Shown one piece after another: positions 1 through 64,000 of a stretch of DNA of 64,000 nucleotides; the first letter of the stretch is position 1; the number at the start of each line of letters is the position of its first letter. Source of the stretch: Mycoplasmatota bacterium (GTDB lineage Bacteria > Bacillota_I > Bacilli_A > MAG-NZ); NCBI GenBank assembly GCA_018394315.1, contig CP074575.1, positions 372,001 to 436,000 on the forward strand, given 5' to 3'. Under the pieces are notes generated by a model. The model saw nothing but the letters and a program-made list of their open reading frames with translations, made no database searches and was not told the DNA's origin. Made by a program: the position numbers and the translations under genes.

Positions 1-1
1 G

Positions 2-361
2 ATTACTGATAATGGACCAACACACTTTAGATATTATCAATTTTGGATTGAACATACTTCTATTTTTATTGCGGTATTTTACATGATTTTTGTGCATAAA
101 TACAAGGTTAACTTTAAGTCATTAATTAAAGCTTTCGTAGCCATTGTATTTCTCACATTAATAGCTATATACGTTAACAGTAACATCACTGGAGCCAATT
201 ATCTATTCTTATCAACGACTGAAGCTGGAGATAGCATTTTAAACTTTTTACCAAATAATTTAGGACTTAGATTGTTAGTAATGGGCGGTGTGATATTATT
301 CTTATTCTTCTTATCTTATTTACCATGGTTAATAATTAAAAAGTCAAAGAGAATTGACTAA
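2..361 (+). CDS. YwaF/TP0381-type integral membrane protein, 5' end missing
   Basis: The reading frame is open from the left edge, and the sequence before the first ATG at 83 (HFRYYQFWIEHTSIFIAVFY) matches the family, so the gene starts outside the window and this is its C-terminal part. I recognise the TIGR02206 (TP0381/YwaF) family of multi-spanning membrane proteins from the HFxxxQFWIxH segment, the later GANYLFLS segment and the final hydrophobic helix ending in PWLIIKK. Three membrane segments are visible here. The function of the family is unknown. It faces a lipoprotein gene on the other strand and shares a bidirectional terminator with it. Confidence 0.75.
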   Translation: MTDNGPTHFRYYQFWIEHTSIFIAVFYMIFVHKYKVNFKSLIKAFVAIVFLTLIAIYVNSNITGANYLFLSTTEAGDSILNFLPNNLGLRLLVMGGVILFLFFLSYLPWLIIKKSKRID

Positions 362-370
362 CAAATCTTA

Positions 371-398
371 AAAATCTCAATCAACTGATTGAGATTTT
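371..398. terminator. Bidirectional terminator between convergent genes
   Basis: A 13-bp perfect inverted repeat (AAAATCTCAATCA and its complement) forms a hairpin with A/T tails on both sides, between the convergent stops at 361 and 403. Confidence 0.8.
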
Positions 399-402
399 AA
401 CT

Positions 403-1476
403 TTAGAATCTACCTTTTATAACTTCCTCCTCAGTTAAGATTTTAGCGTCAACTAAGGCTCTTTGATAAGAAGTACTTTCTCTTGACATTCTCACAGTTG
501 CTCCTGCAATCCCATCATATGAATTTTGAGCTGATTTAGTAGCACCCGCAGATGCATCGTAATCAACCCCAAAGAAATTATCTTCGTTGATAGCTAATGC
601 CCATCTCTCTACCGACCAATCAACTAACGAAGTCAATTCTGTAGCGTTTTTCCCAATTAAGTACTCTTCGATCGCTTCATAGTTACCCTGCCATCCACCT
701 TTTGAGTGGCGTCCGAGTGTAACTGGTAACTCATTTGGTGTACCATTCGTAAATGTAACACCAGCAGCCTCCATCAATTCTTTCATAGTTGATGTTTCAC
801 TCAAACCTGCAAATACACCAAAATCTATTAAAATATGATTATAGTGACTGATACTTAAGATGTTTTTTCCTGTTAATTCATCCCATGAATTAGGTTTCAT
901 TAAACCTGCACCTGATGTTCTCACAGTAGGGATAAATCCTCCTTCTGTACCATCAACAGTTACATCACCTAATAGGATTGAATAGTCATAATCAGCAGGT
1001 AATTTAATTTCAAACTGATATCTAGTTACTGGTTCTACAATTAATAAAGCAGCGCTTCCATCAGGATCTACTTTCACTGCATATAAAGACATCTTATCAT
1101 GTGTGTCTATATTAAACATAGATGTACCTTTAGCATATTCGCTTCCTGGAGTTGCAGCAGTTGGTGTTATACTTAAATCTGCGCTAATTCTTGCAGTACT
1201 ATCTTGTCTTGTATACCATGATCCTTGTGACGATTTGAAAAATAAAACACTTGCATCAGTGATTATTCCATCATCATCTATTGTGATAATTGTTTGAATT
1301 TTTTGAGATGCTTCTTCTAAGGTAGTTCCTTTAGATTCACCTTTCCAAGACCACCCCATATAAGTACCATCTAAAGATTCAATCGGAATTTCTACAGGTA
1401 CTTCAACCTCCTTAGTACATGCAACTATTGTTAACAACAGTGCAAATGTTGCTAAAAGTGACAAAAATCTTTTCAT
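403..1476 (-). CDS. Lipoprotein with FMN-binding/flavinylation-like C-terminal motif
   Basis: This is a secreted, lipid-anchored protein of 357 residues. The signal peptide (MKRFLSLLATFALLLTIVAC) ends in a lipobox with Cys20, and a good ribosome site (AAGGAGAG) precedes the ATG. After the anchor comes DGTYMGWSWKG and a beta-rich segment. The C-terminus carries DGIAGATV followed by a helix, which resembles the D-x-x-[AS]-G-A-T site where ApbE attaches FMN to PplA- or NqrC-like proteins. Overall similarity to FMN_bind domains is weak and no apbE is present in the window, so flavin binding is only an inference. The gene stands alone and ends at the hairpin at 371-398. Confidence 0.6.
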   Translation of the reverse strand: MKRFLSLLATFALLLTIVACTKEVEVPVEIPIESLDGTYMGWSWKGESKGTTLEEASQKIQTIITIDDDGIITDASVLFFKSSQGSWYTRQDSTARISADLSITPTAATPGSEYAKGTSMFNIDTHDKMSLYAVKVDPDGSAALLIVEPVTRYQFEIKLPADYDYSILLGDVTVDGTEGGFIPTVRTSGAGLMKPNSWDELTGKNILSISHYNHILIDFGVFAGLSETSTMKELMEAAGVTFTNGTPNELPVTLGRHSKGGWQGNYEAIEEYLIGKNATELTSLVDWSVERWALAINEDNFFGVDYDASAGATKSAQNSYDGIAGATVRMSRESTSYQRALVDAKILTEEEVIKGRF

Positions 1477-1924
1477 AAATTCTCTCCTTCTATTTGTGTA
1501 AACTTGGAATATGATATTTTGAAATCATAATGAATAATAAAAAGAAAGATAATATATTAAACTATTTGTAGTAATTGAATCTATTTCATATTACACTTCC
1601 TGTCAATACAAAAAAAGTCAGAAATCACATTATATTTTTTCAGGTTTTGAAAGTATTTATTAGAGAAAAATTTAACATAAAAGTTAATACAATTACAATC
1701 TAAAAGTAATAATCTTTAAAAATTTTACTGTTCTTTCTTCCTTTTTAATCTTGGGTACATAGAGTAATTCCAAAGGAATAAAACAATCATCAATTTAAAG
1801 CATATTTGTTTTAGTAAAACATATTAAAAGATAATAGACAATTGTGGAAAAGAATCGAAGTAAGCTGAAATTTGATTAAGTTATACGTGTACAAACAAAT
1901 ACATTCTAATGCAAATCGTTTCTC
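1477..1924. other. Intergenic stretch without recognisable gene
   Basis: About 450 bases of AT-rich sequence lie between the lipoprotein start and the IS200-type element. I see no open frame with a ribosome site and no RNA fold I recognise. It probably holds the promoter of the lipoprotein gene. Confidence 0.4.
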
Positions 1925-2069
1925 TCAAGAAAAATCATAACTACCAGTTGAACTGGTAGTTTGCTCAGCGCCTATAAGGCTTGATGCTGGCTATGTCTCA
2001 AGACATTCTGAAGATCTGCCATCCGCATCCCTCTTCTAACTTGCTCCTAAAAGGAGCTTTTTTATTTGT

Positions 2070-2531
2070 TTACTTTATCTTCTCACCCGTGAACGGGTCT
2101 ATGAATTCCTTCATACTCATCTGATCTTGTATTTTGTCTTCTTGTATCTGATTCTTTATATATTTTTGTATCACTATCTTATTTCTTCCTACTGTATCTA
2201 CATAGTACCCTCGACACCAAAATTTTCTATTCTCATATTTGTATTGCAAGTTCGCATGTCTGTCAAATATCATCAATGAACTTTTTCCCTTCAAGTATCC
2301 TACAAAGGATGAAACACTCAGTTTTGGTGGTATTGATAATAGCATGTGTACATGGTCAACACATGCATTAGCTTCTATTATTTCAACATTCTTTCTTTCA
2401 CATAGTTTTCTCAGCATTATGCCAATACCACTTTTGATTCTTCCATATATTATCTGTCTTCTGTATTTGGGTGCGAAAATTATGTGATACTTACAATTCC
2501 ATGTTGTGTGTGATAAACTATTACTATCCAA
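2070..2531 (-). CDS. tnpA: IS200/IS605-family transposase TnpA (Y1 HUH)
   Basis: TnpA cuts and joins single-stranded DNA at the hairpin ends of the element. The 153-residue protein has the usual family length, the HUH metal motif DHVHML (His60, His62) and the nucleophile Tyr124 in VIQKYIKNQ, so it looks intact. The start is a TTG placed 7 bases after a strong AAGGAGG. That ribosome site can pair with ACCTCCT about 45 bases upstream in the mRNA (2585-2591), so translation is probably repressed by a leader hairpin, as described for IS200. No TnpB or IscB partner is present. Confidence 0.93.
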   Translation of the reverse strand: MDSNSLSHTTWNCKYHIIFAPKYRRQIIYGRIKSGIGIMLRKLCERKNVEIIEANACVDHVHMLLSIPPKLSVSSFVGYLKGKSSLMIFDRHANLQYKYENRKFWCRGYYVDTVGRNKIVIQKYIKNQIQEDKIQDQMSMKEFIDPFTGEKIK

Positions 2532-2537
2532 ATGGAT

Positions 2538-2591
2538 ACCTCCTTGATTTGAATTTGGTTGGCAGACCTAATTCATTCTATCATAGGAGGT
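2538..2591 (-). promoter_or_regulatory. Leader hairpin hiding the TnpA ribosome binding site
   Basis: On the minus strand ACCTCCT (2591-2585) is perfectly complementary to AGGAGGT (2544-2538), which is the Shine-Dalgarno sequence of tnpA. IS200 transposases are known to be held down by this kind of leader structure. Confidence 0.55.
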
Positions 2592-2825
2592 TTTCCTTTT
2601 ATTTCTTTTCCTCACCGGCAAAGCCTCTTTGGAACTACTCGCATAGCAAGTGGTTTTCGCCTAACAATAAAAATGAGCTATCATTTCACATGATAACGGC
2701 TGTAAAATTAAGTTTGGGGTAAGAGAGTTATTCTCTTATTTCAAACTTTTTTAATGGATACAAAAAAAGTGCATAATAATCCGATATAATTTAAGCGCTC
2801 AAACCTAATTAGAAAGGAAATTATT

Positions 2826-4112
2826 ATGCACTCAAATTCTATCACATTTAATAATGATATAAAATCTATTTTCAATATCCACGATAAATCTATAGTCCTA
2901 GATAACTATGAAATTATCGATGACTCAATAATCATTCATCTTTCAAGGAATCGCCAATTAGTCAAATGTTCAGTCTGTGGAGAATTAACTGATAAGGTCC
3001 ACGACTATTATATTCGCACTATTAATCATGGTGTTTTCAATAACCGTAAGTGTTTTATTAAATACAAGCAACGTAGATATCGTTGTGATTGTGGTAAGAG
3101 ATTCTCTTTACCTAATCAATTTGTTGAGAAGTACAATAAGATTAGTTCTAACTCTAAATGGAGTATCATTAACGAGGCTATACTTGTTTCTTCTTTCAAA
3201 GACATGGGGAAAAGACTTAATATGTCTTCTACCACTGTAAGAAGAATATTTAATATACATTGTAAACAATCTAGAAAGTCTTTACCTAGAGTATTAAGCA
3301 TTGATGAATTCAAAGGTAATAGTGGTGGATACAAATACAATCTAAGTATTTGTGATCCTTCTAATAGACAAATAATAGATATATTACCTTGTAGATATAA
3401 GGATTACTTACACCACTACTTTAGTACGTTTTCTTCTGAAGAACTAAGTAATGTAGAGGTTATTACTATGGATATGTATCATACTTACCACGATATTTGT
3501 AAGGAATTCTTTCCTAACGCTACTATAGTAATCGATACTTTCCACTTTGTTAGACTAGTTACCAATGCAGCTAATAATGTAAGGATTAGAATTATGAAGA
3601 AGTTTAATCGAATTGATAAGCAATACAAAGTCCTCAAATCTAGATGGAGATTATTTAATACTAAACCAGATTGCATCTCGGATAAATGGATATTTGATAA
3701 AAGGAGTAAGCAATGGACAAGTGATTCATCATTACTTGATTACATGAGAAACATTCATCCAGAGTTAGGTAAGACCAGAGAGTTACTAGAATCGTTTTAT
3801 GAGATTGTTCATAACTCAAGCTATCCTACCGTTTATCATGAGCTCAATAATTGGATCATTGAAGCGAAGAAAACTAACATTGGTGAAGTTAGAGAAGCAG
3901 CATTATCTATAGAAAGGTGGTTACCTGAGATAGTTAATTCGTTTATGATTAATCCTGATACTGAAACTAAATACACCTCAGCCTTTATTGAAGGTAGTAA
4001 TAACTATATCAAAGTGATAAAACGTACTTCATATGGATTTAGATGTTTCAATACTTTTAGAAACAAAATACTTTATCATCACAATAATTCAAGACATATT
4101 ATATCTGCATAG
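2826..4112 (+). CDS. ISL3-family transposase
   Basis: This DDE transposase moves the ISL3 element around it. The 428-residue protein has an N-terminal zinc-ribbon region (CSVCGELTDK, then YRCDCGKRFSLP), a helix-turn-helix region around residues 120-150, and the DDE_Tnp_ISL3 core with ITMDMYHTY and IDTFHFVR. The C-terminus AFIEGSNNYIKVIKR supplies the catalytic Glu. All family landmarks are present and the frame is unbroken, so the gene is probably functional. A ribosome site (AGAAAGGAAATT) precedes the ATG, and a hairpin terminator follows the stop. Confidence 0.95.
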   Translation: MHSNSITFNNDIKSIFNIHDKSIVLDNYEIIDDSIIIHLSRNRQLVKCSVCGELTDKVHDYYIRTINHGVFNNRKCFIKYKQRRYRCDCGKRFSLPNQFVEKYNKISSNSKWSIINEAILVSSFKDMGKRLNMSSTTVRRIFNIHCKQSRKSLPRVLSIDEFKGNSGGYKYNLSICDPSNRQIIDILPCRYKDYLHHYFSTFSSEELSNVEVITMDMYHTYHDICKEFFPNATIVIDTFHFVRLVTNAANNVRIRIMKKFNRIDKQYKVLKSRWRLFNTKPDCISDKWIFDKRSKQWTSDSSLLDYMRNIHPELGKTRELLESFYEIVHNSSYPTVYHELNNWIIEAKKTNIGEVREAALSIERWLPEIVNSFMINPDTETKYTSAFIEGSNNYIKVIKRTSYGFRCFNTFRNKILYHHNNSRHIISA

Positions 4113-4126
4113 TTATGCACAAAAAA

Positions 4127-4156
4127 AGGACATAGATTTTTTCAATCTATATCCTT
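4127..4156 (+). terminator. Terminator of the ISL3 transposase
   Basis: An imperfect hairpin (AAGGACATAGATT with AATCTATATCCTT) directly follows the transposase stop, inside the element. Confidence 0.6.
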
Positions 4157-4239
4157 AAACTCTTACTCATTTATTGAGTTTACCCCAATCCTTGACTTAG
4201 AGCCATGATAACTCATTCGACTAGACCTTTTTAGATTAT

Positions 4240-5220
4240 TTACAAATTATCAAAATTATTATATCTTTCTTTTAATTCCATTAATCTGTCTTTACATAAT
4301 AATATTATAATCAAACATTCAATGATATCTATTGTTTCTATATAATCTATATCAAATGAACCTTCTTTCAAAAGATTATCTATAAACTCATTCAAATCAT
4401 TAACTATCTTATCTTCAACACTATAGTTATAAACTTTAAGTGAATGAAGTGAAAAATTTCTTAGCGATAGATGGTCATATTTATTACTCTTAATCGATGT
4501 TACAATTTTTGAATAGGCTATATTTAACGCTGATATCAATCCAGCAATTTGAAAACTTCTACCTTTATTATCAATTAACTTTTTCAAATGCATTTTTGCT
4601 GCAAAATCCAAGATCTCTTGATCGGCTTGAAGAACAAATTCAAATGCATCTGAACTGTCATCATATGCTAATTTATAAACTACATCACAAGAGTATTTAT
4701 TTATAATTCCAATAGCAATATCATTTGATAACATTACTTCTAAACTTTCTTCCCCAACAAATACATTAATCTCATTTTCAGTATCAAGAGCTTTTTGACT
4801 ATTAATCACTAATCTTCCTTGCCTTATGATTGTTTGAGTAATCATAAACAAGACTGATAATAAAAATACGTATATAGTAATGAAGGTGTATAAAAGATGT
4901 AAATTTGTCAATTTGAATATTAATACTAAAAATAACGATATGATAAATGATACAGAAATCTTTCTTATACATTTCTTAAAAGCATGCCAAACTATAACAA
5001 CTATTATTTTAGAGTAAAGATGCCATTTTGGATACTTGCGCTCAATATCCATTAGTTTACTAGAATAAAAGTGTATTAATAAGGTATATAAAAATATTGT
5101 ATTAATTCTTTCATTGTCCTTCATCATGGTATGAGTTTCTCTTAAACTAGTTTTATAGAAGTCATCTACATAAGATGTAAATCGACTATTTATATGCGAT
5201 AATTCAGACGCCAAATACAT
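4240..5220 (-). CDS. Unknown membrane protein of the MreB operon, copy B
   Basis: I do not recognise this family. The protein has a charged helical N-terminal part of about 90 residues, two or three membrane segments (ISVSFIISLFLVLIF and LLYTFITIYVFLLSVLFMI) and a helical cytoplasmic C-terminal domain of about 170 residues. I chose the ATG at 5220 because GGAG lies 5 bases before it. The upstream ATG at 5271 has only a weak site and would overlap the EAL gene by 68 bases instead of 17. The overlap suggests translational coupling to that gene. The copy A protein differs at only two residues. Its place in the operon suggests a membrane partner for the EAL-like protein or MreB. Confidence 0.75.
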   Translation of the reverse strand: MYLASELSHINSRFTSYVDDFYKTSLRETHTMMKDNERINTIFLYTLLIHFYSSKLMDIERKYPKWHLYSKIIVVIVWHAFKKCIRKISVSFIISLFLVLIFKLTNLHLLYTFITIYVFLLSVLFMITQTIIRQGRLVINSQKALDTENEINVFVGEESLEVMLSNDIAIGIINKYSCDVVYKLAYDDSSDAFEFVLQADQEILDFAAKMHLKKLIDNKGRSFQIAGLISALNIAYSKIVTSIKSNKYDHLSLRNFSLHSLKVYNYSVEDKIVNDLNEFIDNLLKEGSFDIDYIETIDIIECLIIILLCKDRLMELKERYNNFDNL

Positions 5221-6505
5221 TATTACTCCATATTTGTTCTTCAAAACGATTAAACTCTCTAGGTTTTCCATACCAAAAACCTTGAACTAAATTTAAGTCA
5301 TATTTAATAAGCGCGTGTAATTCATCTACCTTTTCAATTTTTGTAACAATAACTTGTACTCCTTTAGATACAAGAAATTCTATAAACTTTGAAAATTCTG
5401 GTTTCTTGTAATGGTCAGTTGTTATTTTTATCATATCATAAGGAAATTTTCCATGGATCTCAATTAACTCATCAAAGCTAAATGAGATATTATCAATGCA
5501 TACCTTAAACCCTATGTCTTGTATTTTTCTTAGGTTAGATATACAGTCATTATCCTTGAATGTTACCATATTAATATGTATTAGAATATTGTTGACTGGA
5601 ACTTGTTTATATCTTCGAATCAAGTTATCGAGCCTTTTCACAAATGAATCACTCAATGATTCTTTTGCAACCTTGATTCCTATAATAAAATTTTCATCAA
5701 CTAAATTCTTATTGAGTAATTTTAAATAATTTTTGAGTGCATCCTCAGCTATACCAAAGTCTACATTTGAAATTAGGTTTCTTTTAATAGCTAATGGTAT
5801 AAACACATTAGGATTTAAAACTTTGTCCTTGTTTTTCCACCTTGCAAGTGTTTCAAAACCTACGATTTTGACCTTTTTAGTATCGTATATACATAAATAA
5901 TGGGATATTATCTTATTTGAATCATCAATTCCATAACTTTTTTCTACGTTATTTGGGTTATCCAAATTTATTAAATTATAATTAGTGTTCCGATTTTTAG
6001 CTATATGACAACTACTAATAACTATGTCTAGTAAATCTTCTGAATTTGTTGGCAGTGACTTACTTATTACTGCACCTATATGAAACTTAAGCTTGATCTT
6101 TCTATTATCAATCTTAATATTTTTGTTTAAGTTATTTATTAATCTATCAGCTAACTGATGATGATTTGATTTTTTTTCTCTATTTACTAATACGAATTTT
6201 TCATCAGAAAAGCAAAATAAACTAAACATATATTCTTTAGAGTACTTCTTCAAAATAGAGATTAACTTACCTCTTATAATGCTTTCTTCCTTATCCGTGT
6301 ATACATTTTCTTTTAATTCGCTCATCTCTATATATAATACAAATCCAACATTATTTTTCTTCAAATGCCTATAAAATGAAAACCTACTTAGAATAGAATA
6401 TCTTCTGTTATATAGAATAGATTTTTGTAAAGTAATTTTTGTAAGAAAATAAAAAACAATCGGAGTTATTATTATTAAAATAAAAAATATATATTCCTTT
6501 GACAT
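5204..6505 (-). CDS. Membrane-anchored degenerate GGDEF-EAL protein, copy B
   Basis: The 433-residue protein has one N-terminal membrane helix (residues 4-21), a GGDEF-like domain (about 50-180) and an EAL-like domain (about 195-425). The GGDEF signature is reduced to SDEKF at 100-104. The EAL motif reads ETL at 218-220. The metal-binding Asn is Lys in GIKVAKESL, the DD pair is DN at 338-339, the AEG motif is TKI at 388-390, and the Asp after Lys360 is Thr. Gln408 in VQGF remains. It is therefore unlikely to make or break cyclic-di-GMP; a ligand sensor or scaffold is more plausible. It sits 75 bases after mreB, beyond a hairpin. Confidence 0.8.
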   Translation of the reverse strand: MSKEYIFFILIIITPIVFYFLTKITLQKSILYNRRYSILSRFSFYRHLKKNNVGFVLYIEMSELKENVYTDKEESIIRGKLISILKKYSKEYMFSLFCFSDEKFVLVNREKKSNHHQLADRLINNLNKNIKIDNRKIKLKFHIGAVISKSLPTNSEDLLDIVISSCHIAKNRNTNYNLINLDNPNNVEKSYGIDDSNKIISHYLCIYDTKKVKIVGFETLARWKNKDKVLNPNVFIPLAIKRNLISNVDFGIAEDALKNYLKLLNKNLVDENFIIGIKVAKESLSDSFVKRLDNLIRRYKQVPVNNILIHINMVTFKDNDCISNLRKIQDIGFKVCIDNISFSFDELIEIHGKFPYDMIKITTDHYKKPEFSKFIEFLVSKGVQVIVTKIEKVDELHALIKYDLNLVQGFWYGKPREFNRFEEQIWSNNVFGV

Positions 6506-6538
6506 TTAATCACATCCAGTCATTTTAACTTTAGAAAT

Positions 6539-6573
6539 AAAATCCATCCTAGAATTCTAGAAATGGATTTTTT
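6539..6573. terminator. Intra-operon hairpin between MreB pair and EAL pair, copy B
   Basis: AAAATCCAT and ATGGATTTT flank a perfect CTAGAATTCTAG palindrome, with T-rich tails on both strands. It may be a leaky terminator or processing site that lowers expression of the two downstream genes. The same hairpin is kept in copy A. Confidence 0.6.
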
Positions 6574-6580
6574 CAGACAA

Positions 6581-7606
6581 TTAATCTAAAGGTTTTACTA
6601 AGTAACTACCTTTATTTTTCAATAATACTTTAGTACCTTCACAAATTGCAGTCAATGCGTTACTAGTTATTTTAACATCAACTTGTAATCTATTTGACAA
6701 GAAATCAGCGATACCATGAATTAACGCTCCACCACCATTAACAATAATTCCATCATTGATAATATCAGCTGCTAACTCTGGAGGAGTTTGCTGTAATACT
6801 CTTTGAACTGTATTTACAATTTCCTCGAAAGCTTCTATTAAAACATCTCTAATCTCTTTTTGAGTAATTTCGATTTCTTTTGGTAAACCAGTTAATAAAT
6901 CTCTACCTGCGATCTTCATCGTTTCAGATGCGCCAGATAACGCTTCATCTAAAGTACCAATTTCTTTTTTGATTTTTTCAGCTGAAATCGAACCGATAAG
7001 TACTTGATGAGTAAACTGAATATGTTTAATAATCGCTTCATCAAAGAATGTTCCTGCGACACGAATCGATTCAGAATTTACTATATCACCAAGTGATAAC
7101 ACACCGATATCTGTTGATCCTCCACCGATATCAATAACCATAGCTCCCTGAGGTTTGAAAATATCTGCGCCTGCCCCGATTGCTCCAGCTTTGACTTCTT
7201 CTTCAATAAAACATTCACCAATACCTAGGTCTGAAGCTAGTTCAATTAAAGAATCTCTCTCTATTTGAGTTACTTCTGAAGGGCAGCTTAATAGAAGAGT
7301 TGATGCCGAAAGATCATAAGAATCTTTATCTATCTTCTGTAGTACATACTCAATCAAAGTTCCTGCAGATCTAATGTCTGATATTACACCTAGGTGTAAA
7401 GGCTTAGAAATAGTAATTCTATCATGAGTTTTACCAACCATTTTTGCCGCTTCTTTACCAACAGCTATAGTTTCACCAGTTTCATTATCGTACGCAACTA
7501 CAGATGGTTCATTAAATACAACACCTTTCCCCGCTACATACACTAGAGTATTAACTGTACCCAGATCAACACCTATACTTAATCCTTTTTTCTTTTTAGT
7601 TTCCAT
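6581..7606 (-). CDS. MreB-like actin homologue, short type, copy B
   Basis: MreB proteins are bacterial actins that form filaments at the inner membrane. This 341-residue protein has normal MreB length. It keeps the nucleotide motifs GVDLGTVNTLVYV (phosphate 1), DIGGGSTDIGVLSLG (phosphate 2) and NGGGALIHGI (adenosine). The catalytic segment reads FIEEEVKAGAIGAG where rod-shaped bacteria have an EEPMAAAIGAG type. It follows the other mreB by 14 bases with an AAGGAGGG ribosome site, so the two are co-translated. There is no mreC, mreD or rodA nearby, so a role in shape change or motility rather than the wall elongasome is possible. That is an inference. Confidence 0.93.
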   Translation of the reverse strand: METKKKKGLSIGVDLGTVNTLVYVAGKGVVFNEPSVVAYDNETGETIAVGKEAAKMVGKTHDRITISKPLHLGVISDIRSAGTLIEYVLQKIDKDSYDLSASTLLLSCPSEVTQIERDSLIELASDLGIGECFIEEEVKAGAIGAGADIFKPQGAMVIDIGGGSTDIGVLSLGDIVNSESIRVAGTFFDEAIIKHIQFTHQVLIGSISAEKIKKEIGTLDEALSGASETMKIAGRDLLTGLPKEIEITQKEIRDVLIEAFEEIVNTVQRVLQQTPPELAADIINDGIIVNGGGALIHGIADFLSNRLQVDVKITSNALTAICEGTKVLLKNKGSYLVKPLD

Positions 7607-7620
7607 AATTACCCTCCTTC

Positions 7621-8715
7621 TTATTCAGTATCTGCATCTTTTACAAAGTGCCCTCGTGTTTTAAGTAATACTTTGGTACCTAAAACTACCGAAGTTAACG
7701 GATTACTAGAAACTCTAACTTTTAATCCAAGTTTTTCAGTAAAATACTCAGCAGCATGATCTACTAATGAAACACCACCATTTAATAAGATTCCATCATA
7801 ATATATGTCTGAACATAACTCAGGTGGAGTATCTTTAAATGCAGAAATAATTAAGTTTTTAATGTCATTAAAGATAGGTAATAATACTTCAGTTACGTTT
7901 CTTGATGTAATCTCTGTATGTCTTGGTAAACCTGTTAATAAATCTCTACCAGCAACTCGCATTGTAGCTACGTCTTTTTTCTCATTTACAGTTCCTAATT
8001 CAATTTTTATTCTCTCAGCAGTTTTTTGCCCAATCTCAATTTTCAAATGTTGTTTACAATACTTAATAATTTCATGATCAATAAAATTACCAGCCATTCT
8101 TAACGTTTTAGATAATACAACATCACCTAAGTTAAGAATACCAACATCGGTAGATCCACCACCAATATCAACCACCATTGTACCTCGGTCATCATAGATA
8201 TCTACACCAGATCCTACACATCCAGACTTAATTTCTTCCTCAATATAAACTTCTTCTATCCCTAATTGTTGAGGAAGTTGCAATAAAGCTTTTCTTTCGA
8301 TTTGAGTTACCTCTGATGGGCAACACAGTACACTTCTAATCTCAGAGTTGCTTGCATGTAAGTTTACTTTAGAAAACACGAATTTAAGTAAATCTTTAGC
8401 GGCTCTAATATCAGAAATAACACCATCTCTTAAAGGTCTAACTATTTTAATTTTATCATGAGTTTTCCCAGTCATGTTATCTGCCTCAAACCCGGCTGCG
8501 ATTACTTTTCTCGAATCTCTATCGTATGCTACTATAGAAGGTTCATCAAATATGATTCCTTGTCCTTCAACATAGACTAGTAAATTTACCGTTCCGAAGT
8601 CGATACCAACTCCAACTTTTCTGACTTCGATGTTCTCAGGAGTCTCTTCAACTACTTCTTCAATAGTTTCGAAAGATTCAAGAGGTTCTTTTTTAGAATT
8701 TTTATTTTTAATCAC
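7621..8715 (-). CDS. MreB-like actin homologue with acidic N-terminal extension, copy B
   Basis: This 364-residue MreB is the first gene of the operon. About 33 extra residues, rich in Glu, precede the actin core that starts at VGVGIDFGTVNLLVYV. The phosphate 2 motif DIGGGSTDVGILNLG is intact. The adenosine motif is LLNGGVSLVDH, so the third Gly is replaced by Val, which may change nucleotide binding. The catalytic segment is YIEEEIKSGCVGSG. The start is a GTG placed 7 bases after GGAG; the nearby ATG is out of frame. It is clearly paralogous to the second MreB of the operon, and the two could form mixed filaments. Confidence 0.92.
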   Translation of the reverse strand: MIKNKNSKKEPLESFETIEEVVEETPENIEVRKVGVGIDFGTVNLLVYVEGQGIIFDEPSIVAYDRDSRKVIAAGFEADNMTGKTHDKIKIVRPLRDGVISDIRAAKDLLKFVFSKVNLHASNSEIRSVLCCPSEVTQIERKALLQLPQQLGIEEVYIEEEIKSGCVGSGVDIYDDRGTMVVDIGGGSTDVGILNLGDVVLSKTLRMAGNFIDHEIIKYCKQHLKIEIGQKTAERIKIELGTVNEKKDVATMRVAGRDLLTGLPRHTEITSRNVTEVLLPIFNDIKNLIISAFKDTPPELCSDIYYDGILLNGGVSLVDHAAEYFTEKLGLKVRVSSNPLTSVVLGTKVLLKTRGHFVKDADTE

Positions 8716-8751
8716 ACATATTCTCCTTTCGTCTTGCTCTTTAACATTCTA

Positions 8752-8779
8752 ATTTTATCAAGTTTAAACAAATTTCGCT
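8752..8779 (-). promoter_or_regulatory. Putative promoter of MreB operon, copy B
   Basis: A TAAAAT -10 box with a 16-base spacer to AGCGAA is conserved at the same place in copy A (TATAAT). The -35 is a poor match to consensus, so the operon may need an activator or another sigma factor. Similarity between the copies ends just beyond it. Confidence 0.5.
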
Positions 8780-8872
8780 ATCGAGATTTACTTAATCGAT
8801 GAATACAATTGAATAGTTTATTTGATAAATTAATTAATTATTAAGAACTTTATTAAATAATATTATTTTAAT

Positions 8873-9209
8873 ATGGTTAATACCATGTTTTGGAAAGAAA
8901 ATTTAGTGACTTATTTATTTAGAGAAGCACCAAATACTATCGAGAATTGGCAACCTGAAATTACTAATTCATTTATAATTAATTCTGAGGCAAATTCTAA
9001 GTATATTAATGATTATATCGAAGCCACAAATAATTATTTTGAGTCACTAAAACGAATGTCATACAGTATTAGAAATTTCAATACATTCTGAAACAAGATT
9101 ATTTACCAGCGGACGATCCACTTACGGTTTGGTTACTAAAAAAAGTATTACTCTAAAATAAGAGCGATACTTAATTATTTGCTTTTGATCCCATCCTTGA
9201 TTCAGAGCC
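8873..9209 (+). pseudogene. Relic of an ISL3-family element (transposase C-terminus and right end)
   Basis: The frame from 8873 to 9091 encodes a segment matching the last 60 residues of ISL3 transposase, including ENWQPEITNSFIIN, DYIEATNNYFESLKR and RNFNTF. It is stopped by a TGA exactly where the intact enzyme continues with RNKIL. The sequence at 9185-9209 is a decayed copy of the ISL3 right inverted repeat (GGCTCTGAATCAAGGATGGG on the minus strand). Protein similarity to the intact element at 2826 is only about half, so this is an older and different insertion. The left part is lost. Confidence 0.85.
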
Positions 9210-9333
9210 TCTTTTGTAAATAACGTGATATAAAGGTTTGAAATTTTACAACACACTACTAAATGAAAATACACGTTCATTTAGTAAATAACAAACTACT
9301 CAATTATTTCTTGAATTAACTCTCCTTCATTGA

Positions 9334-10314
9334 TTACAAATTATCAAAATTACTATATCTTTCTTTTAATTCCATTAGTCTGTCTTTACATAATAAGATT
9401 ATAATCAAACATTCAATGATATCTATTGTTTCTATATAATCTATATCAAATGAACCTTCTTTCAAAAGATTATCTATAAACTCATTCAAATCATTAACTA
9501 TCTTATCTTCAACACTATAATTATAAACTTTAAGTGAATGAAGTGAAAAATTTCTTAGCGATAGATGGTCATATTTATTACTCTTAATCGATGTAACAAT
9601 TTTTGAATAGGCTATATTTAACGCTGATATCAATCCAGCAATTTGAAAACTTCTACCTTTATTATCAATTAACTTTTTCAAATGCATTTTTGCTGCAAAA
9701 TCCAAGATCTCTTGATCGGCTTGAAGAACAAATTCAAATGCATCTGAACTGTCATCATATGCTAATTTATAAACTACATCAGAAGAGTATTTATTTATAA
9801 TTCCAATAGCAATATCATTTGATAACATTACTTCTAAACTTTCTTCCCCAACAAATACATTAATTTCATTTTCAGTATCAAGAGCTTTTTGACTGTTAAT
9901 CACTAATCTTCCTTGCCTTATGATTGTTTGAGTAATCATAAACAAGACTGATAATAAAAATACGTATATAGTAATGAAGGTGTATAAAAGATGTAAATTT
10001 GTCAATTTGAATATTAATACTAAAAATAACGATATGATAAATGATACAGAAATCTTTCTTATACATTTCTTAAAAGCATGCCAAACTATAACAACTATTA
10101 TTTTAGAGTAAAGATGCCATTTTGGATACTTGCGCTCAATATCCATTAGTTTACTAGAATAAAAGTGTATTAATAAGGTATATAAAAATATTGTATTAAT
10201 TCTTTCATTGTCCTTCATCATGGTATGAGTTTCTCTTAAACTAGTTTTATAGAAGTCATCTACATAAGATGTAAATCGACTATTTATATGCGATAATTCA
10301 GACGCCAAATACAT
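9334..10314 (-). CDS. Unknown membrane protein of the MreB operon, copy A
   Basis: This is the copy A partner of 4240-5220. It differs at two residues only (Ser for Cys in KYSSDVV and Ser for Asn near the C-terminus). The start at 10314 is chosen for the same reason, GGAG at 5 bases, and overlaps the EAL gene by 17 bases. The layout is the same: charged N-terminal region, two or three membrane helices and a helical C-terminal domain. Near identity while upstream genes diverge suggests recent gene conversion or strong selection on this protein. Its function is unknown. Confidence 0.75.
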   Translation of the reverse strand: MYLASELSHINSRFTSYVDDFYKTSLRETHTMMKDNERINTIFLYTLLIHFYSSKLMDIERKYPKWHLYSKIIVVIVWHAFKKCIRKISVSFIISLFLVLIFKLTNLHLLYTFITIYVFLLSVLFMITQTIIRQGRLVINSQKALDTENEINVFVGEESLEVMLSNDIAIGIINKYSSDVVYKLAYDDSSDAFEFVLQADQEILDFAAKMHLKKLIDNKGRSFQIAGLISALNIAYSKIVTSIKSNKYDHLSLRNFSLHSLKVYNYSVEDKIVNDLNEFIDNLLKEGSFDIDYIETIDIIECLIIILLCKDRLMELKERYSNFDNL

Positions 10315-11599
10315 TATTACTCCATATTTGTTCTTCAAAACGATTAAACTCTCTAGGTTTTCCATACCAAAAACCTTGAACTAAATTTAAATCATATTTA
10401 ATAAGCGCGTGTAATTCATCTACTTTTTCAATTTTTGTAACAATAACTTGTACTCCTTTAGATACAAGAAATTCTATAAACTTTGAAAATTCTGGTTTCT
10501 TGTAATGGTCAGTTGTTATTTTTATCATATCATAAGGGAATTTTCCATGGATCTCAATTAACTCTTCGAAGTTAAACGTTATATTATCTATACATACCTT
10601 AAACCCTATGTCTTGTATTTTTCTTAGGCTAGAAATACATTCATTATTATTGAAGGTAATCATATCAATATGAATTAAAATATTATTGACGGGAACTTCT
10701 TTATATCTTCGAATCAAGTTATCAAGCCTTTTCACGAATGAATCACTCAATGATTCTTTTGCAACTTTGATTCCTATAATGAAATTTTCATCAACTAAAT
10801 TCTTATTGAGTAATTTTAAATAATTTTTAAATGCATCCTCAGCTATACTAAAGTCTACATTTGAAATTAGATTTCTTTTAATAGCTAATGGTATAAACAC
10901 ATTAGGATTTAAAACTTTATCCTTATTTTTCCATCTTGCAAGTGTTTCAAAACCTACAATCTTGACCTTTTTAGTATCATATATACATAAATAATGAGAG
11001 ATTATCTTATTTGAGTCATCAATTCCATAACTTTTTTCTACGTTATTTGGGTTATCCAAATTTATTAAATTATAATTGGTGTTCCTATTTTTAGCTATAT
11101 GACAACTACTAATAACTATGTCTAGTAACTCTTCTGAATTCGTTGGCAGAGACTTACTAACGGCAGCTCCTATGTGAAACTTAAGCTTGATCTTTCTATT
11201 ATCAATCTTAATATTTTTGTTTAAGTTATTTATTAATCTATCAGCTAACTGATGATGATTTATTTTTGTATTTGCATTTACTAATACGTACTTTTCATCA
11301 GAAAAATAAAATAAACTAAACTTATATTCTTTAGAGTACTTCTTTAATATAGAGATTAATTTACCTCTTATAATGCTTTTTTCATTATCCGTGTACACAT
11401 TTTCTTTTAATTCGCTCATCTCTATATATAATACAAATCCAACATTATTTTTCTTTAAATGCCTATAAAATGAAAACCTACTCAGAATAGAATATCTTCT
11501 GTTATATAAAATAGATTTTTGTAAAGTAATTTTCGTTAAAAAGTAAAAAATAATCGGAGTTATTATTATTAAAATATAATATATATATTCTTTCGGCAT
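10298..11599 (-). CDS. Membrane-anchored degenerate GGDEF-EAL protein, copy A
   Basis: This is the paralogue of 5204-6505 with the same length and domain order. All the losses are shared: SDEKY in place of GGDEF, ETL, no metal-binding Asn, DN for DD, and TKI in place of AEG. Because both copies keep the open frame while sharing these losses, the loss of catalysis predates the duplication and the protein is likely still used. Differences cluster in residues 1-150 and 300-350, while about 165-248 and 351-433 are nearly identical, a mosaic typical of gene conversion. It is probably a membrane-bound sensor or scaffold that works with the MreB pair. Confidence 0.8.
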   Translation of the reverse strand: MPKEYIYYILIIITPIIFYFLTKITLQKSILYNRRYSILSRFSFYRHLKKNNVGFVLYIEMSELKENVYTDNEKSIIRGKLISILKKYSKEYKFSLFYFSDEKYVLVNANTKINHHQLADRLINNLNKNIKIDNRKIKLKFHIGAAVSKSLPTNSEELLDIVISSCHIAKNRNTNYNLINLDNPNNVEKSYGIDDSNKIISHYLCIYDTKKVKIVGFETLARWKNKDKVLNPNVFIPLAIKRNLISNVDFSIAEDAFKNYLKLLNKNLVDENFIIGIKVAKESLSDSFVKRLDNLIRRYKEVPVNNILIHIDMITFNNNECISSLRKIQDIGFKVCIDNITFNFEELIEIHGKFPYDMIKITTDHYKKPEFSKFIEFLVSKGVQVIVTKIEKVDELHALIKYDLNLVQGFWYGKPREFNRFEEQIWSNNVFGV

Positions 11600-11632
11600 T
11601 TAATCACATCCAGTCATTTTAACTTTAGAAAT

Positions 11633-11667
11633 AAAATCCATCCTAGAATTCTAGAAATGGATTTTTT
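11633..11667. terminator. Intra-operon hairpin between MreB pair and EAL pair, copy A
   Basis: This is the same AAAATCCAT / CTAGAATTCTAG / ATGGATTTTTT hairpin as at 6539-6573, at the same place in the operon. Confidence 0.6.
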
Positions 11668-11674
11668 CAAACAA

Positions 11675-12700
11675 TTAATCTAAAGGTTTTACTAAGTAAC
11701 TACCTTTATTTTTCAATAATACTTTAGTACCTTCACAAATTGCAGTCAATGCGTTATTAGTTATTTTAACATCAACTTGTAATCTATTTGACAAGAAATC
11801 AGCGATACCATGAATTAACGCTCCACCACCATTAACAATAATTCCATCATTGATAATATCGGCTGCTAACTCTGGAGGAGTTTGTTGTAATACTCTTTGA
11901 GCTGTATTTACAATTTCCTCGAACGCTTCTATTAAAACATCTCTAATTTCTTTTTGAGTAACTTCGATTTCTTTTGGTAAACCAGTTAATAAATCTCTAC
12001 CTGCGATCTTCATCGTTTCAGAAGCGCCAGATAACGCTTCATCTAAAGTACCAATCTTCTTTTTAATTTTTTCAGCTGAAATCGAACCGATAAGTACTTG
12101 ATGAGTAAACTGAATATGTTTAATAATCGCTTCATCAAAGAATGTTCCTGCGACACGAATCGATTCAGAAGTTACTATATCACCAAGTGATAACACACCG
12201 ATATCTGTTGATCCTCCACCGATATCAATAACCATAGCTCCCTGAGCTCTAAAAATATCTACACCTGCTCCGATTACTCCAGCTTTGACTTCTTCTTCAA
12301 TAAAACATTCACCAATACCTAGGTCTGAAGCTAGTTCAATTAAAGACTCTCTCTCTATTTGAGTTACTTCTGAAGGGCAGCATAATAGAAGAGTTGATGC
12401 TGAAAGATCATAAGAATCTTTATCTATCTTCTGCAGTACATACTCAATCAAAGTTCCTGCAGATCTAATGTCTGATATTACACCTAAGTGTAAAGGCTTA
12501 GAAATAGTAATTCTATCATGAGTTTTCCCAACCATTTTTGCCGCTTCTTTACCAACAGCAATAGTTTCACCAGTTTCATTATCGTACGCAACTACAGATG
12601 GTTCATTAAATACAACACCTTTCCCCGCTACATACACTAGAGTATTAACTGTACCTAAATCAACACCTATATTTAATCCTTTTTTCTTTTTAGCTTCCAT
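11675..12700 (-). CDS. MreB-like actin homologue, short type, copy A
   Basis: This 341-residue MreB is the copy A counterpart of 6581-7606 and differs at about a dozen residues, none in the nucleotide motifs GVDLGTVNTLVYV, DIGGGSTDIGVL or NGGGALIHGI. Most changes are conservative. It lies 14 bases after the first mreB of its operon with the same ribosome site. Two near-identical MreB proteins in one cell suggest a dosage effect or fine specialisation. Confidence 0.93.
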   Translation of the reverse strand: MEAKKKKGLNIGVDLGTVNTLVYVAGKGVVFNEPSVVAYDNETGETIAVGKEAAKMVGKTHDRITISKPLHLGVISDIRSAGTLIEYVLQKIDKDSYDLSASTLLLCCPSEVTQIERESLIELASDLGIGECFIEEEVKAGVIGAGVDIFRAQGAMVIDIGGGSTDIGVLSLGDIVTSESIRVAGTFFDEAIIKHIQFTHQVLIGSISAEKIKKKIGTLDEALSGASETMKIAGRDLLTGLPKEIEVTQKEIRDVLIEAFEEIVNTAQRVLQQTPPELAADIINDGIIVNGGGALIHGIADFLSNRLQVDVKITNNALTAICEGTKVLLKNKGSYLVKPLD

Positions 12701-12714
12701 AATTACCCTCCTTC

Positions 12715-13839
12715 TTATTCAGTATCTGCATCTTTTACAAAGTGCCCTCGTGTTTTAAGTAATACTTTGGTACCTAAAACTACCGAAGTTAATGGATTAC
12801 TAGAAACTTTAACTTTTAATCCAAGGTTTTCAGTAAAATACTCAGCAGCATAATCTACTAATGAAACACCACCATTTAATAAGATTCCATCATAATATAT
12901 GTCTGAACATAACTCAGGTGGAGTATCTTTTAATGTAGCAATCATTAAGTTTTTAATGTCATTAAAGATAGGTAATAATACTTCAGTTACGTTTCTTGAT
13001 GTGATTTCTGTATGTCTTGGTAAACCTGTTAATAAATCTCTACCAGCAACTCGCATTGTAGCAACGTCTTTTTTCTCATTTAAAGTTCCTAATTCAATTT
13101 TGATTTTCTCAGCAGTCTTTTGCCCAATCTCAATTTTCAAATGCTGTTTGCAATACTTAATAATTTCATGATCAATAAAATTACCAGCCATTCTTAACGT
13201 TTTAGATAATACAACATCACCTAAGTTAAGAATACCAACATCGGTAGATCCACCACCAATATCAACCACCATTGTACCTCGGTCATTATAGATATCTACA
13301 CCAGATCCTACACAACCAGACTTGATTTCTTCCTCGATATAAACTTCTTCTATCCCTAATTGTTGAGGAAGTTGTAATAAAGCTTTTCTTTCAATTTGAG
13401 TTACCTCTGATGGGCAACACAGTACACCTCTAATTTCAGAGTTGCTTGCATGTAAGTTTACTTTAGAAAACACGAATTTAAGTAAGTCTTTAGCAGCTCT
13501 GATGTCAGAAATAACACCATCTCTTAAAGGTCTAACTATTTTAATTTTATCATGAGTTTTCCCAGTCATGTTATCTGCATCAAACCCGGCTGCAATTACT
13601 TTTCTCGAATCCCTATCGTATGCGACTACAGAAGGTTCATCAAATATGATTCCTTGTCCTTCAACATAGACTAGTAAATTTACCGTTCCGAAGTCGATAC
13701 CAACTCCAACTCTTCTCTCTTCGATGTCTTCATCTGTCTCTTCTAAGACTTCCTCAGTAGTCTCTTCTAAGACTTCTTCAGTAGTCTCCACAGTCTCTAC
13801 AGATTGTACTGATTTTTTTTTAGAATTGATCTTTTGCAT
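12715..13839 (-). CDS. MreB-like actin homologue with repeated acidic extension, copy A
   Basis: This is the first gene of copy A. The actin core from RRVGVGIDFG onward closely matches 7621-8715, including the NGGVSLVD variant of the adenosine motif. The N-terminal extension is longer and contains a direct repeat, TTEEVLEE twice followed by TDEDIEE. I chose the ATG at 13839 (MQKINSKKK), which lies 8 bases after GGAG; the ATG at 13848 is only one base from that site. The length is then 374 residues. The acidic tail is likely flexible and may bind a partner or tune filament assembly. Confidence 0.9.
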   Translation of the reverse strand: MQKINSKKKSVQSVETVETTEEVLEETTEEVLEETDEDIEERRVGVGIDFGTVNLLVYVEGQGIIFDEPSVVAYDRDSRKVIAAGFDADNMTGKTHDKIKIVRPLRDGVISDIRAAKDLLKFVFSKVNLHASNSEIRGVLCCPSEVTQIERKALLQLPQQLGIEEVYIEEEIKSGCVGSGVDIYNDRGTMVVDIGGGSTDVGILNLGDVVLSKTLRMAGNFIDHEIIKYCKQHLKIEIGQKTAEKIKIELGTLNEKKDVATMRVAGRDLLTGLPRHTEITSRNVTEVLLPIFNDIKNLMIATLKDTPPELCSDIYYDGILLNGGVSLVDYAAEYFTENLGLKVKVSSNPLTSVVLGTKVLLKTRGHFVKDADTE

Positions 13840-13907
13840 TATATACATTCTCCTTTCGCCTTGCGATTAATTTATGGCAAATTCTTTGTGGCAAACACTT
13901 AATGTGC

Positions 13908-13935
13908 ATTATATCAAAAACTAACATATTTCGCT
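13908..13935 (-). promoter_or_regulatory. Putative promoter of MreB operon, copy A
   Basis: A TATAAT -10 box with a 16-base spacer to AGCGAA matches the spacing and position seen in copy B. The leader to the start codon is longer than in copy B and its sequence differs, so the two copies may be expressed differently. Confidence 0.5.
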
Positions 13936-13936
13936 A

Positions 13937-14200
13937 CTAATAGACACTTAACGACAAAGCATATATAAGTAATTGAATCGACAGAACTTCTACAAAATTT
14001 AGTTATTAGTGAAATCAAGTCGTGAAAAATAGTATTTAATTTATTTTTTTAAAATTAATTAAGTAACGATATTGGTAAAATATGGTAATTTTTCATATTG
14101 TATAACTCACGAAAATACAAAGAATAATAGTAATTTATCTAAGTTATTGAGTCACTCTCTGATATAAGGAGGTTATCGAAATTAGTAGCGTAAAGGATGA
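13937..14200. other. Intergenic stretch with no recognisable gene
   Basis: This is AT-rich sequence between the copy A promoter and a decayed reading frame. A strong ribosome-like site (AAGGAGG) at about 14166 is not followed by a usable frame, which suggests a gene start lost by decay. Confidence 0.35.
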
Positions 14201-14530
14201 TATGTTAACGCCAAATCAAAATATTTTACGGGCTTCATTTTACCTAAAAAGGTAGGGGACTATAAATTATACTCTTCTCCATAGGAAATTCCAATTCCAG
14301 GCGTACTGGTTCTCCTTGATGGGAAGGATACCAAGAAAGTTTACACAACTGATTATTATTCAACTAATTATAAGTTTACATGTAACGATGTTGAATATTC
14401 TCTCAAAAAAGACTGTTTAAACTTCCTTCAAGAAATATTAGATCAAGTTCATTTACCTAATTTGTTCTTTTGCTTTAGTTCATTCAGGTATCCACTCACA
14501 GATATATATACTCGATATGATTTGCTTTAA
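14201..14530 (+). pseudogene. Decayed gene of unknown family
   Basis: One frame is open from 14201 to the TAA at 14528-14530 except for an in-frame TAG at 14282-14284. It has no start codon but a coding-like composition, with segments such as YFTGFILPKKVGDYKLY and VYTTDYYSTNYKFTCNDVEY. An AAGGAGG lies upstream in a region without an open frame. I do not recognise the family. It is most likely a broken accessory gene. Confidence 0.4.
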
Positions 14531-14586
14531 ATTATTATATTATAAAAAAAAGACAAATATTTGCAGTTTATCATTGCTTATATAAT

Positions 14587-14609
14587 CGAGGAGTAGGAGA
14601 TATTTGAAC
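14587..14609 (-). repeat. Degenerate fragment of tRNA-Ser 3' end
   Basis: This stretch (CGAGGAGTAGGAGATATTTG and following bases) matches the T-arm and acceptor end of the tRNA-Ser at 22039 with a few changes. The preceding bases (CATTGCTTATATAAT) also resemble those next to the intact tRNA. It is the most decayed of three such fragments and may mark the far end of an old integrated element. Confidence 0.5.
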
Positions 14610-14687
14610 ACTTCCAAATACAACATAACTCATATTGAATTCCAAGTCCTTATATCAATTTACGCGGACTTCAAACATCACGCTAAG

Positions 14688-14720
14688 AAAAAGTAGAAAA
14701 AATCATTTTTTCTACTTTTT
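14688..14720. terminator. Terminator downstream of the HTH membrane regulator
   Basis: AAAAAGTAGAAAA pairs with TTTTCTACTTTTT around a short A/T loop. It lies 35 bases after the stop of the minus-strand gene at 14755. Confidence 0.75.
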
Positions 14721-14754
14721 GTAGTGTCGTCTCTCGTATTTTCGTCCTTATAAG

Positions 14755-15798
14755 CTATAAGATCATCGATTGTTTTGTTGCTATTTTATTTAATTTTTTT
14801 AGATTTATAATAGGGAAAAGTACTGGTAATGTTACAATTACTAAAATCATTAATAATCCTATATCACTAAGACGATAATAACCTTCGATCAATCCTATAA
14901 TGAACACAAAAAGAACAAATATTGGTAGTACACACAACAAACCGATTTGGAATATGATTATTCTCTTCATATACTTTGAGAATATTATAACCCTAGTAAA
15001 CAAGTATGATAGTACCATAAAAGCAAGCAGTGCAGCTAATAGGTACTCTTCTATGTTTACATATGATCTAACAACTAAACCAGCAAAAGATATTATAAAT
15101 ATAATAGAATATATTATCATACAAATGTCAAAGTATAATTTATGTTTACGTAATAATTTTGCATGATAATCTTTCATCTCTTTATTTGCAACTAATTCTT
15201 TTGTTTCCCATCTAGACATAAGCAATAACACAACAGCACATACAGCAATTATAAATTGTGAAAACATAACAAATTCATTTATTGCTAAATTCGTTACTGA
15301 CAGTGCAAGAAGTAGTGTACTTGATATAAACATTGATAATATATAATAAACGTCTTTATCAAAGATTTTTGTAGAGACAAGTGAAAAATAGATGATTTGA
15401 AATATAATAGTAATAAACATTAACCAAGTTATGTATACAGTGTATCCGGATAACCCTCTATAAATCAATTCAAATCCTCTTAAAATAACGCCGTCATTTA
15501 TGAAAGGTAGAAAAAAAACTAATAAAGATATTGATAGTAAAATAATTTTTAATGAGAAAATCCTGTTATTATAATTCTCTTTTCTAGACTTCCTTTCACC
15601 ATCTAGTAGTTCATTAATTGTAATATTATACAATAGACTTAATTTCCGTAAAATCTCAACATCAGGTATCGACTCTCCTCTTTCCCATTTTGAAACAGCT
15701 TGCCCAGATACATTACATAAGTTTGCGATTTCACTTTGAGTAAGACTTCTTTCTTTTCTAAGACTTAATAAAAAATCACCTATAATTTTATTATTCAT
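14755..15798 (-). CDS. XRE-family regulator with membrane-spanning C-terminus
   Basis: The N-terminal 70 residues are a Cro/C1-type helix-turn-helix (LTQSEIANLCNVSGQAVSKW followed by ERGESIPDVEILRKL). About nine hydrophobic segments follow, so the protein is a DNA-binding domain tethered to the membrane. Such fusions probably respond to envelope or ligand signals and often control a neighbour; no obvious target gene lies next to it. The start is the ATG at 15798, six bases after GGGAGG; an upstream in-frame ATG would add a hydrophobic stretch without a ribosome site. It lies in the relic-rich tRNA-Ser island. Confidence 0.85.
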   Translation of the reverse strand: MNNKIIGDFLLSLRKERSLTQSEIANLCNVSGQAVSKWERGESIPDVEILRKLSLLYNITINELLDGERKSRKENYNNRIFSLKIILLSISLLVFFLPFINDGVILRGFELIYRGLSGYTVYITWLMFITIIFQIIYFSLVSTKIFDKDVYYILSMFISSTLLLALSVTNLAINEFVMFSQFIIAVCAVVLLLMSRWETKELVANKEMKDYHAKLLRKHKLYFDICMIIYSIIFIISFAGLVVRSYVNIEEYLLAALLAFMVLSYLFTRVIIFSKYMKRIIIFQIGLLCVLPIFVLFVFIIGLIEGYYRLSDIGLLMILVIVTLPVLFPIINLKKLNKIATKQSMIL

Positions 15799-15894
15799 AA
15801 TCATCCTCCCTATTAATATTATATATACTATAAATAAAAGATGCAAAGTACTGTAAGTTGTATCTACTAAACCAACAGTTGATATTTTGAAACC

Positions 15895-16056
15895 CTCATT
15901 GTTTTACAACTAATACGTAGGACAGCACGAGGCCAAAGCGGGTCACCTGTTCATAATATTTCTAACCAGGCAATTGGAATTCATTCTGGAGCTACTTCAA
16001 TTGACCAAGATACAAATAATAGAGCTACCAGAATATCGATAGCTCTAATGAATTAA
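15895..16056 (+). pseudogene. C-terminal fragment of a V8-like glutamyl endopeptidase
   Basis: The frame ending at TAA 16054-16056 encodes GQSGSPVHN followed by QAIGIHSGAT and NRATRISIALMN. This is the catalytic-Ser region (GxSGSPV) and C-terminal end of secreted trypsin-fold proteases of the staphylococcal V8 type. The His and Asp regions are missing, so the protease is dead. It suggests that this region once carried a secreted protease gene on the plus strand. Confidence 0.65.
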
Positions 16057-16367
16057 CTGGGAGATAATTATATTAACTAAGTGGTATTTATAGCTATGTT
16101 TCTTCAGCTAACAATATTCGCTTATATAAAAGGAGTGTACTCACCCTTAAAGTTGTGGAGACATTATATACGAACAATGATTATGCCTTCCAATTTCAAA
16201 AGTCGATGTCAGATTGTTACCTTGTTAAATATAGATTTAGAAAATACACTCTAATGTTAGCTATGAAAGAGGAATAATCGATGGAAATGCCACCTCACTA
16301 TGAACATTACTACATAGAATGAATAGAAAGAGGGATTCCCCGAATTACAATAATAACTATAAAGAAT
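16057..16367. other. Relic-rich intergenic stretch
   Basis: No gene can be supported here. Short coding-like snatches on the plus strand suggest that further decayed genes lie between the protease relic and the terminator at 16368. Confidence 0.3.
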
Positions 16368-16393
16368 AGACCCCAAATAATATTTTGGAGTCT
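16368..16393. terminator. Terminator after the small lipoprotein gene
   Basis: AGACCCCAAAATA-like arms (AGACCCCAAATA and TTTTGGAGTCT) form a hairpin with a T-rich tail on either strand, 64 bases beyond the stop at 16458. Confidence 0.7.
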
Positions 16394-16457
16394 AATCCTT
16401 TCTTTAATTTATAAGTTTTTAATTATTATTGAGTAATAAATCATATTTTATCTATAC

Positions 16458-17027
16458 TTAATCGCCAATGATTAAAATAATTTCATTTATCTTTTCTATT
16501 ATATCATCAGCTTGTTGTAAAGCATTTTTATTCACATCATAGTTATGTAACAAATCCATTGCCTCAGCAGTTGGACCAGGGCAATAAATTCCAAGTTCAT
16601 TTCTTGGGTCATCCTTAGGATCATATTTTTCAAATTTATTAGAGAAAATTATCATAATACTTCCTTCTTTAGGTAGATCGTTACTATCGTAACTTATTAA
16701 AACTCCTTCTTCATTAACACCCCCTATTTTTTGTATTACAATCTTGTCTTCCATCTCGCCTTTTAATTTCATCAGAACATCAACAGAATACCTAGTTTTA
16801 GGCATACTTGAACCGTAACCTTCAAATTGAAGAGTTTCTAGTTCTTCAACGATATGTCCTATAAAAATATAATCATACTTTTCTATTTTTTCACTTATAT
16901 CAGTTAAAGGTTCTGGATAATCAGCGTATACTACTACTTCTGGTTGTACTTCATTCTTTGTCTGCTTACATCCAATCATTATAAATGCCAATGCACATAA
17001 AGTGGTAACACATAAGATTTTTTTCAC
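16458..17027 (-). CDS. Small lipoprotein of unknown function
   Basis: The protein is exported and lipid-anchored: MKKILCVTTLCALAFIMIGC (first residue coded by GTG) is a signal peptide with a lipobox Cys. I chose the GTG at 17027 because AAGGAGGAG lies just upstream; an earlier ATG would only add residues before the signal. The mature part is about 170 residues with alternating strands (YDYIFIGHIVEELETLQF, RYSVDVLMKLKGEMEDKIVI) and resembles the small beta domains of hypothetical Firmicute lipoproteins. I assign no function. It stands alone between tRNA-Ser fragments. Confidence 0.65.
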   Translation of the reverse strand: MKKILCVTTLCALAFIMIGCKQTKNEVQPEVVVYADYPEPLTDISEKIEKYDYIFIGHIVEELETLQFEGYGSSMPKTRYSVDVLMKLKGEMEDKIVIQKIGGVNEEGVLISYDSNDLPKEGSIMIIFSNKFEKYDPKDDPRNELGIYCPGPTAEAMDLLHNYDVNKNALQQADDIIEKINEIILIIGD

Positions 17028-17128
17028 AATATTCTCCTCCTTAACCCCAATTATAAATAGATACACCCCTTTTATTATTATCACATCAAACTTTTTATTT
17101 GATATCTACTAAACGGGGCGCATAAAAC

Positions 17129-17177
17129 CTGTTCGCTATTGCTTATTTAATGGCGGAGTAGGAGAGATTTGAACTCT
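17129..17177 (-). repeat. 49-bp repeat of the tRNA-Ser 3' end and flank (fragment B)
   Basis: This matches 22017-22065 with two changes in 49 bases. It covers the terminator-proximal flank, the encoded CCA end, the acceptor strand and the T-arm, and similarity stops abruptly after GAACTCT. A sharp edge at the T-arm is typical of an attachment site for an integrase that uses a tRNA 3' end. Confidence 0.75.
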
Positions 17178-17318
17178 TACGCATTATAATATACTTGTTC
17201 TTTTATTAATTTTTCAACTCATTATAACAAATCACAGTTAAGTTAAACTTAACTCTAAGAAAAAAATAAAACTTTTTAAAATTTTATCTTTTCTTTATTA
17301 TGAATTGAGTTTCTCATT

Positions 17319-17786
17319 TTACTTATCTTTTTCTATAAGCATTTTAACTATTCTATTATACTCACCTTCCTCATACTCTGCTTCAAAGTATGTTCTCCCC
17401 TTGAGTCTTGAATTCATGTATAGAAGATCATCACCCCAAAGTGGACTAAACATAAGAGTATGCCCATCTTCAAGTTTCATAGTAATTTTATATACACAAC
17501 CACGTCCAAGTTCACCAGACCTCTGCTCTGTCAAATTTAATGGAAACTTCAAATTCCCAATATACTCAAACAACTCATCAGCATCTACGACTTCTATTTT
17601 ATGATATAGAACGTCTATAGTTGAAGGGCAGTTAGTTACATCATCAAAAACTGTTATCTCAATAACATCATCAATAGGTATTCTCCCTGGTGTGTTTCCA
17701 TATAGTATAACAATTGTACCTACAATTAAAAACATAACTAACAGAATCACACATAAAGAAATTAGGATCACCTTTATGTCTTTCAT
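17319..17786 (-). CDS. Membrane-anchored small protein, unknown function
   Basis: The protein begins MKDIKVILISLCVILLVMFL, a single signal-anchor helix, followed by about 125 extracytoplasmic residues (for example CPSTIDVLYHKIEVVDADEL and LGRGCVYKITMKLEDGHTL). I chose the ATG at 17786 because GGAGG lies 7 bases before it; the frame is open further upstream but has no ribosome site. I do not recognise the family. It is the only gene between tRNA-Ser fragments A and B, as if it were a separate cassette. Confidence 0.6.
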   Translation of the reverse strand: MKDIKVILISLCVILLVMFLIVGTIVILYGNTPGRIPIDDVIEITVFDDVTNCPSTIDVLYHKIEVVDADELFEYIGNLKFPLNLTEQRSGELGRGCVYKITMKLEDGHTLMFSPLWGDDLLYMNSRLKGRTYFEAEYEEGEYNRIVKMLIEKDK

Positions 17787-17959
17787 GAATCTTCCTCCAC
17801 TCTCATATAGTATTAATAATTGTTTTTTCTCAAGTTCCCAATCATCAAAACTATTCACTTTATAATCTCTTACAAAAATAATAGACTCTATAAATAGTAT
17901 ACTACATATTGTTTCTGTATATAACAAATTAACCCTCCTAAAGAAGTTATATTAACTAA

Positions 17960-17985
17960 AAAAGGTAAACAACTGTTTACCTTTT
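17960..17985. terminator. Terminator beside tRNA-Ser fragment A
   Basis: AAAAGGTAAACA and TGTTTACCTTTT form a perfect 12-bp hairpin. It lies 14 bases from the tRNA fragment, the same place where the intact tRNA has a different hairpin. Confidence 0.75.
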
Positions 17986-17998
17986 GAATTATTATAAA

Positions 17999-18026
17999 TG
18001 GCGGAGTAGGAGAGATTTGAACTCTC
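17999..18026 (-). repeat. 28-bp fragment of tRNA-Ser 3' end (fragment A)
   Basis: The 28 bases are identical to positions 22039-22066 (CCA end, acceptor strand and T-arm of tRNA-Ser). Sequence on both sides differs from the intact tRNA locus, apart from a weak TACTACTC match near 18080 where the tRNA 5' end would fall. It is either an attachment-site scar or a heavily decayed tRNA copy. Confidence 0.7.
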
Positions 18027-18210
18027 TTGTCTGAAAATCATACTATTTTAATATATATTTTTCAAAGAACAATCATATACTACTCGGTGATTAATGAAGT
18101 TATTAATGGAATATACACTTACCTCAAATACGGGAATATAATATTGAGCCTTCATCTAATCACCTACTACCATTATAAGATTTACACGGAAAGAAACGTT
18201 CTGTTCAAAA
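18027..18210. other. Intergenic stretch next to tRNA fragment A
   Basis: I see no gene with a ribosome site. The segment before the terminator (around TTTACACGGA) weakly resembles the segment after fragment C near 14650, so the two may descend from one element. Confidence 0.3.
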
Positions 18211-18245
18211 AAAAGTAGAAATAATTATAATTTCTTTCTACTTTT
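18211..18245. terminator. Terminator downstream of the 151-residue protein gene
   Basis: AAAAGTAGAAA and TTTCTACTTTT form a hairpin similar to the one at 14688-14720. It lies about 100 bases beyond the stop at 18347. Confidence 0.6.
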
Positions 18246-18346
18246 CATCTATATTCCTTTCAATTAATGTATATTTGATTTGACCAGTGAAGTTCATAAC
18301 CTAACGGTGTCGGAGACCGAAACCACACATATATCTCTTTAATTGT

Positions 18347-18802
18347 TTATATAGGTAACTCTTTGTTAACTTTTTTTATTGGTTCTATAGTAGCTATTTC
18401 GCCATCTCTATTTGTTAGATTTTCGAGTTCTTGACCAAAATGATTTATAGAGGCAATATCAGTAATAAGAACATTTTTACTGTGCATATAATACTCTTCA
18501 TATTTTTGCTCATTACTACTCATTTCTATATCACACTGTATATGTCCATTCCAATTCTTTAATTTCATTCTAATTCTCAAAAATCCTATTCCAAAACGGC
18601 CTCCTTTACCTAATTCACCAAATACTATTTCTTTGACGTCTGTTTCACTTCTTGGAAACCACTCAGATAATTCTTTTGACAGCTCACTGACTTTAGCTTC
18701 CGAAGTGTACAAATATACTCTACTTTTAACATCTACAGAATGTGTAGTGACTTGTAATTCTATCATATAGACATCAGACCATACTCTCTTAAACTCAATC
18801 AT
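18347..18802 (-). CDS. Hypothetical protein, 151 residues
   Basis: I do not recognise this protein. It is soluble, with no signal peptide or membrane helix, and has alternating beta strands (VYMIELQVTTHSVDVKSRVY, GIGFLRIRMKLKN, IQCDIEMSS). A clear ribosome site (AAGGAG) precedes the ATG. Small acidic beta-rich proteins of this kind are common among immunity proteins, but no toxin gene is seen nearby, so this remains a guess. It is one of several orphan genes between tRNA-Ser and its fragment A. Confidence 0.6.
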   Translation of the reverse strand: MIEFKRVWSDVYMIELQVTTHSVDVKSRVYLYTSEAKVSELSKELSEWFPRSETDVKEIVFGELGKGGRFGIGFLRIRMKLKNWNGHIQCDIEMSSNEQKYEEYYMHSKNVLITDIASINHFGQELENLTNRDGEIATIEPIKKVNKELPI

Positions 18803-18892
18803 AAGTTGTTCTCCTTATTTATACTACTTCTTAAATCTCCATATATATTTTTTATGAAGGGTGATGGAGCTTGAAATGAGGTATTTAACTAT

Positions 18893-19339
18893 TTAATATC
18901 TTGCTATTATTTGCATTAACTGACAGTTAATTATCTTTTCAATTTTTATAATATCCGAAATTTCAATTTTTCTAAGTGGATTAAAAATCTCAATCTCGCA
19001 CTTCGAAAATCCACAATTAAAATTATACTTAAGATTCTCAAGTTCTGTTACCGAGCTACAACAAGGTGTTTTTATTGTTCTATCAACAAAACCAGAATTA
19101 TAACTTTCGGACATTCTCTCTTGCCACCAACCATCAAGATTAGCACCGCATACATTACATCTAATAGAATCTAAGTTTTCTCCACAATCAATGAACGTAA
19201 TATCTTCAAAAGTTACAATACGTATTGTCTCATACTTATATTCAATAGAATCTAAATAATTTTCTATCAATGATTCTAACAAATCGGGAAACATCACACC
19301 TACCTTTTTGGGTATTAACCTTACAAAGTTATCTGACAT
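18893..19339 (-). CDS. Hypothetical protein with Cys-rich zinc-like site
   Basis: The 148-residue soluble protein has CNVCGANLDGWW, then TPCCSSVTELENLKY and NCGFSKCEIEIFNPL. This arrangement of CxxC, CC and CGF is shared by a widespread family of uncharacterised proteins of similar length, in which the cysteines probably bind zinc. The start is the ATG after GGGAGAG. There is no evidence for a pathway. It is transcribed in the same direction as its island neighbours but with gaps too large for a tight operon. Confidence 0.65.
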   Translation of the reverse strand: MSDNFVRLIPKKVGVMFPDLLESLIENYLDSIEYKYETIRIVTFEDITFIDCGENLDSIRCNVCGANLDGWWQERMSESYNSGFVDRTIKTPCCSSVTELENLKYNFNCGFSKCEIEIFNPLRKIEISDIIKIEKIINCQLMQIIARY

Positions 19340-19496
19340 TATTTTTTCTCTCCCTATACTAATTTGCTATAATTGTTTAACTGTGTTGACTAACAATACA
19401 ACATATACATGTTAACTAAAACTATAGAGCATTTGTATGAAAAATCCACGATTTCTAAGTTCATTACTCACGATAAAAAATATTTCTATGATAAAT

Positions 19497-20207
19497 CTAA
19501 ATCGCTTCTTTTTTTTCTAGATACTTCTTTAATCTTAAATACTTCTTTGAATTTACTTGAGTCTCAAAACCAAGGTATCTCAATATTTCATTTCCCACAT
19601 ATTCTTCCCACAGAAAGTTACTTCCTGAATGCTTCTTTCTATAATATTCGTTCCAATATGACATAACTCTAGATTGTGTAGTATTAAAAAAAACCTTGTT
19701 ATCACTTATGAAGTCTAAATATAAACGTTTATCAATTACCCCTATATTTTCTTTAATAATCTCAACTATTTCTACTACATATTCTCCTAACAGTCTAATA
19801 ATAAACGGAGCAACCCATGAATGATTGCAATCACCTTTAAATAGGTTTCTAATGGAATCTTCTCTAACGTATCCACTACTATGTCTAGTTAAAATACAGT
19901 AATAGATAGCTTGTTGTATTGGTGTCAGTTTTGTACTATTATTTCTATCAAAGACTTCATTATGTGGATAAGGTGAATTGCTTCTCTTACCTTCAGCTCT
20001 TATTGCTTCAAATTGTTGTAACCACGCCTCGCGCTTTACTCGGTTGTACACTCTATAAGGTATTGTGATTTTCTCATTATTTATATACACAGAAAAGGTA
20101 ATACTAGAACCCATTTCTTCAAATGCAAAAGAATTAATAACAACCAAAACATCTTTTTCTATACTTTTTGGAAACGAATTAAGTAATATAGATTCTAAAT
20201 CATTCAT
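19497..20207 (-). CDS. Hypothetical protein, 236 residues
   Basis: The protein is soluble. Its conserved-looking core has IPYRVYNRVKREAWLQQFEA, then LTPIQQAIYYCILTRHSSGY with VREDSIRNLF, HSWVAPFIIRLLGEYVVEI and a final segment with RVMSYWNEYYRKK. I recall similar uncharacterised proteins in scattered bacteria, which fits horizontal spread, but no function is known to me. AGGGG lies before the ATG. It belongs to the accessory block next to tRNA-Ser. Confidence 0.65.
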   Translation of the reverse strand: MNDLESILLNSFPKSIEKDVLVVINSFAFEEMGSSITFSVYINNEKITIPYRVYNRVKREAWLQQFEAIRAEGKRSNSPYPHNEVFDRNNSTKLTPIQQAIYYCILTRHSSGYVREDSIRNLFKGDCNHSWVAPFIIRLLGEYVVEIVEIIKENIGVIDKRLYLDFISDNKVFFNTTQSRVMSYWNEYYRKKHSGSNFLWEEYVGNEILRYLGFETQVNSKKYLRLKKYLEKKEAI

Positions 20208-20291
20208 AAAGATATCCCCTTGATAAAAATATTTATGTTTCTTAAGATAAAAGGATTTTCTAATTATCAGTGTAGAGACCGAAATAACGTA

Positions 20292-20402
20292 TTATATTAG
20301 TAATATAGCACAACAGCTACAAAAAATTACAATTCCAATTACTAATATTATTCCAGTTGTGATATATCCTGAAGCATCTTCCTTTGAAATTAATTTACCC
20401 AT
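20292..20402 (-). CDS. Possible 36-residue single-span membrane peptide
   Basis: A short frame codes MGKLISKEDASGYITTGIIL and continues with a hydrophobic stretch containing FCSCCAILLI. This would be one membrane helix with clustered cysteines. There is only a weak GAG before the ATG, so translation is uncertain. It fills part of an otherwise empty gap between two island genes. Confidence 0.3.
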   Translation of the reverse strand: MGKLISKEDASGYITTGIILVIGIVIFCSCCAILLI

Positions 20403-20455
20403 TGCTCATAGTCACGTTGTTCACCCAGATATATAAACAGTTCTATCTACTGTTA

Positions 20456-21667
20456 CTACGTAAAGGAGTTAGTATCAATAAAGTTATATTTAATTTCTAC
20501 CACAACATTACCATTAACATCAATTATTCCATACTTGTTGTCTTTTCTTACTCTTATTAGATTATAGTCTAATATAAATACCATATCGTCAAACATATAA
20601 TCTACTATTTTTCTACCATTTAGATCTATAAGCCCCCATTTATCATTGGACTTTACTATCACGAAATTACTATTGTAATAAAACTTAAGATCATCAAACT
20701 CTATATCTACTTTAATCTCACCAACATTATTTATTAGTCCGCACCTATCGTCAACACAGACCTCAGCCAGGTCTTCCTCTCCAAAAGGTTCTGCTTTATC
20801 ATACACAAAATCTATCACAACATTACCATCTTTGTTAATGTATCCCCATTTATTATTCATTTTGACTGCTGCAAGGTTGTTAGAGAATCCAAATGCAAAA
20901 TCATACTTTATATCAATTAATAAGTTACCTTTCATATCTACAAAACCAAACTTATTTTGTAATATTATTTTAGATAACCCTTCACGAAAATCTCCTATTC
21001 CATCATATATAGTATCAACTGTTAATTCGCCAGTTTCATCAATGTATCCCCACTTATCTTCTAATTTCACCCTAGCGCCCTTTGTAAAAAATAATGAGTC
21101 ACGTACTCTATCATACTTAGGCTCAACAACAATAGTGCCAGAATCATTTATATACCCCCATTTGTCACCTAATAGAAAAGCTTTATGATCCGCAAAATCA
21201 TATTTAATTTCAGTAACTAATTCACCAGCTTTATTAATGTATCCCCACTTGTTATCTATATTTACTGGTGTTATATTACTATTAAGAAACCACTTGGTTC
21301 TATCATAGATAAAGTCTATAACTACATCTCCTGATGTGTTAATATACCCCCACTTTCCATTTAGACATGTGGGGAATAGATCTTCTGCGAAATGATTATC
21401 AATGTAATCATATTCAATGTCTACTATAAGTTTTCCGGCGTTGTCAGCTAGACCCCATTTGTCTTCTATCTCAACTGCAAGTACAGTATTAAATTTAGAA
21501 GTAATAATATTTTGATATATAATAGGTAATATAACATCTCCTTTTGAATTAATTGCTCCCTTTAAATCACCATCACGAACAACTATTAAATGATTATTAT
21601 TTATATTACTACAACCAGTGATTGTAAATGTTAGTATCACTAATAACACTAGAACAATTTTCCTCAT
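20456..21667 (-). CDS. Lipoprotein with about 11 WG beta repeats
   Basis: A lipoprotein signal (MRKIVLVLLVILTFTITGC) is followed by a chain of about 36-residue WG repeats. Each has a KWGYINxxGxxV core: KWGLADNAGKLI, KWGYINTSGDVV, KWGYINKAGELV, KWGYINDSGTIV, KWGYIDETGELT, KFGFVDMKGNLL, KWGYINKDGNVV, RCGLINNVGEIK, KWGLIDLNGRKI and KYGIIDVNGNVV, with LKGAINSKGDVI as a decayed first unit. Such proteins form long beta superstructures on the cell surface, with unknown ligands. The ATG follows AAGGAGA. It is the island gene closest to tRNA-Ser. Confidence 0.85.
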   Translation of the reverse strand: MRKIVLVLLVILTFTITGCSNINNNHLIVVRDGDLKGAINSKGDVILPIIYQNIITSKFNTVLAVEIEDKWGLADNAGKLIVDIEYDYIDNHFAEDLFPTCLNGKWGYINTSGDVVIDFIYDRTKWFLNSNITPVNIDNKWGYINKAGELVTEIKYDFADHKAFLLGDKWGYINDSGTIVVEPKYDRVRDSLFFTKGARVKLEDKWGYIDETGELTVDTIYDGIGDFREGLSKIILQNKFGFVDMKGNLLIDIKYDFAFGFSNNLAAVKMNNKWGYINKDGNVVIDFVYDKAEPFGEEDLAEVCVDDRCGLINNVGEIKVDIEFDDLKFYYNSNFVIVKSNDKWGLIDLNGRKIVDYMFDDMVFILDYNLIRVRKDNKYGIIDVNGNVVVEIKYNFIDTNSFT

Positions 21668-22001
21668 ATTAGCATCTCCTTAATAGACTATCTTAGAATA
21701 CATTATTTAGATTATTGTAACATACTTTTTAACTTTTCAAAAACTAACAAGATGAAAAAAAATGCAATATTTATCCTATGTAGTTAGCTATAGAAAAAGG
21801 GATAGCTTGCAAAAGTGAAATACTTCTAATCGAAGATTTCATATCTAGGTATATCAAAATAACCGATACATATAAAGGAGTTATTGACTTAATAAAAATT
21901 TCTATTTAGAGATTCCCTTTCACAACGCACACGTGAACTGACCACAGCTTCTAATAATTATATACTCTAAAACTGTCCATTACATAATTTACTATAAAAA
22001 A
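21668..22001. other. Intergenic stretch between WG lipoprotein and tRNA-Ser
   Basis: I see no gene here. It should hold the promoter of the minus-strand lipoprotein gene; no clear -35/-10 pair stands out. Confidence 0.35.
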
Positions 22002-22025
22002 AGCAAACAGATTTTTCTGTTTGCT
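22002..22025 (-). terminator. Terminator of tRNA-Ser
   Basis: A perfect 10-bp hairpin (AGCAAACAGA and TCTGTTTGCT) is followed on the minus strand by a run of seven T, 14 bases after the tRNA. Confidence 0.85.
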
Positions 22026-22038
22026 ATTGTTTATTTAA

Positions 22039-22129
22039 TGGCGGAGTAGGAGAGATTTGAACTCTCGCGCCGCGTAAACGACCTATACCCTTAGCAGGGG
22101 CACCTCTTCAGCCACTTGAGTACTACTCC
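22039..22129 (-). tRNA. tRNA-Ser (anticodon GCU)
   Basis: On the minus strand GGAGTAG and CTACTCC form the acceptor stem, the anticodon loop CTGCTAA gives GCU, the long variable arm is class II, the T-arm is GAGAG-TTCAAAT-CTCTC, and the CCA end is encoded. The total is 91 bases. Its 3' end is repeated in part at 17999, 17129 and 14587, so the gene has probably served as an integration site. Confidence 0.95.
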
Positions 22130-22306
22130 ATTTTATCGTGCTCATATATTTTATAATATTTGTTGGTCTATGTCAACAAAATTTATCAACATTTGCATTT
22201 CATAAAGTCAATTATAAAATCTTTATATAAAAATTTCTTTTAACTAATGTAATAAGTGTATTCTTTTACCAATTCTAGAGAAAATAATGACTGAAAGGTT
22301 GGTAAT

Positions 22307-23998
22307 ATGATAACTAATTATAAAATTGAAAAGAATAAAGGTAGTGAAGTTCTCCATTTATATTATGAAGGATTTACAACGGAGTTTTCTAGTGATTTCT
22401 TTAAAAACTCTAATGAATCTTTTAAGTCACTCAAAAAACAAATAATTGATTACATTAAAAGTAATAAAATTGATTTTAAAGGAACTATGGCTAAAGTAAT
22501 GATTGGAGGAGCTTTAACTCTTACAGTACTTTTAGGTAATAATATTGCTGTTGAAGCTAGTAATGATTCCTCGCAAGATATCACATATTTCATACAAGAA
22601 GGTGATAACCTATGGAAAATTGCTAGAAAATATAATACAAGTGTAAATGATCTTAAAGCAAGTAATAATCTTCAGTCAGACAATATTTATCCAGGTGAAG
22701 AATTAACTATTCGCTTGCCATTAAACACAAGGAAATATATAGTTCAAGAAGGTGATAATCTTTGGATAATTGCTAGAGAACATAATATAAGTACAGATGA
22801 ACTCAAGACAAGTAATAATTTAACTTCAGATGTTATTCACCCAGGTGACACTTTATATATTTATCCTTCCTCTACTTCTACTCCTACTTCTGTTTATCAA
22901 ATAGAATATGGAGATAGCTTATGGACTGTAGCAAAGAAATTCAATATGTCAGTAAGTGAATTGAAGCAATTAAATAATTTAACTTCAGATGCTATTTACG
23001 TTGGAAATTCACTTATTGTCAATCAAATAAATCCAGTAGAGGAAACACAAAATGAATATATTGTAAAGTCTGGTGATAGTTTATGGAGTATCTCTAATAA
23101 GTTCAATATTTCAGTAGCTGACTTGATTAGAGTCAATAATCTAGATTCTGATGTTATCTATATTAATCAACGACTAACAATTAATTCTACTGTCAATATA
23201 GAAAGTGATATCACTCTTCAACTCCGTTTAGAGAATGGGCAAGTTATAAACATTTCATTAGAAGAATATGTAGTGGGTGTCGTAAGTAGTGAAATGTATC
23301 CACACTTTCATGAAGAAGCACTAAAAGCTCAAGCATTAGCGGCAAGAACATACGCATTGAAGGCTTATGAAGAAGGAGTTATTCTTTCAACAACGGACTA
23401 CCATCAAGTGTATCAAAACGAAGATGCATTAAGAAGATTGTGGGGAGCTAAGTACGACGAATACTACAGTAAAATGGAAAAAGCAGTTTTATCCACTAAA
23501 GGTGAAGTAATAAAATATAACGGTGAGTTGATCGATGCTTTATACTTTTCAACAAGTAACGGAAAAACTGAGAATCCTTTCTATATCTGGGGTGGAGAAC
23601 TAGATTACTTACAAAGTGTTAATAGTCCTTGGGATGTAGAATCAACGGAATATCTCAATACAAAGACAATGAGCTTAGATGAATTCTCAAAATCTCTTGG
23701 AGTACGTTCAAGTAATGTTTATATTGAAGTATTATCTTGGACATCAGGTGACAGAATAGAAAACATTAAGATTGATGGTATAACTTTTGATGGTAACACA
23801 GTAAAATCAAAATTAGGATTACGCTCTACTGATTTTTCGATTAACATTGAAGGGGACATGGTTCATATAGAACAAAGAGGCTGGGGTCATGGTGTTGGAA
23901 TGAGTCAGTATGGAGCTCACTATATGAGTCAAGAAGGATATACCTACGATCAGATTATTAAACACTACTATCAAAATGTTAATATAGAAGCTAGTTAA
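22307..23998 (+). CDS. LysM-repeat protein with SpoIID/LytB domain
   Basis: The 563-residue envelope protein starts with a module of about 65 residues before a membrane segment (AKVMIGGALTLTVLLG), which also occurs in the amidase at 35318. Four LysM domains follow (YFIQEGDNLWKIARKYN, YIVQEGDNLWIIAREHN, YQIEYGDSLWTVAKKFN, YIVKSGDSLWSISNKFN) and bind glycans such as peptidoglycan. The C-terminal 280 residues are a SpoIID/LytB domain (VVGVVSSEMYPHFHEEALKA, then RGWGHGVGMSQYGAHYM), a fold used for glycan-strand cleavage in sporulation proteins. It is monocistronic, with GAAAGG before the ATG. It points to a cell wall, or at least to wall-derived targets. Confidence 0.9.
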   Translation: MITNYKIEKNKGSEVLHLYYEGFTTEFSSDFFKNSNESFKSLKKQIIDYIKSNKIDFKGTMAKVMIGGALTLTVLLGNNIAVEASNDSSQDITYFIQEGDNLWKIARKYNTSVNDLKASNNLQSDNIYPGEELTIRLPLNTRKYIVQEGDNLWIIAREHNISTDELKTSNNLTSDVIHPGDTLYIYPSSTSTPTSVYQIEYGDSLWTVAKKFNMSVSELKQLNNLTSDAIYVGNSLIVNQINPVEETQNEYIVKSGDSLWSISNKFNISVADLIRVNNLDSDVIYINQRLTINSTVNIESDITLQLRLENGQVINISLEEYVVGVVSSEMYPHFHEEALKAQALAARTYALKAYEEGVILSTTDYHQVYQNEDALRRLWGAKYDEYYSKMEKAVLSTKGEVIKYNGELIDALYFSTSNGKTENPFYIWGGELDYLQSVNSPWDVESTEYLNTKTMSLDEFSKSLGVRSSNVYIEVLSWTSGDRIENIKIDGITFDGNTVKSKLGLRSTDFSINIEGDMVHIEQRGWGHGVGMSQYGAHYMSQEGYTYDQIIKHYYQNVNIEAS

Positions 23999-24025
23999 AA
24001 CACCTAAGCATTTTGCTTAGGTGTT
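23999..24025. terminator. Bidirectional terminator between convergent genes
   Basis: AACACCTAAGCA and TGCTTAGGTGTT form a hairpin that overlaps the stop of tex on the other strand. Confidence 0.85.
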
Positions 24026-26204
24026 ATTTACTTGGGTTAATCATAGTAAGAGACAATCTTCCACGTTTCATATCTATATCGTGTACCCAAACTTTAACAA
24101 TTTGTCCGACTTGTACTACATCCATTGGATGTTTAACAAACTTATTGGTAAGTTTAGAGATATGAACTAATCCATCTTCTTTTACACCACAATCTACGAA
24201 TGCTCCGAAATCAACAACGTTTCTCACAGTTCCAGTTAACTCCATACCTACAGATATATCTGAAAGTTTCAACACCCCTTGTTTTAAAACTGGAGCCTCG
24301 AACTCATCTCTAGGGTCCCTGTTAGGAGCAATTAGAGCATCTAAAATATCATTGAAAGTGTACTCATCGATTGTCATTGCTTCTAATAATTTTTCTCTAT
24401 CAGTAGAATTAATAGAGTCGATTAACTCCTTTGAGCCAATATCACTTTTAGAGAAACCTAAAACTGATAATATTTCTTCTGCATATTCATAACTCTCAGG
24501 GTGAATTCCTGTCTTGTCTAAAGGCTCTTTACCATCAAGAACTCTTAAGAAACCAACTGCTTGAACTAATGATTTTGGTCCTAGTTTTGGAACTTTACCG
24601 ATGTTCTTTCTTGAAATAAATTTACCAAATTCATCACGGTACTTAACAATATTTCCAGCAACAACTTTAGATAAACCAGAAATATATTGAAGTAACTCTT
24701 GTGAAGCGGTATTTATGTTCACTCCGACTTTATTTACAGCTGTTTCAACAACAAAATTTAACTGATCATTCAATTTCTTTTGCGAAACATCATGTTGATA
24801 TTGCCCTACTCCAATACTCTTTGGATCTATTTTTACTAATTCACTTAATGGGTCTTGTAATCTTCTACCAATTGAAACCGCACTTCTTTCTTCAACTTCA
24901 AAATCAGGGAATTCTTTCCTAGCGTTATCACTTGCTGAGTATACTGAAGCTCCTGCTTCATTAATAATAACGTAAGATACATTTAGTTCATATTCTTTAA
25001 TTAAGTCTGCAATAAATCTTTCAGTTTCTCTTGATGCAGTACCATTTCCTATCGCAATAATATCAACAGCATATTTTTTTGTCATACTTACAACTTTTTC
25101 TTTTGCATCTAGAATTCTTCTAGGATTAATTTTTTCATCAATGTACTTTTGATGAGGATATATTACACCTATTTCTAAAACCTTTCCAGTTGAATCTAAA
25201 ACACTTAATTTACATCCAGTTCTATATGCTGGATCTACTCCTAATACAACCTTATCTTTCATAGGTGGTTGTAGTAATAAGTTATGTAAATTCTCACTAA
25301 AGATCTTTATCGCTTGTTCCTCAGCTACTTCTTTTAATTCCGAACGAATTTCTCTTTCTACACTAGGTTTGATTAGCCTTTTATATGCATCTTCGATAGC
25401 ACTCTCTAAATAATTTGAAGCGTTAGATTCCTTTTTGATAAAATCCTTCTTTAAAAAGTATGTTAATGTGTCTTTATCTTCAGCTATAGTTATCCTTAAT
25501 ATTTTTTCACTTTCACCACGATTCATCGCTAACACTCTGTGAGGAACTATATTTTTTATTGGTTCACTGTAATCATAGTACTGTGTGTAAACACCCTTTT
25601 CATCTAAATCAACTTTCTTAGTGGCTTTAGCAGTTAGATCGGCTTGTGTTCTAAAGTTATTTTTTATGAATTTACGATACTTTGGATTATCAGCAACTTC
25701 TTCAGCTATGATATCCATTGCACCTTGTAAAGCAGATTCAATATCTTTTATTTCTTCATTAAGATATTTTTCAGCTTCTAATTCTATATTTACTACTGGA
25801 TAACTCTTCAAAAATATAGCTAAAGGCTCAAGACCATGTTTCTTGGCTTCAGTAGCTCTAGTTTTTTTCTTTTCTTTATAAGGACGATACAAATCTTCAA
25901 CCTCTGTCAGTTTTGTACATTTAAGGACTTCTTGTTTAAGTTCTTCAGTTAATTTACCTTTTTCAGCAATAAGTCTTAATACATCATCCTTACGTTTCTT
26001 TAAATTTTGACCATATTCATATTCTTTACTCACTGCACGAATTTGTTCTTCATCAAGTGCTCCAGTTTGTTCTTTCCTGTATCTAGCTATAAAAGGGACT
26101 GTATTACCCTCTTCTAATAAATCAAGCACTGTCTTTATTTGCTTTAAACTAATTCCTTGCTCTATACTAATTTGTTTTAATAGTGTTTCATTAATTGTTC
26201 CCAT
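24024..26204 (-). CDS. tex: Tex-family RNA-binding transcription accessory protein
   Basis: Tex binds nucleic acid through its S1 domain and is linked to transcription and stress tolerance. The 726-residue length is typical. The N-terminal Tex helices begin ISIEQGISLKQIKTVLDLLE and GNTVPFIARYRKEQTGALDE. The YqgF-like core has VLGVDPAYRTGCKLSVLD. Helix-hairpin-helix motifs (VGVNINTASQELLQYISGL, NIGKVPKLGPKSLVQAVGFL) come next, and the C-terminal S1 domain is GTVRNVVDFGAFVDCGVKED. AAGGAGG precedes the ATG. It is a single gene with no tight partners. Confidence 0.97.
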   Translation of the reverse strand: MGTINETLLKQISIEQGISLKQIKTVLDLLEEGNTVPFIARYRKEQTGALDEEQIRAVSKEYEYGQNLKKRKDDVLRLIAEKGKLTEELKQEVLKCTKLTEVEDLYRPYKEKKKTRATEAKKHGLEPLAIFLKSYPVVNIELEAEKYLNEEIKDIESALQGAMDIIAEEVADNPKYRKFIKNNFRTQADLTAKATKKVDLDEKGVYTQYYDYSEPIKNIVPHRVLAMNRGESEKILRITIAEDKDTLTYFLKKDFIKKESNASNYLESAIEDAYKRLIKPSVEREIRSELKEVAEEQAIKIFSENLHNLLLQPPMKDKVVLGVDPAYRTGCKLSVLDSTGKVLEIGVIYPHQKYIDEKINPRRILDAKEKVVSMTKKYAVDIIAIGNGTASRETERFIADLIKEYELNVSYVIINEAGASVYSASDNARKEFPDFEVEERSAVSIGRRLQDPLSELVKIDPKSIGVGQYQHDVSQKKLNDQLNFVVETAVNKVGVNINTASQELLQYISGLSKVVAGNIVKYRDEFGKFISRKNIGKVPKLGPKSLVQAVGFLRVLDGKEPLDKTGIHPESYEYAEEILSVLGFSKSDIGSKELIDSINSTDREKLLEAMTIDEYTFNDILDALIAPNRDPRDEFEAPVLKQGVLKLSDISVGMELTGTVRNVVDFGAFVDCGVKEDGLVHISKLTNKFVKHPMDVVQVGQIVKVWVHDIDMKRGRLSLTMINPSK

Positions 26205-26339
26205 CGTATCCTCCTTAGAAAGCTAATCATTTACCATAAACAATTATAAAGAAAAATGCTTATATTTTCAAGGGACTTTACACTTCTATGAATCGTTACG
26301 AATTATTATTCTTAAGCGATTTTATTAATTCGCCAAATT

Positions 26340-26372
26340 AAAAAGGCTCCATTTAAAGAACGAATGGAACCT
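26340..26372 (-). terminator. Terminator of the LolA-like lipoprotein gene
   Basis: On the minus strand AGGTTCCATT and AATGGAGCCT form a hairpin followed by TTTTT. It lies 40 bases after the stop at 26413. Confidence 0.8.
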
Positions 26373-26412
26373 AATTATTTTTTGACTTTCATTTTTTTTG
26401 TAAAAGTCGATT

Positions 26413-27393
26413 TTACTTGCCGTATTCGATTGTAAATGATCTTGCTACTTCAAATAATTCATCTTGCGTTAAATTATTAGAAACTATCATATATTCACTA
26501 CCTGCACTGTACCAAGATATACTTGTAGGTCCAAGTGCTCCAAAAGTACCGTTCACCAGAATTGGTTCTCCATAAATGAATTGTGGTAAGATTGATGAAT
26601 TCAAATCATCTACAAACTGTTGATAAATTGTAAATCCAGTATCTCCACCAAAGCATGTGATAGCGTAGTCACTTGTTACTTGTTCGCTTACAATGCGGAC
26701 TCCTTCTGGATAGTAATTTGGATAATTAACTTCTCTTAAATAATCTCCACCTTCACCTAATGCTAGAGTTTCCGCTTCAAGATTCAATTCTTTATCGAAG
26801 TAATTATTATCAAATTTCTTATTTAAATCGAACTCTATAAATACTACAGTAATCACTGGTTCCATCTTAGAATCATAGACAATAACTTCTTTAGGTAATA
26901 AAGTTTTTACATCTAGTACTACTTTTTGAGTCTTCAAATCAGAATTTGTTTTATATGCTACTTCAGATCTTATTATAATCTCATCTTCTTCAATCACTAC
27001 ACTTGTGTTCTCATCATTAAGAATATCACTCACAAGAGATTGATATAAGTAAGCGTGAGATGTGTTAAGTGGCCATTCACTTTGGAACTGAAAACTCTTG
27101 TTTAGTTCAGGAGTAATCACAAACACACCTTCATCATTTTTAAGAATCATCTGAGTACTATTGTTATCCTGATTTATCATTTTAACCTTAAAATAATTTG
27201 GTTCAGAATAACTGATTTCTAAATCATACTTCTTAACGTCATTTCCTCTTTTAACTTCCATCAACGCTTTTGAGTAATATCCATCAATATTTGTTATTTT
27301 TTTTCCTAGTTCAACTGGTACTTCTTCCTCTTTTAATTTTCCACAACCTACCAACAACACTAAAACAATTAAAAAGCTTAATATTTTTTTCAT
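26413..27393 (-). CDS. LolA/YdcC-like lipoprotein
   Basis: The signal peptide MKKILSFLIVLVLLVGC has a lipobox Cys17. The remaining 310 residues have the look of the LolA-like or RseB-like half-barrel found in Firmicute lipoproteins such as YdcC and GerS: GYYSKALMEVKRGNDVKKYD, YFKVKMINQDNNSTQMILKN and a DEGVFVITPELNKSFQFQSE segment typical of that fold. A C-terminal domain of about 110 residues (from PEGVRIVSEQ) resembles the extra domain of YdcC. It may handle lipids or lipoproteins at the membrane surface. The assignment rests on motif appearance. It is transcribed alone. Confidence 0.65.
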   Translation of the reverse strand: MKKILSFLIVLVLLVGCGKLKEEEVPVELGKKITNIDGYYSKALMEVKRGNDVKKYDLEISYSEPNYFKVKMINQDNNSTQMILKNDEGVFVITPELNKSFQFQSEWPLNTSHAYLYQSLVSDILNDENTSVVIEEDEIIIRSEVAYKTNSDLKTQKVVLDVKTLLPKEVIVYDSKMEPVITVVFIEFDLNKKFDNNYFDKELNLEAETLALGEGGDYLREVNYPNYYPEGVRIVSEQVTSDYAITCFGGDTGFTIYQQFVDDLNSSILPQFIYGEPILVNGTFGALGPTSISWYSAGSEYMIVSNNLTQDELFEVARSFTIEYGK

Positions 27394-27516
27394 AATTCAC
27401 CTCTATTATCGTTACATTAATTTTATGAATTATATTTTTTTTATATTCACTATATGTATAAATTAGTCAAAATTAAGGAAAATATAAAAGAATAAACTTT
27501 TAAAGGAGGAATTTTT

Positions 27517-27720
27517 GTGAGTGCACTCCAAAAAACAGCTTTAGTACTAACACTAGTCGGTGCCCTAAATTGGGGATTGATTGGGCTATTTGGATTTGAT
27601 TTAGTAGCATTTATCTTTGGTGGCGCAACTACATTCTTATCAAGGACAGTTTACTCTTTAGTAGGAGTAGCTGCTATCATCAATCTAACACTTTTAGCGT
27701 ATCCAGTAAAGGATATGTAG
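27517..27720 (+). CDS. DUF378 small membrane protein
   Basis: This 67-residue protein has two membrane helices and the DUF378 signature ALNWGLIGLFGFDLVAFIFG and YSLVGVAAIINL. Homologues such as Bacillus YuzA have no known role. The start is a GTG placed after a strong AAAGGAGG. Confidence 0.9.
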   Translation: MSALQKTALVLTLVGALNWGLIGLFGFDLVAFIFGGATTFLSRTVYSLVGVAAIINLTLLAYPVKDM

Positions 27721-27797
27721 CAATAACAACTCTGCTATTAATAGAGTGTGGAGTATAAATACTAATTACGGTATGTTAAACTAAAGGTAGTGATATA

Positions 27798-28013
27798 ATG
27801 ACAAATATTCAAAAATTTGGTAAGAAAATACGTAAGCTACGTCTAGACAGAAATATGAGCCAAGAAGAATTGGCTTATGAGTCTGGATTGCATCGAACTT
27901 ATATTGGAAGCGTTGAAAGAGCCGAAAAGAATCTGACTATCAAAAATGTATTTAAGATAGCTGAAGCTCTAGGAATCAATCCAAGTGATTTATTTAACTT
28001 TGATGATTTATAA
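27798..28013 (+). CDS. Small XRE-family transcriptional regulator
   Basis: The whole 71-residue protein is a Cro/C1-type helix-turn-helix (RKLRLDRNMSQEELAYESGL followed by HRTYIGSVERAEKNLTIKNV). It resembles controller proteins of restriction-modification systems, but no such genes are nearby. It probably binds DNA as a dimer. It follows the DUF378 gene by 77 bases and is closed by a terminator, so it may form a short transcription unit with it or be independent. Confidence 0.85.
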   Translation: MTNIQKFGKKIRKLRLDRNMSQEELAYESGLHRTYIGSVERAEKNLTIKNVFKIAEALGINPSDLFNFDDL

Positions 28014-28018
28014 GAAGT

Positions 28019-28043
28019 AAGGACAATTGTCCTTATTTTTTTT
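28019..28043. terminator. Terminator after the small regulator
   Basis: AAGGACAATTGTCCTT is a perfect palindrome followed by a run of nine T on the plus strand. Confidence 0.85.
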
Positions 28044-28090
28044 CATTTTATTTTATGAAAATAATAATATTTTTATTAAAAAAGAAGGAA

Positions 28091-29029
28091 CTAATTCCCT
28101 CTTATATCCTCAGCAATTTCCTTGATTTTTCTGAATCTATGGTTCAATCCAGATTTAGTAATATCTTTGCCTATTACTTCCGCTCCTATTTCAAGCAACT
28201 CATTTAGTGAAGCTTCTGGATTTTCTTTCCTTAATATTGCCGCTTCTCTTAATTTTTCTGTTAAATTTTCAAGACCAATTGTACTTTCAATATAATCAAT
28301 ATCATCAATTTGCTTTTTAGCTGTAGAAATCACTCTTTTTTGATTAGCAATATCACAATTATTCATTCTATTAATTGAATTATTTATATCACGGTAAATT
28401 CTAATATCTTCATAAAACATTACAGAGCCATATGCTTCTATTAACTTTAAAAAATCGGAGATTTTCTCTGCTTCCTTTAAATAAATCATATAGCCTTTAT
28501 TCCTAGTGATCATCTTTGCATTATAGTGAAATGAATTAATCAAATACAGTACTTCTTTAGCATGTGTTTCGCTTTTAATTAGTAATTCTAAGTGGTAAAG
28601 AGATGTTCTAGGATTATTAATGGAACCACAAGAAATAAAAACACCGCGTAAATACGCTCTCTTACAACAATCACTTTTAATTAATTCCAATGGAATGTTA
28701 TTTACTGGTGTTAGCCCTTCCATTAATTCTAATTCTCTAATTATTAAATCAATATTATTTATTATTCTTACTATATAAAGATTGCGTCTATTAAGTCTTC
28801 TTTGCTTTTTGGTTATTAATTCAATATCAGATTGATAAACACTCTTAAGAAGAATAACAACCCTTTTAGCAATAGTGGGGTTTTGTGTATGATAGTCAAT
28901 TTTCATACCATTACTAGAAATGAATATCTCACCATTGCTTCGTAAAAGTGCTGATAATTCAGCTAATTGGCAACAATTATCACCTAATACTTTTGTTAAC
29001 TCTTTTTTTACGTCAGCAGCAAAACTCAT
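28091..29029 (-). CDS. whiA: DNA-binding protein WhiA
   Basis: WhiA is a conserved Gram-positive regulator related to LAGLIDADG endonucleases and is linked to cell division and chromosome segregation. The 312-residue length and the N-terminus MSFAADVKKELTKV with CCQLAELSALLRSNGEI are diagnostic. The C-terminal helix-turn-helix includes LREAAILRKENPEASLNELL and TKSGLNHRFRKIKEIAEDI. It follows trxB by 9 bases at the end of the lgt-trxB-whiA run. In many Firmicutes rapZ and yvcK stand just before whiA; both are absent here. Confidence 0.97.
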   Translation of the reverse strand: MSFAADVKKELTKVLGDNCCQLAELSALLRSNGEIFISSNGMKIDYHTQNPTIAKRVVILLKSVYQSDIELITKKQRRLNRRNLYIVRIINNIDLIIRELELMEGLTPVNNIPLELIKSDCCKRAYLRGVFISCGSINNPRTSLYHLELLIKSETHAKEVLYLINSFHYNAKMITRNKGYMIYLKEAEKISDFLKLIEAYGSVMFYEDIRIYRDINNSINRMNNCDIANQKRVISTAKKQIDDIDYIESTIGLENLTEKLREAAILRKENPEASLNELLEIGAEVIGKDITKSGLNHRFRKIKEIAEDIRGN

Positions 29030-29038
29030 ACTTACCCC

Positions 29039-29950
29039 TTAATTCAAATCTTCAATATATTTTCCCGCTTGCATAGCTGCGATAGCACCATCATTTGTAG
29101 CAGTCGCAATTTGTCTTAGATTTTTAACAATCACATCTCCTGCAGCATAAATACCTTTAACTCTAGTTTCCATAAATTCATTAGTCTTAATATAACCAGA
29201 ATCGTCTAGGATTCCTAAATTCTTAAAACTATTAGTTTTGGGATTAAACCCAACGAATATAAAAGCTCCATCAAACTTAATCTCTGATTTTTCTTTAGTT
29301 ATATTATTTATAATTCGAGCTCCAGAAATTTTACCGTCACCAATAAATGATTCTACTGATGTATTCTTAACAATCTCTATATTATCGTACTTCTTAGTCT
29401 TATCAATATAAGTAGCGTTAGCTCTTAACTCTCTTCTAGCTAATACTTTAACACTTTTTGCTAACCCCGATAAATATATCGCTTCTTCAATGGCACTATT
29501 TCCTCCACCGATAACTAAAACATCTTTATCCTTATAAAGTGGTCCATCACAAATTGCACACCAAGAAATCCCGTTTCCCGCAAATTTTTCTTCATTTTCC
29601 GCACCTAGACTTCTTGGAACAGTTCCGGTTGCTATAATAATAGCTTTTCCTTCGTACTCATTATCAGTTGTTTTTACTATCTTTATTTCGCCATCTATTA
29701 TTTCAGTTACTTCGCCGTATCGATACTCTACCCCTAATTCTTGAGTATGATTAAACATCTTCAATGCTAAATCTGCCCCAGATAATTTCCCAAAACCGAT
29801 ATAGTTTTCCACTTCAGAAGTGTTAACCATTTGTCCTCCTGGAGCACCCTTTTCTAACATTAATACATTTAATCCTGCTCGATTAGCATAAATAGCGGCG
29901 TTCATACCCGCTGGTCCCGCACCAATTACAATAACATCATAATTATTCAT
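29039..29950 (-). CDS. trxB: Thioredoxin reductase
   Basis: The enzyme passes electrons from NADPH through FAD to thioredoxin. The protein has the FAD-binding GAGPAGMNAAIYANRAG, the redox pair CAIC in WCAICDGPLYKDK and the NADPH motif GGGNSAIEEA, followed by the C-terminal YAAGDV. I chose the ATG at 29950 (MNNYDVIVIGAG), which overlaps the lgt stop; the frame is open six codons further but without a ribosome site. The overlap implies coupled translation with lgt. Confidence 0.96.
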   Translation of the reverse strand: MNNYDVIVIGAGPAGMNAAIYANRAGLNVLMLEKGAPGGQMVNTSEVENYIGFGKLSGADLALKMFNHTQELGVEYRYGEVTEIIDGEIKIVKTTDNEYEGKAIIIATGTVPRSLGAENEEKFAGNGISWCAICDGPLYKDKDVLVIGGGNSAIEEAIYLSGLAKSVKVLARRELRANATYIDKTKKYDNIEIVKNTSVESFIGDGKISGARIINNITKEKSEIKFDGAFIFVGFNPKTNSFKNLGILDDSGYIKTNEFMETRVKGIYAAGDVIVKNLRQIATATNDGAIAAMQAGKYIEDLN

Positions 29951-30809
29951 CAATTTCACCTTCAACAAATTCTAAATAACTAACTGGATAGATTTCTTTT
30001 TTTCTTCTGTAAACGAACCAAGCAATACCAATACCTGCAAGAACAAGTGATATCATTCTAGCTACTTGAATCGGTCCAGACATTAAACTATCAGTTCTCA
30101 TATCTTCAATAAAGAATCTACCTAATGAATACCAAACAAGATAGAATGATAAAGCGTCTCCAATCCAGTACTTTCTAATTTTTCTTAATACAAAGAACAT
30201 AATAACAAATCCTAGCACATTCCATAATGACTCATATAAGAATGTTGGATGATAATAATCAAGTCCCTCAGGACCATATAAATACATTTGATTAACAATG
30301 AATTTAGGCAAATGTAAAGTTTGCTCTAAAAAAGCCCTTCTAGCATCTAAACTAGCTCCAGGAACTAATCCACCATGTGCTTCTTGGTTAAAGAAGTTCC
30401 CCCATCTACCAAAACCTTGTGCTAGAAGAAATCCTGGTACAAGCAATTCAATATATTTAAATATATTTAAGTTTCTCTTTTTTACATAAAAATATAAGAA
30501 AATACCTACAGCCAAAATTGTTCCGTGAATTGCTAATCCACCATTCCAAATATATAAAGCTGTTATTACATTATCCTTATATTCACTCCATTCAAATATA
30601 ACATAATATAACCTAGCTCCTAAAATCCCATAAATTAAACCATAAATGAATCCGTCTGATAAATCATCTGGATTAAGTCTTAGTTTAGTCACTTCCCTAT
30701 AAGCTAACCATAAAGCTGTTAAAATCCCTATTAAAATTGCCAGAGCATAAAACTGAATTGATAATCTCCCAATCCCTATTGAATCTCTTAATGGATCAAA
30801 TACATGCAT
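29943..30809 (-). CDS. lgt: Prolipoprotein diacylglyceryl transferase
   Basis: Lgt transfers diacylglycerol from phosphatidylglycerol to the lipobox Cys of prolipoproteins, the first step of lipoprotein maturation. The 288-residue protein has about seven membrane helices and the Lgt signature GRWGNFFNQEAHGG. The segments GGLAIHGTILAV and SLGRFFIEDMRTD hold conserved residues of the family. It fits the many lipoproteins in the window. It overlaps trxB downstream and shares one base with the membrane protein upstream. Confidence 0.97.
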   Translation of the reverse strand: MHVFDPLRDSIGIGRLSIQFYALAILIGILTALWLAYREVTKLRLNPDDLSDGFIYGLIYGILGARLYYVIFEWSEYKDNVITALYIWNGGLAIHGTILAVGIFLYFYVKKRNLNIFKYIELLVPGFLLAQGFGRWGNFFNQEAHGGLVPGASLDARRAFLEQTLHLPKFIVNQMYLYGPEGLDYYHPTFLYESLWNVLGFVIMFFVLRKIRKYWIGDALSFYLVWYSLGRFFIEDMRTDSLMSGPIQVARMISLVLAGIGIAWFVYRRKKEIYPVSYLEFVEGEIDE

Positions 30810-31315
30810 TATTTACCCTCCTTTTTTCTAAACATCTTATTAAATCTATATCTATGTATTGCGTTCAATAAAAGAACTGTAATCACTTTTCTTACTATCA
30901 TGAAGACAATAGTAAATCCAATCAGAGTTTCAGTCGTTTTAAATTCAATCAACCCTTCAACCATCAAAAAACCTAGTCCCATAGAAATTAGTATTGGAAA
31001 TATAAACAAACTACCAAAACTCATCAATATATACTTAGTAAATTTAGCTGCAGTAATCTGTGAAAGAATATTTTCAAAGATACTAAACCACGCTGCAAAT
31101 AACACTATACTATATACCGAATCGTAATATGCAATATTGGTATAAAAGAGAATTGAAATAAATAGACCAATATTGATTAATAATTTTATGAAATAATTGA
31201 TATATTGATTGTTAGAATAATTACTTGAAAGATTTATCACAATCTTACGAGTAATTATCTTTTTCTTCGTCTCATCTTGTTCATCTTGATTATTTTTTTT
31301 GCCGTCATCTCTCAA
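30809..31315 (-). CDS. Membrane protein of unknown function in the uvrA-lgt operon
   Basis: The 168-residue protein has a charged cytoplasmic N-terminus (MRDDGKKNNQDEQDETKKK), then four hydrophobic helices, and ends in a basic tail (RFNKMFRKKEGK). I do not recognise the family. Its stop overlaps the lgt start by one base and its start lies two bases after the uvrA stop, so it is part of the operon. In other Firmicutes hprK commonly lies between uvrA and lgt; this gene holds that place but is unrelated. Confidence 0.7.
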   Translation of the reverse strand: MRDDGKKNNQDEQDETKKKIITRKIVINLSSNYSNNQYINYFIKLLINIGLFISILFYTNIAYYDSVYSIVLFAAWFSIFENILSQITAAKFTKYILMSFGSLFIFPILISMGLGFLMVEGLIEFKTTETLIGFTIVFMIVRKVITVLLLNAIHRYRFNKMFRKKEGK

Positions 31316-31317
31316 GA

Positions 31318-34140
31318 TTATCCCTCCTTAAGTATTTTCTTTAAATATTGTCCAGTATACGATTGGTCACATTTAGCAATCTCTTCAGGAGTCCCTTTAG
31401 CTATAATATTACCACCTAAATCTCCGCCTTCTGGACCTAAATCTATAATATGATCAGCAACTTTAACCACATCTAAGTTGTGCTCGATAATTACTACACT
31501 CGCTCCACTTTCAACTATTGTATTCAATACACTTAGTAATCTTTTAACATCATCGGCATGTAATCCTGTTGTTGGCTCATCCAAAATATATAGTGTCTTA
31601 TCGGTAATACGTTTATGAAGTTCACTTGCAAGCTTAACTCTTTGTGCCTCTCCACCTGACAAGGTTGTGGCACTTTGACCAAGTTTTATATAACCAAGTC
31701 CTACTTGTTCAATTGTAACTAATTTACGATGAATAGCAGGTATTTTCTCAAAGAACTTAACTGCATTTGAAATAGTCATGTCTAAAATATCTGCAATATT
31801 TTTTCCTTTATACTTAACTTCTAACGTTTCAGAGTTATACCTCTTCCCACCGCACACATCACAAGGTACATACACATCTGGCAAGAAATGCATTTCAATT
31901 TTAAGTAGTCCATCACCACGGCATGACTCGCATCTACCGCCTTTAACATTAAAGGAGAATCTTCCTTTTAAATACCCTCTTAGTTTTGCTTCATTAGTTC
32001 TAGCATATAAATCTCTTATATCGTCAAACACCCCAGTATAAGTAGCAGGATTACTTCTAGGAGTTCTACCGATAGGTGATTGATCAATATCAATTACTTT
32101 TTCAATATTATCAATACCAATAATCTCTTTATGCTTTCCTGGTAAATCTTTTCTTTTGTAAATTTGTCTCGCTACACCCTTGTAAAGAATCTCATTAATT
32201 AATGAAGATTTACCACTACCAGATACCCCAGTAACAACCGTAAGTACTCCTAATGGAATTGTAACATTAATATTTTTAAGATTGTTTTCTTTTGCACCTT
32301 TTATTACTATTTTTTTGTTAGAGAGTTTTCTTCTTTTACTAGGTATATCAATCTTCATTTCCTTAGATAAGTACTTTCCAGTAATACTATCTTTATTCTT
32401 CATTAATTGCTTAGGCGTACCTTCTGCTACTACTTCTCCACCATGAATTCCTGCATTAGGACCAATATCAATAATCCAATCTGCTTCCATCATTGTTTCT
32501 TCATCATGCTCCACTACAATTAAAGTGTTACCTAAATCTCTCATATGCTTTAGTGTCTTAATTAATTTATGATTATCTCTTTGATGTAAGCCTATTGATG
32601 GCTCATCTAAAACATATAATACACCTGATAACCTGCTTCCAATTTGAGTGGCTAATCTAATTCTTTGCGCTTCACCACCACTCAGGGTTCCTGCTCTTCT
32701 TTCTAAAGTTAAATAATCAAGTCCTACATCAACCAAGAAAGATAATCGTTCTTTAATTTCTTTTAGTATCATACTAGCTATTTTAGCTTGTAGATCATTT
32801 AACTCTAGGGTTTCAATAAAAGCAAGTGCATCTCTCGTTGACATTGATGTAAAATCATTAATATTAATGTCTCCAACTTTCACACTTAAAGCAGCAGTAG
32901 ATAATCTTTTACCCTTACAAACTGGGCAATCAGATTCTACTGAGTAATTATCTAGCCATCTCAATACCCAATTACTAGAAGTCTCTAGTTTACGTCTTTC
33001 TAAGTGATTAATTATTCCTTCAAAGTTTGATGTTTTTTCATGCTTAGCACCGCTTCTTGATTTTAACTTAAAGTTAATTAAGTCACTATGACCATAGAAT
33101 AATATATTTCTTTCCTTTTTAGTATACTCGCTTAATTTTCTTTTGGTATCAATATTAAAGTGTTTCATCGCAATATCTAGTTGCATACCAAACATCGATA
33201 ATCTATCAATCTCTGTACCCCAAGGTTTGAATGCCCCTTCAAACAATGTTTTATTAAAATCGATTGCCAAATCTAAACTGATTTCTGTATGCGTTCCAAT
33301 ACCTTTACACTCTGGACATGCTCCAAATGGGGAATTAAAAGAAAATAATCTAGGTTCTAATTCTGGTATCGTAAAATCACAATGAGGACAAGCGAATTTC
33401 TCACTAAATATCAAATCTACTTTTCCTATAGTTACATACACTAAACCTTCACTTAATTTTAAAGCTGTTTCTAGCGAATCATAAATCCTAGACCTATTAT
33501 TTGAACTTAATTTTAGTCTATCTATTAATACTTCAATGTTATGCTTCTTATTTTTCTCTAATTTAATCGGTTCAGAAAAGTCTACTTCTTCACTATTGAT
33601 TCTACCTCTTACATAACCCTCTTTAATTAGTTTCTCTATAACTTTAGCATGAGTCCCCTTTTGACCTTGTACAATAGGTGAATAAATAAATACTCTTGCT
33701 CCTTCTTCATGCTCATAAATTTTGTTTATCATCTGATCAACATTTTGAGAAGCAATCGGCTCGTGGTGAGTCGGACAATAAGGTATTCCTATTCTTGCAT
33801 ATAATAAACGCAAATAATCATACACTTCAGTTACAGTTCCGACAGTAGAGCGAGGGTTTTTACTAGTAGTCTTTTGATCAATACTAATAGCTGGTGACAA
33901 CCCTTCAATTTGATCAACATCAGGTTTATCCATATTCCCTAGAAATTGTCTTGCATAAGCACTTAGACTCTCAACATATCTTCTTTGTCCCTCAGCGTAC
34001 ACCGTATCAAATGCTAAAGAGGACTTTCCACTTCCAGATAGACCAGTCATAACTACAAATTTATATCTAGGTATCAGTACATCAATATCTTTTAAATTGT
34101 TTTCTCTAGCACCTTTTACGGTTATATATTTTTGTTCCAT
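31318..34140 (-). CDS. uvrA: Excinuclease ABC subunit A
   Basis: UvrA finds DNA damage and loads UvrB in nucleotide excision repair. The 940-residue protein has the normal length, two ABC ATPase modules (GLSGSGKSSLAFDTVYAEGQ and GVSGSGKSSLINEILYKG) with signatures LSGGEAQRIRLATQIGS and LSGGEAQRVKLASEL, and zinc-finger Cys sets (CPHC, CPECKGIG, CPVCKGKR, CESCRGDG, CDVCGGKR). uvrB is not in the window. It lies one base after the upstream kinase-like gene. Confidence 0.98.
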   Translation of the reverse strand: MEQKYITVKGARENNLKDIDVLIPRYKFVVMTGLSGSGKSSLAFDTVYAEGQRRYVESLSAYARQFLGNMDKPDVDQIEGLSPAISIDQKTTSKNPRSTVGTVTEVYDYLRLLYARIGIPYCPTHHEPIASQNVDQMINKIYEHEEGARVFIYSPIVQGQKGTHAKVIEKLIKEGYVRGRINSEEVDFSEPIKLEKNKKHNIEVLIDRLKLSSNNRSRIYDSLETALKLSEGLVYVTIGKVDLIFSEKFACPHCDFTIPELEPRLFSFNSPFGACPECKGIGTHTEISLDLAIDFNKTLFEGAFKPWGTEIDRLSMFGMQLDIAMKHFNIDTKRKLSEYTKKERNILFYGHSDLINFKLKSRSGAKHEKTSNFEGIINHLERRKLETSSNWVLRWLDNYSVESDCPVCKGKRLSTAALSVKVGDININDFTSMSTRDALAFIETLELNDLQAKIASMILKEIKERLSFLVDVGLDYLTLERRAGTLSGGEAQRIRLATQIGSRLSGVLYVLDEPSIGLHQRDNHKLIKTLKHMRDLGNTLIVVEHDEETMMEADWIIDIGPNAGIHGGEVVAEGTPKQLMKNKDSITGKYLSKEMKIDIPSKRRKLSNKKIVIKGAKENNLKNINVTIPLGVLTVVTGVSGSGKSSLINEILYKGVARQIYKRKDLPGKHKEIIGIDNIEKVIDIDQSPIGRTPRSNPATYTGVFDDIRDLYARTNEAKLRGYLKGRFSFNVKGGRCESCRGDGLLKIEMHFLPDVYVPCDVCGGKRYNSETLEVKYKGKNIADILDMTISNAVKFFEKIPAIHRKLVTIEQVGLGYIKLGQSATTLSGGEAQRVKLASELHKRITDKTLYILDEPTTGLHADDVKRLLSVLNTIVESGASVVIIEHNLDVVKVADHIIDLGPEGGDLGGNIIAKGTPEEIAKCDQSYTGQYLKKILKEG

Positions 34141-34141
34141 A

Positions 34142-34690
34142 TTATTCTCCTAAAACTATTTCACATTCTTCTTTAATATTTAATTCAGTAAAATACTTGT
34201 TTTCTAATGGTATCCATTCATTTATGAATTTAGATAACATATGTTCCCCATTACGTTTCTTAATTCTCTCTATTTGTAATTTATCATCAATATCTATAAA
34301 GATAGATAGATCATAAAACTTTCTAAACTCAGGTCGCATTGAATACGCGCCCTCAATGATGATCAACTTATTCATCCTTCTTGAATCTTTATAGTAAACT
34401 CCATCTCTACAATCAAATCTACGAAATTCGATAATATCAGCAGCTAACTTTAGAAATACCTCTTCATATATTCTTTCATAATCAACATTTCCACCTGGTT
34501 CGCTCATTCTATCCAGAGTCTTTCTTTCAAAGGGTAAAAAATAATCATCCATATGGAATACGGTTCCGTTATATTTTTCTTTTAACTTATTAGCTAAAGT
34601 GGATTTTCCAGAAGCACATTTACCATCGATTGCAACTATAACTCTATCCTTTGAATTCAGTAAACTCCCTACTCTAGAATAAAGCTGCAT
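34142..34690 (-). CDS. Uridine-kinase-like P-loop protein, second of a pair
   Basis: This 182-residue P-loop kinase has Walker A DGKCASGKSTLANKL and the acceptor region FHMDDYFLP, both typical of the uridine kinase / phosphoribulokinase superfamily. The Walker B-like IIEGAYSMRPEFRKFYDLSI follows. The substrate is not certain: the family includes many uncharacterised nucleoside-kinase-like proteins. I chose the ATG at 34690, six bases after GGAGG, instead of one eight codons upstream. It overlaps the previous gene by 17 bases and is about half identical to it, so the two arose by local duplication. Confidence 0.8.
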   Translation of the reverse strand: MQLYSRVGSLLNSKDRVIVAIDGKCASGKSTLANKLKEKYNGTVFHMDDYFLPFERKTLDRMSEPGGNVDYERIYEEVFLKLAADIIEFRRFDCRDGVYYKDSRRMNKLIIIEGAYSMRPEFRKFYDLSIFIDIDDKLQIERIKKRNGEHMLSKFINEWIPLENKYFTELNIKEECEIVLGE

Positions 34691-35243
34691 CTTGAGCCTC
34701 CAAAACAACGTCACACGCTTCCTTTAAATTATAATGATCTATATACTCGTTTTCTAATGGTATCCATTTTTTAATATAATCTTTAACTCCCTCAATACCT
34801 TCTCTTTTAGTTAATCTTTCAATCTGGTGACTAGGATCAATACCAAGGAATATTTTCAAATCATAATACTTTCTAAATTCGGGTCGCATTGAATATGCAC
34901 CTTCAATGATAACAAGCTTTTTCAATTCTTTTTCCATAGGGTAATATTCTAGCGTGATATCACTGTATCTTTTATAGGAAACTTTATCTTGATCTAGTTT
35001 CTCATGAATTTCTGAAAGAACCCTATCGTAGTCAACATTACACCCTGGTTCACTCATTCTTTCAGGTGTTTTCTGCTCAATTGGTAAGTAGAACCAATCC
35101 ATTTGAAATACTGTTGCATCATACTTTTCTTCCAAGTGTTTTGAGAAAGTTGTTTTACCAGATCCACACATGCCATCAATTGCTACAATAACACGGTCCT
35201 TTTCACTCATTAATTTTTCGATTGCTTTATAAACTCTTTCCAT
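34674..35243 (-). CDS. Uridine-kinase-like P-loop protein, first of a pair
   Basis: The 189-residue protein has Walker A DGMCGSGKTTFSKHL, the segment FQMDWFYLP and LVIIEGAYSMRPEFRKYYDL, as in its neighbour. The acceptor Asp pair (DD in the neighbour) is DW here, so the two copies may use different substrates. It is the first gene of the run that leads through uvrA to whiA. No signal or membrane segment is present. Confidence 0.8.
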   Translation of the reverse strand: MERVYKAIEKLMSEKDRVIVAIDGMCGSGKTTFSKHLEEKYDATVFQMDWFYLPIEQKTPERMSEPGCNVDYDRVLSEIHEKLDQDKVSYKRYSDITLEYYPMEKELKKLVIIEGAYSMRPEFRKYYDLKIFLGIDPSHQIERLTKREGIEGVKDYIKKWIPLENEYIDHYNLKEACDVVLEAQDAALF

Positions 35244-35317
35244 ATCCTTCTAAGATGAATACATCTTGCCTTTCTATAAATAGCGTATAACCACTACCTT
35301 TTATTCTAACACATTTA

Positions 35318-36082
35318 TTATAAATAACTACTAACTCGCTTAATAAAATTATCCCACCCATACCTATCATAAATATCATGTGGGCAATACTTCCCGCTTG
35401 CATGATTATGAGTTACAACATTTTCAAGAGGAATATTATGCTCATTTATCAAATAGGCAGTCAATTTCGCTGCATTATCAATAGCTTTATCTTTTACCAG
35501 ATCATCGTGATTAGTACTCTTAGCAATTTCAATTCCTATGGATTTTCTATTATAAGAACTGATTTCTTTGCCGTCTCCTGCATGCCAACCATTAACGATA
35601 ACAGGCAACGCTTGCCAAATTTCTTCATCATCAACAGCAAAGTGAAAGGATGTAAATGTATTATTCTGACTAGAATGCAAATAGTCAATTTCATCATAAG
35701 AACTAGCACTATTAGCCGTATTATGAATCACTATATACTTAGGTCTCATATAATTACCATATTTATCACTTTTGCTATCTAGAAAGTATTTATTGATATT
35801 AATATTAATATTTTTATTTCTTTTTACTATTTCTTCGGTTTCTAATTCGCTAGAAGCGCTGGATCCATCAATACTTAAAGTGATGGTCATCATCACCACT
35901 CCTTGAATCACTACTTTTATTACTTTTCCCTTAAAGCCTATTTTTCTTGAAAAAGTAATAATCTCTTTGTTAAGATTATTAATCTTCTTCTTAGCGTTAT
36001 TAAAAAATTCTTTTGAAATTTCAGAGTCAAAATCAACAAATATAAAAAGTTGATTTTCCTTAATAAGATATTTAACGTCCAT
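35318..36082 (-). CDS. N-acetylmuramoyl-L-alanine amidase (Amidase_2)
   Basis: The enzyme cuts the bond between muramic acid and the peptide stem of peptidoglycan. The catalytic domain (residues about 110-250) has the zinc ligands His in YIVIHNTA and His/Cys-Pro-His in THNHASGKYCPHD, and FHFAVDDEEIWQALP typical of the phage-type Amidase_2 family. The first 95 residues are a different module with EISKEFFNNAKKKI and FKGKVIKVVIQG before a hydrophobic stretch; it resembles the N-terminus of the LysM-SpoIID protein at 22307. It is transcribed alone between two operons. Confidence 0.88.
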   Translation of the reverse strand: MDVKYLIKENQLFIFVDFDSEISKEFFNNAKKKINNLNKEIITFSRKIGFKGKVIKVVIQGVVMMTITLSIDGSSASSELETEEIVKRNKNINININKYFLDSKSDKYGNYMRPKYIVIHNTANSASSYDEIDYLHSSQNNTFTSFHFAVDDEEIWQALPVIVNGWHAGDGKEISSYNRKSIGIEIAKSTNHDDLVKDKAIDNAAKLTAYLINEHNIPLENVVTHNHASGKYCPHDIYDRYGWDNFIKRVSSYL

Positions 36083-36130
36083 GCCTACACTCCTTTAGCC
36101 TTATCATTCCCAATAATTAGCAAATTAAAA

Positions 36131-36162
36131 TGAGGTACGCAGAATAATTATACGTAACCTCA
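36131..36162 (-). terminator. Terminator of the glutamate-fermentation operon
   Basis: On the minus strand TGAGGTTACG and CGTACCTCA pair with one bulge and are followed by TTTT. It lies 10 bases beyond the citXG stop. Confidence 0.75.
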
Positions 36163-36171
36163 CTTCTTGCT

Positions 36172-37365
36172 TTAATTAAGTAAAGAAATCAATCTTCTAA
36201 CAAAGATTACTCCTCCTAATAAGTCAGCAGAGCCTCCAGGACTAATACCCTTAAGAGAATACTCTTTATCTAATTTCTTTATTTTGCTGATATCTAAATC
36301 TAACATATCTGACGCATCATATTTTACTTTTTCTAATACGTCCAAATTATGTCTATAAAGAATTGTTGTATCATCGCAATCACTCATGATTCGAAATAAA
36401 ACTTTTAAATTATCTCCTTCAAGATTCTTAAATATTAAAGGAAATCCCTTTTCTGCTTCTCCTCTTACTCCAGTAATACCATATTTCAAATATACATCTT
36501 TTCCATGAGAATGATATTTACGTTCAAGTAATTCTTTACTAATATCTTTGAAAAGATATCTTATATTGTCCTGCCAATCAATAGAATTTTTAAGCGATTT
36601 GACAAAAGAAATAATCAGTGCTCCAATAATGAATATCCCACCCTTATGAGTATTGACACCATTAGTAGCTTTAAACATTTCTTCTTCCATTGATTTTCCG
36701 ATTTGCTTACATTCAGATAAATCAAGAGTAAAAGACCCTTTAACTATTTTCCTAAACCCATCTCTTAAACTTGCGATACTCTTAAGCATTAGCATATAAT
36801 CCATATCTTTATGCGCACCATTACTATTGGGTGTAACAAGGCCTGGTTTATTTAATAAATTTAGTTCTTCATGTAAACTCTCACATGCTATATCACTTAT
36901 ATAACTACTTAGGTATTCAACAAACATATGATAAATTCTTTGCTGAACTTCATACAAAGAGTGCTTTTCACTTCTAATACAATAATGCGCTATGTCATCA
37001 CAAATCAAACACTTTCTTTGGCTATAACCCAAATCAGTTCTAGATAATTGCTTAAAAGATTCATCATAAACATCAATATCAAGCAATCTACCTAAAGGAT
37101 GATTTTCTTCTATATTGATCATACGTTTCTTTAACTCAGAACTATCAAGATCAACAATACCCAGAAGAACTAAACCTTCCTTATCGTTAATTTCTACTTT
37201 ATGTTCGAAATCCCAATCTAAATCAATTAAATTATATATAGTGTTAACAATATAATTATTTTTAGATCCTGGGTAATTAATTCTAAAGACAACTAAAGGC
37301 ATGTTGAACTCACTAACTAATTCTTTTTGTAAATTAAATCTCTTTTCTCTAGCTTCTAAAATCAT
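36172..37365 (-). CDS. citXG: CitX-CitG fusion: apo-citrate-lyase phosphoribosyl-dephospho-CoA transferase / triphosphoribosyl-dephospho-CoA synthase
   Basis: The two halves make and attach the prosthetic group of the lyase acyl carrier protein. CitG (C-terminal, from about residue 175) makes triphosphoribosyl-dephospho-CoA: LVTPNSNGAHKDMDY, THKGGIFIIGAL and YGITGVRGEAEKGFP are typical. CitX (N-terminal) transfers it to CitD: MILEAREKRFNLQKEL and RKCLICDDIAHYCIRSEKHS. The fusion is known in other bacteria. I prefer the ATG at 37365, which starts the conserved CitX region; ATGs at 37377 and 37395 are possible. It is the last gene of the operon and overlaps citC. Confidence 0.93.
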   Translation of the reverse strand: MILEAREKRFNLQKELVSEFNMPLVVFRINYPGSKNNYIVNTIYNLIDLDWDFEHKVEINDKEGLVLLGIVDLDSSELKKRMINIEENHPLGRLLDIDVYDESFKQLSRTDLGYSQRKCLICDDIAHYCIRSEKHSLYEVQQRIYHMFVEYLSSYISDIACESLHEELNLLNKPGLVTPNSNGAHKDMDYMLMLKSIASLRDGFRKIVKGSFTLDLSECKQIGKSMEEEMFKATNGVNTHKGGIFIIGALIISFVKSLKNSIDWQDNIRYLFKDISKELLERKYHSHGKDVYLKYGITGVRGEAEKGFPLIFKNLEGDNLKVLFRIMSDCDDTTILYRHNLDVLEKVKYDASDMLDLDISKIKKLDKEYSLKGISPGGSADLLGGVIFVRRLISLLN

Positions 37366-38311
37366 TAAGCATCTCATATGTTTCTCTTGGAACATATTCC
37401 TTTATCAAATTAATATCGATTTTAAGAAGTTCTCTTACAATTGACGCACTAATGTACTTATCTTTCAATTTCTTTCTTTCAACTAAGATAACTTCAAACC
37501 CATCACTAAGCATTACTTTATTATAAGAATTAGTTACCGCACAAATCGGTTCTGTACCGATATACCTTTTTTTGATGTTAAATATTTTAACGAAATACTT
37601 CTTAAATATTTCAAAATCTATTTTAGCAAACAGTTCATTTATTAAGCCTTTGTCTTTTATGAAATATGTACTGAAAGTAGCTTTTGATATCATATATACA
37701 GTACTAGGTATTACAGTTACATTTGAAAAACGCTTTGCTACTCTTTTACATAACTCATATCTGAACTTGAAAGGAAACTCTGACTTATCTTCTTCAACTA
37801 CAAAAACTAAGACATTTTCATTTTCTTTAGATGCTTTCTCAATTAGATATAAATGTCCATTTGTTAATGGATTAAGATTCATCACAATAGATGCATATTC
37901 CTTATCGAGATGATATTTTTCCTTAATATCTAATAAATAATCACTTATATTATTTACTCCACCCTCGAATAAAGTAATTGAATCAACAGTTACAACTTCC
38001 TTCATTCCTAGACCAGTAAATATATCATAATTATCCTCTTTTGAATAAGCAAAATAGTGATAGATATCCTTTGTTTCTAAGTACTTTATTACCTTATTAA
38101 CCAATGCAGTAGCAACGCCCTTACCTTGATGTTTTTCTAAAACGCTTAAACATTTAATGATATTCCCACTTATTGAAACTGTTCCAATAATCTCTTTATC
38201 AACAGCAATTAAAGTTAAGTCTATATCATCATCAAAAGATAGGTTATTACTTTCTAAAATATCTTTAACAGCAATTAGTTGGTTTTCTAATACAGCTAAC
38301 TCAATATTCAT
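37349..38311 (-). CDS. citC: [Citrate (pro-3S)-lyase] ligase
   Basis: CitC activates the lyase by acetylating the thiol of its acyl carrier protein with acetate and ATP. The 320-residue protein has an N-terminal acetyltransferase-like region (VLEKHQGKGVATALVNKVIK) and a nucleotidyltransferase core (IVMNLNPLTNGHLYLIEKAS, VVEEDKSEFPFKFRYELCK, ISASIVRELL). Its ATG overlaps the citF stop as ATGA, so the two are translationally coupled. Confidence 0.95.
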   Translation of the reverse strand: MNIELAVLENQLIAVKDILESNNLSFDDDIDLTLIAVDKEIIGTVSISGNIIKCLSVLEKHQGKGVATALVNKVIKYLETKDIYHYFAYSKEDNYDIFTGLGMKEVVTVDSITLFEGGVNNISDYLLDIKEKYHLDKEYASIVMNLNPLTNGHLYLIEKASKENENVLVFVVEEDKSEFPFKFRYELCKRVAKRFSNVTVIPSTVYMISKATFSTYFIKDKGLINELFAKIDFEIFKKYFVKIFNIKKRYIGTEPICAVTNSYNKVMLSDGFEVILVERKKLKDKYISASIVRELLKIDINLIKEYVPRETYEMLNDFRS

Positions 38312-39699
38312 ACTTTATAAATTTTATCTATAATGTTGCCATCTCGATATTCAACGTATCCTATAACATCATTACTTTTCTTTAATCTTTTCTCTTTACC
38401 AACCAAATTACTTGCGATACTTCTAAGTTCTTCTATAGTCTTAATTTTAAGTTCTGAGTCCTCTAACTTATTTAATAAATCTCCCCTTAAAGGATTAATA
38501 GCTATACCATACTCAGTTACTAAAATATCGATATCCTTACCAGGTGTAGTTTTAGTTAACACTTCATCCACGATGATAGGTGTTCTTGCTTTTACAAGAT
38601 TTGTAACTACTATGGCTAATTTACTTCCTGCAGCTGTATCGCTGTGACCACCTGAGCCACCAATTATATATCCATCTGAAGCTGTAGTAACATTAACATT
38701 AAAATTGACATCAATTTCTGTAGCCCCTAAAATCATGATATCCAATTTATCAACTATAGGACTAGTAAGAGGATTTGCATACTCACTAGCACTCATTAAA
38801 TGGTGATTCTTATTTTTCTTTAATGATCTAACCGCATCTAAGTCAAAACATTGTACATCGTATAGTTCATCAAATAGACCCTCTTCAAGCATATCTACTA
38901 AATAACCCGTAATACCACCAGAGGCAAATGAACCTTTTATATTATTTTTAATCATTTTCTTTTTTAAGTATTTAGCAACTGCTAAACTTGTCCCACCAGC
39001 ACCTGTTTGAAATGATAGTCCATTCTTTAAATAACCTGTTTCTTCTATAACACTAACTGTATCTCTAGCTATTTTTAAACTAACAGGATTTCTCGTAATC
39101 GATGTTGTCCCTGACTGTATAAGAAATTGATCTCCAATTTCGTCAAGTACTAAGACATAATCTACATATTTTCCATCTATTTCAACATAAGATAATTCAT
39201 CAACAACAGTATCAGTAATTAAAACAACTTGTTTAGCTTTTTCAACATCAGAAATACTATAGCCTAGTGCTCCTAAAACAGTAGATCCATCAGTCCCATT
39301 TCCATTACCAGATTTGTCAACTGCACTAACAGCGATAAACGCTATATCAATAACTAGTTCGCCTTCTTCTATTGACCTAGGTCTTCCACCATGAGTTTGC
39401 ATAATGAGTTTATCTTTTAATTTACCTTCGCTAACAACTTTTGCTACTGGACCATTTAAGTAATTAGTATAAATAGAAGAAATTGTTCCCTTTTCAATTA
39501 AAGGAACAATTGGTTCATGAGCATTAAAAATTCCACTTGCTGCAAGTGTTAAATTCTTAATATTTAATTTATCTAATTCTAACATAGTCTTGTTTAATAC
39601 ATAATCGCCATTTCTTAAGTGATGATGGAATGAAACAGTTAAATCATCTTCTACATTTAATAGATTAAATAGTTCATTATATGAATTAATTCTTTTCAT
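38308..39699 (-). CDS. citF: Citrate/citramalate lyase alpha subunit
   Basis: CitF is the acyl carrier protein transferase that exchanges the acetyl group for the substrate. Landmarks are LTVSFHHHLRNGDYVLNKTM, QTHGGRPRSIEEGELVIDIA, GNGNGTDGSTVLGALGYSIS and IIGGSGGHSDTAAGSKLAIV. At 463 residues it lacks about 45 N-terminal residues found in typical CitF (about 510). It overlaps citE by 14 bases with no room for an earlier start, so the short form is probably real. The methylaspartate genes in the same operon suggest that citramalate rather than citrate is the substrate. Confidence 0.93.
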   Translation of the reverse strand: MKRINSYNELFNLLNVEDDLTVSFHHHLRNGDYVLNKTMLELDKLNIKNLTLAASGIFNAHEPIVPLIEKGTISSIYTNYLNGPVAKVVSEGKLKDKLIMQTHGGRPRSIEEGELVIDIAFIAVSAVDKSGNGNGTDGSTVLGALGYSISDVEKAKQVVLITDTVVDELSYVEIDGKYVDYVLVLDEIGDQFLIQSGTTSITRNPVSLKIARDTVSVIEETGYLKNGLSFQTGAGGTSLAVAKYLKKKMIKNNIKGSFASGGITGYLVDMLEEGLFDELYDVQCFDLDAVRSLKKNKNHHLMSASEYANPLTSPIVDKLDIMILGATEIDVNFNVNVTTASDGYIIGGSGGHSDTAAGSKLAIVVTNLVKARTPIIVDEVLTKTTPGKDIDILVTEYGIAINPLRGDLLNKLEDSELKIKTIEELRSIASNLVGKEKRLKKSNDVIGYVEYRDGNIIDKIYKV

Positions 39700-40489
39700 A
39701 CGCTTTCGCTTTCTTTAAAATATTTTTTGCTCTAATAATAACTGGCAAGTCTACCATCTTTCCATCAACACTAAATACGCCACTATCGTTTATCTTAGCA
39801 GCCTCAACCACTTTAGTCGCAAATTCAATTTCTTCTAAAGTAGGTTTATATATTTCATTAATTATAGGTATTTGATTTGGGTGAATGCTACTTCTTGCAC
39901 TCATACCTATCATCTTAGAATACTTAACTGATTCTTCTAATGACTCGTCATTATCAGTATCTGTAAATGGAGTATCTATTGAGTCAATCCCTAAATAAGC
40001 ACAAACCATTACAAGTTTATGTCTAGCATACAAAAGCTCGATATCATCTAGAGTTCTAACTACATCAATATTAGTTGCAAGATCCTCTCCACCTAATAAC
40101 ATACCCGTTACATTATCAAATTCACCAATTTCTTTCATAGTTAACACCGCTTCAGGTGTTTCAATTATTGGTATTAGTGATTTGTTTGTATATTTCTCTA
40201 CTAAACTCATAACTTTAGTATTTGCTTTTGGAATCACATATCCAGAGATATCAAAGTTATTAAATTCTTCAATTTCATTTTTACCTAAATCATAAATGTC
40301 ATTAACTCTAATATAAACATTATCAAAAGCAGCAGTTTCTAAGTAAGCTTTTAATAGATCTTTCGCACTATCCTTGTCTTGAACGCTAACTGCATCTTCT
40401 AAGTCAAAAATAACTCCTTTTGCATCAAAAACATGGGCACTTTGAACCATTCCAGGATTGTTTCCTGGGACAAATAAATAACTACTCAT
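39686..40489 (-). CDS. citE: Citrate/citramalate lyase beta subunit
   Basis: CitE cleaves the acyl-carrier-bound substrate and releases oxaloacetate (citrate) or pyruvate (citramalate). The 267-residue protein has SYLFVPGNNPGMVQSAHVFD, GVIFDLEDAVSVQDKDSAKD, IRVNDIYDLGKNEIEEF, PIIETPEAVL, LLGGEDLATNI and SIHPNQIPIINEIY, the landmarks of the HpcH/HpaI-type CitE family with its Mg-binding Glu and Asp. It is about 20 residues shorter than common CitE. GAGGG precedes the ATG, which overlaps citD. Confidence 0.95.
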   Translation of the reverse strand: MSSYLFVPGNNPGMVQSAHVFDAKGVIFDLEDAVSVQDKDSAKDLLKAYLETAAFDNVYIRVNDIYDLGKNEIEEFNNFDISGYVIPKANTKVMSLVEKYTNKSLIPIIETPEAVLTMKEIGEFDNVTGMLLGGEDLATNIDVVRTLDDIELLYARHKLVMVCAYLGIDSIDTPFTDTDNDESLEESVKYSKMIGMSARSSIHPNQIPIINEIYKPTLEEIEFATKVVEAAKINDSGVFSVDGKMVDLPVIIRAKNILKKAKAYEKN

Positions 40490-40733
40490 TTTGGGCCCTC
40501 CTTAGTGCGGTAATCAGTCTAGCTTTGATTGTATAATCATAAGCACCTTTATCTTTAACAACTACTTTACAAGTAATTTGATGTTCTTTTAACGTATCAA
40601 CAATAACTTGATTTATTGCATCTCCAAACTTATCAAATACAATACTATCAATCTCGACTATTAACTTATCACTAGGAGATACAATAACTAAAGCATCATT
40701 ACTTTCAATAGTTCCTGCTTGTGCTATTTTCAT
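40482..40733 (-). CDS. citD: Citrate/citramalate lyase acyl carrier protein (gamma)
   Basis: CitD carries the acetyl group on its phosphoribosyl-dephospho-CoA arm. The 83-residue protein has AGTIESNDALVIVSP near the N-terminus; Ser11 matches the Ser14 of Klebsiella CitD that carries the arm. DKGAYDYTIKARLITALRRA at the C-terminus is also typical. It lies 6 bases after the methylaspartate ammonia-lyase gene, which ties the lyase to the glutamate pathway. Confidence 0.95.
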   Translation of the reverse strand: MKIAQAGTIESNDALVIVSPSDKLIVEIDSIVFDKFGDAINQVIVDTLKEHQITCKVVVKDKGAYDYTIKARLITALRRAQNE

Positions 40734-40739
40734 AATATC

Positions 40740-41969
40740 CTACTTTCTTGTTAATGCCATCACTCGATTCATTTCGTTATTAACAATCATAATTCCTTCA
40801 TCAGTACCCATACCAGGTTTAGCTAGTACTTGGCAAGCACCCGCTGCCATAGCTATATTAGTAGTAATTTCACTTGAAATATTGGTTTCATTACAAGTAC
40901 CACCAGAGTAAGCTAACACCCCGTACTTTTGACAGATTAAGATAGCATTAACTATATTGTTTACTCCACCTAAATCTGGTGTTTTTATTTGCAACATATG
41001 TCCAGCCTTCGCTTTTGCAAACAAAGTAATATCTTCTAAATTATTACACCACTCATCAGCTACTATTTCTACCTTAATATTTCTTTCATCAAGTAGAGCC
41101 GTTAACTCACTTAGTGCTTTAATCTGTAACTCTCTGTCTCCTAAATCACACGGACCTTCAATTCTTAGAGAAAATGGATGTGCACTTTCTTCCAAGACTT
41201 TTAAATAATCTGCCATTTTATCTATATTATTTTCATAGATCTCTCCAATAGTACCATATACATCTAAATGCATTACTGGATAATAATCTTCGCTTAACTC
41301 TAAGATTCTATCTCTCATCCATTCAATATAACTCTTTAATAACTCACCATCTCTACCTAACTTTGTTTCAATATTATTAATTAAACCATGTGGTAATACA
41401 TCGACTCTTTTTAAAATCATTTTGTCAACATTTTCATACCTATTATCTCCTGATTGAGCAAATAGGCTTGGCTTAACAATTTCAGTTTTAATGTCATATT
41501 CATCTTTTATAACTTCAGCAACCGTAATTCTTTTAACTTTAGCTACTGCAGATAATATACTTTGAGTTATACCATATCTTAAAGCAGTATGTAGTCTTTT
41601 GCCGTTTAAAACTAGATTATCAAAATATTCGGCATTACTTCTAAAGTCATTTAACTCTCGACCTACTAATAATGGTTCTAAATCTTCTTCAATAACTTTA
41701 ATGAACTCATCAGCAATAAATAACGGATCTCGTCCACCACATCCTGAATATTGAACTGCAGCACAATCACCAATTCCCATAGTTCCGTCTTCCATAATCA
41801 ACATAACAGAAATTGACTCACCAGCTTGTCTTACACCCTTAAAATTAGGAGTAATTGGATCACCTTTATAAGTGAACCCATCTCCTAAAGCACCCGCTTT
41901 AATAGCACGTTGATCATCAAAATAAAATCCTGTAAGTCCTTTTGAAACTACAACTTTAGTTATTTTCAT
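40740..41969 (-). CDS. mal: Methylaspartate ammonia-lyase
   Basis: The enzyme removes ammonia from L-threo-3-methylaspartate to give mesaconate (EC 4.3.1.2), using Mg2+ in an enolase-type barrel. The 409-residue protein has the family length and shows [51 protein letters not shown] and [18 protein letters not shown]. The Lys in IKTPDLGG matches the catalytic Lys region of the family. It overlaps glmE by 14 bases. Confidence 0.97.
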
Positions 41970-43434
41970 TTTTCCACCATTCGTTTTCTAGATCTATTAT
42001 ATTCTTTTTATCACTAATCGAGTATACATCATCAATTGTCATATTGAAGTCTACTTCTCTATTTTCTTTTTCTGCACGTTTTTTTAGCATATTGTAGTGG
42101 AAATCTTTTACCTCTTGAGTAAATGGAATATTTCCAAACTCCAAAATTCTTACAGCACCACTTTTATCTCTTGCTGTTAAAATTTTACCAGCATTAAATT
42201 GACTTGGAGCAAATGGGATATCAATAATTCCTGCTTTGAATGCTTCAACAGTACCAACTGCTAAATCTCCATGCCCAACTTCAAGTACTTTATCTAAGAT
42301 TTGATCAACCTCAGTTTTAATTTGTTCAATCTCTTTTCTTATCTTTATACCCGTAGCATATTTTTGCCCACGGAGTAACATAACAACCTCTTTTGATGCC
42401 TTCAAACCTTTTGCATTTGCTTGCATCGTTGGAATTCCAATTGATTCATGTGTTGTTTTTGTAATCATTTTAGTAGCACCAGCTAAAGCAGCTGTAGTTG
42501 CTCCCATACTAATTAATCCAAATGCTTCTGTTTCATCCTTTGGGAATCCTCCCATCCATTGATGGAATACAGTAGATACATAAACATCTTCATACCCATA
42601 AGCATTTAAGTAATATTCTGCTTGTTCTCTTAACGCTCTAATAGCCGCAACATCTTGAACAATATTCCCTAGTTGACCATAACCCACTGTTATATTTTTA
42701 ACACCTTGTTCAGCAGCAAGTAATGTTTCAATAATCGCAACAGTGTTTGATATACATGGTGGAACCAATGTCCCAGTTAAAGGCCCAAAAGGTTCTCTAT
42801 TTAATGAAATTCCGCGCTCTTCATAATAACCAACTAATCTATCACAGTATTGCCAGTTCTTAATAGTCGTTTCTAGTGGGACATTTTTTGCATAAGGAAT
42901 ATTATAAGATATTCCTCCTCCTTCATTTGATGTCCAACCAGCAGCATGAATAATTTCTGTTAAAAGTCTTGCATCAGGAGTACCATGTCTAGCCTGAAGA
43001 GGAACATTAATAGATTCAGCTACTCTTCTACAACTATTAACCCCGTGATTAACAACCGGAAACCCATTAAGCATAGATTTCCCAGTTCTAATACTTTCCC
43101 TAATTCCTATTTCAGCTTCTTCATATCTATTTTGTCTAGTATAAGAATCTACTGTAGTAGGTAAAAAGTCAGCTCTTCCAATTTTCTCTAAGTACTTTAA
43201 AAGTTTAATATGTTGATCTACTAATGCAACTCCTGCTCGAGGTTGAATTAACACTCGGTCTAAATCTTTCGCTTTATAAAGTTTTTTTGCGAAGTTTTTA
43301 TGGTCTGGTAACTTCTTAAGATATTCGATTGCTTCATCAATATCAATGTCCTTACCTGTAGTCCAACTAGATAAAACTTCTTCCCTCATTTTTAGAAATT
43401 CTTCTTCGCTAATGCGTTTATTCTTTAGTTCCAT
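41956..43434 (-). CDS. glmE: Glutamate mutase epsilon subunit
   Basis: GlmE is the large catalytic subunit of adenosylcobalamin-dependent glutamate mutase (EC 5.4.99.1), which turns L-glutamate into 3-methylaspartate. The 492-residue protein includes [75 protein letters not shown] and [16 protein letters not shown], which form the TIM-barrel substrate site. GGAG lies 7 bases before the ATG. It overlaps glmL by 17 bases. Confidence 0.97.
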
Positions 43435-44794
43435 CTTTATTCTCCTGTAACAAGTATTTTTTCATCATTCTTAAAGCTACATCTGGATATCTAACACTTA
43501 GTAAACTTAAAGAAGATAATATATACATCTTATCAATTATTATTTCACAATCTGTAGGCCTTAACTCAGTCATCTTTTTCTGGTTAAATAATGTCTTCTC
43601 AACAATATTGTCATTATTAACAACAACTCCACCAGTGCCTATAATATATTTCAAATTAGATAAATCTTTTCCAGTTTGCAAATACATCATACCCATTGGA
43701 GAATATATAGTTTCTACACTACCAACATGTCTAGACATTGCTTCATCAACACAAATTGACGCCATCGCAATGTCGAACATAACATCATTATGCTCTTTTG
43801 CAATAAATTCAGTATTTCTTCTTCTGAATTCAATTTTATCCTTAACATCGCTTAATCCATACTCTTTAAACGCTAACTCTCCAACAGTTTCATATAAAGC
43901 ATTAGCACTGTATCTCATTCCTAAATCACCTTCAACAGTTCTTTTAGCAATTGGTTCTTCTAATCCTTGAAAGACAACACCTGCTTTTGAAGGTAATCCT
44001 TGTGCAATTGAATGAATATCGGTAGTTGCTCCCCCGACATCTACACAAAGTAAATCCCCGATTCCAATCTCATTCTTTGTGCCCTGTCCCAACACTTCTA
44101 AACCATGCAATACTGCTGCAGGAGTTGGCATAATAACATTATCAACTAGTTCCTCAGCCTGTTTTATCCCCTTAGCCAAAGTAATCTTCTCGATGAATAT
44201 TTCTCTAATTACTTCTTTAGCAGATTCAACATTAAGTTTATTTATTTCAGGCATTACATTTTCAGCTTTTCGGTAATAGATATTATTTATCTTAAAAATA
44301 CTTTCTATCTCAGCATAGGCCTTTTTATTTCCTGCTAATACGATTGGAATGTCTATCAGAGCTTCTGCTAACATCTTAGCATTATGGATTATTGATTCGG
44401 AGTTTCCTCCATCTGTTCCACCTGCAAGTAGAATTATATCCGCGTCGCTATTCTTTATTTCATCTATTTCATCATATGTAATAAAATTAGAATAGACATA
44501 TTCAACTTTTGCTCCTGCACCTAATGCAGCTCTCTTCGCTGCCTCAACAGTGAGTTTTTTTACTAGTCCAATTGCTGTTACGACTAATCCACCAGCAGCA
44601 CTGCTACATGCTAGTCTTTCTTCTATTTCCCCCGGAATGTTTAAAGAATTATATGCTCTTACATATCCATCCAGGATATTTGTTGAAACTGTTGTAGTAC
44701 TTTGTGCCGTTGAGATTACTTCTTCAGTTACCAAGTCAATTAATGTTAGCTTAGTGTATGTAGAACCAAAATCAGTCAACAAGACTAGTTTCAT
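43418..44794 (-). CDS. glmL: Glutamate mutase reactivating protein GlmL (MutL)
   Basis: GlmL is an ATPase of the actin/Hsp70 fold that exchanges damaged cobalamin from the mutase. The 458-residue protein has [19 protein letters not shown] (phosphate 1), [24 protein letters not shown] (phosphate 2), [17 protein letters not shown] and [12 protein letters not shown]. Its ATG overlaps the glmS stop as ATGA, so the sigma subunit and the reactivase are made together. Confidence 0.96.
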
Positions 44795-45192
44795 TTTAAA
44801 TCTTTTTTCAAAGCGCTAATTGCATCATCTGGTGATGTCCCAGGAGGATACACTCTATCAAATCCCATTTCCAAGAATCGCTTTTTGACTTCTTTCCATT
44901 TCTGTTTTCCAATTACAATATTTCCGCCTACATACAAAAGGACATCTCCCAAACCAGCTTCCACGCATTTATCTTTAAACCCGCGACAGTCTAATTCTCC
45001 ATGTCCGTAAAGTGACGATACTAAAATAGCATCTGCATTTGTCTCAATCGCTGCATTGATAAAATCCTCTTGCTGCGATAAAACGCCGATGTTTATTACT
45101 TTGAAACCAGCATTTGTTAAACAGTAATCTAATATCTTATTCCCAACTGCGTGCACGTCCGCACCGATAACACCAATAATGACCGTTTTCAC
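44791..45192 (-). CDS. glmS: Glutamate mutase sigma subunit, cobalamin-binding
   Basis: GlmS binds adenosylcobalamin base-off. The motif D-x-H-x-x-G is seen as [11 protein letters not shown] (Asp12, His14, Gly17), with His14 as the axial cobalt ligand, followed by [16 protein letters not shown] and [11 protein letters not shown]. The 133-residue length is typical. The start is a GTG after AGAGGGG. It is the first gene of the nine-gene operon. Only 134 bases separate it from ligA, too short for a full cobalamin riboswitch, and none is seen. The TGA stop shows that TGA is not read as Trp. Confidence 0.97.
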
Positions 45193-45326
45193 AACTATAC
45201 CCCTCTTTTTTTAATGATTCAACCTATATATACTATTTATACAAAAATATTATAACTATGAAACATACCTAAGTCAACGAAATAATCAATATAAAAGATA
45301 GAAAAATCTTCCGCATCATAAATTGG

Positions 45327-47339
<2,013 letters not shown>

Positions 47340-47422
47340 TTACATTATATCATAGATGTGACATAATTCCTCACCATCTGTGTTAATAAAAGACATCTAA
47401 TATGAATATAAGATTCAAAAAT

Positions 47423-47443
47423 AAAAGGGCGTTAAACCCCTTT
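47423..47443 (-). terminator. Terminator of the small lipoprotein gene
   Basis: On the minus strand AAAGGG and CCCTTTT form a short hairpin followed by ATTTTTG, 14 bases beyond the stop. Confidence 0.65.
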
Positions 47444-47456
47444 ATTATAAACACAA

Positions 47457-47918
47457 TTATCGTAGCTGTGTTTTCCTTTTATAATTGTTACTTAGCATAT
47501 CATTATAACGCATAATGAATTGTCTATATGCAGCAAATTCATCATAGTTTAAATAAGATCTAGGATTGTACCCTATCATGGATTTTTCTAAGTCATTAAT
47601 AACATAATCTCTATACTCTCTATTGTTTATGTCAACTTTCAAACCACTATTTGACCTAATTATAAAATCTTCTATATCGCCTTTTACGTTTCTAAAATTA
47701 TCATCGTAGTAGTCTCGTGCTTGGTTTAAATTCATGTTTTCCATTTCATCATAATATCTTGTTCCAAAGTCACTGTAACCACGATCGTTAAATCTTTGAT
47801 TATATCTAGTTTCTACGTTATTTCTTGTACCAAGTCGTTCAGCATTCATATCTCTGTTTCGTTCATTTGTACAACCAACTAGTAGCAATAAAGAAGCTAT
47901 TAACAAAGCCTTTTTCAA
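47457..47918 (-). CDS. Small Asn/Arg/Tyr-rich lipoprotein
   Basis: The signal peptide MKKALLIASLLLLVGC (first residue coded by TTG) ends at a lipobox Cys. I chose this TTG at 47918 because GGAGGTGA lies 5 bases before it; an upstream ATG has no ribosome site. The mature part is rich in Asn, Arg, Tyr and Asp (RYNQRFNDRGYSDFGTRYYD) and then has a helical segment of about 90 residues. I do not recognise a family. It lies 57 bases after pcrA. Confidence 0.65.
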   Translation of the reverse strand: MKKALLIASLLLLVGCTNERNRDMNAERLGTRNNVETRYNQRFNDRGYSDFGTRYYDEMENMNLNQARDYYDDNFRNVKGDIEDFIIRSNSGLKVDINNREYRDYVINDLEKSMIGYNPRSYLNYDEFAAYRQFIMRYNDMLSNNYKRKTQLR

Positions 47919-47975
47919 AAAAATCACCTCCATTATTATTTTTAACAAAATGAAGGTTTCGACACATTCCAATAT

Positions 47976-50075
47976 TTAAATTTTAATGATTGAAGGATGT
48001 CCTGAAACTAATTTTTTTATCCCATGTGGAGCTTTAAAAGCAATTGAGACAGTCTCGTTATCCAATTGAACTATCACTCCAGCACCAAAGCTACTATGCT
48101 CTACTTTATCACCAACAGAATATAATTCATTTGCACTTTGAGTAGTAATTCTATCTATTTTAAAAATAGGTTCAGTTTGTCTTGATCTATTTCCTTTAAA
48201 ATCAATTAGATCTTCATTTATTTCATCGATAAATCTTGATTGCTCATTCATCACAGATTGACCATAAAGAGTTCTTGCACTAGCATTTGTTAAAAACACT
48301 TTTTTTCTAGCTCTTGTTATTGCTACATAAGCAAGTCTTCTTTCTTCTTCTAAATCTTCTAAACTCTCAGAACTTCTAGAACTAGGGAAAAGTCCTTCTT
48401 CCATACCATATATAAATACATAATCAAACTCTAAACCTTTTGCATTATGCATAGTCATTAACTTTACACTTTCTTCTGCTTTACTTTCTGTGTCTGTATG
48501 TAATGATATATCCGCTAATATTATTTCTAATTTTTGTCTACTCGTATATTCAGGTAAATTCCAACTCTTAAACACTGACTTAAATTCAATAACGTTTTCT
48601 AAACGAAATAAACCTTCATCCCCAAGAGATTCCAAGTATTTTTTATAACCGCTTTTTTCAACTAAAATATCGAAAAAATCATCTAAAATTATTTCTTCTA
48701 ACATATTGCTTAACTCATTTATAGTTTCTGCAAATATTGATAATTTAGCAGCCAAATTTTTTGAAAAAAATTCATCTGCTCTTTCAGAAACTTCAAACAT
48801 ACTAATCGAATTATCATTAGAAATAGCAAGAATTTTTGCTAACGTCGATGGACCAACTCCTCTTTTTGGAGAATTTATAATTCTTTGAAAATGCCAATCA
48901 TTACTTTTATCTACAACTAAGTTTAAATAAGAAATAATATCTTTTATTTCTTTTCGTTTAAAGTAACCAACTCCACCATAAACAATATAGGGAACATTTA
49001 GAACTCTCATACCTTCTTCAATAGTACGAGACATAAAATTACTACGGTATAAAACAGCAAAGTCTTCTGGTTTCTTTCCCTTTAAGCAAAGAGACTTAAT
49101 TTCATTTGCGATATATAGAGCCTCGTCTCCACCTGTTATAGCTCTAAAATATGTTATCTTTTCCCCAGACTCGTTATCAGTCCATAACTTCTTTTTATGT
49201 TTTGTAGAATTGTTTTTAATAATACTATTAGCAGCAGCAAGTATATTGTGAGTTGATCTATAATTTTGTTCTAGTAATATAACTTTAGTGTTTTTGTATT
49301 GTTTTTCAAAATTTGTTAAGTTTTTAAAATTTGCGCCCCTAAATTTATAGATACTTTGATCCTCATCTCCTACTAAAAAAATATTCTTATGTTTTGCCCC
49401 AAACATAACAATCAGTTTATTTTGAATGTCATTTGTATCTTGATACTCATCAACTAATATATACTGAAACTGATCTTGGTAAATTTTTAATACTTCTGGA
49501 TTGTTTGAAAATAACTCAACTGTCTTAATTAATAAATCGTCAAAATCGAGCAAATTGCTTTTTTTACAATATTCGTTATACCTTAAATAAATATAGTCAA
49601 TTGCTTCTTGAATATTAAATGGTAAATCATTATTAAACTTTCCACTTTTAATCTTGTCGATAAACCTAATAATTTCTTTAGGTCTAAATGTAATATCAAT
49701 ATTATTATCCTTTATGATCTTTTTAACAATTTGAGTTCTATCATCGTCATCGATTATACTAAATCCAATATCGTATCCCAGTAAATGAATATGTCTACGC
49801 AAAATTTTTACACACATCGAATGGAACGTTGAAATCCACATATCATAATTTCCAACTAAGTCTTCAACACGCTCTTTCATTTCTTTTGCCGCTTTATTTG
49901 TAAAAGTAATAGCCAAAATATTATCATAAGGAATTCCCTGTGATAATAAATAAGCAATTCTATGAGTTAGCACTCTCGTCTTTCCACTTCCTGCCCCAGC
50001 TATAACTATAACTGGTCCATCAATTGCGACAGTAGCTTCTCTTTGTTTTTCATTTAATCCCGTTAATAAATCCAT
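47976..50075 (-). CDS. pcrA: ATP-dependent DNA helicase PcrA (UvrD family)
   Basis: PcrA unwinds DNA in repair and plasmid replication. The 699-residue superfamily 1A helicase has the Walker A motif VIAGAGSGKTRVLTHRIAYL, motif Ia AITFTNKAAKEMKERV, motif II VDEYQDTN, motif III LVGDEDQSIYKFRGA, motif IV EQNYRSTHNIL, motif V MTMHNAKGLEFDYVFI and motif VI EEERRLAYVAITRARKKVF. The C-terminal segment VGDKVEHSSFGAGVIVQ matches the PcrA tail. It is about 30 residues shorter than Bacillus PcrA. Confidence 0.97.
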   Translation of the reverse strand: MDLLTGLNEKQREATVAIDGPVIVIAGAGSGKTRVLTHRIAYLLSQGIPYDNILAITFTNKAAKEMKERVEDLVGNYDMWISTFHSMCVKILRRHIHLLGYDIGFSIIDDDDRTQIVKKIIKDNNIDITFRPKEIIRFIDKIKSGKFNNDLPFNIQEAIDYIYLRYNEYCKKSNLLDFDDLLIKTVELFSNNPEVLKIYQDQFQYILVDEYQDTNDIQNKLIVMFGAKHKNIFLVGDEDQSIYKFRGANFKNLTNFEKQYKNTKVILLEQNYRSTHNILAAANSIIKNNSTKHKKKLWTDNESGEKITYFRAITGGDEALYIANEIKSLCLKGKKPEDFAVLYRSNFMSRTIEEGMRVLNVPYIVYGGVGYFKRKEIKDIISYLNLVVDKSNDWHFQRIINSPKRGVGPSTLAKILAISNDNSISMFEVSERADEFFSKNLAAKLSIFAETINELSNMLEEIILDDFFDILVEKSGYKKYLESLGDEGLFRLENVIEFKSVFKSWNLPEYTSRQKLEIILADISLHTDTESKAEESVKLMTMHNAKGLEFDYVFIYGMEEGLFPSSRSSESLEDLEEERRLAYVAITRARKKVFLTNASARTLYGQSVMNEQSRFIDEINEDLIDFKGNRSRQTEPIFKIDRITTQSANELYSVGDKVEHSSFGAGVIVQLDNETVSIAFKAPHGIKKLVSGHPSIIKI

Positions 50076-50144
50076 CTACTCACTCCTAAGCCTTTTAATT
50101 ATATAATCTTTATAAGTAAAAGAAAAGATTCTTTTAAAGAATCT

Positions 50145-51776
50145 CTATCTCTTAAACGTCGACTTCAACGGAACGATTCTATTGAAAACGTACTTTCCTT
50201 CTTCTAAATTTGTGTCTGGATCTACACTAAAAAATCCATTTCTAATAAACTGAAACTTATCAAAATGTTTGATCTCACTTAAAGAAGATTCAACTAATCC
50301 ATTTACAATTTTTAATGAATCAGGGTTAATTCTTTCAGCAAAGTCTCCATCACCATCTAATATTAAAGCATCATATAGTCTAAACTCAGCTGGGATAGCA
50401 CTTGAATCAACCCAGTGAATAGTACCATTTGGTTTTCTTTTGTCAAATCCGCTTCCTGACTTTGTTTCTTTATCATATGTACATCTTAACTCAAGGATAT
50501 TACCATCATTGTCTTTTATAACCTCTTCACATTTAATGAAGTAAGCATGACGTAATCTAACTTCTAATCCAATTGATAGTCTTTTCCACTTTTTATTTGG
50601 TTTTTCTTCTAAGAAGTCTTCTCGTTCAATATAAATTTCTCTACTAAAAGGAATTTCTCTTGAACCAAACTCTTCAGCTTCTTGATTCCACTCACCACTA
50701 ACATATTCAGTTTTCCCTTCAGGATAATTTGTTATCACAACTTTTAATGGATTAATAACCGCCATTGGTCTTGGAGCCTTCAGTTTTAAATCTTGACGAA
50801 GATATTGTTCAAACATTGCATAATCAGTCACTCCACCCTTTTTAGAAAGCCCTAAGTCAAGCACAAAGTTTGTAATTGCTTCAGGTGTAAATCCTCTTCT
50901 TCTAAGACCAACTATCGTTGGCATTCTTGGATCATCCCATCCAAGCACTTTAGATTCTTCTACTAACCTTCTTAAAAGTCTTTTGCTCATAACTGTATTT
51001 GTTAAGTTGAATCTACCATACTCGATTTGTCTAGGTACGTTTTCCATCTCACATTCAGCTACTACCCAATCATATAAAGGTCTATGATTTTCAAATTCTA
51101 AAGAGCATACAGAGTGAGTAATTCCTTCGATTGCATCCTCTATCGAATGAGCATAATCATACATAGGATAAATACACCATTTATCTCCAGTTCTATGATG
51201 GTGAGCATACAAAATTCTATAGAGTAATGGATCCCTTAGATTCATATTTGGGCTTGCCATATCGATTTTAGCTCTTAAAACTTTTTCTCCTTCTTTTAAT
51301 TCTCCATTCTTCATTCGTTCAAATAAATCAAGATTTTCCTCAACAGATCTATTTCTATATGGAGAATTTTTACCCGGAGTTGTAATATCTCCACGATATT
51401 CTCTTATTTCATCTATACTTAAATCACACACATAAGCTTTACCTTTTTTAATTAGAAGGATAGCTCTATTATACATTTCTTCAAAATAGTCACTTGCAAA
51501 TAATAGATTCTTCCACTTTAGACCTAACCACTTAAAATCTTCAATAATTCCTTCCACGTACTCAGTGTCTTCTGCAACAGGATTTGTGTCGTCAAATCTA
51601 AGATTAGTATAACCACCAAAATCTTTAGCTAAATAATACTGATTGATAAAACCCATTGCATGTCCAATATGAATATATCCGTTCGGTTCTGGTGGATATC
51701 TAGTAATAATAGTATCGTGTTTGCCGTTTTCTAAATCATTCTTAATAATAGTTTTTATAAAATTTGATCTTTCCAT
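50145..51776 (-). CDS. glnS: Glutaminyl-tRNA synthetase
   Basis: The enzyme charges tRNA-Gln directly. The HIGH motif is [16 protein letters not shown] and the KMSKS motif is [29 protein letters not shown] and [14 protein letters not shown] separate GlnRS from GluRS. The 543-residue length fits. Most Firmicutes lack GlnRS and amidate Glu-tRNA-Gln with GatCAB, so its presence is informative about lineage or transfer. GatCAB genes are not in the window. It lies 69 bases upstream of pcrA on the same strand. Confidence 0.97.
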
Positions 51777-52118
51777 ATTTAACCTCCAATAGTATCAATA
51801 AATCATTTTAACAAATATATCTTAGAAAGTCATTAATCTAATTAGAGAAATCCTATAATATTTTATTATTAGGTATTTATATATTTATTAATACATAATA
51901 AACAAAAAAAAGGACTACTAGGTCCTCTTTCTGTTCGTTCCAGTGTCTGTTAATTTCTTGTCATCATCGAATATAAGTAACTTTGGATAAGCTGTACCCG
52001 GTCCTCAATTACACCAGCATTCTCCGCAATATAAAACCACCCGTAATCTCAAAATCATGATATTTCAAAACATACTTATCTACAGTGGACAAATTTCTTT
52101 CTATGTAAGTTAAAACAC
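51777..52118 (-). other. Gap with traces of a decayed reading frame
   Basis: There is no intact gene in about 340 bases. On the minus strand, short frames such as GWFYIAENAGVIEDRVQLIQ ending in MMTRN-stop (near 51955-52040) look like the C-terminus of a lost protein. They lie just before the terminator at 51902-51926, which presumably served that gene. I do not recognise the family. Confidence 0.35.
51902..51926 (-). terminator. Orphan terminator in the glnS upstream gap
   Basis: On the minus strand AGGAC and GTCCT form a hairpin (51911-51926) followed by eight T. No intact gene ends at it. Confidence 0.65.
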
Positions 52119-52148
52119 AAAAGCTCAGGTCAACACATCCGAGCTTTT
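52119..52148 (-). terminator. Terminator of the two-module lipoprotein gene
   Basis: AAAAGCTC and GAGCTTTT pair across a 14-base loop, 44 bases beyond the stop at 52192. Confidence 0.7.
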
Positions 52149-52191
52149 AATATGTTATTTATTTATTTTAACTATTTTGTCTATCTTAATG

Positions 52192-53667
52192 TTAATTATT
52201 AGATTCGATTGCTTCTTCGATTACTTCCTCAGGTATGATGATTTCTCCGATATTATTATGATCTGATATAACAATTCTCATAGTTAATTCAGATATTTCT
52301 ACTCCCTCAGAATCTATACTTGATACTAGTAATTCAGTCATATCATATTCAATTAAAGTTACTTCAAACGATTCAACGTCATACCCAATAATCAGTTCCA
52401 TTACTTCATTCTCAAAGAAGTTCAAATCTACTTCTGCATATTGAGTTCCATTAGTACTATCTAACAATTCATTAACTGGTACTAATAATTTGATTAGTCC
52501 TACTTCATTTCCTTCTACATCAATACTTTCTAATATTTCTAAATCATAGTTAAGTATTTCCACAAAGGTATCTAATTCTATTTTCATTTGGTTTTCTTGA
52601 TATTGAATACTATCTATATGCATTACTTCCTTCGTCCACATTCCAAAGATTGAAGTATACGTTGTTAGTTCATCTGCTTCAACTATAGTGTACATCTCCA
52701 TATCCATATCAAATAGGCCTGTATCGATTTCCATCGAACAATATGAAACATCATTAGTTACATCAGCCTCAATAATGATTCCCAATTCAACTGGAGTACC
52801 CATCTCTATCGCACTCGTTCTTATCTCCATCATCATATGCATTTCCTCTATACCTTTGTTAACCTCTTGAATACTCTCTAACAAAGATACTATTTCATAA
52901 TCAGAAAACAGATTTATTGCTTGTGTAGACTCATATTCTTCTGCAACATCATCTAAAACACTTGGCAATTCTATTTTATCAACGTTGTTGTGGTCTGTAA
53001 TAACAATAGTTGTTGCGAATTTACTGATTTCTTCATCAACTACCTTTATATCTGATACTGCTTCCCTTAAATCAAATTCAACAAGCCGAATAGAATATGA
53101 CTCTAAATCATAACCAATTATTATTTCTAACTCTTGATCAGAATTCGAATTAAGGTCCAGACCTAAGGTGCTCAAACTTTGACCAAAGGTACCTAGTGTA
53201 TCTAAAGTAGTAATTAGACTAATTCTACCAATCTTAACCCCATTAAGTTCCTCTGCTTTCAAGATTTTAAAATCATCACTCAATAGTTTTAATAGAAAAC
53301 TAGCATCCAGTTTAATACTATCTTGAGAGTCATTTTCGATACTCATCTCTCGTTTACTCCACTTATCGAACGTCTCAAAGTATACTGTGATTTTATCCCC
53401 ATCATATTTGGTATAACTTTCCATATCAACAATAGTAGTATCGTTTCTCAATTGAATAACATTATACGATATATCCATTGATATATCTGATTCAGCAGTT
53501 ACTAAAAATTTATTTTCATTTGTTGTTTCAACATCAATTTCCATTGATAAATGCATTTCTTTTAAATCCTTATTTGCCTCTTGCAGGTTTACGATTAAAT
53601 TAACCTTGTCACAACCAGAAGCTAATAAAGTAAATAATACTAGTAAAAAAATAAATGTCTTTTTCAT
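52192..53667 (-). CDS. Lipoprotein with two tandem homologous modules
   Basis: The signal peptide MKKTFIFLLVLFTLLASGC has a lipobox Cys19. The rest is two homologous modules of about 230 residues. Matching landmarks are NLQEANKDLKEMHLSMEI / SIQEVNKGIEEMHMMMEI, ELEIIIGYDLESYSIRLVEF / VMELIIGYDVESFEVTLIEY and TTIVITDHNNVDKIELP / MRIVISDHNNIGEIIIP. Each module looks like a LolA/LppX-type half-barrel as in DUF6612-like lipoproteins, which suggests lipid or hydrophobic ligand binding, but this is inferred from strand pattern only. It is transcribed alone, just downstream of the fatty-acid operon. Confidence 0.7.
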   Translation of the reverse strand: MKKTFIFLLVLFTLLASGCDKVNLIVNLQEANKDLKEMHLSMEIDVETTNENKFLVTAESDISMDISYNVIQLRNDTTIVDMESYTKYDGDKITVYFETFDKWSKREMSIENDSQDSIKLDASFLLKLLSDDFKILKAEELNGVKIGRISLITTLDTLGTFGQSLSTLGLDLNSNSDQELEIIIGYDLESYSIRLVEFDLREAVSDIKVVDEEISKFATTIVITDHNNVDKIELPSVLDDVAEEYESTQAINLFSDYEIVSLLESIQEVNKGIEEMHMMMEIRTSAIEMGTPVELGIIIEADVTNDVSYCSMEIDTGLFDMDMEMYTIVEADELTTYTSIFGMWTKEVMHIDSIQYQENQMKIELDTFVEILNYDLEILESIDVEGNEVGLIKLLVPVNELLDSTNGTQYAEVDLNFFENEVMELIIGYDVESFEVTLIEYDMTELLVSSIDSEGVEISELTMRIVISDHNNIGEIIIPEEVIEEAIESNN

Positions 53668-53724
53668 ACATGCCCCCTGTACATTGTACTATATGCACGC
53701 TAAAAACAATTACCCGAATAAAGT

Positions 53725-54159
53725 CTACTCTCCAATCGCAAAAGTTAACTCAGCTTTACACGCAACTTTGCCATCAACCTTAGCAACAGCGTTTCCAATA
53801 CCGATTGAACCACGATTTTTAACAATCTCAACATATAGCTCTAATACGTCACCCGGGATTACTTTCTTCTTGAATTTACAATTATTAATCCCTGCAAAAT
53901 AAGCAGTCTTACCTTTGTTCTCTTCTAAAGATAAAATCGTTACTGCTCCTGTTTGTGCTAATGCTTCAACTATTAAAACTCCTGGCATAACATGTTCTTC
54001 GGGAAAGTGTCCTATAAAATGCATTTCATTTGCAGTTACACACTTTATCGCTTTTGCACTCTTACCAACTTCTAAATCTACTACTTTATCAATTAATAGA
54101 AATGGATATCTATGAGGAATTATTTTTTGAATATCATTACTACTTAAATTTACTTCCAT
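53725..54159 (-). CDS. fabZ: 3-hydroxyacyl-[acyl-carrier-protein] dehydratase FabZ
   Basis: FabZ removes water from 3-hydroxyacyl-ACP in each elongation cycle. The 144-residue protein shows [20 protein letters not shown] and [20 protein letters not shown]; the His in [10 protein letters not shown] and the following conserved Glu form the active site. It is the last gene of the operon, two bases after fabF. No fabA or fabM is seen, so the route to unsaturated acids is not shown here. Confidence 0.97.
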
Positions 54160-54160
54160 C

Positions 54161-55396
54161 TTAAATCACCTTTTTAAACAGTAAAGTCGCGTTATGTCCA
54201 CCAAAACCAAGTGAATTACTCATTGCATATTTTACTTCTCTTTCTTTACCTTGGTTTGTTGTATAGTCTAAATCACACTCTGGATCCTTAGTCTTATAAT
54301 TAATTGTTGGAGGAATGAAACCATCTTCAACAGCTTTAATGGTAAATATCGCCTCTACAGCTCCACTTGCTCCTAAAAGATGTCCAGTCATTGACTTAGT
54401 AGAACTAATTGATACTTTATTAGCATTCTCTCCTAAAGCATTTTTAATTGCTGCAGTTTCAGTTTTATCATTTAAAGGTGTAGATGTACCATGAGCATTA
54501 ATATAATCAATCTCCTTAGAATTCACTTCTCCTTCAATCATTGCATTTTTCATGCAATTAGCAGCGCCTAATCCACCTTCAACTGGAGCGGTAATATGAT
54601 TTGCATCACAAGTCGCACCATAACCGATGATTTCAGCATGTATTTTAGCGCCGCGTTTCACAGCACTTTCATATTCTTCTAATACTAAAGCTCCACTTCC
54701 TTCACCCATTACAAAACCACTTCTATTTAAATCAAATGGAGTTGATGCACTTGATGGATCATCAGAATCACTTAAAGCTCTCATAACATAAAATCCTGAT
54801 AACCCTAAATCACAAATACTTGCTTCTGCACCACCTGCAATAGCTGCATCTAAATATCCGTCTTTAATTGCTCTAAAAGCATCTCCTATAGCATTTGTGC
54901 TCGCTGCACAAGCAGTTACTGGTGACGTACAAATTCCTTTAAGGCCGTACTTTATTGCGATTTGGCCTGCTAATAGATTAATAATTGCCATTGGAATAAA
55001 AAATGGAGATATTCTATTGTGCCCTTTTGTTAAACCTTTTTCTCTTTCCTTTTCGATAGTTTCTAAACCACCAACACCACTAGTAAAATATACTCCGAAT
55101 CTATCTCTATTTTCATCCGTAATTGGAATTTTACTATCTTCAACTGCTTCCATTGTAGCAATTAATCCTAATTGAGAGAAACGATCCATTCTCTTACTTT
55201 CTCTTTTTCCTAAAATCTCTTGAATATCAAGATCTTTTACCTCACCTGCAATTTTTACATCTAAGTGATCTGTATTAATTCTTTTAATAAAGTCAATTCC
55301 GTTTTGTCCGACTTTAGCATTTTCCCAAGATTCATTAACAGTATTTCCTAGTGGAGATACCATTCCTATCCCTGTTATAACTACTCTTCTTTTCAT
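54161..55396 (-). CDS. fabF: Beta-ketoacyl-ACP synthase II
   Basis: FabF condenses malonyl-ACP with the growing acyl-ACP. The catalytic Cys is in [17 protein letters not shown], and the two His residues are in [15 protein letters not shown] and [25 protein letters not shown] ends the protein. The length of 411 is normal. I chose the ATG at 55396, five bases after AAGGAGG, rather than the GTG one codon earlier, which is too close to that site. Confidence 0.97.
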
Positions 55397-55406
55397 CACA
55401 ACCTCC

Positions 55407-56141
55407 TTAAATCATTCCACCATTTACACTGATAACTTGGCCAGTGATATATGATGCTTCTTCACTTGCGAGAAATGAAACTGCATTCGCAATATCTTCA
55501 GGTTTTCCTAATCTACCTAAAGGTATTTGACTCATATAGTGCTCTTTAACATCATCAGGTAAATCTACAGTCATTTTAGTTTCTATAAATCCTGGTGCAA
55601 CTGCGTTCACAGTTATTCCTCGAATTCCTAACTCTTTTGACATAGTTTTAGTCATCCCAATTACTCCTGCTTTAGAAGCTACATAATTGCTTTGTCCAGG
55701 ATTACCCATAATTCCAACTACACTTGAGATATTAATAATTCTCCCGCTTCTTTGTTTCATCATTGGTCTTACAACATTTTTCATCATGTTCCAAGTACCC
55801 TTTAGATTTACATTTATAACTGCATCAAAATCTTCTTCACTCATTCGCATCATTAAATTATCTTTAGTTATACCTGCATTGTTCACTAAAACATCAACTT
55901 TACCAAAAGTGTTAATCGCAACTTCAATAATTTTTCCACAATCGTCAAATTTTGAAATATCACCTTTAGCTAACTCTACGCTTCCCCCTAAAGAAACTAA
56001 CTCATTTTTTACCGTTAAAGCTTCATCGTCATTGCTTATGAAATTAACAACAATGTTCGCCCCTTGTACAGCAAATTTTTTTGCTATTTCATATCCTATA
56101 CCAGTTGTAGCACCGGTGATAATCACTGTCTTATTTTTCAT
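55407..56141 (-). CDS. fabG: 3-oxoacyl-[acyl-carrier-protein] reductase FabG
   Basis: FabG reduces 3-oxoacyl-ACP with NADPH. The short-chain dehydrogenase motifs are present: TGATTGIGYEIAKKFA for cofactor binding, NNAG, the catalytic Ser in INISSVVGIMGNPGQ with YVASK, and PGFIETKMT. The length of 244 is typical. Its start overlaps the fabD stop by four bases. Confidence 0.97.
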   Translation of the reverse strand: MKNKTVIITGATTGIGYEIAKKFAVQGANIVVNFISNDDEALTVKNELVSLGGSVELAKGDISKFDDCGKIIEVAINTFGKVDVLVNNAGITKDNLMMRMSEEDFDAVINVNLKGTWNMMKNVVRPMMKQRSGRIINISSVVGIMGNPGQSNYVASKAGVIGMTKTMSKELGIRGITVNAVAPGFIETKMTVDLPDDVKEHYMSQIPLGRLGKPEDIANAVSFLASEEASYITGQVISVNGGMI

Positions 56142-57049
56142 ATTACCTCCAACAATTTCTCTAAATCAGCTAGTTTATCTACATTCAAGATATTTAATTT
56201 ACGGTCAATCTTTTTAACAAATCCACTCAACACTTTACCTGGACCTATCTCAATAAATGTATCAACACCTAACTCAATCATTTTCTTTATAGAATCTTCA
56301 AACATAACCGAAGAACTAATTTGTTTAGTCATTAACTCTTTTAATGAACCGTTATATAAATCTCCAGTTACATTCATGTAAATTCTTTCACTTGGTTCCT
56401 TTAACTCAACTTTTGAAAGGAATTCTCCAAATAGCTTACTGGCTTCAGAAAGGATACTTGTATGAAAAGGACCACTTACTTTTAAAGGAATTACTCTTCT
56501 TGCACCCTCTTTAGTAGCTAGTTCTCCTACTTTTTTAACAGAATCCACTTCGCCACCAATTACTAATTGTCCAGGACAATTATAGTTAGCGATTTCAACA
56601 ATACCTTCTACTTGATTACAAAGATTCTCCAACTTATCTCTATCAAATCCAATTATAGCCATCATAGTACCAGATACTTTTTCACAAATACCTTGCATTA
56701 TTTTACTTCTACTTTGAACAATCTTCAATCCAGTTTCAAAATCAAATACACCTGCATAATAGAGAGCTGCATATTCACCTAAAGATAATCCAGCTACAAA
56801 ATCAGCAGATAGTCCTTTTTCTTTTAATACTTCTATTATCGCAACTGAAAGAGTAAAAATAGCTGGTTGTGTATACTCGGTTTGATTTAATACACCGGTT
56901 GAATCAGTAAAACATATTTCTTTTATATCATATCCTAAGACTTTTTCTGCAACTTTAAATATTTCCTTAACAACATCAAACTCGTAAAGCTCTGAACCCA
57001 TACCAACATATTGGGCACCTTGTCCAGCAAATATAAATGCTTTACTCAT
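56138..57049 (-). CDS. fabD: Malonyl-CoA-ACP transacylase
   Basis: FabD moves malonyl groups from CoA to ACP. The 303-residue protein has FAGQGAQYVGMGSELYE, the nucleophile Ser in VAGLSLGEYAALYYAG, the His in VSGPFHTSILSEAS, and FIEIGPGKVLSGFVKKI. It overlaps fabK by eight bases. Confidence 0.97.
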   Translation of the reverse strand: MSKAFIFAGQGAQYVGMGSELYEFDVVKEIFKVAEKVLGYDIKEICFTDSTGVLNQTEYTQPAIFTLSVAIIEVLKEKGLSADFVAGLSLGEYAALYYAGVFDFETGLKIVQSRSKIMQGICEKVSGTMMAIIGFDRDKLENLCNQVEGIVEIANYNCPGQLVIGGEVDSVKKVGELATKEGARRVIPLKVSGPFHTSILSEASKLFGEFLSKVELKEPSERIYMNVTGDLYNGSLKELMTKQISSSVMFEDSIKKMIELGVDTFIEIGPGKVLSGFVKKIDRKLNILNVDKLADLEKLLEVI

Positions 57050-57974
57050 AGGTATTCTCCTTAAGTACTTCTAAACTTTTATTTACTAACTCATCTAATA
57101 TTACTTTAGTAGGTCTGATTTCTTTAATTAATCCAGAAACTTGCCCTGCCATCAAACTACCATTCTCAACATCCCCATTAATAACAGCTTTTCTTAAAGA
57201 ACCTAGTGTTAACTTTTCTAATTCGGCTAATTCTATTCCTTCTTTAGCCATTTTTAAATATTCTCTAGCCATATTATTCTTAAGTACTCTTATAGGAGCC
57301 CCTGTATTTCTCCCAGTAACAATAGTTGAAGTATCTCTTGCCTTAAGGACTGCATTCTTATAGTTTTCATGAATTGGACACTCTTCTGCGGCAAGTAAGA
57401 CAGTTCCTATTTGAACACCTTCTGCACCTAAACAGAAAGCTGCAGCCATTTGTCTACCATCAGCAATTCCTCCAGCTGCTATTAACGGTACATCAACAGC
57501 ATCCATAACTTGTGGAACTAAAGCCATCGTTGTAAGTTCTCCAATATGTCCTCCCGCTTCAGTACCCTCTACGATTAGGGCATCCGCACCCATTCTTTCT
57601 AATCTCTTAGCTAAAGCAACTGTCGGAACTACTGGAATCACTGTGATTCCAGCTTCTTTCCACATATCCATATAAACTCCCGGACTTCCGCCACCAGTGG
57701 TAACGATTTTCACATCTTCCTCTACGACTACCTTAGCTATATCTTCTGCATGAGGACTCATCATCATAATATTTACACCAAAAGGCTTATTAGTTAATTC
57801 TTTACATTTTCTAATTTCAAATCTTACTTTGTCGGCATCCCAACCTCCTGCACCAATCAAACCCAAACCACCCGCATTAGAAACAGCGCTAGCAAGTAAA
57901 TGATCAGCAATGTTGGCCATACCCCCTTGAATTATTGGATATTTCGTTTTCAGCATCTTTACTATTGATTTCAT
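57042..57974 (-). CDS. fabK: Enoyl-[acyl-carrier-protein] reductase FabK (FMN type)
   Basis: FabK is the flavin enoyl-ACP reductase that replaces FabI in many streptococci and clostridia. The 310-residue protein has YPIIQGGMANIADHLLASAV, GVNIMMMSPHAEDIAKVV, VEGTEAGGHIGELTTMALV (with the active-site His), LIAAGGIADGRQMAAAFCLG and GRNTGAPIRVL. Its place among the fab genes supports FabK over a general nitronate monooxygenase. No fabI is in the window, so resistance to FabI inhibitors such as triclosan would be expected if this is the only reductase. Confidence 0.95.
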   Translation of the reverse strand: MKSIVKMLKTKYPIIQGGMANIADHLLASAVSNAGGLGLIGAGGWDADKVRFEIRKCKELTNKPFGVNIMMMSPHAEDIAKVVVEEDVKIVTTGGGSPGVYMDMWKEAGITVIPVVPTVALAKRLERMGADALIVEGTEAGGHIGELTTMALVPQVMDAVDVPLIAAGGIADGRQMAAAFCLGAEGVQIGTVLLAAEECPIHENYKNAVLKARDTSTIVTGRNTGAPIRVLKNNMAREYLKMAKEGIELAELEKLTLGSLRKAVINGDVENGSLMAGQVSGLIKEIRPTKVILDELVNKSLEVLKENTYE

Positions 57975-57988
57975 ACTAACCCCCTAGT

Positions 57989-58954
57989 TTAATATTCTAT
58001 TAATATCGCTCCCCAAGTAAATCCCGCACCAAAAGCAACTGAGATAATCTTGTCTCCACGTTTTACTCTTCCACTTCTTACAGCTTCATCAAGTGCAATA
58101 GCTACACTTGCAGCTGAAGTGTTCCCGTACTTTTCAATATTTACGAATAGTTTTTCCATTGGGATATTTAAATCTTTAGTAGCCTTTTCAATAATCCTTA
58201 AGTTTGCTTGATGGAAAACAAATAATGATATATCATCTACTGTTAAATTATTCTCTTCCAATATAATATTAACACTACTAGGCACGGCTCTAGTAGCAAA
58301 TTTAAAGACCTCTCTACCATTCATTTCAATATTACCAACAGTATTACCTACGTTGTTTTCAGGCGACTTTAAAGGAGTACCGCTACCGTGTAGATATCTA
58401 TTAACATCTCCCCTAGAATAACAGTTATTATCAATTATATCTCCTAAGCCTTCTCCTAAGATTACTGCTCCTGCACCATCACCAAATAAAACACAAGTAT
58501 TTCTGTCTTCCCAATCAACATATTTACTAATGACTTCAGCACCTATGACTAATGCCTTATTCATTTTACTATTTCTTAATGCTTTTTCAGCTACATTCAG
58601 TGCATAGACAAAACCACTACAAGCAGCATTTATATCAAATGCCATTACTTCTCTTAAGCCTAACCTTGACTGCAAGACATTAGCTACCGCTGGAAATGCA
58701 TTATCACCAGAAAAAGTAGCAACGATAACCATATCTATCTCATCTTTGTTGATTTTTGCAGCTTCAATAGCTCTTAATGCCGCATGATATGCTAAATCAC
58801 TTGTATTTTCATTTTCAACAATATGTCTTTCTTTAATCCCAGTTCTAGTAGTTATCCACTCATCATTAGTTTCAATAAAATTCTGTAAATCATTATTGGT
58901 TAATACTCTTTTAGGGATGTAACTCCCTGTTCCTAATATACTTACTTTTTTCAT
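57989..58954 (-). CDS. fabH: Beta-ketoacyl-ACP synthase III
   Basis: FabH starts fatty-acid synthesis by condensing acetyl-CoA or a branched acyl-CoA with malonyl-ACP. The 321-residue protein has the catalytic Cys in AFDINAACSGFVYALNVA, the His in FVFHQANLRIIEKAT and the Asn in YGNTSAASVAIALDEAV. ILGTGSYIPKRVLTNNDL starts the domain. It lies 8 bases after accA and 14 before fabK. Confidence 0.97.
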   Translation of the reverse strand: MKKVSILGTGSYIPKRVLTNNDLQNFIETNDEWITTRTGIKERHIVENENTSDLAYHAALRAIEAAKINKDEIDMVIVATFSGDNAFPAVANVLQSRLGLREVMAFDINAACSGFVYALNVAEKALRNSKMNKALVIGAEVISKYVDWEDRNTCVLFGDGAGAVILGEGLGDIIDNNCYSRGDVNRYLHGSGTPLKSPENNVGNTVGNIEMNGREVFKFATRAVPSSVNIILEENNLTVDDISLFVFHQANLRIIEKATKDLNIPMEKLFVNIEKYGNTSAASVAIALDEAVRSGRVKRGDKIISVAFGAGFTWGAILIEY

Positions 58955-58962
58955 TCTCTCAC

Positions 58963-59901
58963 CTACTCATGCAAATTAAATCGTTGGAAAAATCCGAGAT
59001 TTCTAAATTTACTATATCTTTCTTCTCGTAATCTAATTCTAGATTTATTTTTTAATTCGTTTAATGTAGCAATAATACTTTGTTTAACTCTTCTAGCAGT
59101 CTCTTCAAACCCATTATGAACACCGCCAATTGGTTCCTTAATAATCTTATCAACTATACCCCATTCTTTTAAATCATATGAAGTCAATTTAAGTGCTTCG
59201 GCTGCTTCACTTGCTCTTTTTGAATCTTTCCAAAGGATAGATGCAAATCCTTCTGGTGAAATTACTGAATAAATAGAGTTTTCTAACATAATGATTTTAT
59301 TAGCAACCGACAAAGCTAATGCTCCACCAGAACCACCTTCACCAATTACAACACAAATTACAGGTACAGTTAAACTCGACATATACATAATACTCTTAGC
59401 AATAGCTTCACCCTGACCGCGTTCCTCTGCAGCCATCCCGGGATATGCTCCAGGAGTATCAACAAAAGTAATAATAGGTCTATTAAACTTTTCTGCTTGT
59501 TGCATCAGTCTTATTGATTTACGATACCCTTCTGGATGGGGCATTGCGAAATTACGTTTAATGTTATCTTCAGTAGACTTACCCTTTTGCTGGGCAATTA
59601 CTGTAACCGGTAATCCGTTTAGAGTTCCTATACCTCCAATGATTGACTCGTCATCTGAATATAATCTATCTCCATGTAACTCCATAAAATCATCAAAAAG
59701 CGCCTCTATATAATTAGATGAAACTTGTCTAGCACTATGTCTAGCTATTTGAACTCTATCCCAAGGAGTTAGTTTATGCATAATATCATTTTTATATTTT
59801 TTAATATCTTCTTTTAATCTGTCTCTTAAGCTTTCATCATTTATCTCAGAAATCTTTATTTCTAACTCGTTTATCTTTTTCTCTTTAGCCAAAACGTCCA
59901 T
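58963..59901 (-). CDS. accA: Acetyl-CoA carboxylase carboxyltransferase subunit alpha
   Basis: AccA and AccD transfer the carboxyl group from biotin to acetyl-CoA to make malonyl-CoA. The 312-residue protein has WDRVQIARHSARQVSSNYIE, LHGDRLYSDDESIIGGIG, FVDTPGAYPGMAAEERGQGE and GEGGSGGALALSVANKI. The start lies at the accD stop, so synthesis of the two subunits is coupled. Confidence 0.97.
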   Translation of the reverse strand: MDVLAKEKKINELEIKISEINDESLRDRLKEDIKKYKNDIMHKLTPWDRVQIARHSARQVSSNYIEALFDDFMELHGDRLYSDDESIIGGIGTLNGLPVTVIAQQKGKSTEDNIKRNFAMPHPEGYRKSIRLMQQAEKFNRPIITFVDTPGAYPGMAAEERGQGEAIAKSIMYMSSLTVPVICVVIGEGGSGGALALSVANKIIMLENSIYSVISPEGFASILWKDSKRASEAAEALKLTSYDLKEWGIVDKIIKEPIGGVHNGFEETARRVKQSIIATLNELKNKSRIRLREERYSKFRNLGFFQRFNLHE

Positions 59902-60774
59902 TTAAACACCCCTCTTGTGAAAACTCAATATTTTAGCTAAAGTTGCCTTCATATCTTTTCTATGTACTACCTTGTCAACAAAGCCTCTTTCCTTCAAAAA
60001 CTCTGATTTTTGAAATTCTTCAGGTAACTTTTGCTTAATAATCTGTTCAATAACTCTTGGACCAGCAAACCCAATCAAAGCATTCGGTTCTGCTAGATGA
60101 ATATCACCAAGCATCGCAAACGATGCTGTAACACCACCTGTTGTTGGATGAGTCAGTACAGTGACATATAAAAGTCCCATTTCATGGAATTTCGAAACAA
60201 CTTGAGAAGTCTTTACCATCTGCATAAGTGATAAAATTCCTTCTTGCATTCTCGCTCCCCCTGAAGCAGTAAATAAAATTAGAGGAAGTTTTTTATACAT
60301 TGCATATTCAAATGATTTAGTTACTTTCTCACCTACAACACTACCCATAGAACCCATTAAAAAATAACTATCCATTACTCCAACAACACATGGATTATTA
60401 TCAATTGTGGCATGACCATAGATATAAGCATCATCAAGTCCAGTCTTTTGATTTAGTGTATCAATCTTATCATCATAATTATCTATATCAAGTGGATTTA
60501 GTGTAATAAAACCAAACCCTTTCTCGTAAAACGAACCTTCATCAACAGTTAACTTAATCCTATCAACTGCTCTCATTCTAAAATGATCTCCACATTTACT
60601 ACACGTGAATGAATTCTCCACAATATCTTCTTTTAATAACATTTCACCGCACTTATTACATTTATCGTACAATCCATCAGGTATCTCAACTTTACTCTTA
60701 GAAAACCTCTTTAGAGACTCTTTATATCTTTTTCTTAATAATCTTTTTTCTTCTAGACGATTAATTACACTCAT
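59902..60774 (-). CDS. accD: Acetyl-CoA carboxylase carboxyltransferase subunit beta
   Basis: AccD is the zinc-finger partner of AccA. The finger is CNKCGEMLLKEDIVENSFTC followed by SKCGDHF, with four Cys. The carboxylase core has GSMGSVVGEKVTKSFEYA, SGGARMQEGILSLMQM, TTGGVTASFAMLGDIHLAEP and GFAGPRVIEQ. The start overlaps the accC stop by one base. Confidence 0.97.
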   Translation of the reverse strand: MSVINRLEEKRLLRKRYKESLKRFSKSKVEIPDGLYDKCNKCGEMLLKEDIVENSFTCSKCGDHFRMRAVDRIKLTVDEGSFYEKGFGFITLNPLDIDNYDDKIDTLNQKTGLDDAYIYGHATIDNNPCVVGVMDSYFLMGSMGSVVGEKVTKSFEYAMYKKLPLILFTASGGARMQEGILSLMQMVKTSQVVSKFHEMGLLYVTVLTHPTTGGVTASFAMLGDIHLAEPNALIGFAGPRVIEQIIKQKLPEEFQKSEFLKERGFVDKVVHRKDMKATLAKILSFHKRGV

Positions 60775-62132
60775 TATAAATTGGTCTCCAATAACTTACT
60801 AAGATTCTTCTCCACGAATCCAGTATTAAACTTACCTTCAACAAATTCTCTTGAATGTAGTATTGCATAATTAAAAGATAAATTAGTCTCAATTCCTTCA
60901 ATAATAATTTCCTCTATTGCGCTTCTCATCTTCATAATCGCAGATCTTCTATTTTCGGCATGTACGATAAGTTTTCCTGCCATAGAATCATAATATGGTG
61001 GAATACTATATCCTTGGTATAAGGCGCTATCAAATCTAATCCCAAAACCACCAGGAATGTGGATCAAATCAACTGTCCCCGGACTAGGTCTGAAGTTTAG
61101 TCTAGGATTTTCTGCATTAATCCTACACTCAATAGAATGACCAGTAAACGTAACATCTTCTTGGTTAAATGATAATTTCTTACCAGCAGCAATTTTTATC
61201 TGTTCCTTAACAATATCAATACCTGTAATCATTTCTGTCACAGGATGCTCAACTTGAATGCGCGTGTTCATCTCTATAAAATAGAAATCTTCACCACTTA
61301 GTAAAAATTCAATAGTTCCAGCATTTTCATAATTTGAAAACTTAGCAGCTTTAATTGCCGCTTCACCCATTCTTTGTCTTAAAGCATCACTTATTAAACC
61401 ACATGGTGCTTCTTCAATCACTTTCTGATTACGTCTTTGAATCGAACAGTCTCTTTCTCCTAAGTGAACAACATTACCATATTTGTCAGCTAATATTTGA
61501 AATTCAATATGTTTAGGACTTAAAACGAACTTTTCGATGTACATCGTATCATCACCAAAAGCATTCTTAGCCTCTAATTGAGCGGTTTCGAATGCACTCT
61601 TAAACTCATTTTCATTTTCAGCTACACGCATTCCGCGGCCTCCGCCACCTGCGCTTGCTTTTATCAACACTGGATAACCAATCTCTTTAGCAATGATTAT
61701 CCCTGCATAAACACTTTCCACTGCACCATCACTTCCAGGTACGACAGGAACACCAGCACTAATCATTATCTCTCTTGCCATTGATTTATTACCCATTTTA
61801 CTTATTACTTCTGCACTTGGACCAATAAACACAATACCACACTCGCTACAAAGATTAGCAAACTTAGTGTTTTCACTTAAAAAACCAAACCCTGGATGAA
61901 TTGCGTCTACACCACAATTAACCGCAGCACTTATAATGTTTTCCATATTAAGATAACTATCTATAGAACTTGGTCCCCCTATACAAACAGCTTCATCAGC
62001 TAATTGAACGTGTAATGCATCTTTATCAGCAGTTGAGTAAACAGCTACAGTTTCGATTCCTTCTTGCATACAAGCTCTAATTATCCTAACTGCAATTTCC
62101 CCTCTATTAGCAATTAATATTTTATGAAACAT
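60774..62132 (-). CDS. accC: Biotin carboxylase subunit of acetyl-CoA carboxylase
   Basis: AccC carboxylates the biotin on AccB with ATP and bicarbonate. The 452-residue protein shows ILIANRGEIAVRIIRACMQE, IHPGFGFLSENTKFANLCSE, the glycine-rich ATP loop KASAGGGGRGMRVAENENEF, ERDCSIQRRNQKVIEEAPC and EMNTRIQVEHPVTEMITGID. It lies 15 bases after accB. Confidence 0.98.
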   Translation of the reverse strand: MFHKILIANRGEIAVRIIRACMQEGIETVAVYSTADKDALHVQLADEAVCIGGPSSIDSYLNMENIISAAVNCGVDAIHPGFGFLSENTKFANLCSECGIVFIGPSAEVISKMGNKSMAREIMISAGVPVVPGSDGAVESVYAGIIIAKEIGYPVLIKASAGGGGRGMRVAENENEFKSAFETAQLEAKNAFGDDTMYIEKFVLSPKHIEFQILADKYGNVVHLGERDCSIQRRNQKVIEEAPCGLISDALRQRMGEAAIKAAKFSNYENAGTIEFLLSGEDFYFIEMNTRIQVEHPVTEMITGIDIVKEQIKIAAGKKLSFNQEDVTFTGHSIECRINAENPRLNFRPSPGTVDLIHIPGGFGIRFDSALYQGYSIPPYYDSMAGKLIVHAENRRSAIMKMRSAIEEIIIEGIETNLSFNYAILHSREFVEGKFNTGFVEKNLSKLLETNL

Positions 62133-62147
62133 ATTAAAACCTTCTCT

Positions 62148-62582
62148 CTACTCGATAGTCATTATAACTTGGTCAAATTCAACCATTGCTGAATTTTTCA
62201 CCAATATTTCTTTAATAGTTCCATTAGAAGGCGCTGAAATCTCATTCATTACTTTCATAGCTTCAATAATACAAAGAGTCTGCCCCTTTTGAACTTTTGA
62301 TCCTACACTAACAAACGGTTTAGCATCTGGTGATGGAGATCCATAAAATGTACCAACTAAAGGTGCCAGCACTTTTACACTATTATCTGTCACTACTGGT
62401 TTAGTTTCTTCATTATTTGATACAGTAGTTACCACTGTTGGTACTTCCATTTCTTTTGCAGTTACATACTGTTTATCTTCTTTTTCTAATTTGATTTTAA
62501 ATCCATCTTGCTCTAATTCTATCTTGTGAATATTTGATTTTTCAAAATTCTTCATTATTTCTTTTATTAATTTAATTTCCAT
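62148..62582 (-). CDS. accB: Biotin carboxyl carrier protein
   Basis: AccB carries the biotin. The C-terminal biotinyl domain has LVGTFYGSPSPDAKPFVSVG, CIIEAMKVMNEISAPSNG with biotin on the Lys of EAMKVM, and ends in VEFDQVIMTIE. A short Val/Thr-rich linker joins it to the N-terminal helix. The 144-residue length is typical. It follows the acpP terminator, so its expression depends on read-through or on a promoter that I cannot see. Confidence 0.97.
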   Translation of the reverse strand: MEIKLIKEIMKNFEKSNIHKIELEQDGFKIKLEKEDKQYVTAKEMEVPTVVTTVSNNEETKPVVTDNSVKVLAPLVGTFYGSPSPDAKPFVSVGSKVQKGQTLCIIEAMKVMNEISAPSNGTIKEILVKNSAMVEFDQVIMTIE

Positions 62583-62619
62583 AATTTCCTCCTAGAAAAT
62601 TTAAAACTATTTATTATTT

Positions 62620-62644
62620 AAAAAAACCCTATCTCTAGGGGCTT
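62620..62644 (-). terminator. Terminator between acpP and accB
   Basis: On the minus strand CCCTA and TAGGG form a GC-rich hairpin (AAAGCCCCTAGAGATAGGG) followed by seven T. It sits directly after the acpP stop and would reduce read-through into acc/fab, giving more ACP mRNA than enzyme mRNA. Confidence 0.8.
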
Positions 62645-62863
62645 TTACTTATTTAAATAATCTACAATATTTTGTACAGTCTTCATAGCTTGTGCATCAG
62701 AATCATTAATAGAAATATCAAACTCATCTTCAATCGCCATTATTAATTCAACAGCATCTAATGAGTCCGCACCTAAATCATCAGTTAATGATGCATCTAG
62801 AGTGACTTCCTCTTCTTTTACACCTAAATTCTCTACAATAATATCTTTAATTTTTTCAAACAT
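62645..62863 (-). CDS. acpP: Acyl carrier protein
   Basis: ACP carries the growing chain on 4'-phosphopantetheine. The 72-residue protein starts [20 protein letters not shown] and has the attachment Ser in [21 protein letters not shown] chose the ATG at 62863, preceded by AGGAGA, because the frame upstream adds 20 residues foreign to ACP and overlaps the promoter region. It has its own promoter and terminator. Confidence 0.97.
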
Positions 62864-62894
62864 TTTCTTAAGTCTCCTCTCATAAAACAAGTAC

Positions 62895-62923
62895 ATTATA
62901 CTTCTAAATCTTGATTTAGTCAA
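62895..62923 (-). promoter_or_regulatory. Strong sigma-A-type promoter of acpP
   Basis: TTGACT (62923-62918) and TATAAT (62900-62895) are separated by exactly 17 bases, about 30 bases before the start codon. The -35 lies within CTTGA-CTAAA-TCAAG, a 5-bp inverted repeat that a repressor could use. Confidence 0.8.
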
Positions 62924-62928
62924 GGTAC

Positions 62929-62941
62929 TTTGAATTTCAAA
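62929..62941. promoter_or_regulatory. FabT-like operator palindrome upstream of acpP
   Basis: TTTGAATTTCAAA is a perfect palindrome about a central base, just upstream of the acpP -35. It resembles the TTTGA-n-TCAAA sites of FabT, the MarR-type repressor of fatty-acid genes in streptococci. No fabT gene is in the window, so the regulator is inferred. Confidence 0.45.
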
Positions 62942-62981
62942 CTATAGCTATAATTGTCGAAAATTGTCTTAATAACTTAAC

Positions 62982-64000
62982 TTATTCAAAACAATACTTA
63001 CACTCTGATATAAGTTCTTCAACTATCTCCTTTACTGTAGAGATTCTATCAATCATGTAAGCTTTCGCACCGGAAAATACTAATCCATTTTCAGCATCTC
63101 CACCGCTTGCATTACCTAGTTTTTCAGTAATACAATAAGGAATGTCTTTTTTTGCGCAAACCCTTAAACAATCAACACAGTACTTTATCTTTTGGTTTTT
63201 TGTCTTTAATGCATCAGTAAATGCATTTCTTATAGCTCTTCCTGGTAACCCTACCGGAGAAGGTACAAAAATCACGTCTTCTTCCCTTGCATTAACAATT
63301 TTTTGTTTATATGCATCGCTCACATCACATTCCTCAGTTGCGATAAATCTTGTTGCTACTTGAACCCCAGCACTACCCATTTCAATATACCTTGCAACAT
63401 CTTCACCTGTTGAAATCCCTCCTGCAGGAATTACTGGTATAGAAACCTTATATTCTTCTTCTACTTTTCTTACCTCAATTAATACTTCTTCAAGCAAAGT
63501 TTCAAGTGATTTATAATCACCTGACTCAATTTCTTCTTTAGAAAAACCTAAGTGTCCTCCAGCTAAAGGTCCTTCAACAACTACAAACTCAGGTAGTACA
63601 TTAAAAGATCTCATCCACTTTTTACAAATAATCTTAGCTGCCTTTCCACTTGAAACAATTACTGCGGGCTTAACTGATGATCCCTTTAGGTATTTTGGTA
63701 AGTCTACAGGTAACCCTGCTCCTGATACAATAAAATCTATTTCTTGCTTGCTCAAGAATTTAATATATTCATCATAATTAGTTCCAGCATACATAACATT
63801 AACACCTAATATTCCATCTGGACACTCATCTCTTACTGTTTTTATTTCTCTAGCTAGAGCTTCTAGGTTGGAATTAAGAGTATCACTTTTGAATTTTTTA
63901 CTTAAAAATCCTGGTTGAGCAGCAGATATTGTTCCTACTATCCCAGCTTTTATCGAGGCAATACTTAATCTACTTAGACTAATTCCTATCCCCATTCCGC
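62982..64000 (-). CDS. Nitronate monooxygenase-family flavoprotein, 5' end outside window
   Basis: This FMN protein belongs to the NMO/2-nitropropane dioxygenase family, related to FabK. The frame is open to the right edge, and the last codons read GMGIGISLSRL, which matches the GGMGIGIS segment near the N-terminus of the family, so roughly 15-20 residues are missing. GGHLGFSKEEI, IPAGGISTGEDVARYIEMGS and a C-terminal CVDCLRVCAKKDIPYCITEK with NASGGDAENGLVFSGAKAY are seen. The substrate is unknown. It lies upstream of acpP in the same direction but is separated by the acpP promoter. Confidence 0.88.
   Translation of the reverse strand, partial: GMGIGISLSRLSIASIKAGIVGTISAAQPGFLSKKFKSDTLNSNLEALAREIKTVRDECPDGILGVNVMYAGTNYDEYIKFLSKQEIDFIVSGAGLPVDLPKYLKGSSVKPAVIVSSGKAAKIICKKWMRSFNVLPEFVVVEGPLAGGHLGFSKEEIESGDYKSLETLLEEVLIEVRKVEEEYKVSIPVIPAGGISTGEDVARYIEMGSAGVQVATRFIATEECDVSDAYKQKIVNAREEDVIFVPSPVGLPGRAIRNAFTDALKTKNQKIKYCVDCLRVCAKKDIPYCITEKLGNASGGDAENGLVFSGAKAYMIDRISTVKEIVEELISECKYCFE

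Follow-up and report, generated by a model that had tools for sequence, protein, structure and literature searches.

Cytoskeletons built from several MreBs and independent of the Rod complex have been described mostly in wall-less bacteria. In Spiroplasma, five proteins (MreB1-5) together with fibril form the swimming cytoskeleton, and to our knowledge no EAL partner takes part in it. In a minimal cell, two of the MreB types are enough to confer helicity and generate force (PMC9710875), and the mreB cluster also holds a lineage-specific accessory gene, which encodes a seventh protein (PMC10074174). The contractile bacterium Haloplasma has seven MreBs (PMC8432965). Among the proteins with GGDEF-EAL architecture, LapD and FimX have lost catalysis and belong to a protease, adhesin or pilus system. 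RgsP of the Rhizobiales is a membrane-bound GGDEF-EAL protein needed for growth, for which its EAL domain is dispensable (PMC6107284). An operon that joins mreB and EAL genes was not found described in the open literature, in agreement with the initial annotation, which knew of no system of such composition; likewise, we found no paper that treats the mreB1-mreB2-mreB3-EAL operon of the Izemoplasmataceae as a system.

In this work we analyzed a stretch of DNA of 64,000 nucleotides (the window) that carries two adjacent copies of a four-gene operon, at 4240-8715 and 9334-13848. According to the ORF calls all genes are on the minus strand with intact frames, and each copy includes, in the same order, mreB-A, mreB-B, a gene for a degenerate GGDEF-EAL protein (pEAL) and a gene for a membrane protein (Table 1), as had been annotated. 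The nucleotide identity between the copies is 94.1% for mreB-A, 97.0% for mreB-B, 93.5% for the GGDEF-EAL gene and 99.2% for the membrane-protein gene, with dN/dS values of about 0.28, 0.21, 0.12 and 0.08, respectively; both copies are under purifying selection. Given this selection and a divergence of up to 6.5%, an assembly duplicate was ruled out. The promoter layout, which had been proposed to be the same in both copies, is shared only in a ribosome-binding site and a short AT-rich box upstream of mreB-A; identity is about 76% at the mreB-A start and near-random further than about 100 bp upstream. Since a promoter scan gave matches no more frequently than in shuffled sequences, we claim no promoter. 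The overlap between the EAL and membrane-protein genes is 68 bp in both copies when counted from the first ATG, but the ATG 17 codons downstream, which is closely preceded by GGAG and leaves 17 bp of overlap, is probably the true start.

Table 1. Features of the two operon copies (positions in the window)
Feature	Position	Strand	Description and basis
Copy 1 mreB-A	7621..8715	-	364 aa, acidic N-terminal extension; MreB_Mbl E 1e-108; tree clade A; nucleotide motifs intact
Copy 1 mreB-B	6581..7606	-	341 aa, C-terminal tail KNKGSYLVKPLD; MreB_Mbl E 2e-113; tree clade B; motifs intact
Copy 1 hairpin, mreB-B/pEAL gap	6543..6567	-	25 nt, conserved; folding against shuffles
Copy 1 pEAL	5204..6505	-	433 aa: N-terminal membrane helix, degenerate GGDEF, degenerate EAL; EAL E 8e-27
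Copy 1 membrane protein	4240..5271	-	ORF; 343 aa, or 326 aa from second ATG
Intrinsic terminator after copy 1	4126..4156	-	13-pair stem, then T run
Copy 2 mreB-A	12715..13848	-	377 aa; ORF, Pfam, clade A, motifs
Copy 2 mreB-B	11675..12700	-	341 aa; ORF, Pfam, clade B, motifs
Copy 2 hairpin, mreB-B/pEAL gap	11637..11661	-	same basis as copy 1 hairpin
Copy 2 pEAL	10298..11599	-	433 aa; EAL match, catalytic residues lost, AlphaFold2, Foldseek
Copy 2 membrane protein	9334..10365	-	ORF, membrane helices

The 2.17-Mb genome has no MreBs besides the four of the window, all of which match Pfam MreB_Mbl at E 1e-108 or better (363-379 bits against a curated cut-off of 27). Each copy retains the motifs DLGT/DFGT, EEE and DIGGGSTD in its A and B proteins, and both proteins are predicted to be competent for ATP binding and hydrolysis. 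The two types that had been distinguished correspond in the MreB tree to clade A (97/90) and clade B (99/98), with bootstrap values of 97 and 99; the A proteins of the window group with MreB2 of family f12 (99/91), and the B proteins with MreB3 of the same family (96/75). The Spiroplasma MreBs form a separate clade (100/99) with duplications of their own, and those of the window fall outside it. A and B represent two ancient classes of MreB, apart from the five of Spiroplasma and from ordinary MreB. Of 392 genomes sampled from across the phylum, just 10 gave scores of the A/B type.

In pEAL, a single membrane helix is located near residues 4-27; Pfam recognizes the EAL domain (E about 1e-26), and the GGDEF domain scores below its cut-off. 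The inactivity that had been proposed for this protein agrees with the residues lost in the ten pEALs compared: all ten lack the second Asp of DDFG and the general-base Glu of AEGVE, whereas the ordinary EALs of related genomes retain the Glu in 18 of 18 cases and the Asp in 15 of 18. The GG of GGDEF is also missing in all ten (the window has FSDEK there). The set required for an active cyclic-di-GMP phosphodiesterase (EAL, Asn, Glu, DD, Lys, EGVE, Gln) is incomplete and the diguanylate cyclase motif GG(D/E)EF does not occur, and pEAL is predicted to be enzymatically inactive. The Glu of EAL, the Arg of LxRW, the first Asp, the Lys, the Glu of GVE and the Gln are invariant in the ten proteins. 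The AlphaFold2 model of the copy 2 pEAL (mean pLDDT 78.5) matched GGDEF-EAL structures in Foldseek (E 3.5e-22), and LapD (E 1e-17) and the EAL domain of FimX were matched as well. Like these two proteins, pEAL keeps the architecture with catalysis lost; unlike them, it has neither a HAMP nor a periplasmic part, its ligand binding is putative, and its neighbours are actins. It shares with RgsP the membrane-bound GGDEF-EAL arrangement, but RgsP carries an active phosphodiesterase together with a large periplasmic domain, and acts in polar growers that mostly lack MreB.

The fourth gene encodes a protein with two membrane helices at about residues 100-150 that form a hairpin whose turn is only a few residues long; its structure prediction was unusable (pLDDT 36). 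The protein has no match in Pfam or NCBIfam and, because it has no relative in 296 related genomes, it falls outside the general unit; the initial annotation had counted it among the four components. The sensor role suggested for pEAL is doubtful: with one N-terminal helix in pEAL and a short-loop hairpin in the fourth protein, both lack an extracellular domain, so that any sensing would involve a cytoplasmic ligand. PADLOC gave no match for pEAL, mreB-A or the membrane protein, and a reading of the locus as a defence system was dropped.

The order mreB-mreB-EAL, whose absence from relatives had been named as a reason to abandon the idea of a unit, recurs in other genomes. A, B and pEAL genes follow one another in one direction in eight genomes of family f12 (G014, G025, G036, G047, G074, G130, G247 and G282), in G099 of family f16, and in G312, G319 and G323; in G247 and G282 the pEAL gene is interrupted by the contig end, and that of G247 was identified through a search of relatives. 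This search, which covered 199 relatives of G047, yielded 14 full or near-full pEALs with at least 528 bits, the next score being 170. In a scan of genome contigs the congener G001, which carries A, B and the start of pEAL, was the sole match, and no pEAL was found in viral contigs. The window pEAL matches the other pEALs across both domains in a profile comparison (E 2e-17), and in the EAL tree it is monophyletic with them at only 86/71. With the family defined by A and B MreBs adjacent to a pEAL, the operon of the window fits it, and we regard it as a tandemly duplicated member.

Among the closest known systems is the operon of the Izemoplasmataceae, found for instance in Xianfuyuplasma coldseepsis, in which A, B and pEAL are homologous to those of the window and keep the same order; it differs in having three MreBs instead of two, a pEAL with a two-helix membrane hairpin, no fourth membrane-protein gene, a single copy and a wall-less host. 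The Haloplasma-like genomes share classes A and B as adjacent pairs, but in reversed order and with other conserved neighbours in place of an EAL gene; a pEAL-like role for these neighbours was rejected after a negative profile comparison. As in Spiroplasma, the mreB paralogues of the window are clustered without a Rod complex, different MreB types would cooperate and a lineage-specific gene accompanies them. The likeness to Spiroplasma and Haloplasma drawn by the initial annotation applies to the multiple MreBs and not to the host, which has peptidoglycan and sporulation genes and for this reason is not wall-less. These include a cluster of rsmH, a SpoVD-like PBP gene, murE, mraY and murD, in addition to ftsW, murG, murB, divIB and ftsZ. 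The view of a dedicated MreB unit is strengthened by the rest of the genome: MreC gave no match at E 0.1 (9 of 14 control genomes gave one), and the single SEDS gene adjoins murG and is read from this context as ftsW. Among the genes that flank the mreBs, no mreD was recognized. Cyclic-di-GMP is plausible in this host, because there are 8 GGDEF matches, at least one with an intact RYGGDEF.

The conserved A-B-pEAL unit is well supported; regarding its mechanism, we infer that A and B together would form membrane-associated filaments independent of the MreC/MreD/RodA complex, and that pEAL would use its N-terminal helix to hold or regulate them at the membrane, with the membrane protein as a probable lineage-specific second membrane part. 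The pEALs of f16 and f22 lack the helix, so anchoring by this means is not universal. The presence of a similar operon in wall-less relatives suggests an actin skeleton not described before, one that would dispense with the ordinary cell-wall elongation machinery. We give an even chance to the reading that this is a Rod-complex-independent cytoskeleton of two MreB isoforms with a dead GGDEF-EAL protein as membrane adaptor or regulator, perhaps a cyclic-di-GMP receptor. The receptor role, in the manner of LapD and FimX, may be considered because the EAL pocket retains putative ligand contacts and not the catalytic residues. That a catalytically dead receptor of cyclic-di-GMP directly controls a two-isoform actin skeleton in walled and wall-less lineages is rather unlikely; if true, it would link this messenger directly to MreB, and would suggest that a walled cell can give rise to, or retain, the multi-MreB skeleton of wall-less bacteria. 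The MreB classes of the Haloplasma-like genomes and the Izemoplasmataceae are now found in a bacterium that has genes for peptidoglycan and for sporulation, which makes this bacterium a candidate walled bearer of a multi-MreB system, with pEAL as a defined partner protein and a candidate tie between a second-messenger family and bacterial actin.

The most probable of the alternatives, although less likely than not, makes pEAL a purely structural MreB adaptor, a pseudo-enzyme scaffold that binds no cyclic dinucleotide. The GGDEF and EAL catalytic motifs are gone from every pEAL, and the window copy, which additionally lacks two metal ligands kept by most f12 pEALs, the Asn and the second Glu, is the most eroded of those compared; against this, all ten keep several of the positions at which active EALs contact the ligand, and at least one cyclase motif in the genome is intact. 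It is unlikely that the MreBs direct peptidoglycan synthesis with other partners in place of MreC/MreD/RodA and with pEAL in place of RodZ, as the wall genes and three transpeptidase-domain proteins of the host would allow: the closest relatives of these MreBs are in wall-less organisms, among them Xianfuyuplasma coldseepsis (G047, of a wall-less family) with its mreB1-A-B-pEAL operon, the family member G002 has wall genes and no MreB, and the host lacks a second SEDS gene and a detectable MreC. Actin-like proteins are commonly involved in intracellular positioning, and a module that positions the chromosome, the division site or an inclusion, and does not shape the cell, is a further possibility that we consider decidedly unlikely. 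X. coldseepsis is coccoid, non-motile and without a distinct wall (PMC8397711), hence the module does not necessarily make a cell elongated or motile; still, the mreB-pEAL operons of the genomes compared showed no DNA-binding partner, and the MreBs of the window are nearest to true MreB and not to ParM or MamK. An incidental adjacency kept by common descent or transfer is very improbable, even though the f12 genomes are mutually related, some retain other neighbouring genes too, and G326 has a pEAL with no adjoining mreB, since the very short spacing of most f12 and f16 operons persists while the outer neighbours change (G025 and G099 versus G047), the linkage is kept in a different order in f22, where G185 has pEAL directly before mreB1-A-B, and it persists where the MreBs are about 50-57% identical to those of the window.

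The gap between mreB-B and pEAL contains a hairpin; no known RNA was matched in Rfam within the window. Its 25 nt are identical in copy 1, copy 2 and the congener G001, and fold better than shuffled sequences (z -2.2).

The two copies of the operon lie in tandem (see the table of coordinates), and in each of them the four genes are transcribed in the order mreB-A, mreB-B, pEAL (encoding a degenerate GGDEF-EAL protein) and the gene for a membrane protein. Gene by gene, the copies diverge by 0.8-6.5% of their bases with dN/dS of approximately 0.08-0.28 across the four genes, which argues that both are kept functional. The MreB tree places the two copies, the congener G001 aside, as mutual nearest relatives (branch supports 99/75 for A and 99/82 for B), so the duplication would be younger than the split from G001, or the copies have been homogenised. 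Their membrane-protein ends are 99.2% identical whereas their 5' flanks are unrelated, a pattern that uneven gene conversion would explain; the repeat unit stops a few bases past the last gene. The IS-rich surroundings may have aided the duplication. An ISL3-type transposase adjoins copy 1, an ISL3-like remnant lies between the copies, a second full ISL3-type transposase is found several kb ahead of the window, and an IS200-like transposase fragment is also present. Another apparent tandem duplicate in the window consists of two similar, neighbouring kinase-like ORFs.

Coordinates of the features described (bare positions refer to the window, L numbers to stretches of DNA outside it)
Feature	Position	Strand	Remarks
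Operon copy 1	4240-8715	minus	four genes
Operon copy 2	9334-13848	minus	four genes, tandem to copy 1
Hairpin core, copy 1	6543-6567	minus	palindromic, 25 nt, between mreB-B and pEAL
Hairpin core, copy 2	11637-11661	minus	palindromic, 25 nt, between mreB-B and pEAL
Terminator after copy 1	4156-4126	minus
ISL3-type transposase	2826-4112
ISL3-like remnant	8873-9091
Second full ISL3-type transposase	L051 8304-9590		host genome
IS200-like fragment	2070-2531
Kinase-like ORFs	34142-35243		190 and 189 aa
ftsZ-spoIIGA-sigE/sigG-like genes	L050 3674-7289		host genome
pEAL locus without mreB	L151 559-2016		G326
MreC-like stretch	L153 4032-4232		G002
Plasmid mreB	L163 4013-5020		strain zrk4, CP074574.1
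Haloplasma-like mreB neighbours	L098 9547-11433 and 5483-7060		one 620 aa, C-terminal PIN-like domain; other 440-525 aa, C-terminal membrane helix

In a search of 296 related genomes, the MreBs of families f12 and f7, and of one genome each of f16 and f22, scored far above the rest, with a clear gap; a comparable score bar was passed by only 10 of 392 genomes across the phylum. Family f12, which includes Xianfuyuplasma coldseepsis (G047), is read as Izemoplasmataceae, and f7, which includes Mycoplasmatota bacterium strain zrk4, looks Haloplasma-like given its 6-7 MreBs and genomes of 2.3-3.4 Mb. Clades A (97/90) and B (99/98) of the MreB tree both contain members from the window, f12, f7, f16 and f22; within the f12 order mreB1-mreB2-mreB3, window A groups with mreB2 (99/91) and window B with mreB3 (96/75). 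The Spiroplasma MreBs form a separate clade (100/99), and ordinary MreBs fall outside (100/100). The nucleotide motifs are intact in both A and B, and a C-terminal tail resembling NRGNYxVKPxD is common to the B types. Strain zrk4 carries on a 98-kb plasmid an mreB approximately 50% identical to window mreB-B, and the Haloplasma-like mreB clusters (L098, L099, L102, L104) show two conserved unknown neighbour proteins.

The GGDEF-EAL gene recurs beside mreB. It lies directly 3' of mreB3, on the same strand, in the f16 genome (G099) and in all f12 clusters that were retrieved in full, and directly before mreB1 in the f22 genome (G185). Five further carriers include three with the same order, one with a cut contig and one, G326, with pEAL and no mreB; in G326 the usual upstream neighbours are kept with no mreB between, by loss or an assembly gap. 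Fourteen genomes give scores of the pEAL type (528-737 bits); all others stay at or below 170, except for a fragment in G247 cut by the contig end. Profile comparison of the window pEAL with the others gave an E value of 2e-17 over both domains, and one branch of the EAL tree (86/71) separates all ten pEALs from the rest, those other than the window's forming a firm clade (98/99).

These ten proteins were compared with 18 ordinary EALs from related genomes. The second Asp of DDFG, present in 15 of the ordinary EALs, and the general-base Glu of AEGVE, present in all 18, are absent from every pEAL, as is the GG of GGDEF; the Glu is replaced by Lys in eight and by Thr in both window copies. All ten keep the EAL Glu, the Arg of LxRW, the first Asp, the Lys, the Glu of GVE and the Gln. 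Going by the fold of active EALs, these include putative ligand-binding residues, so ligand binding by pEAL is possible. The structure predicted for the window pEAL (pLDDT 78.5) resembles GGDEF-EAL structures (E 3.5e-22) as well as LapD (E 1e-17). Of eight GGDEF matches in the host genome, at least one has an intact RYGGDEF.

The two copies and G001 share one and the same hairpin core amid variable flanking bases; it folds better than shuffled sequences (z -2.1 to -2.9), has no Rfam match, and may set the MreB : pEAL ratio. Two helices span approximately residues 100-150 of the membrane protein, for which the 296 related genomes yielded no relatives; like pEAL, it lacks a domain outside the membrane.

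The host genome is a single contig of 2,165,257 bases, and a whole-genome search placed its four MreBs within the two operon copies; a fifth match, a low-scoring 617-aa frame, was read as DnaK. The genome carries rsmH, a SpoVD-like PBP, murE, mraY, murD, three transpeptidase-domain proteins, and genes that we take to be ftsW, murG, murB, divIB, ftsZ, spoIIGA and two sporulation-type sigma factors. Because of these wall, transpeptidase and sporulation genes, the host very probably makes peptidoglycan, and its lineage seems to derive from spore-formers with a wall. The ftsZ, spoIIGA and sigE/sigG-like genes adjoin peptidoglycan genes; the congener, a metagenome assembly, is labelled 'uncultured Mollicutes bacterium'. 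The one SEDS gene of the genome adjoins murG, and mreC was not detectable in the host genome. The same-family genomes G002 and G003 have no MreB; G002 shows a weak MreC-like stretch with three stops, below cut-off, possibly a decayed mreC.

In the open-access literature no paper on an mreB-EAL operon was found, and for MreB in Izemoplasma only a citation. A multi-MreB cytoskeleton is already known; relative to the open-access literature searched, what is new is that it has a pseudo-enzyme partner, that its A/B core is shared across families and that it occurs in a walled host. As suggested by the operon anatomy, A and B would assemble into membrane-associated filaments independently of the Rod complex (the MreC/MreD/RodA elongation machinery), pEAL would tether or regulate them, possibly responding to cyclic-di-GMP, and the fourth protein would be a lineage-specific addition. 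The main caution comes from X. coldseepsis, which carries mreB1-A-B-pEAL and is described as coccoid and non-motile (PMC8397711), so a role in shape or motility is not to be assumed. Work on Spiroplasma makes a two-isoform system plausible: in a minimal cell, two MreBs can be enough to produce helicity and force (PMC9710875).
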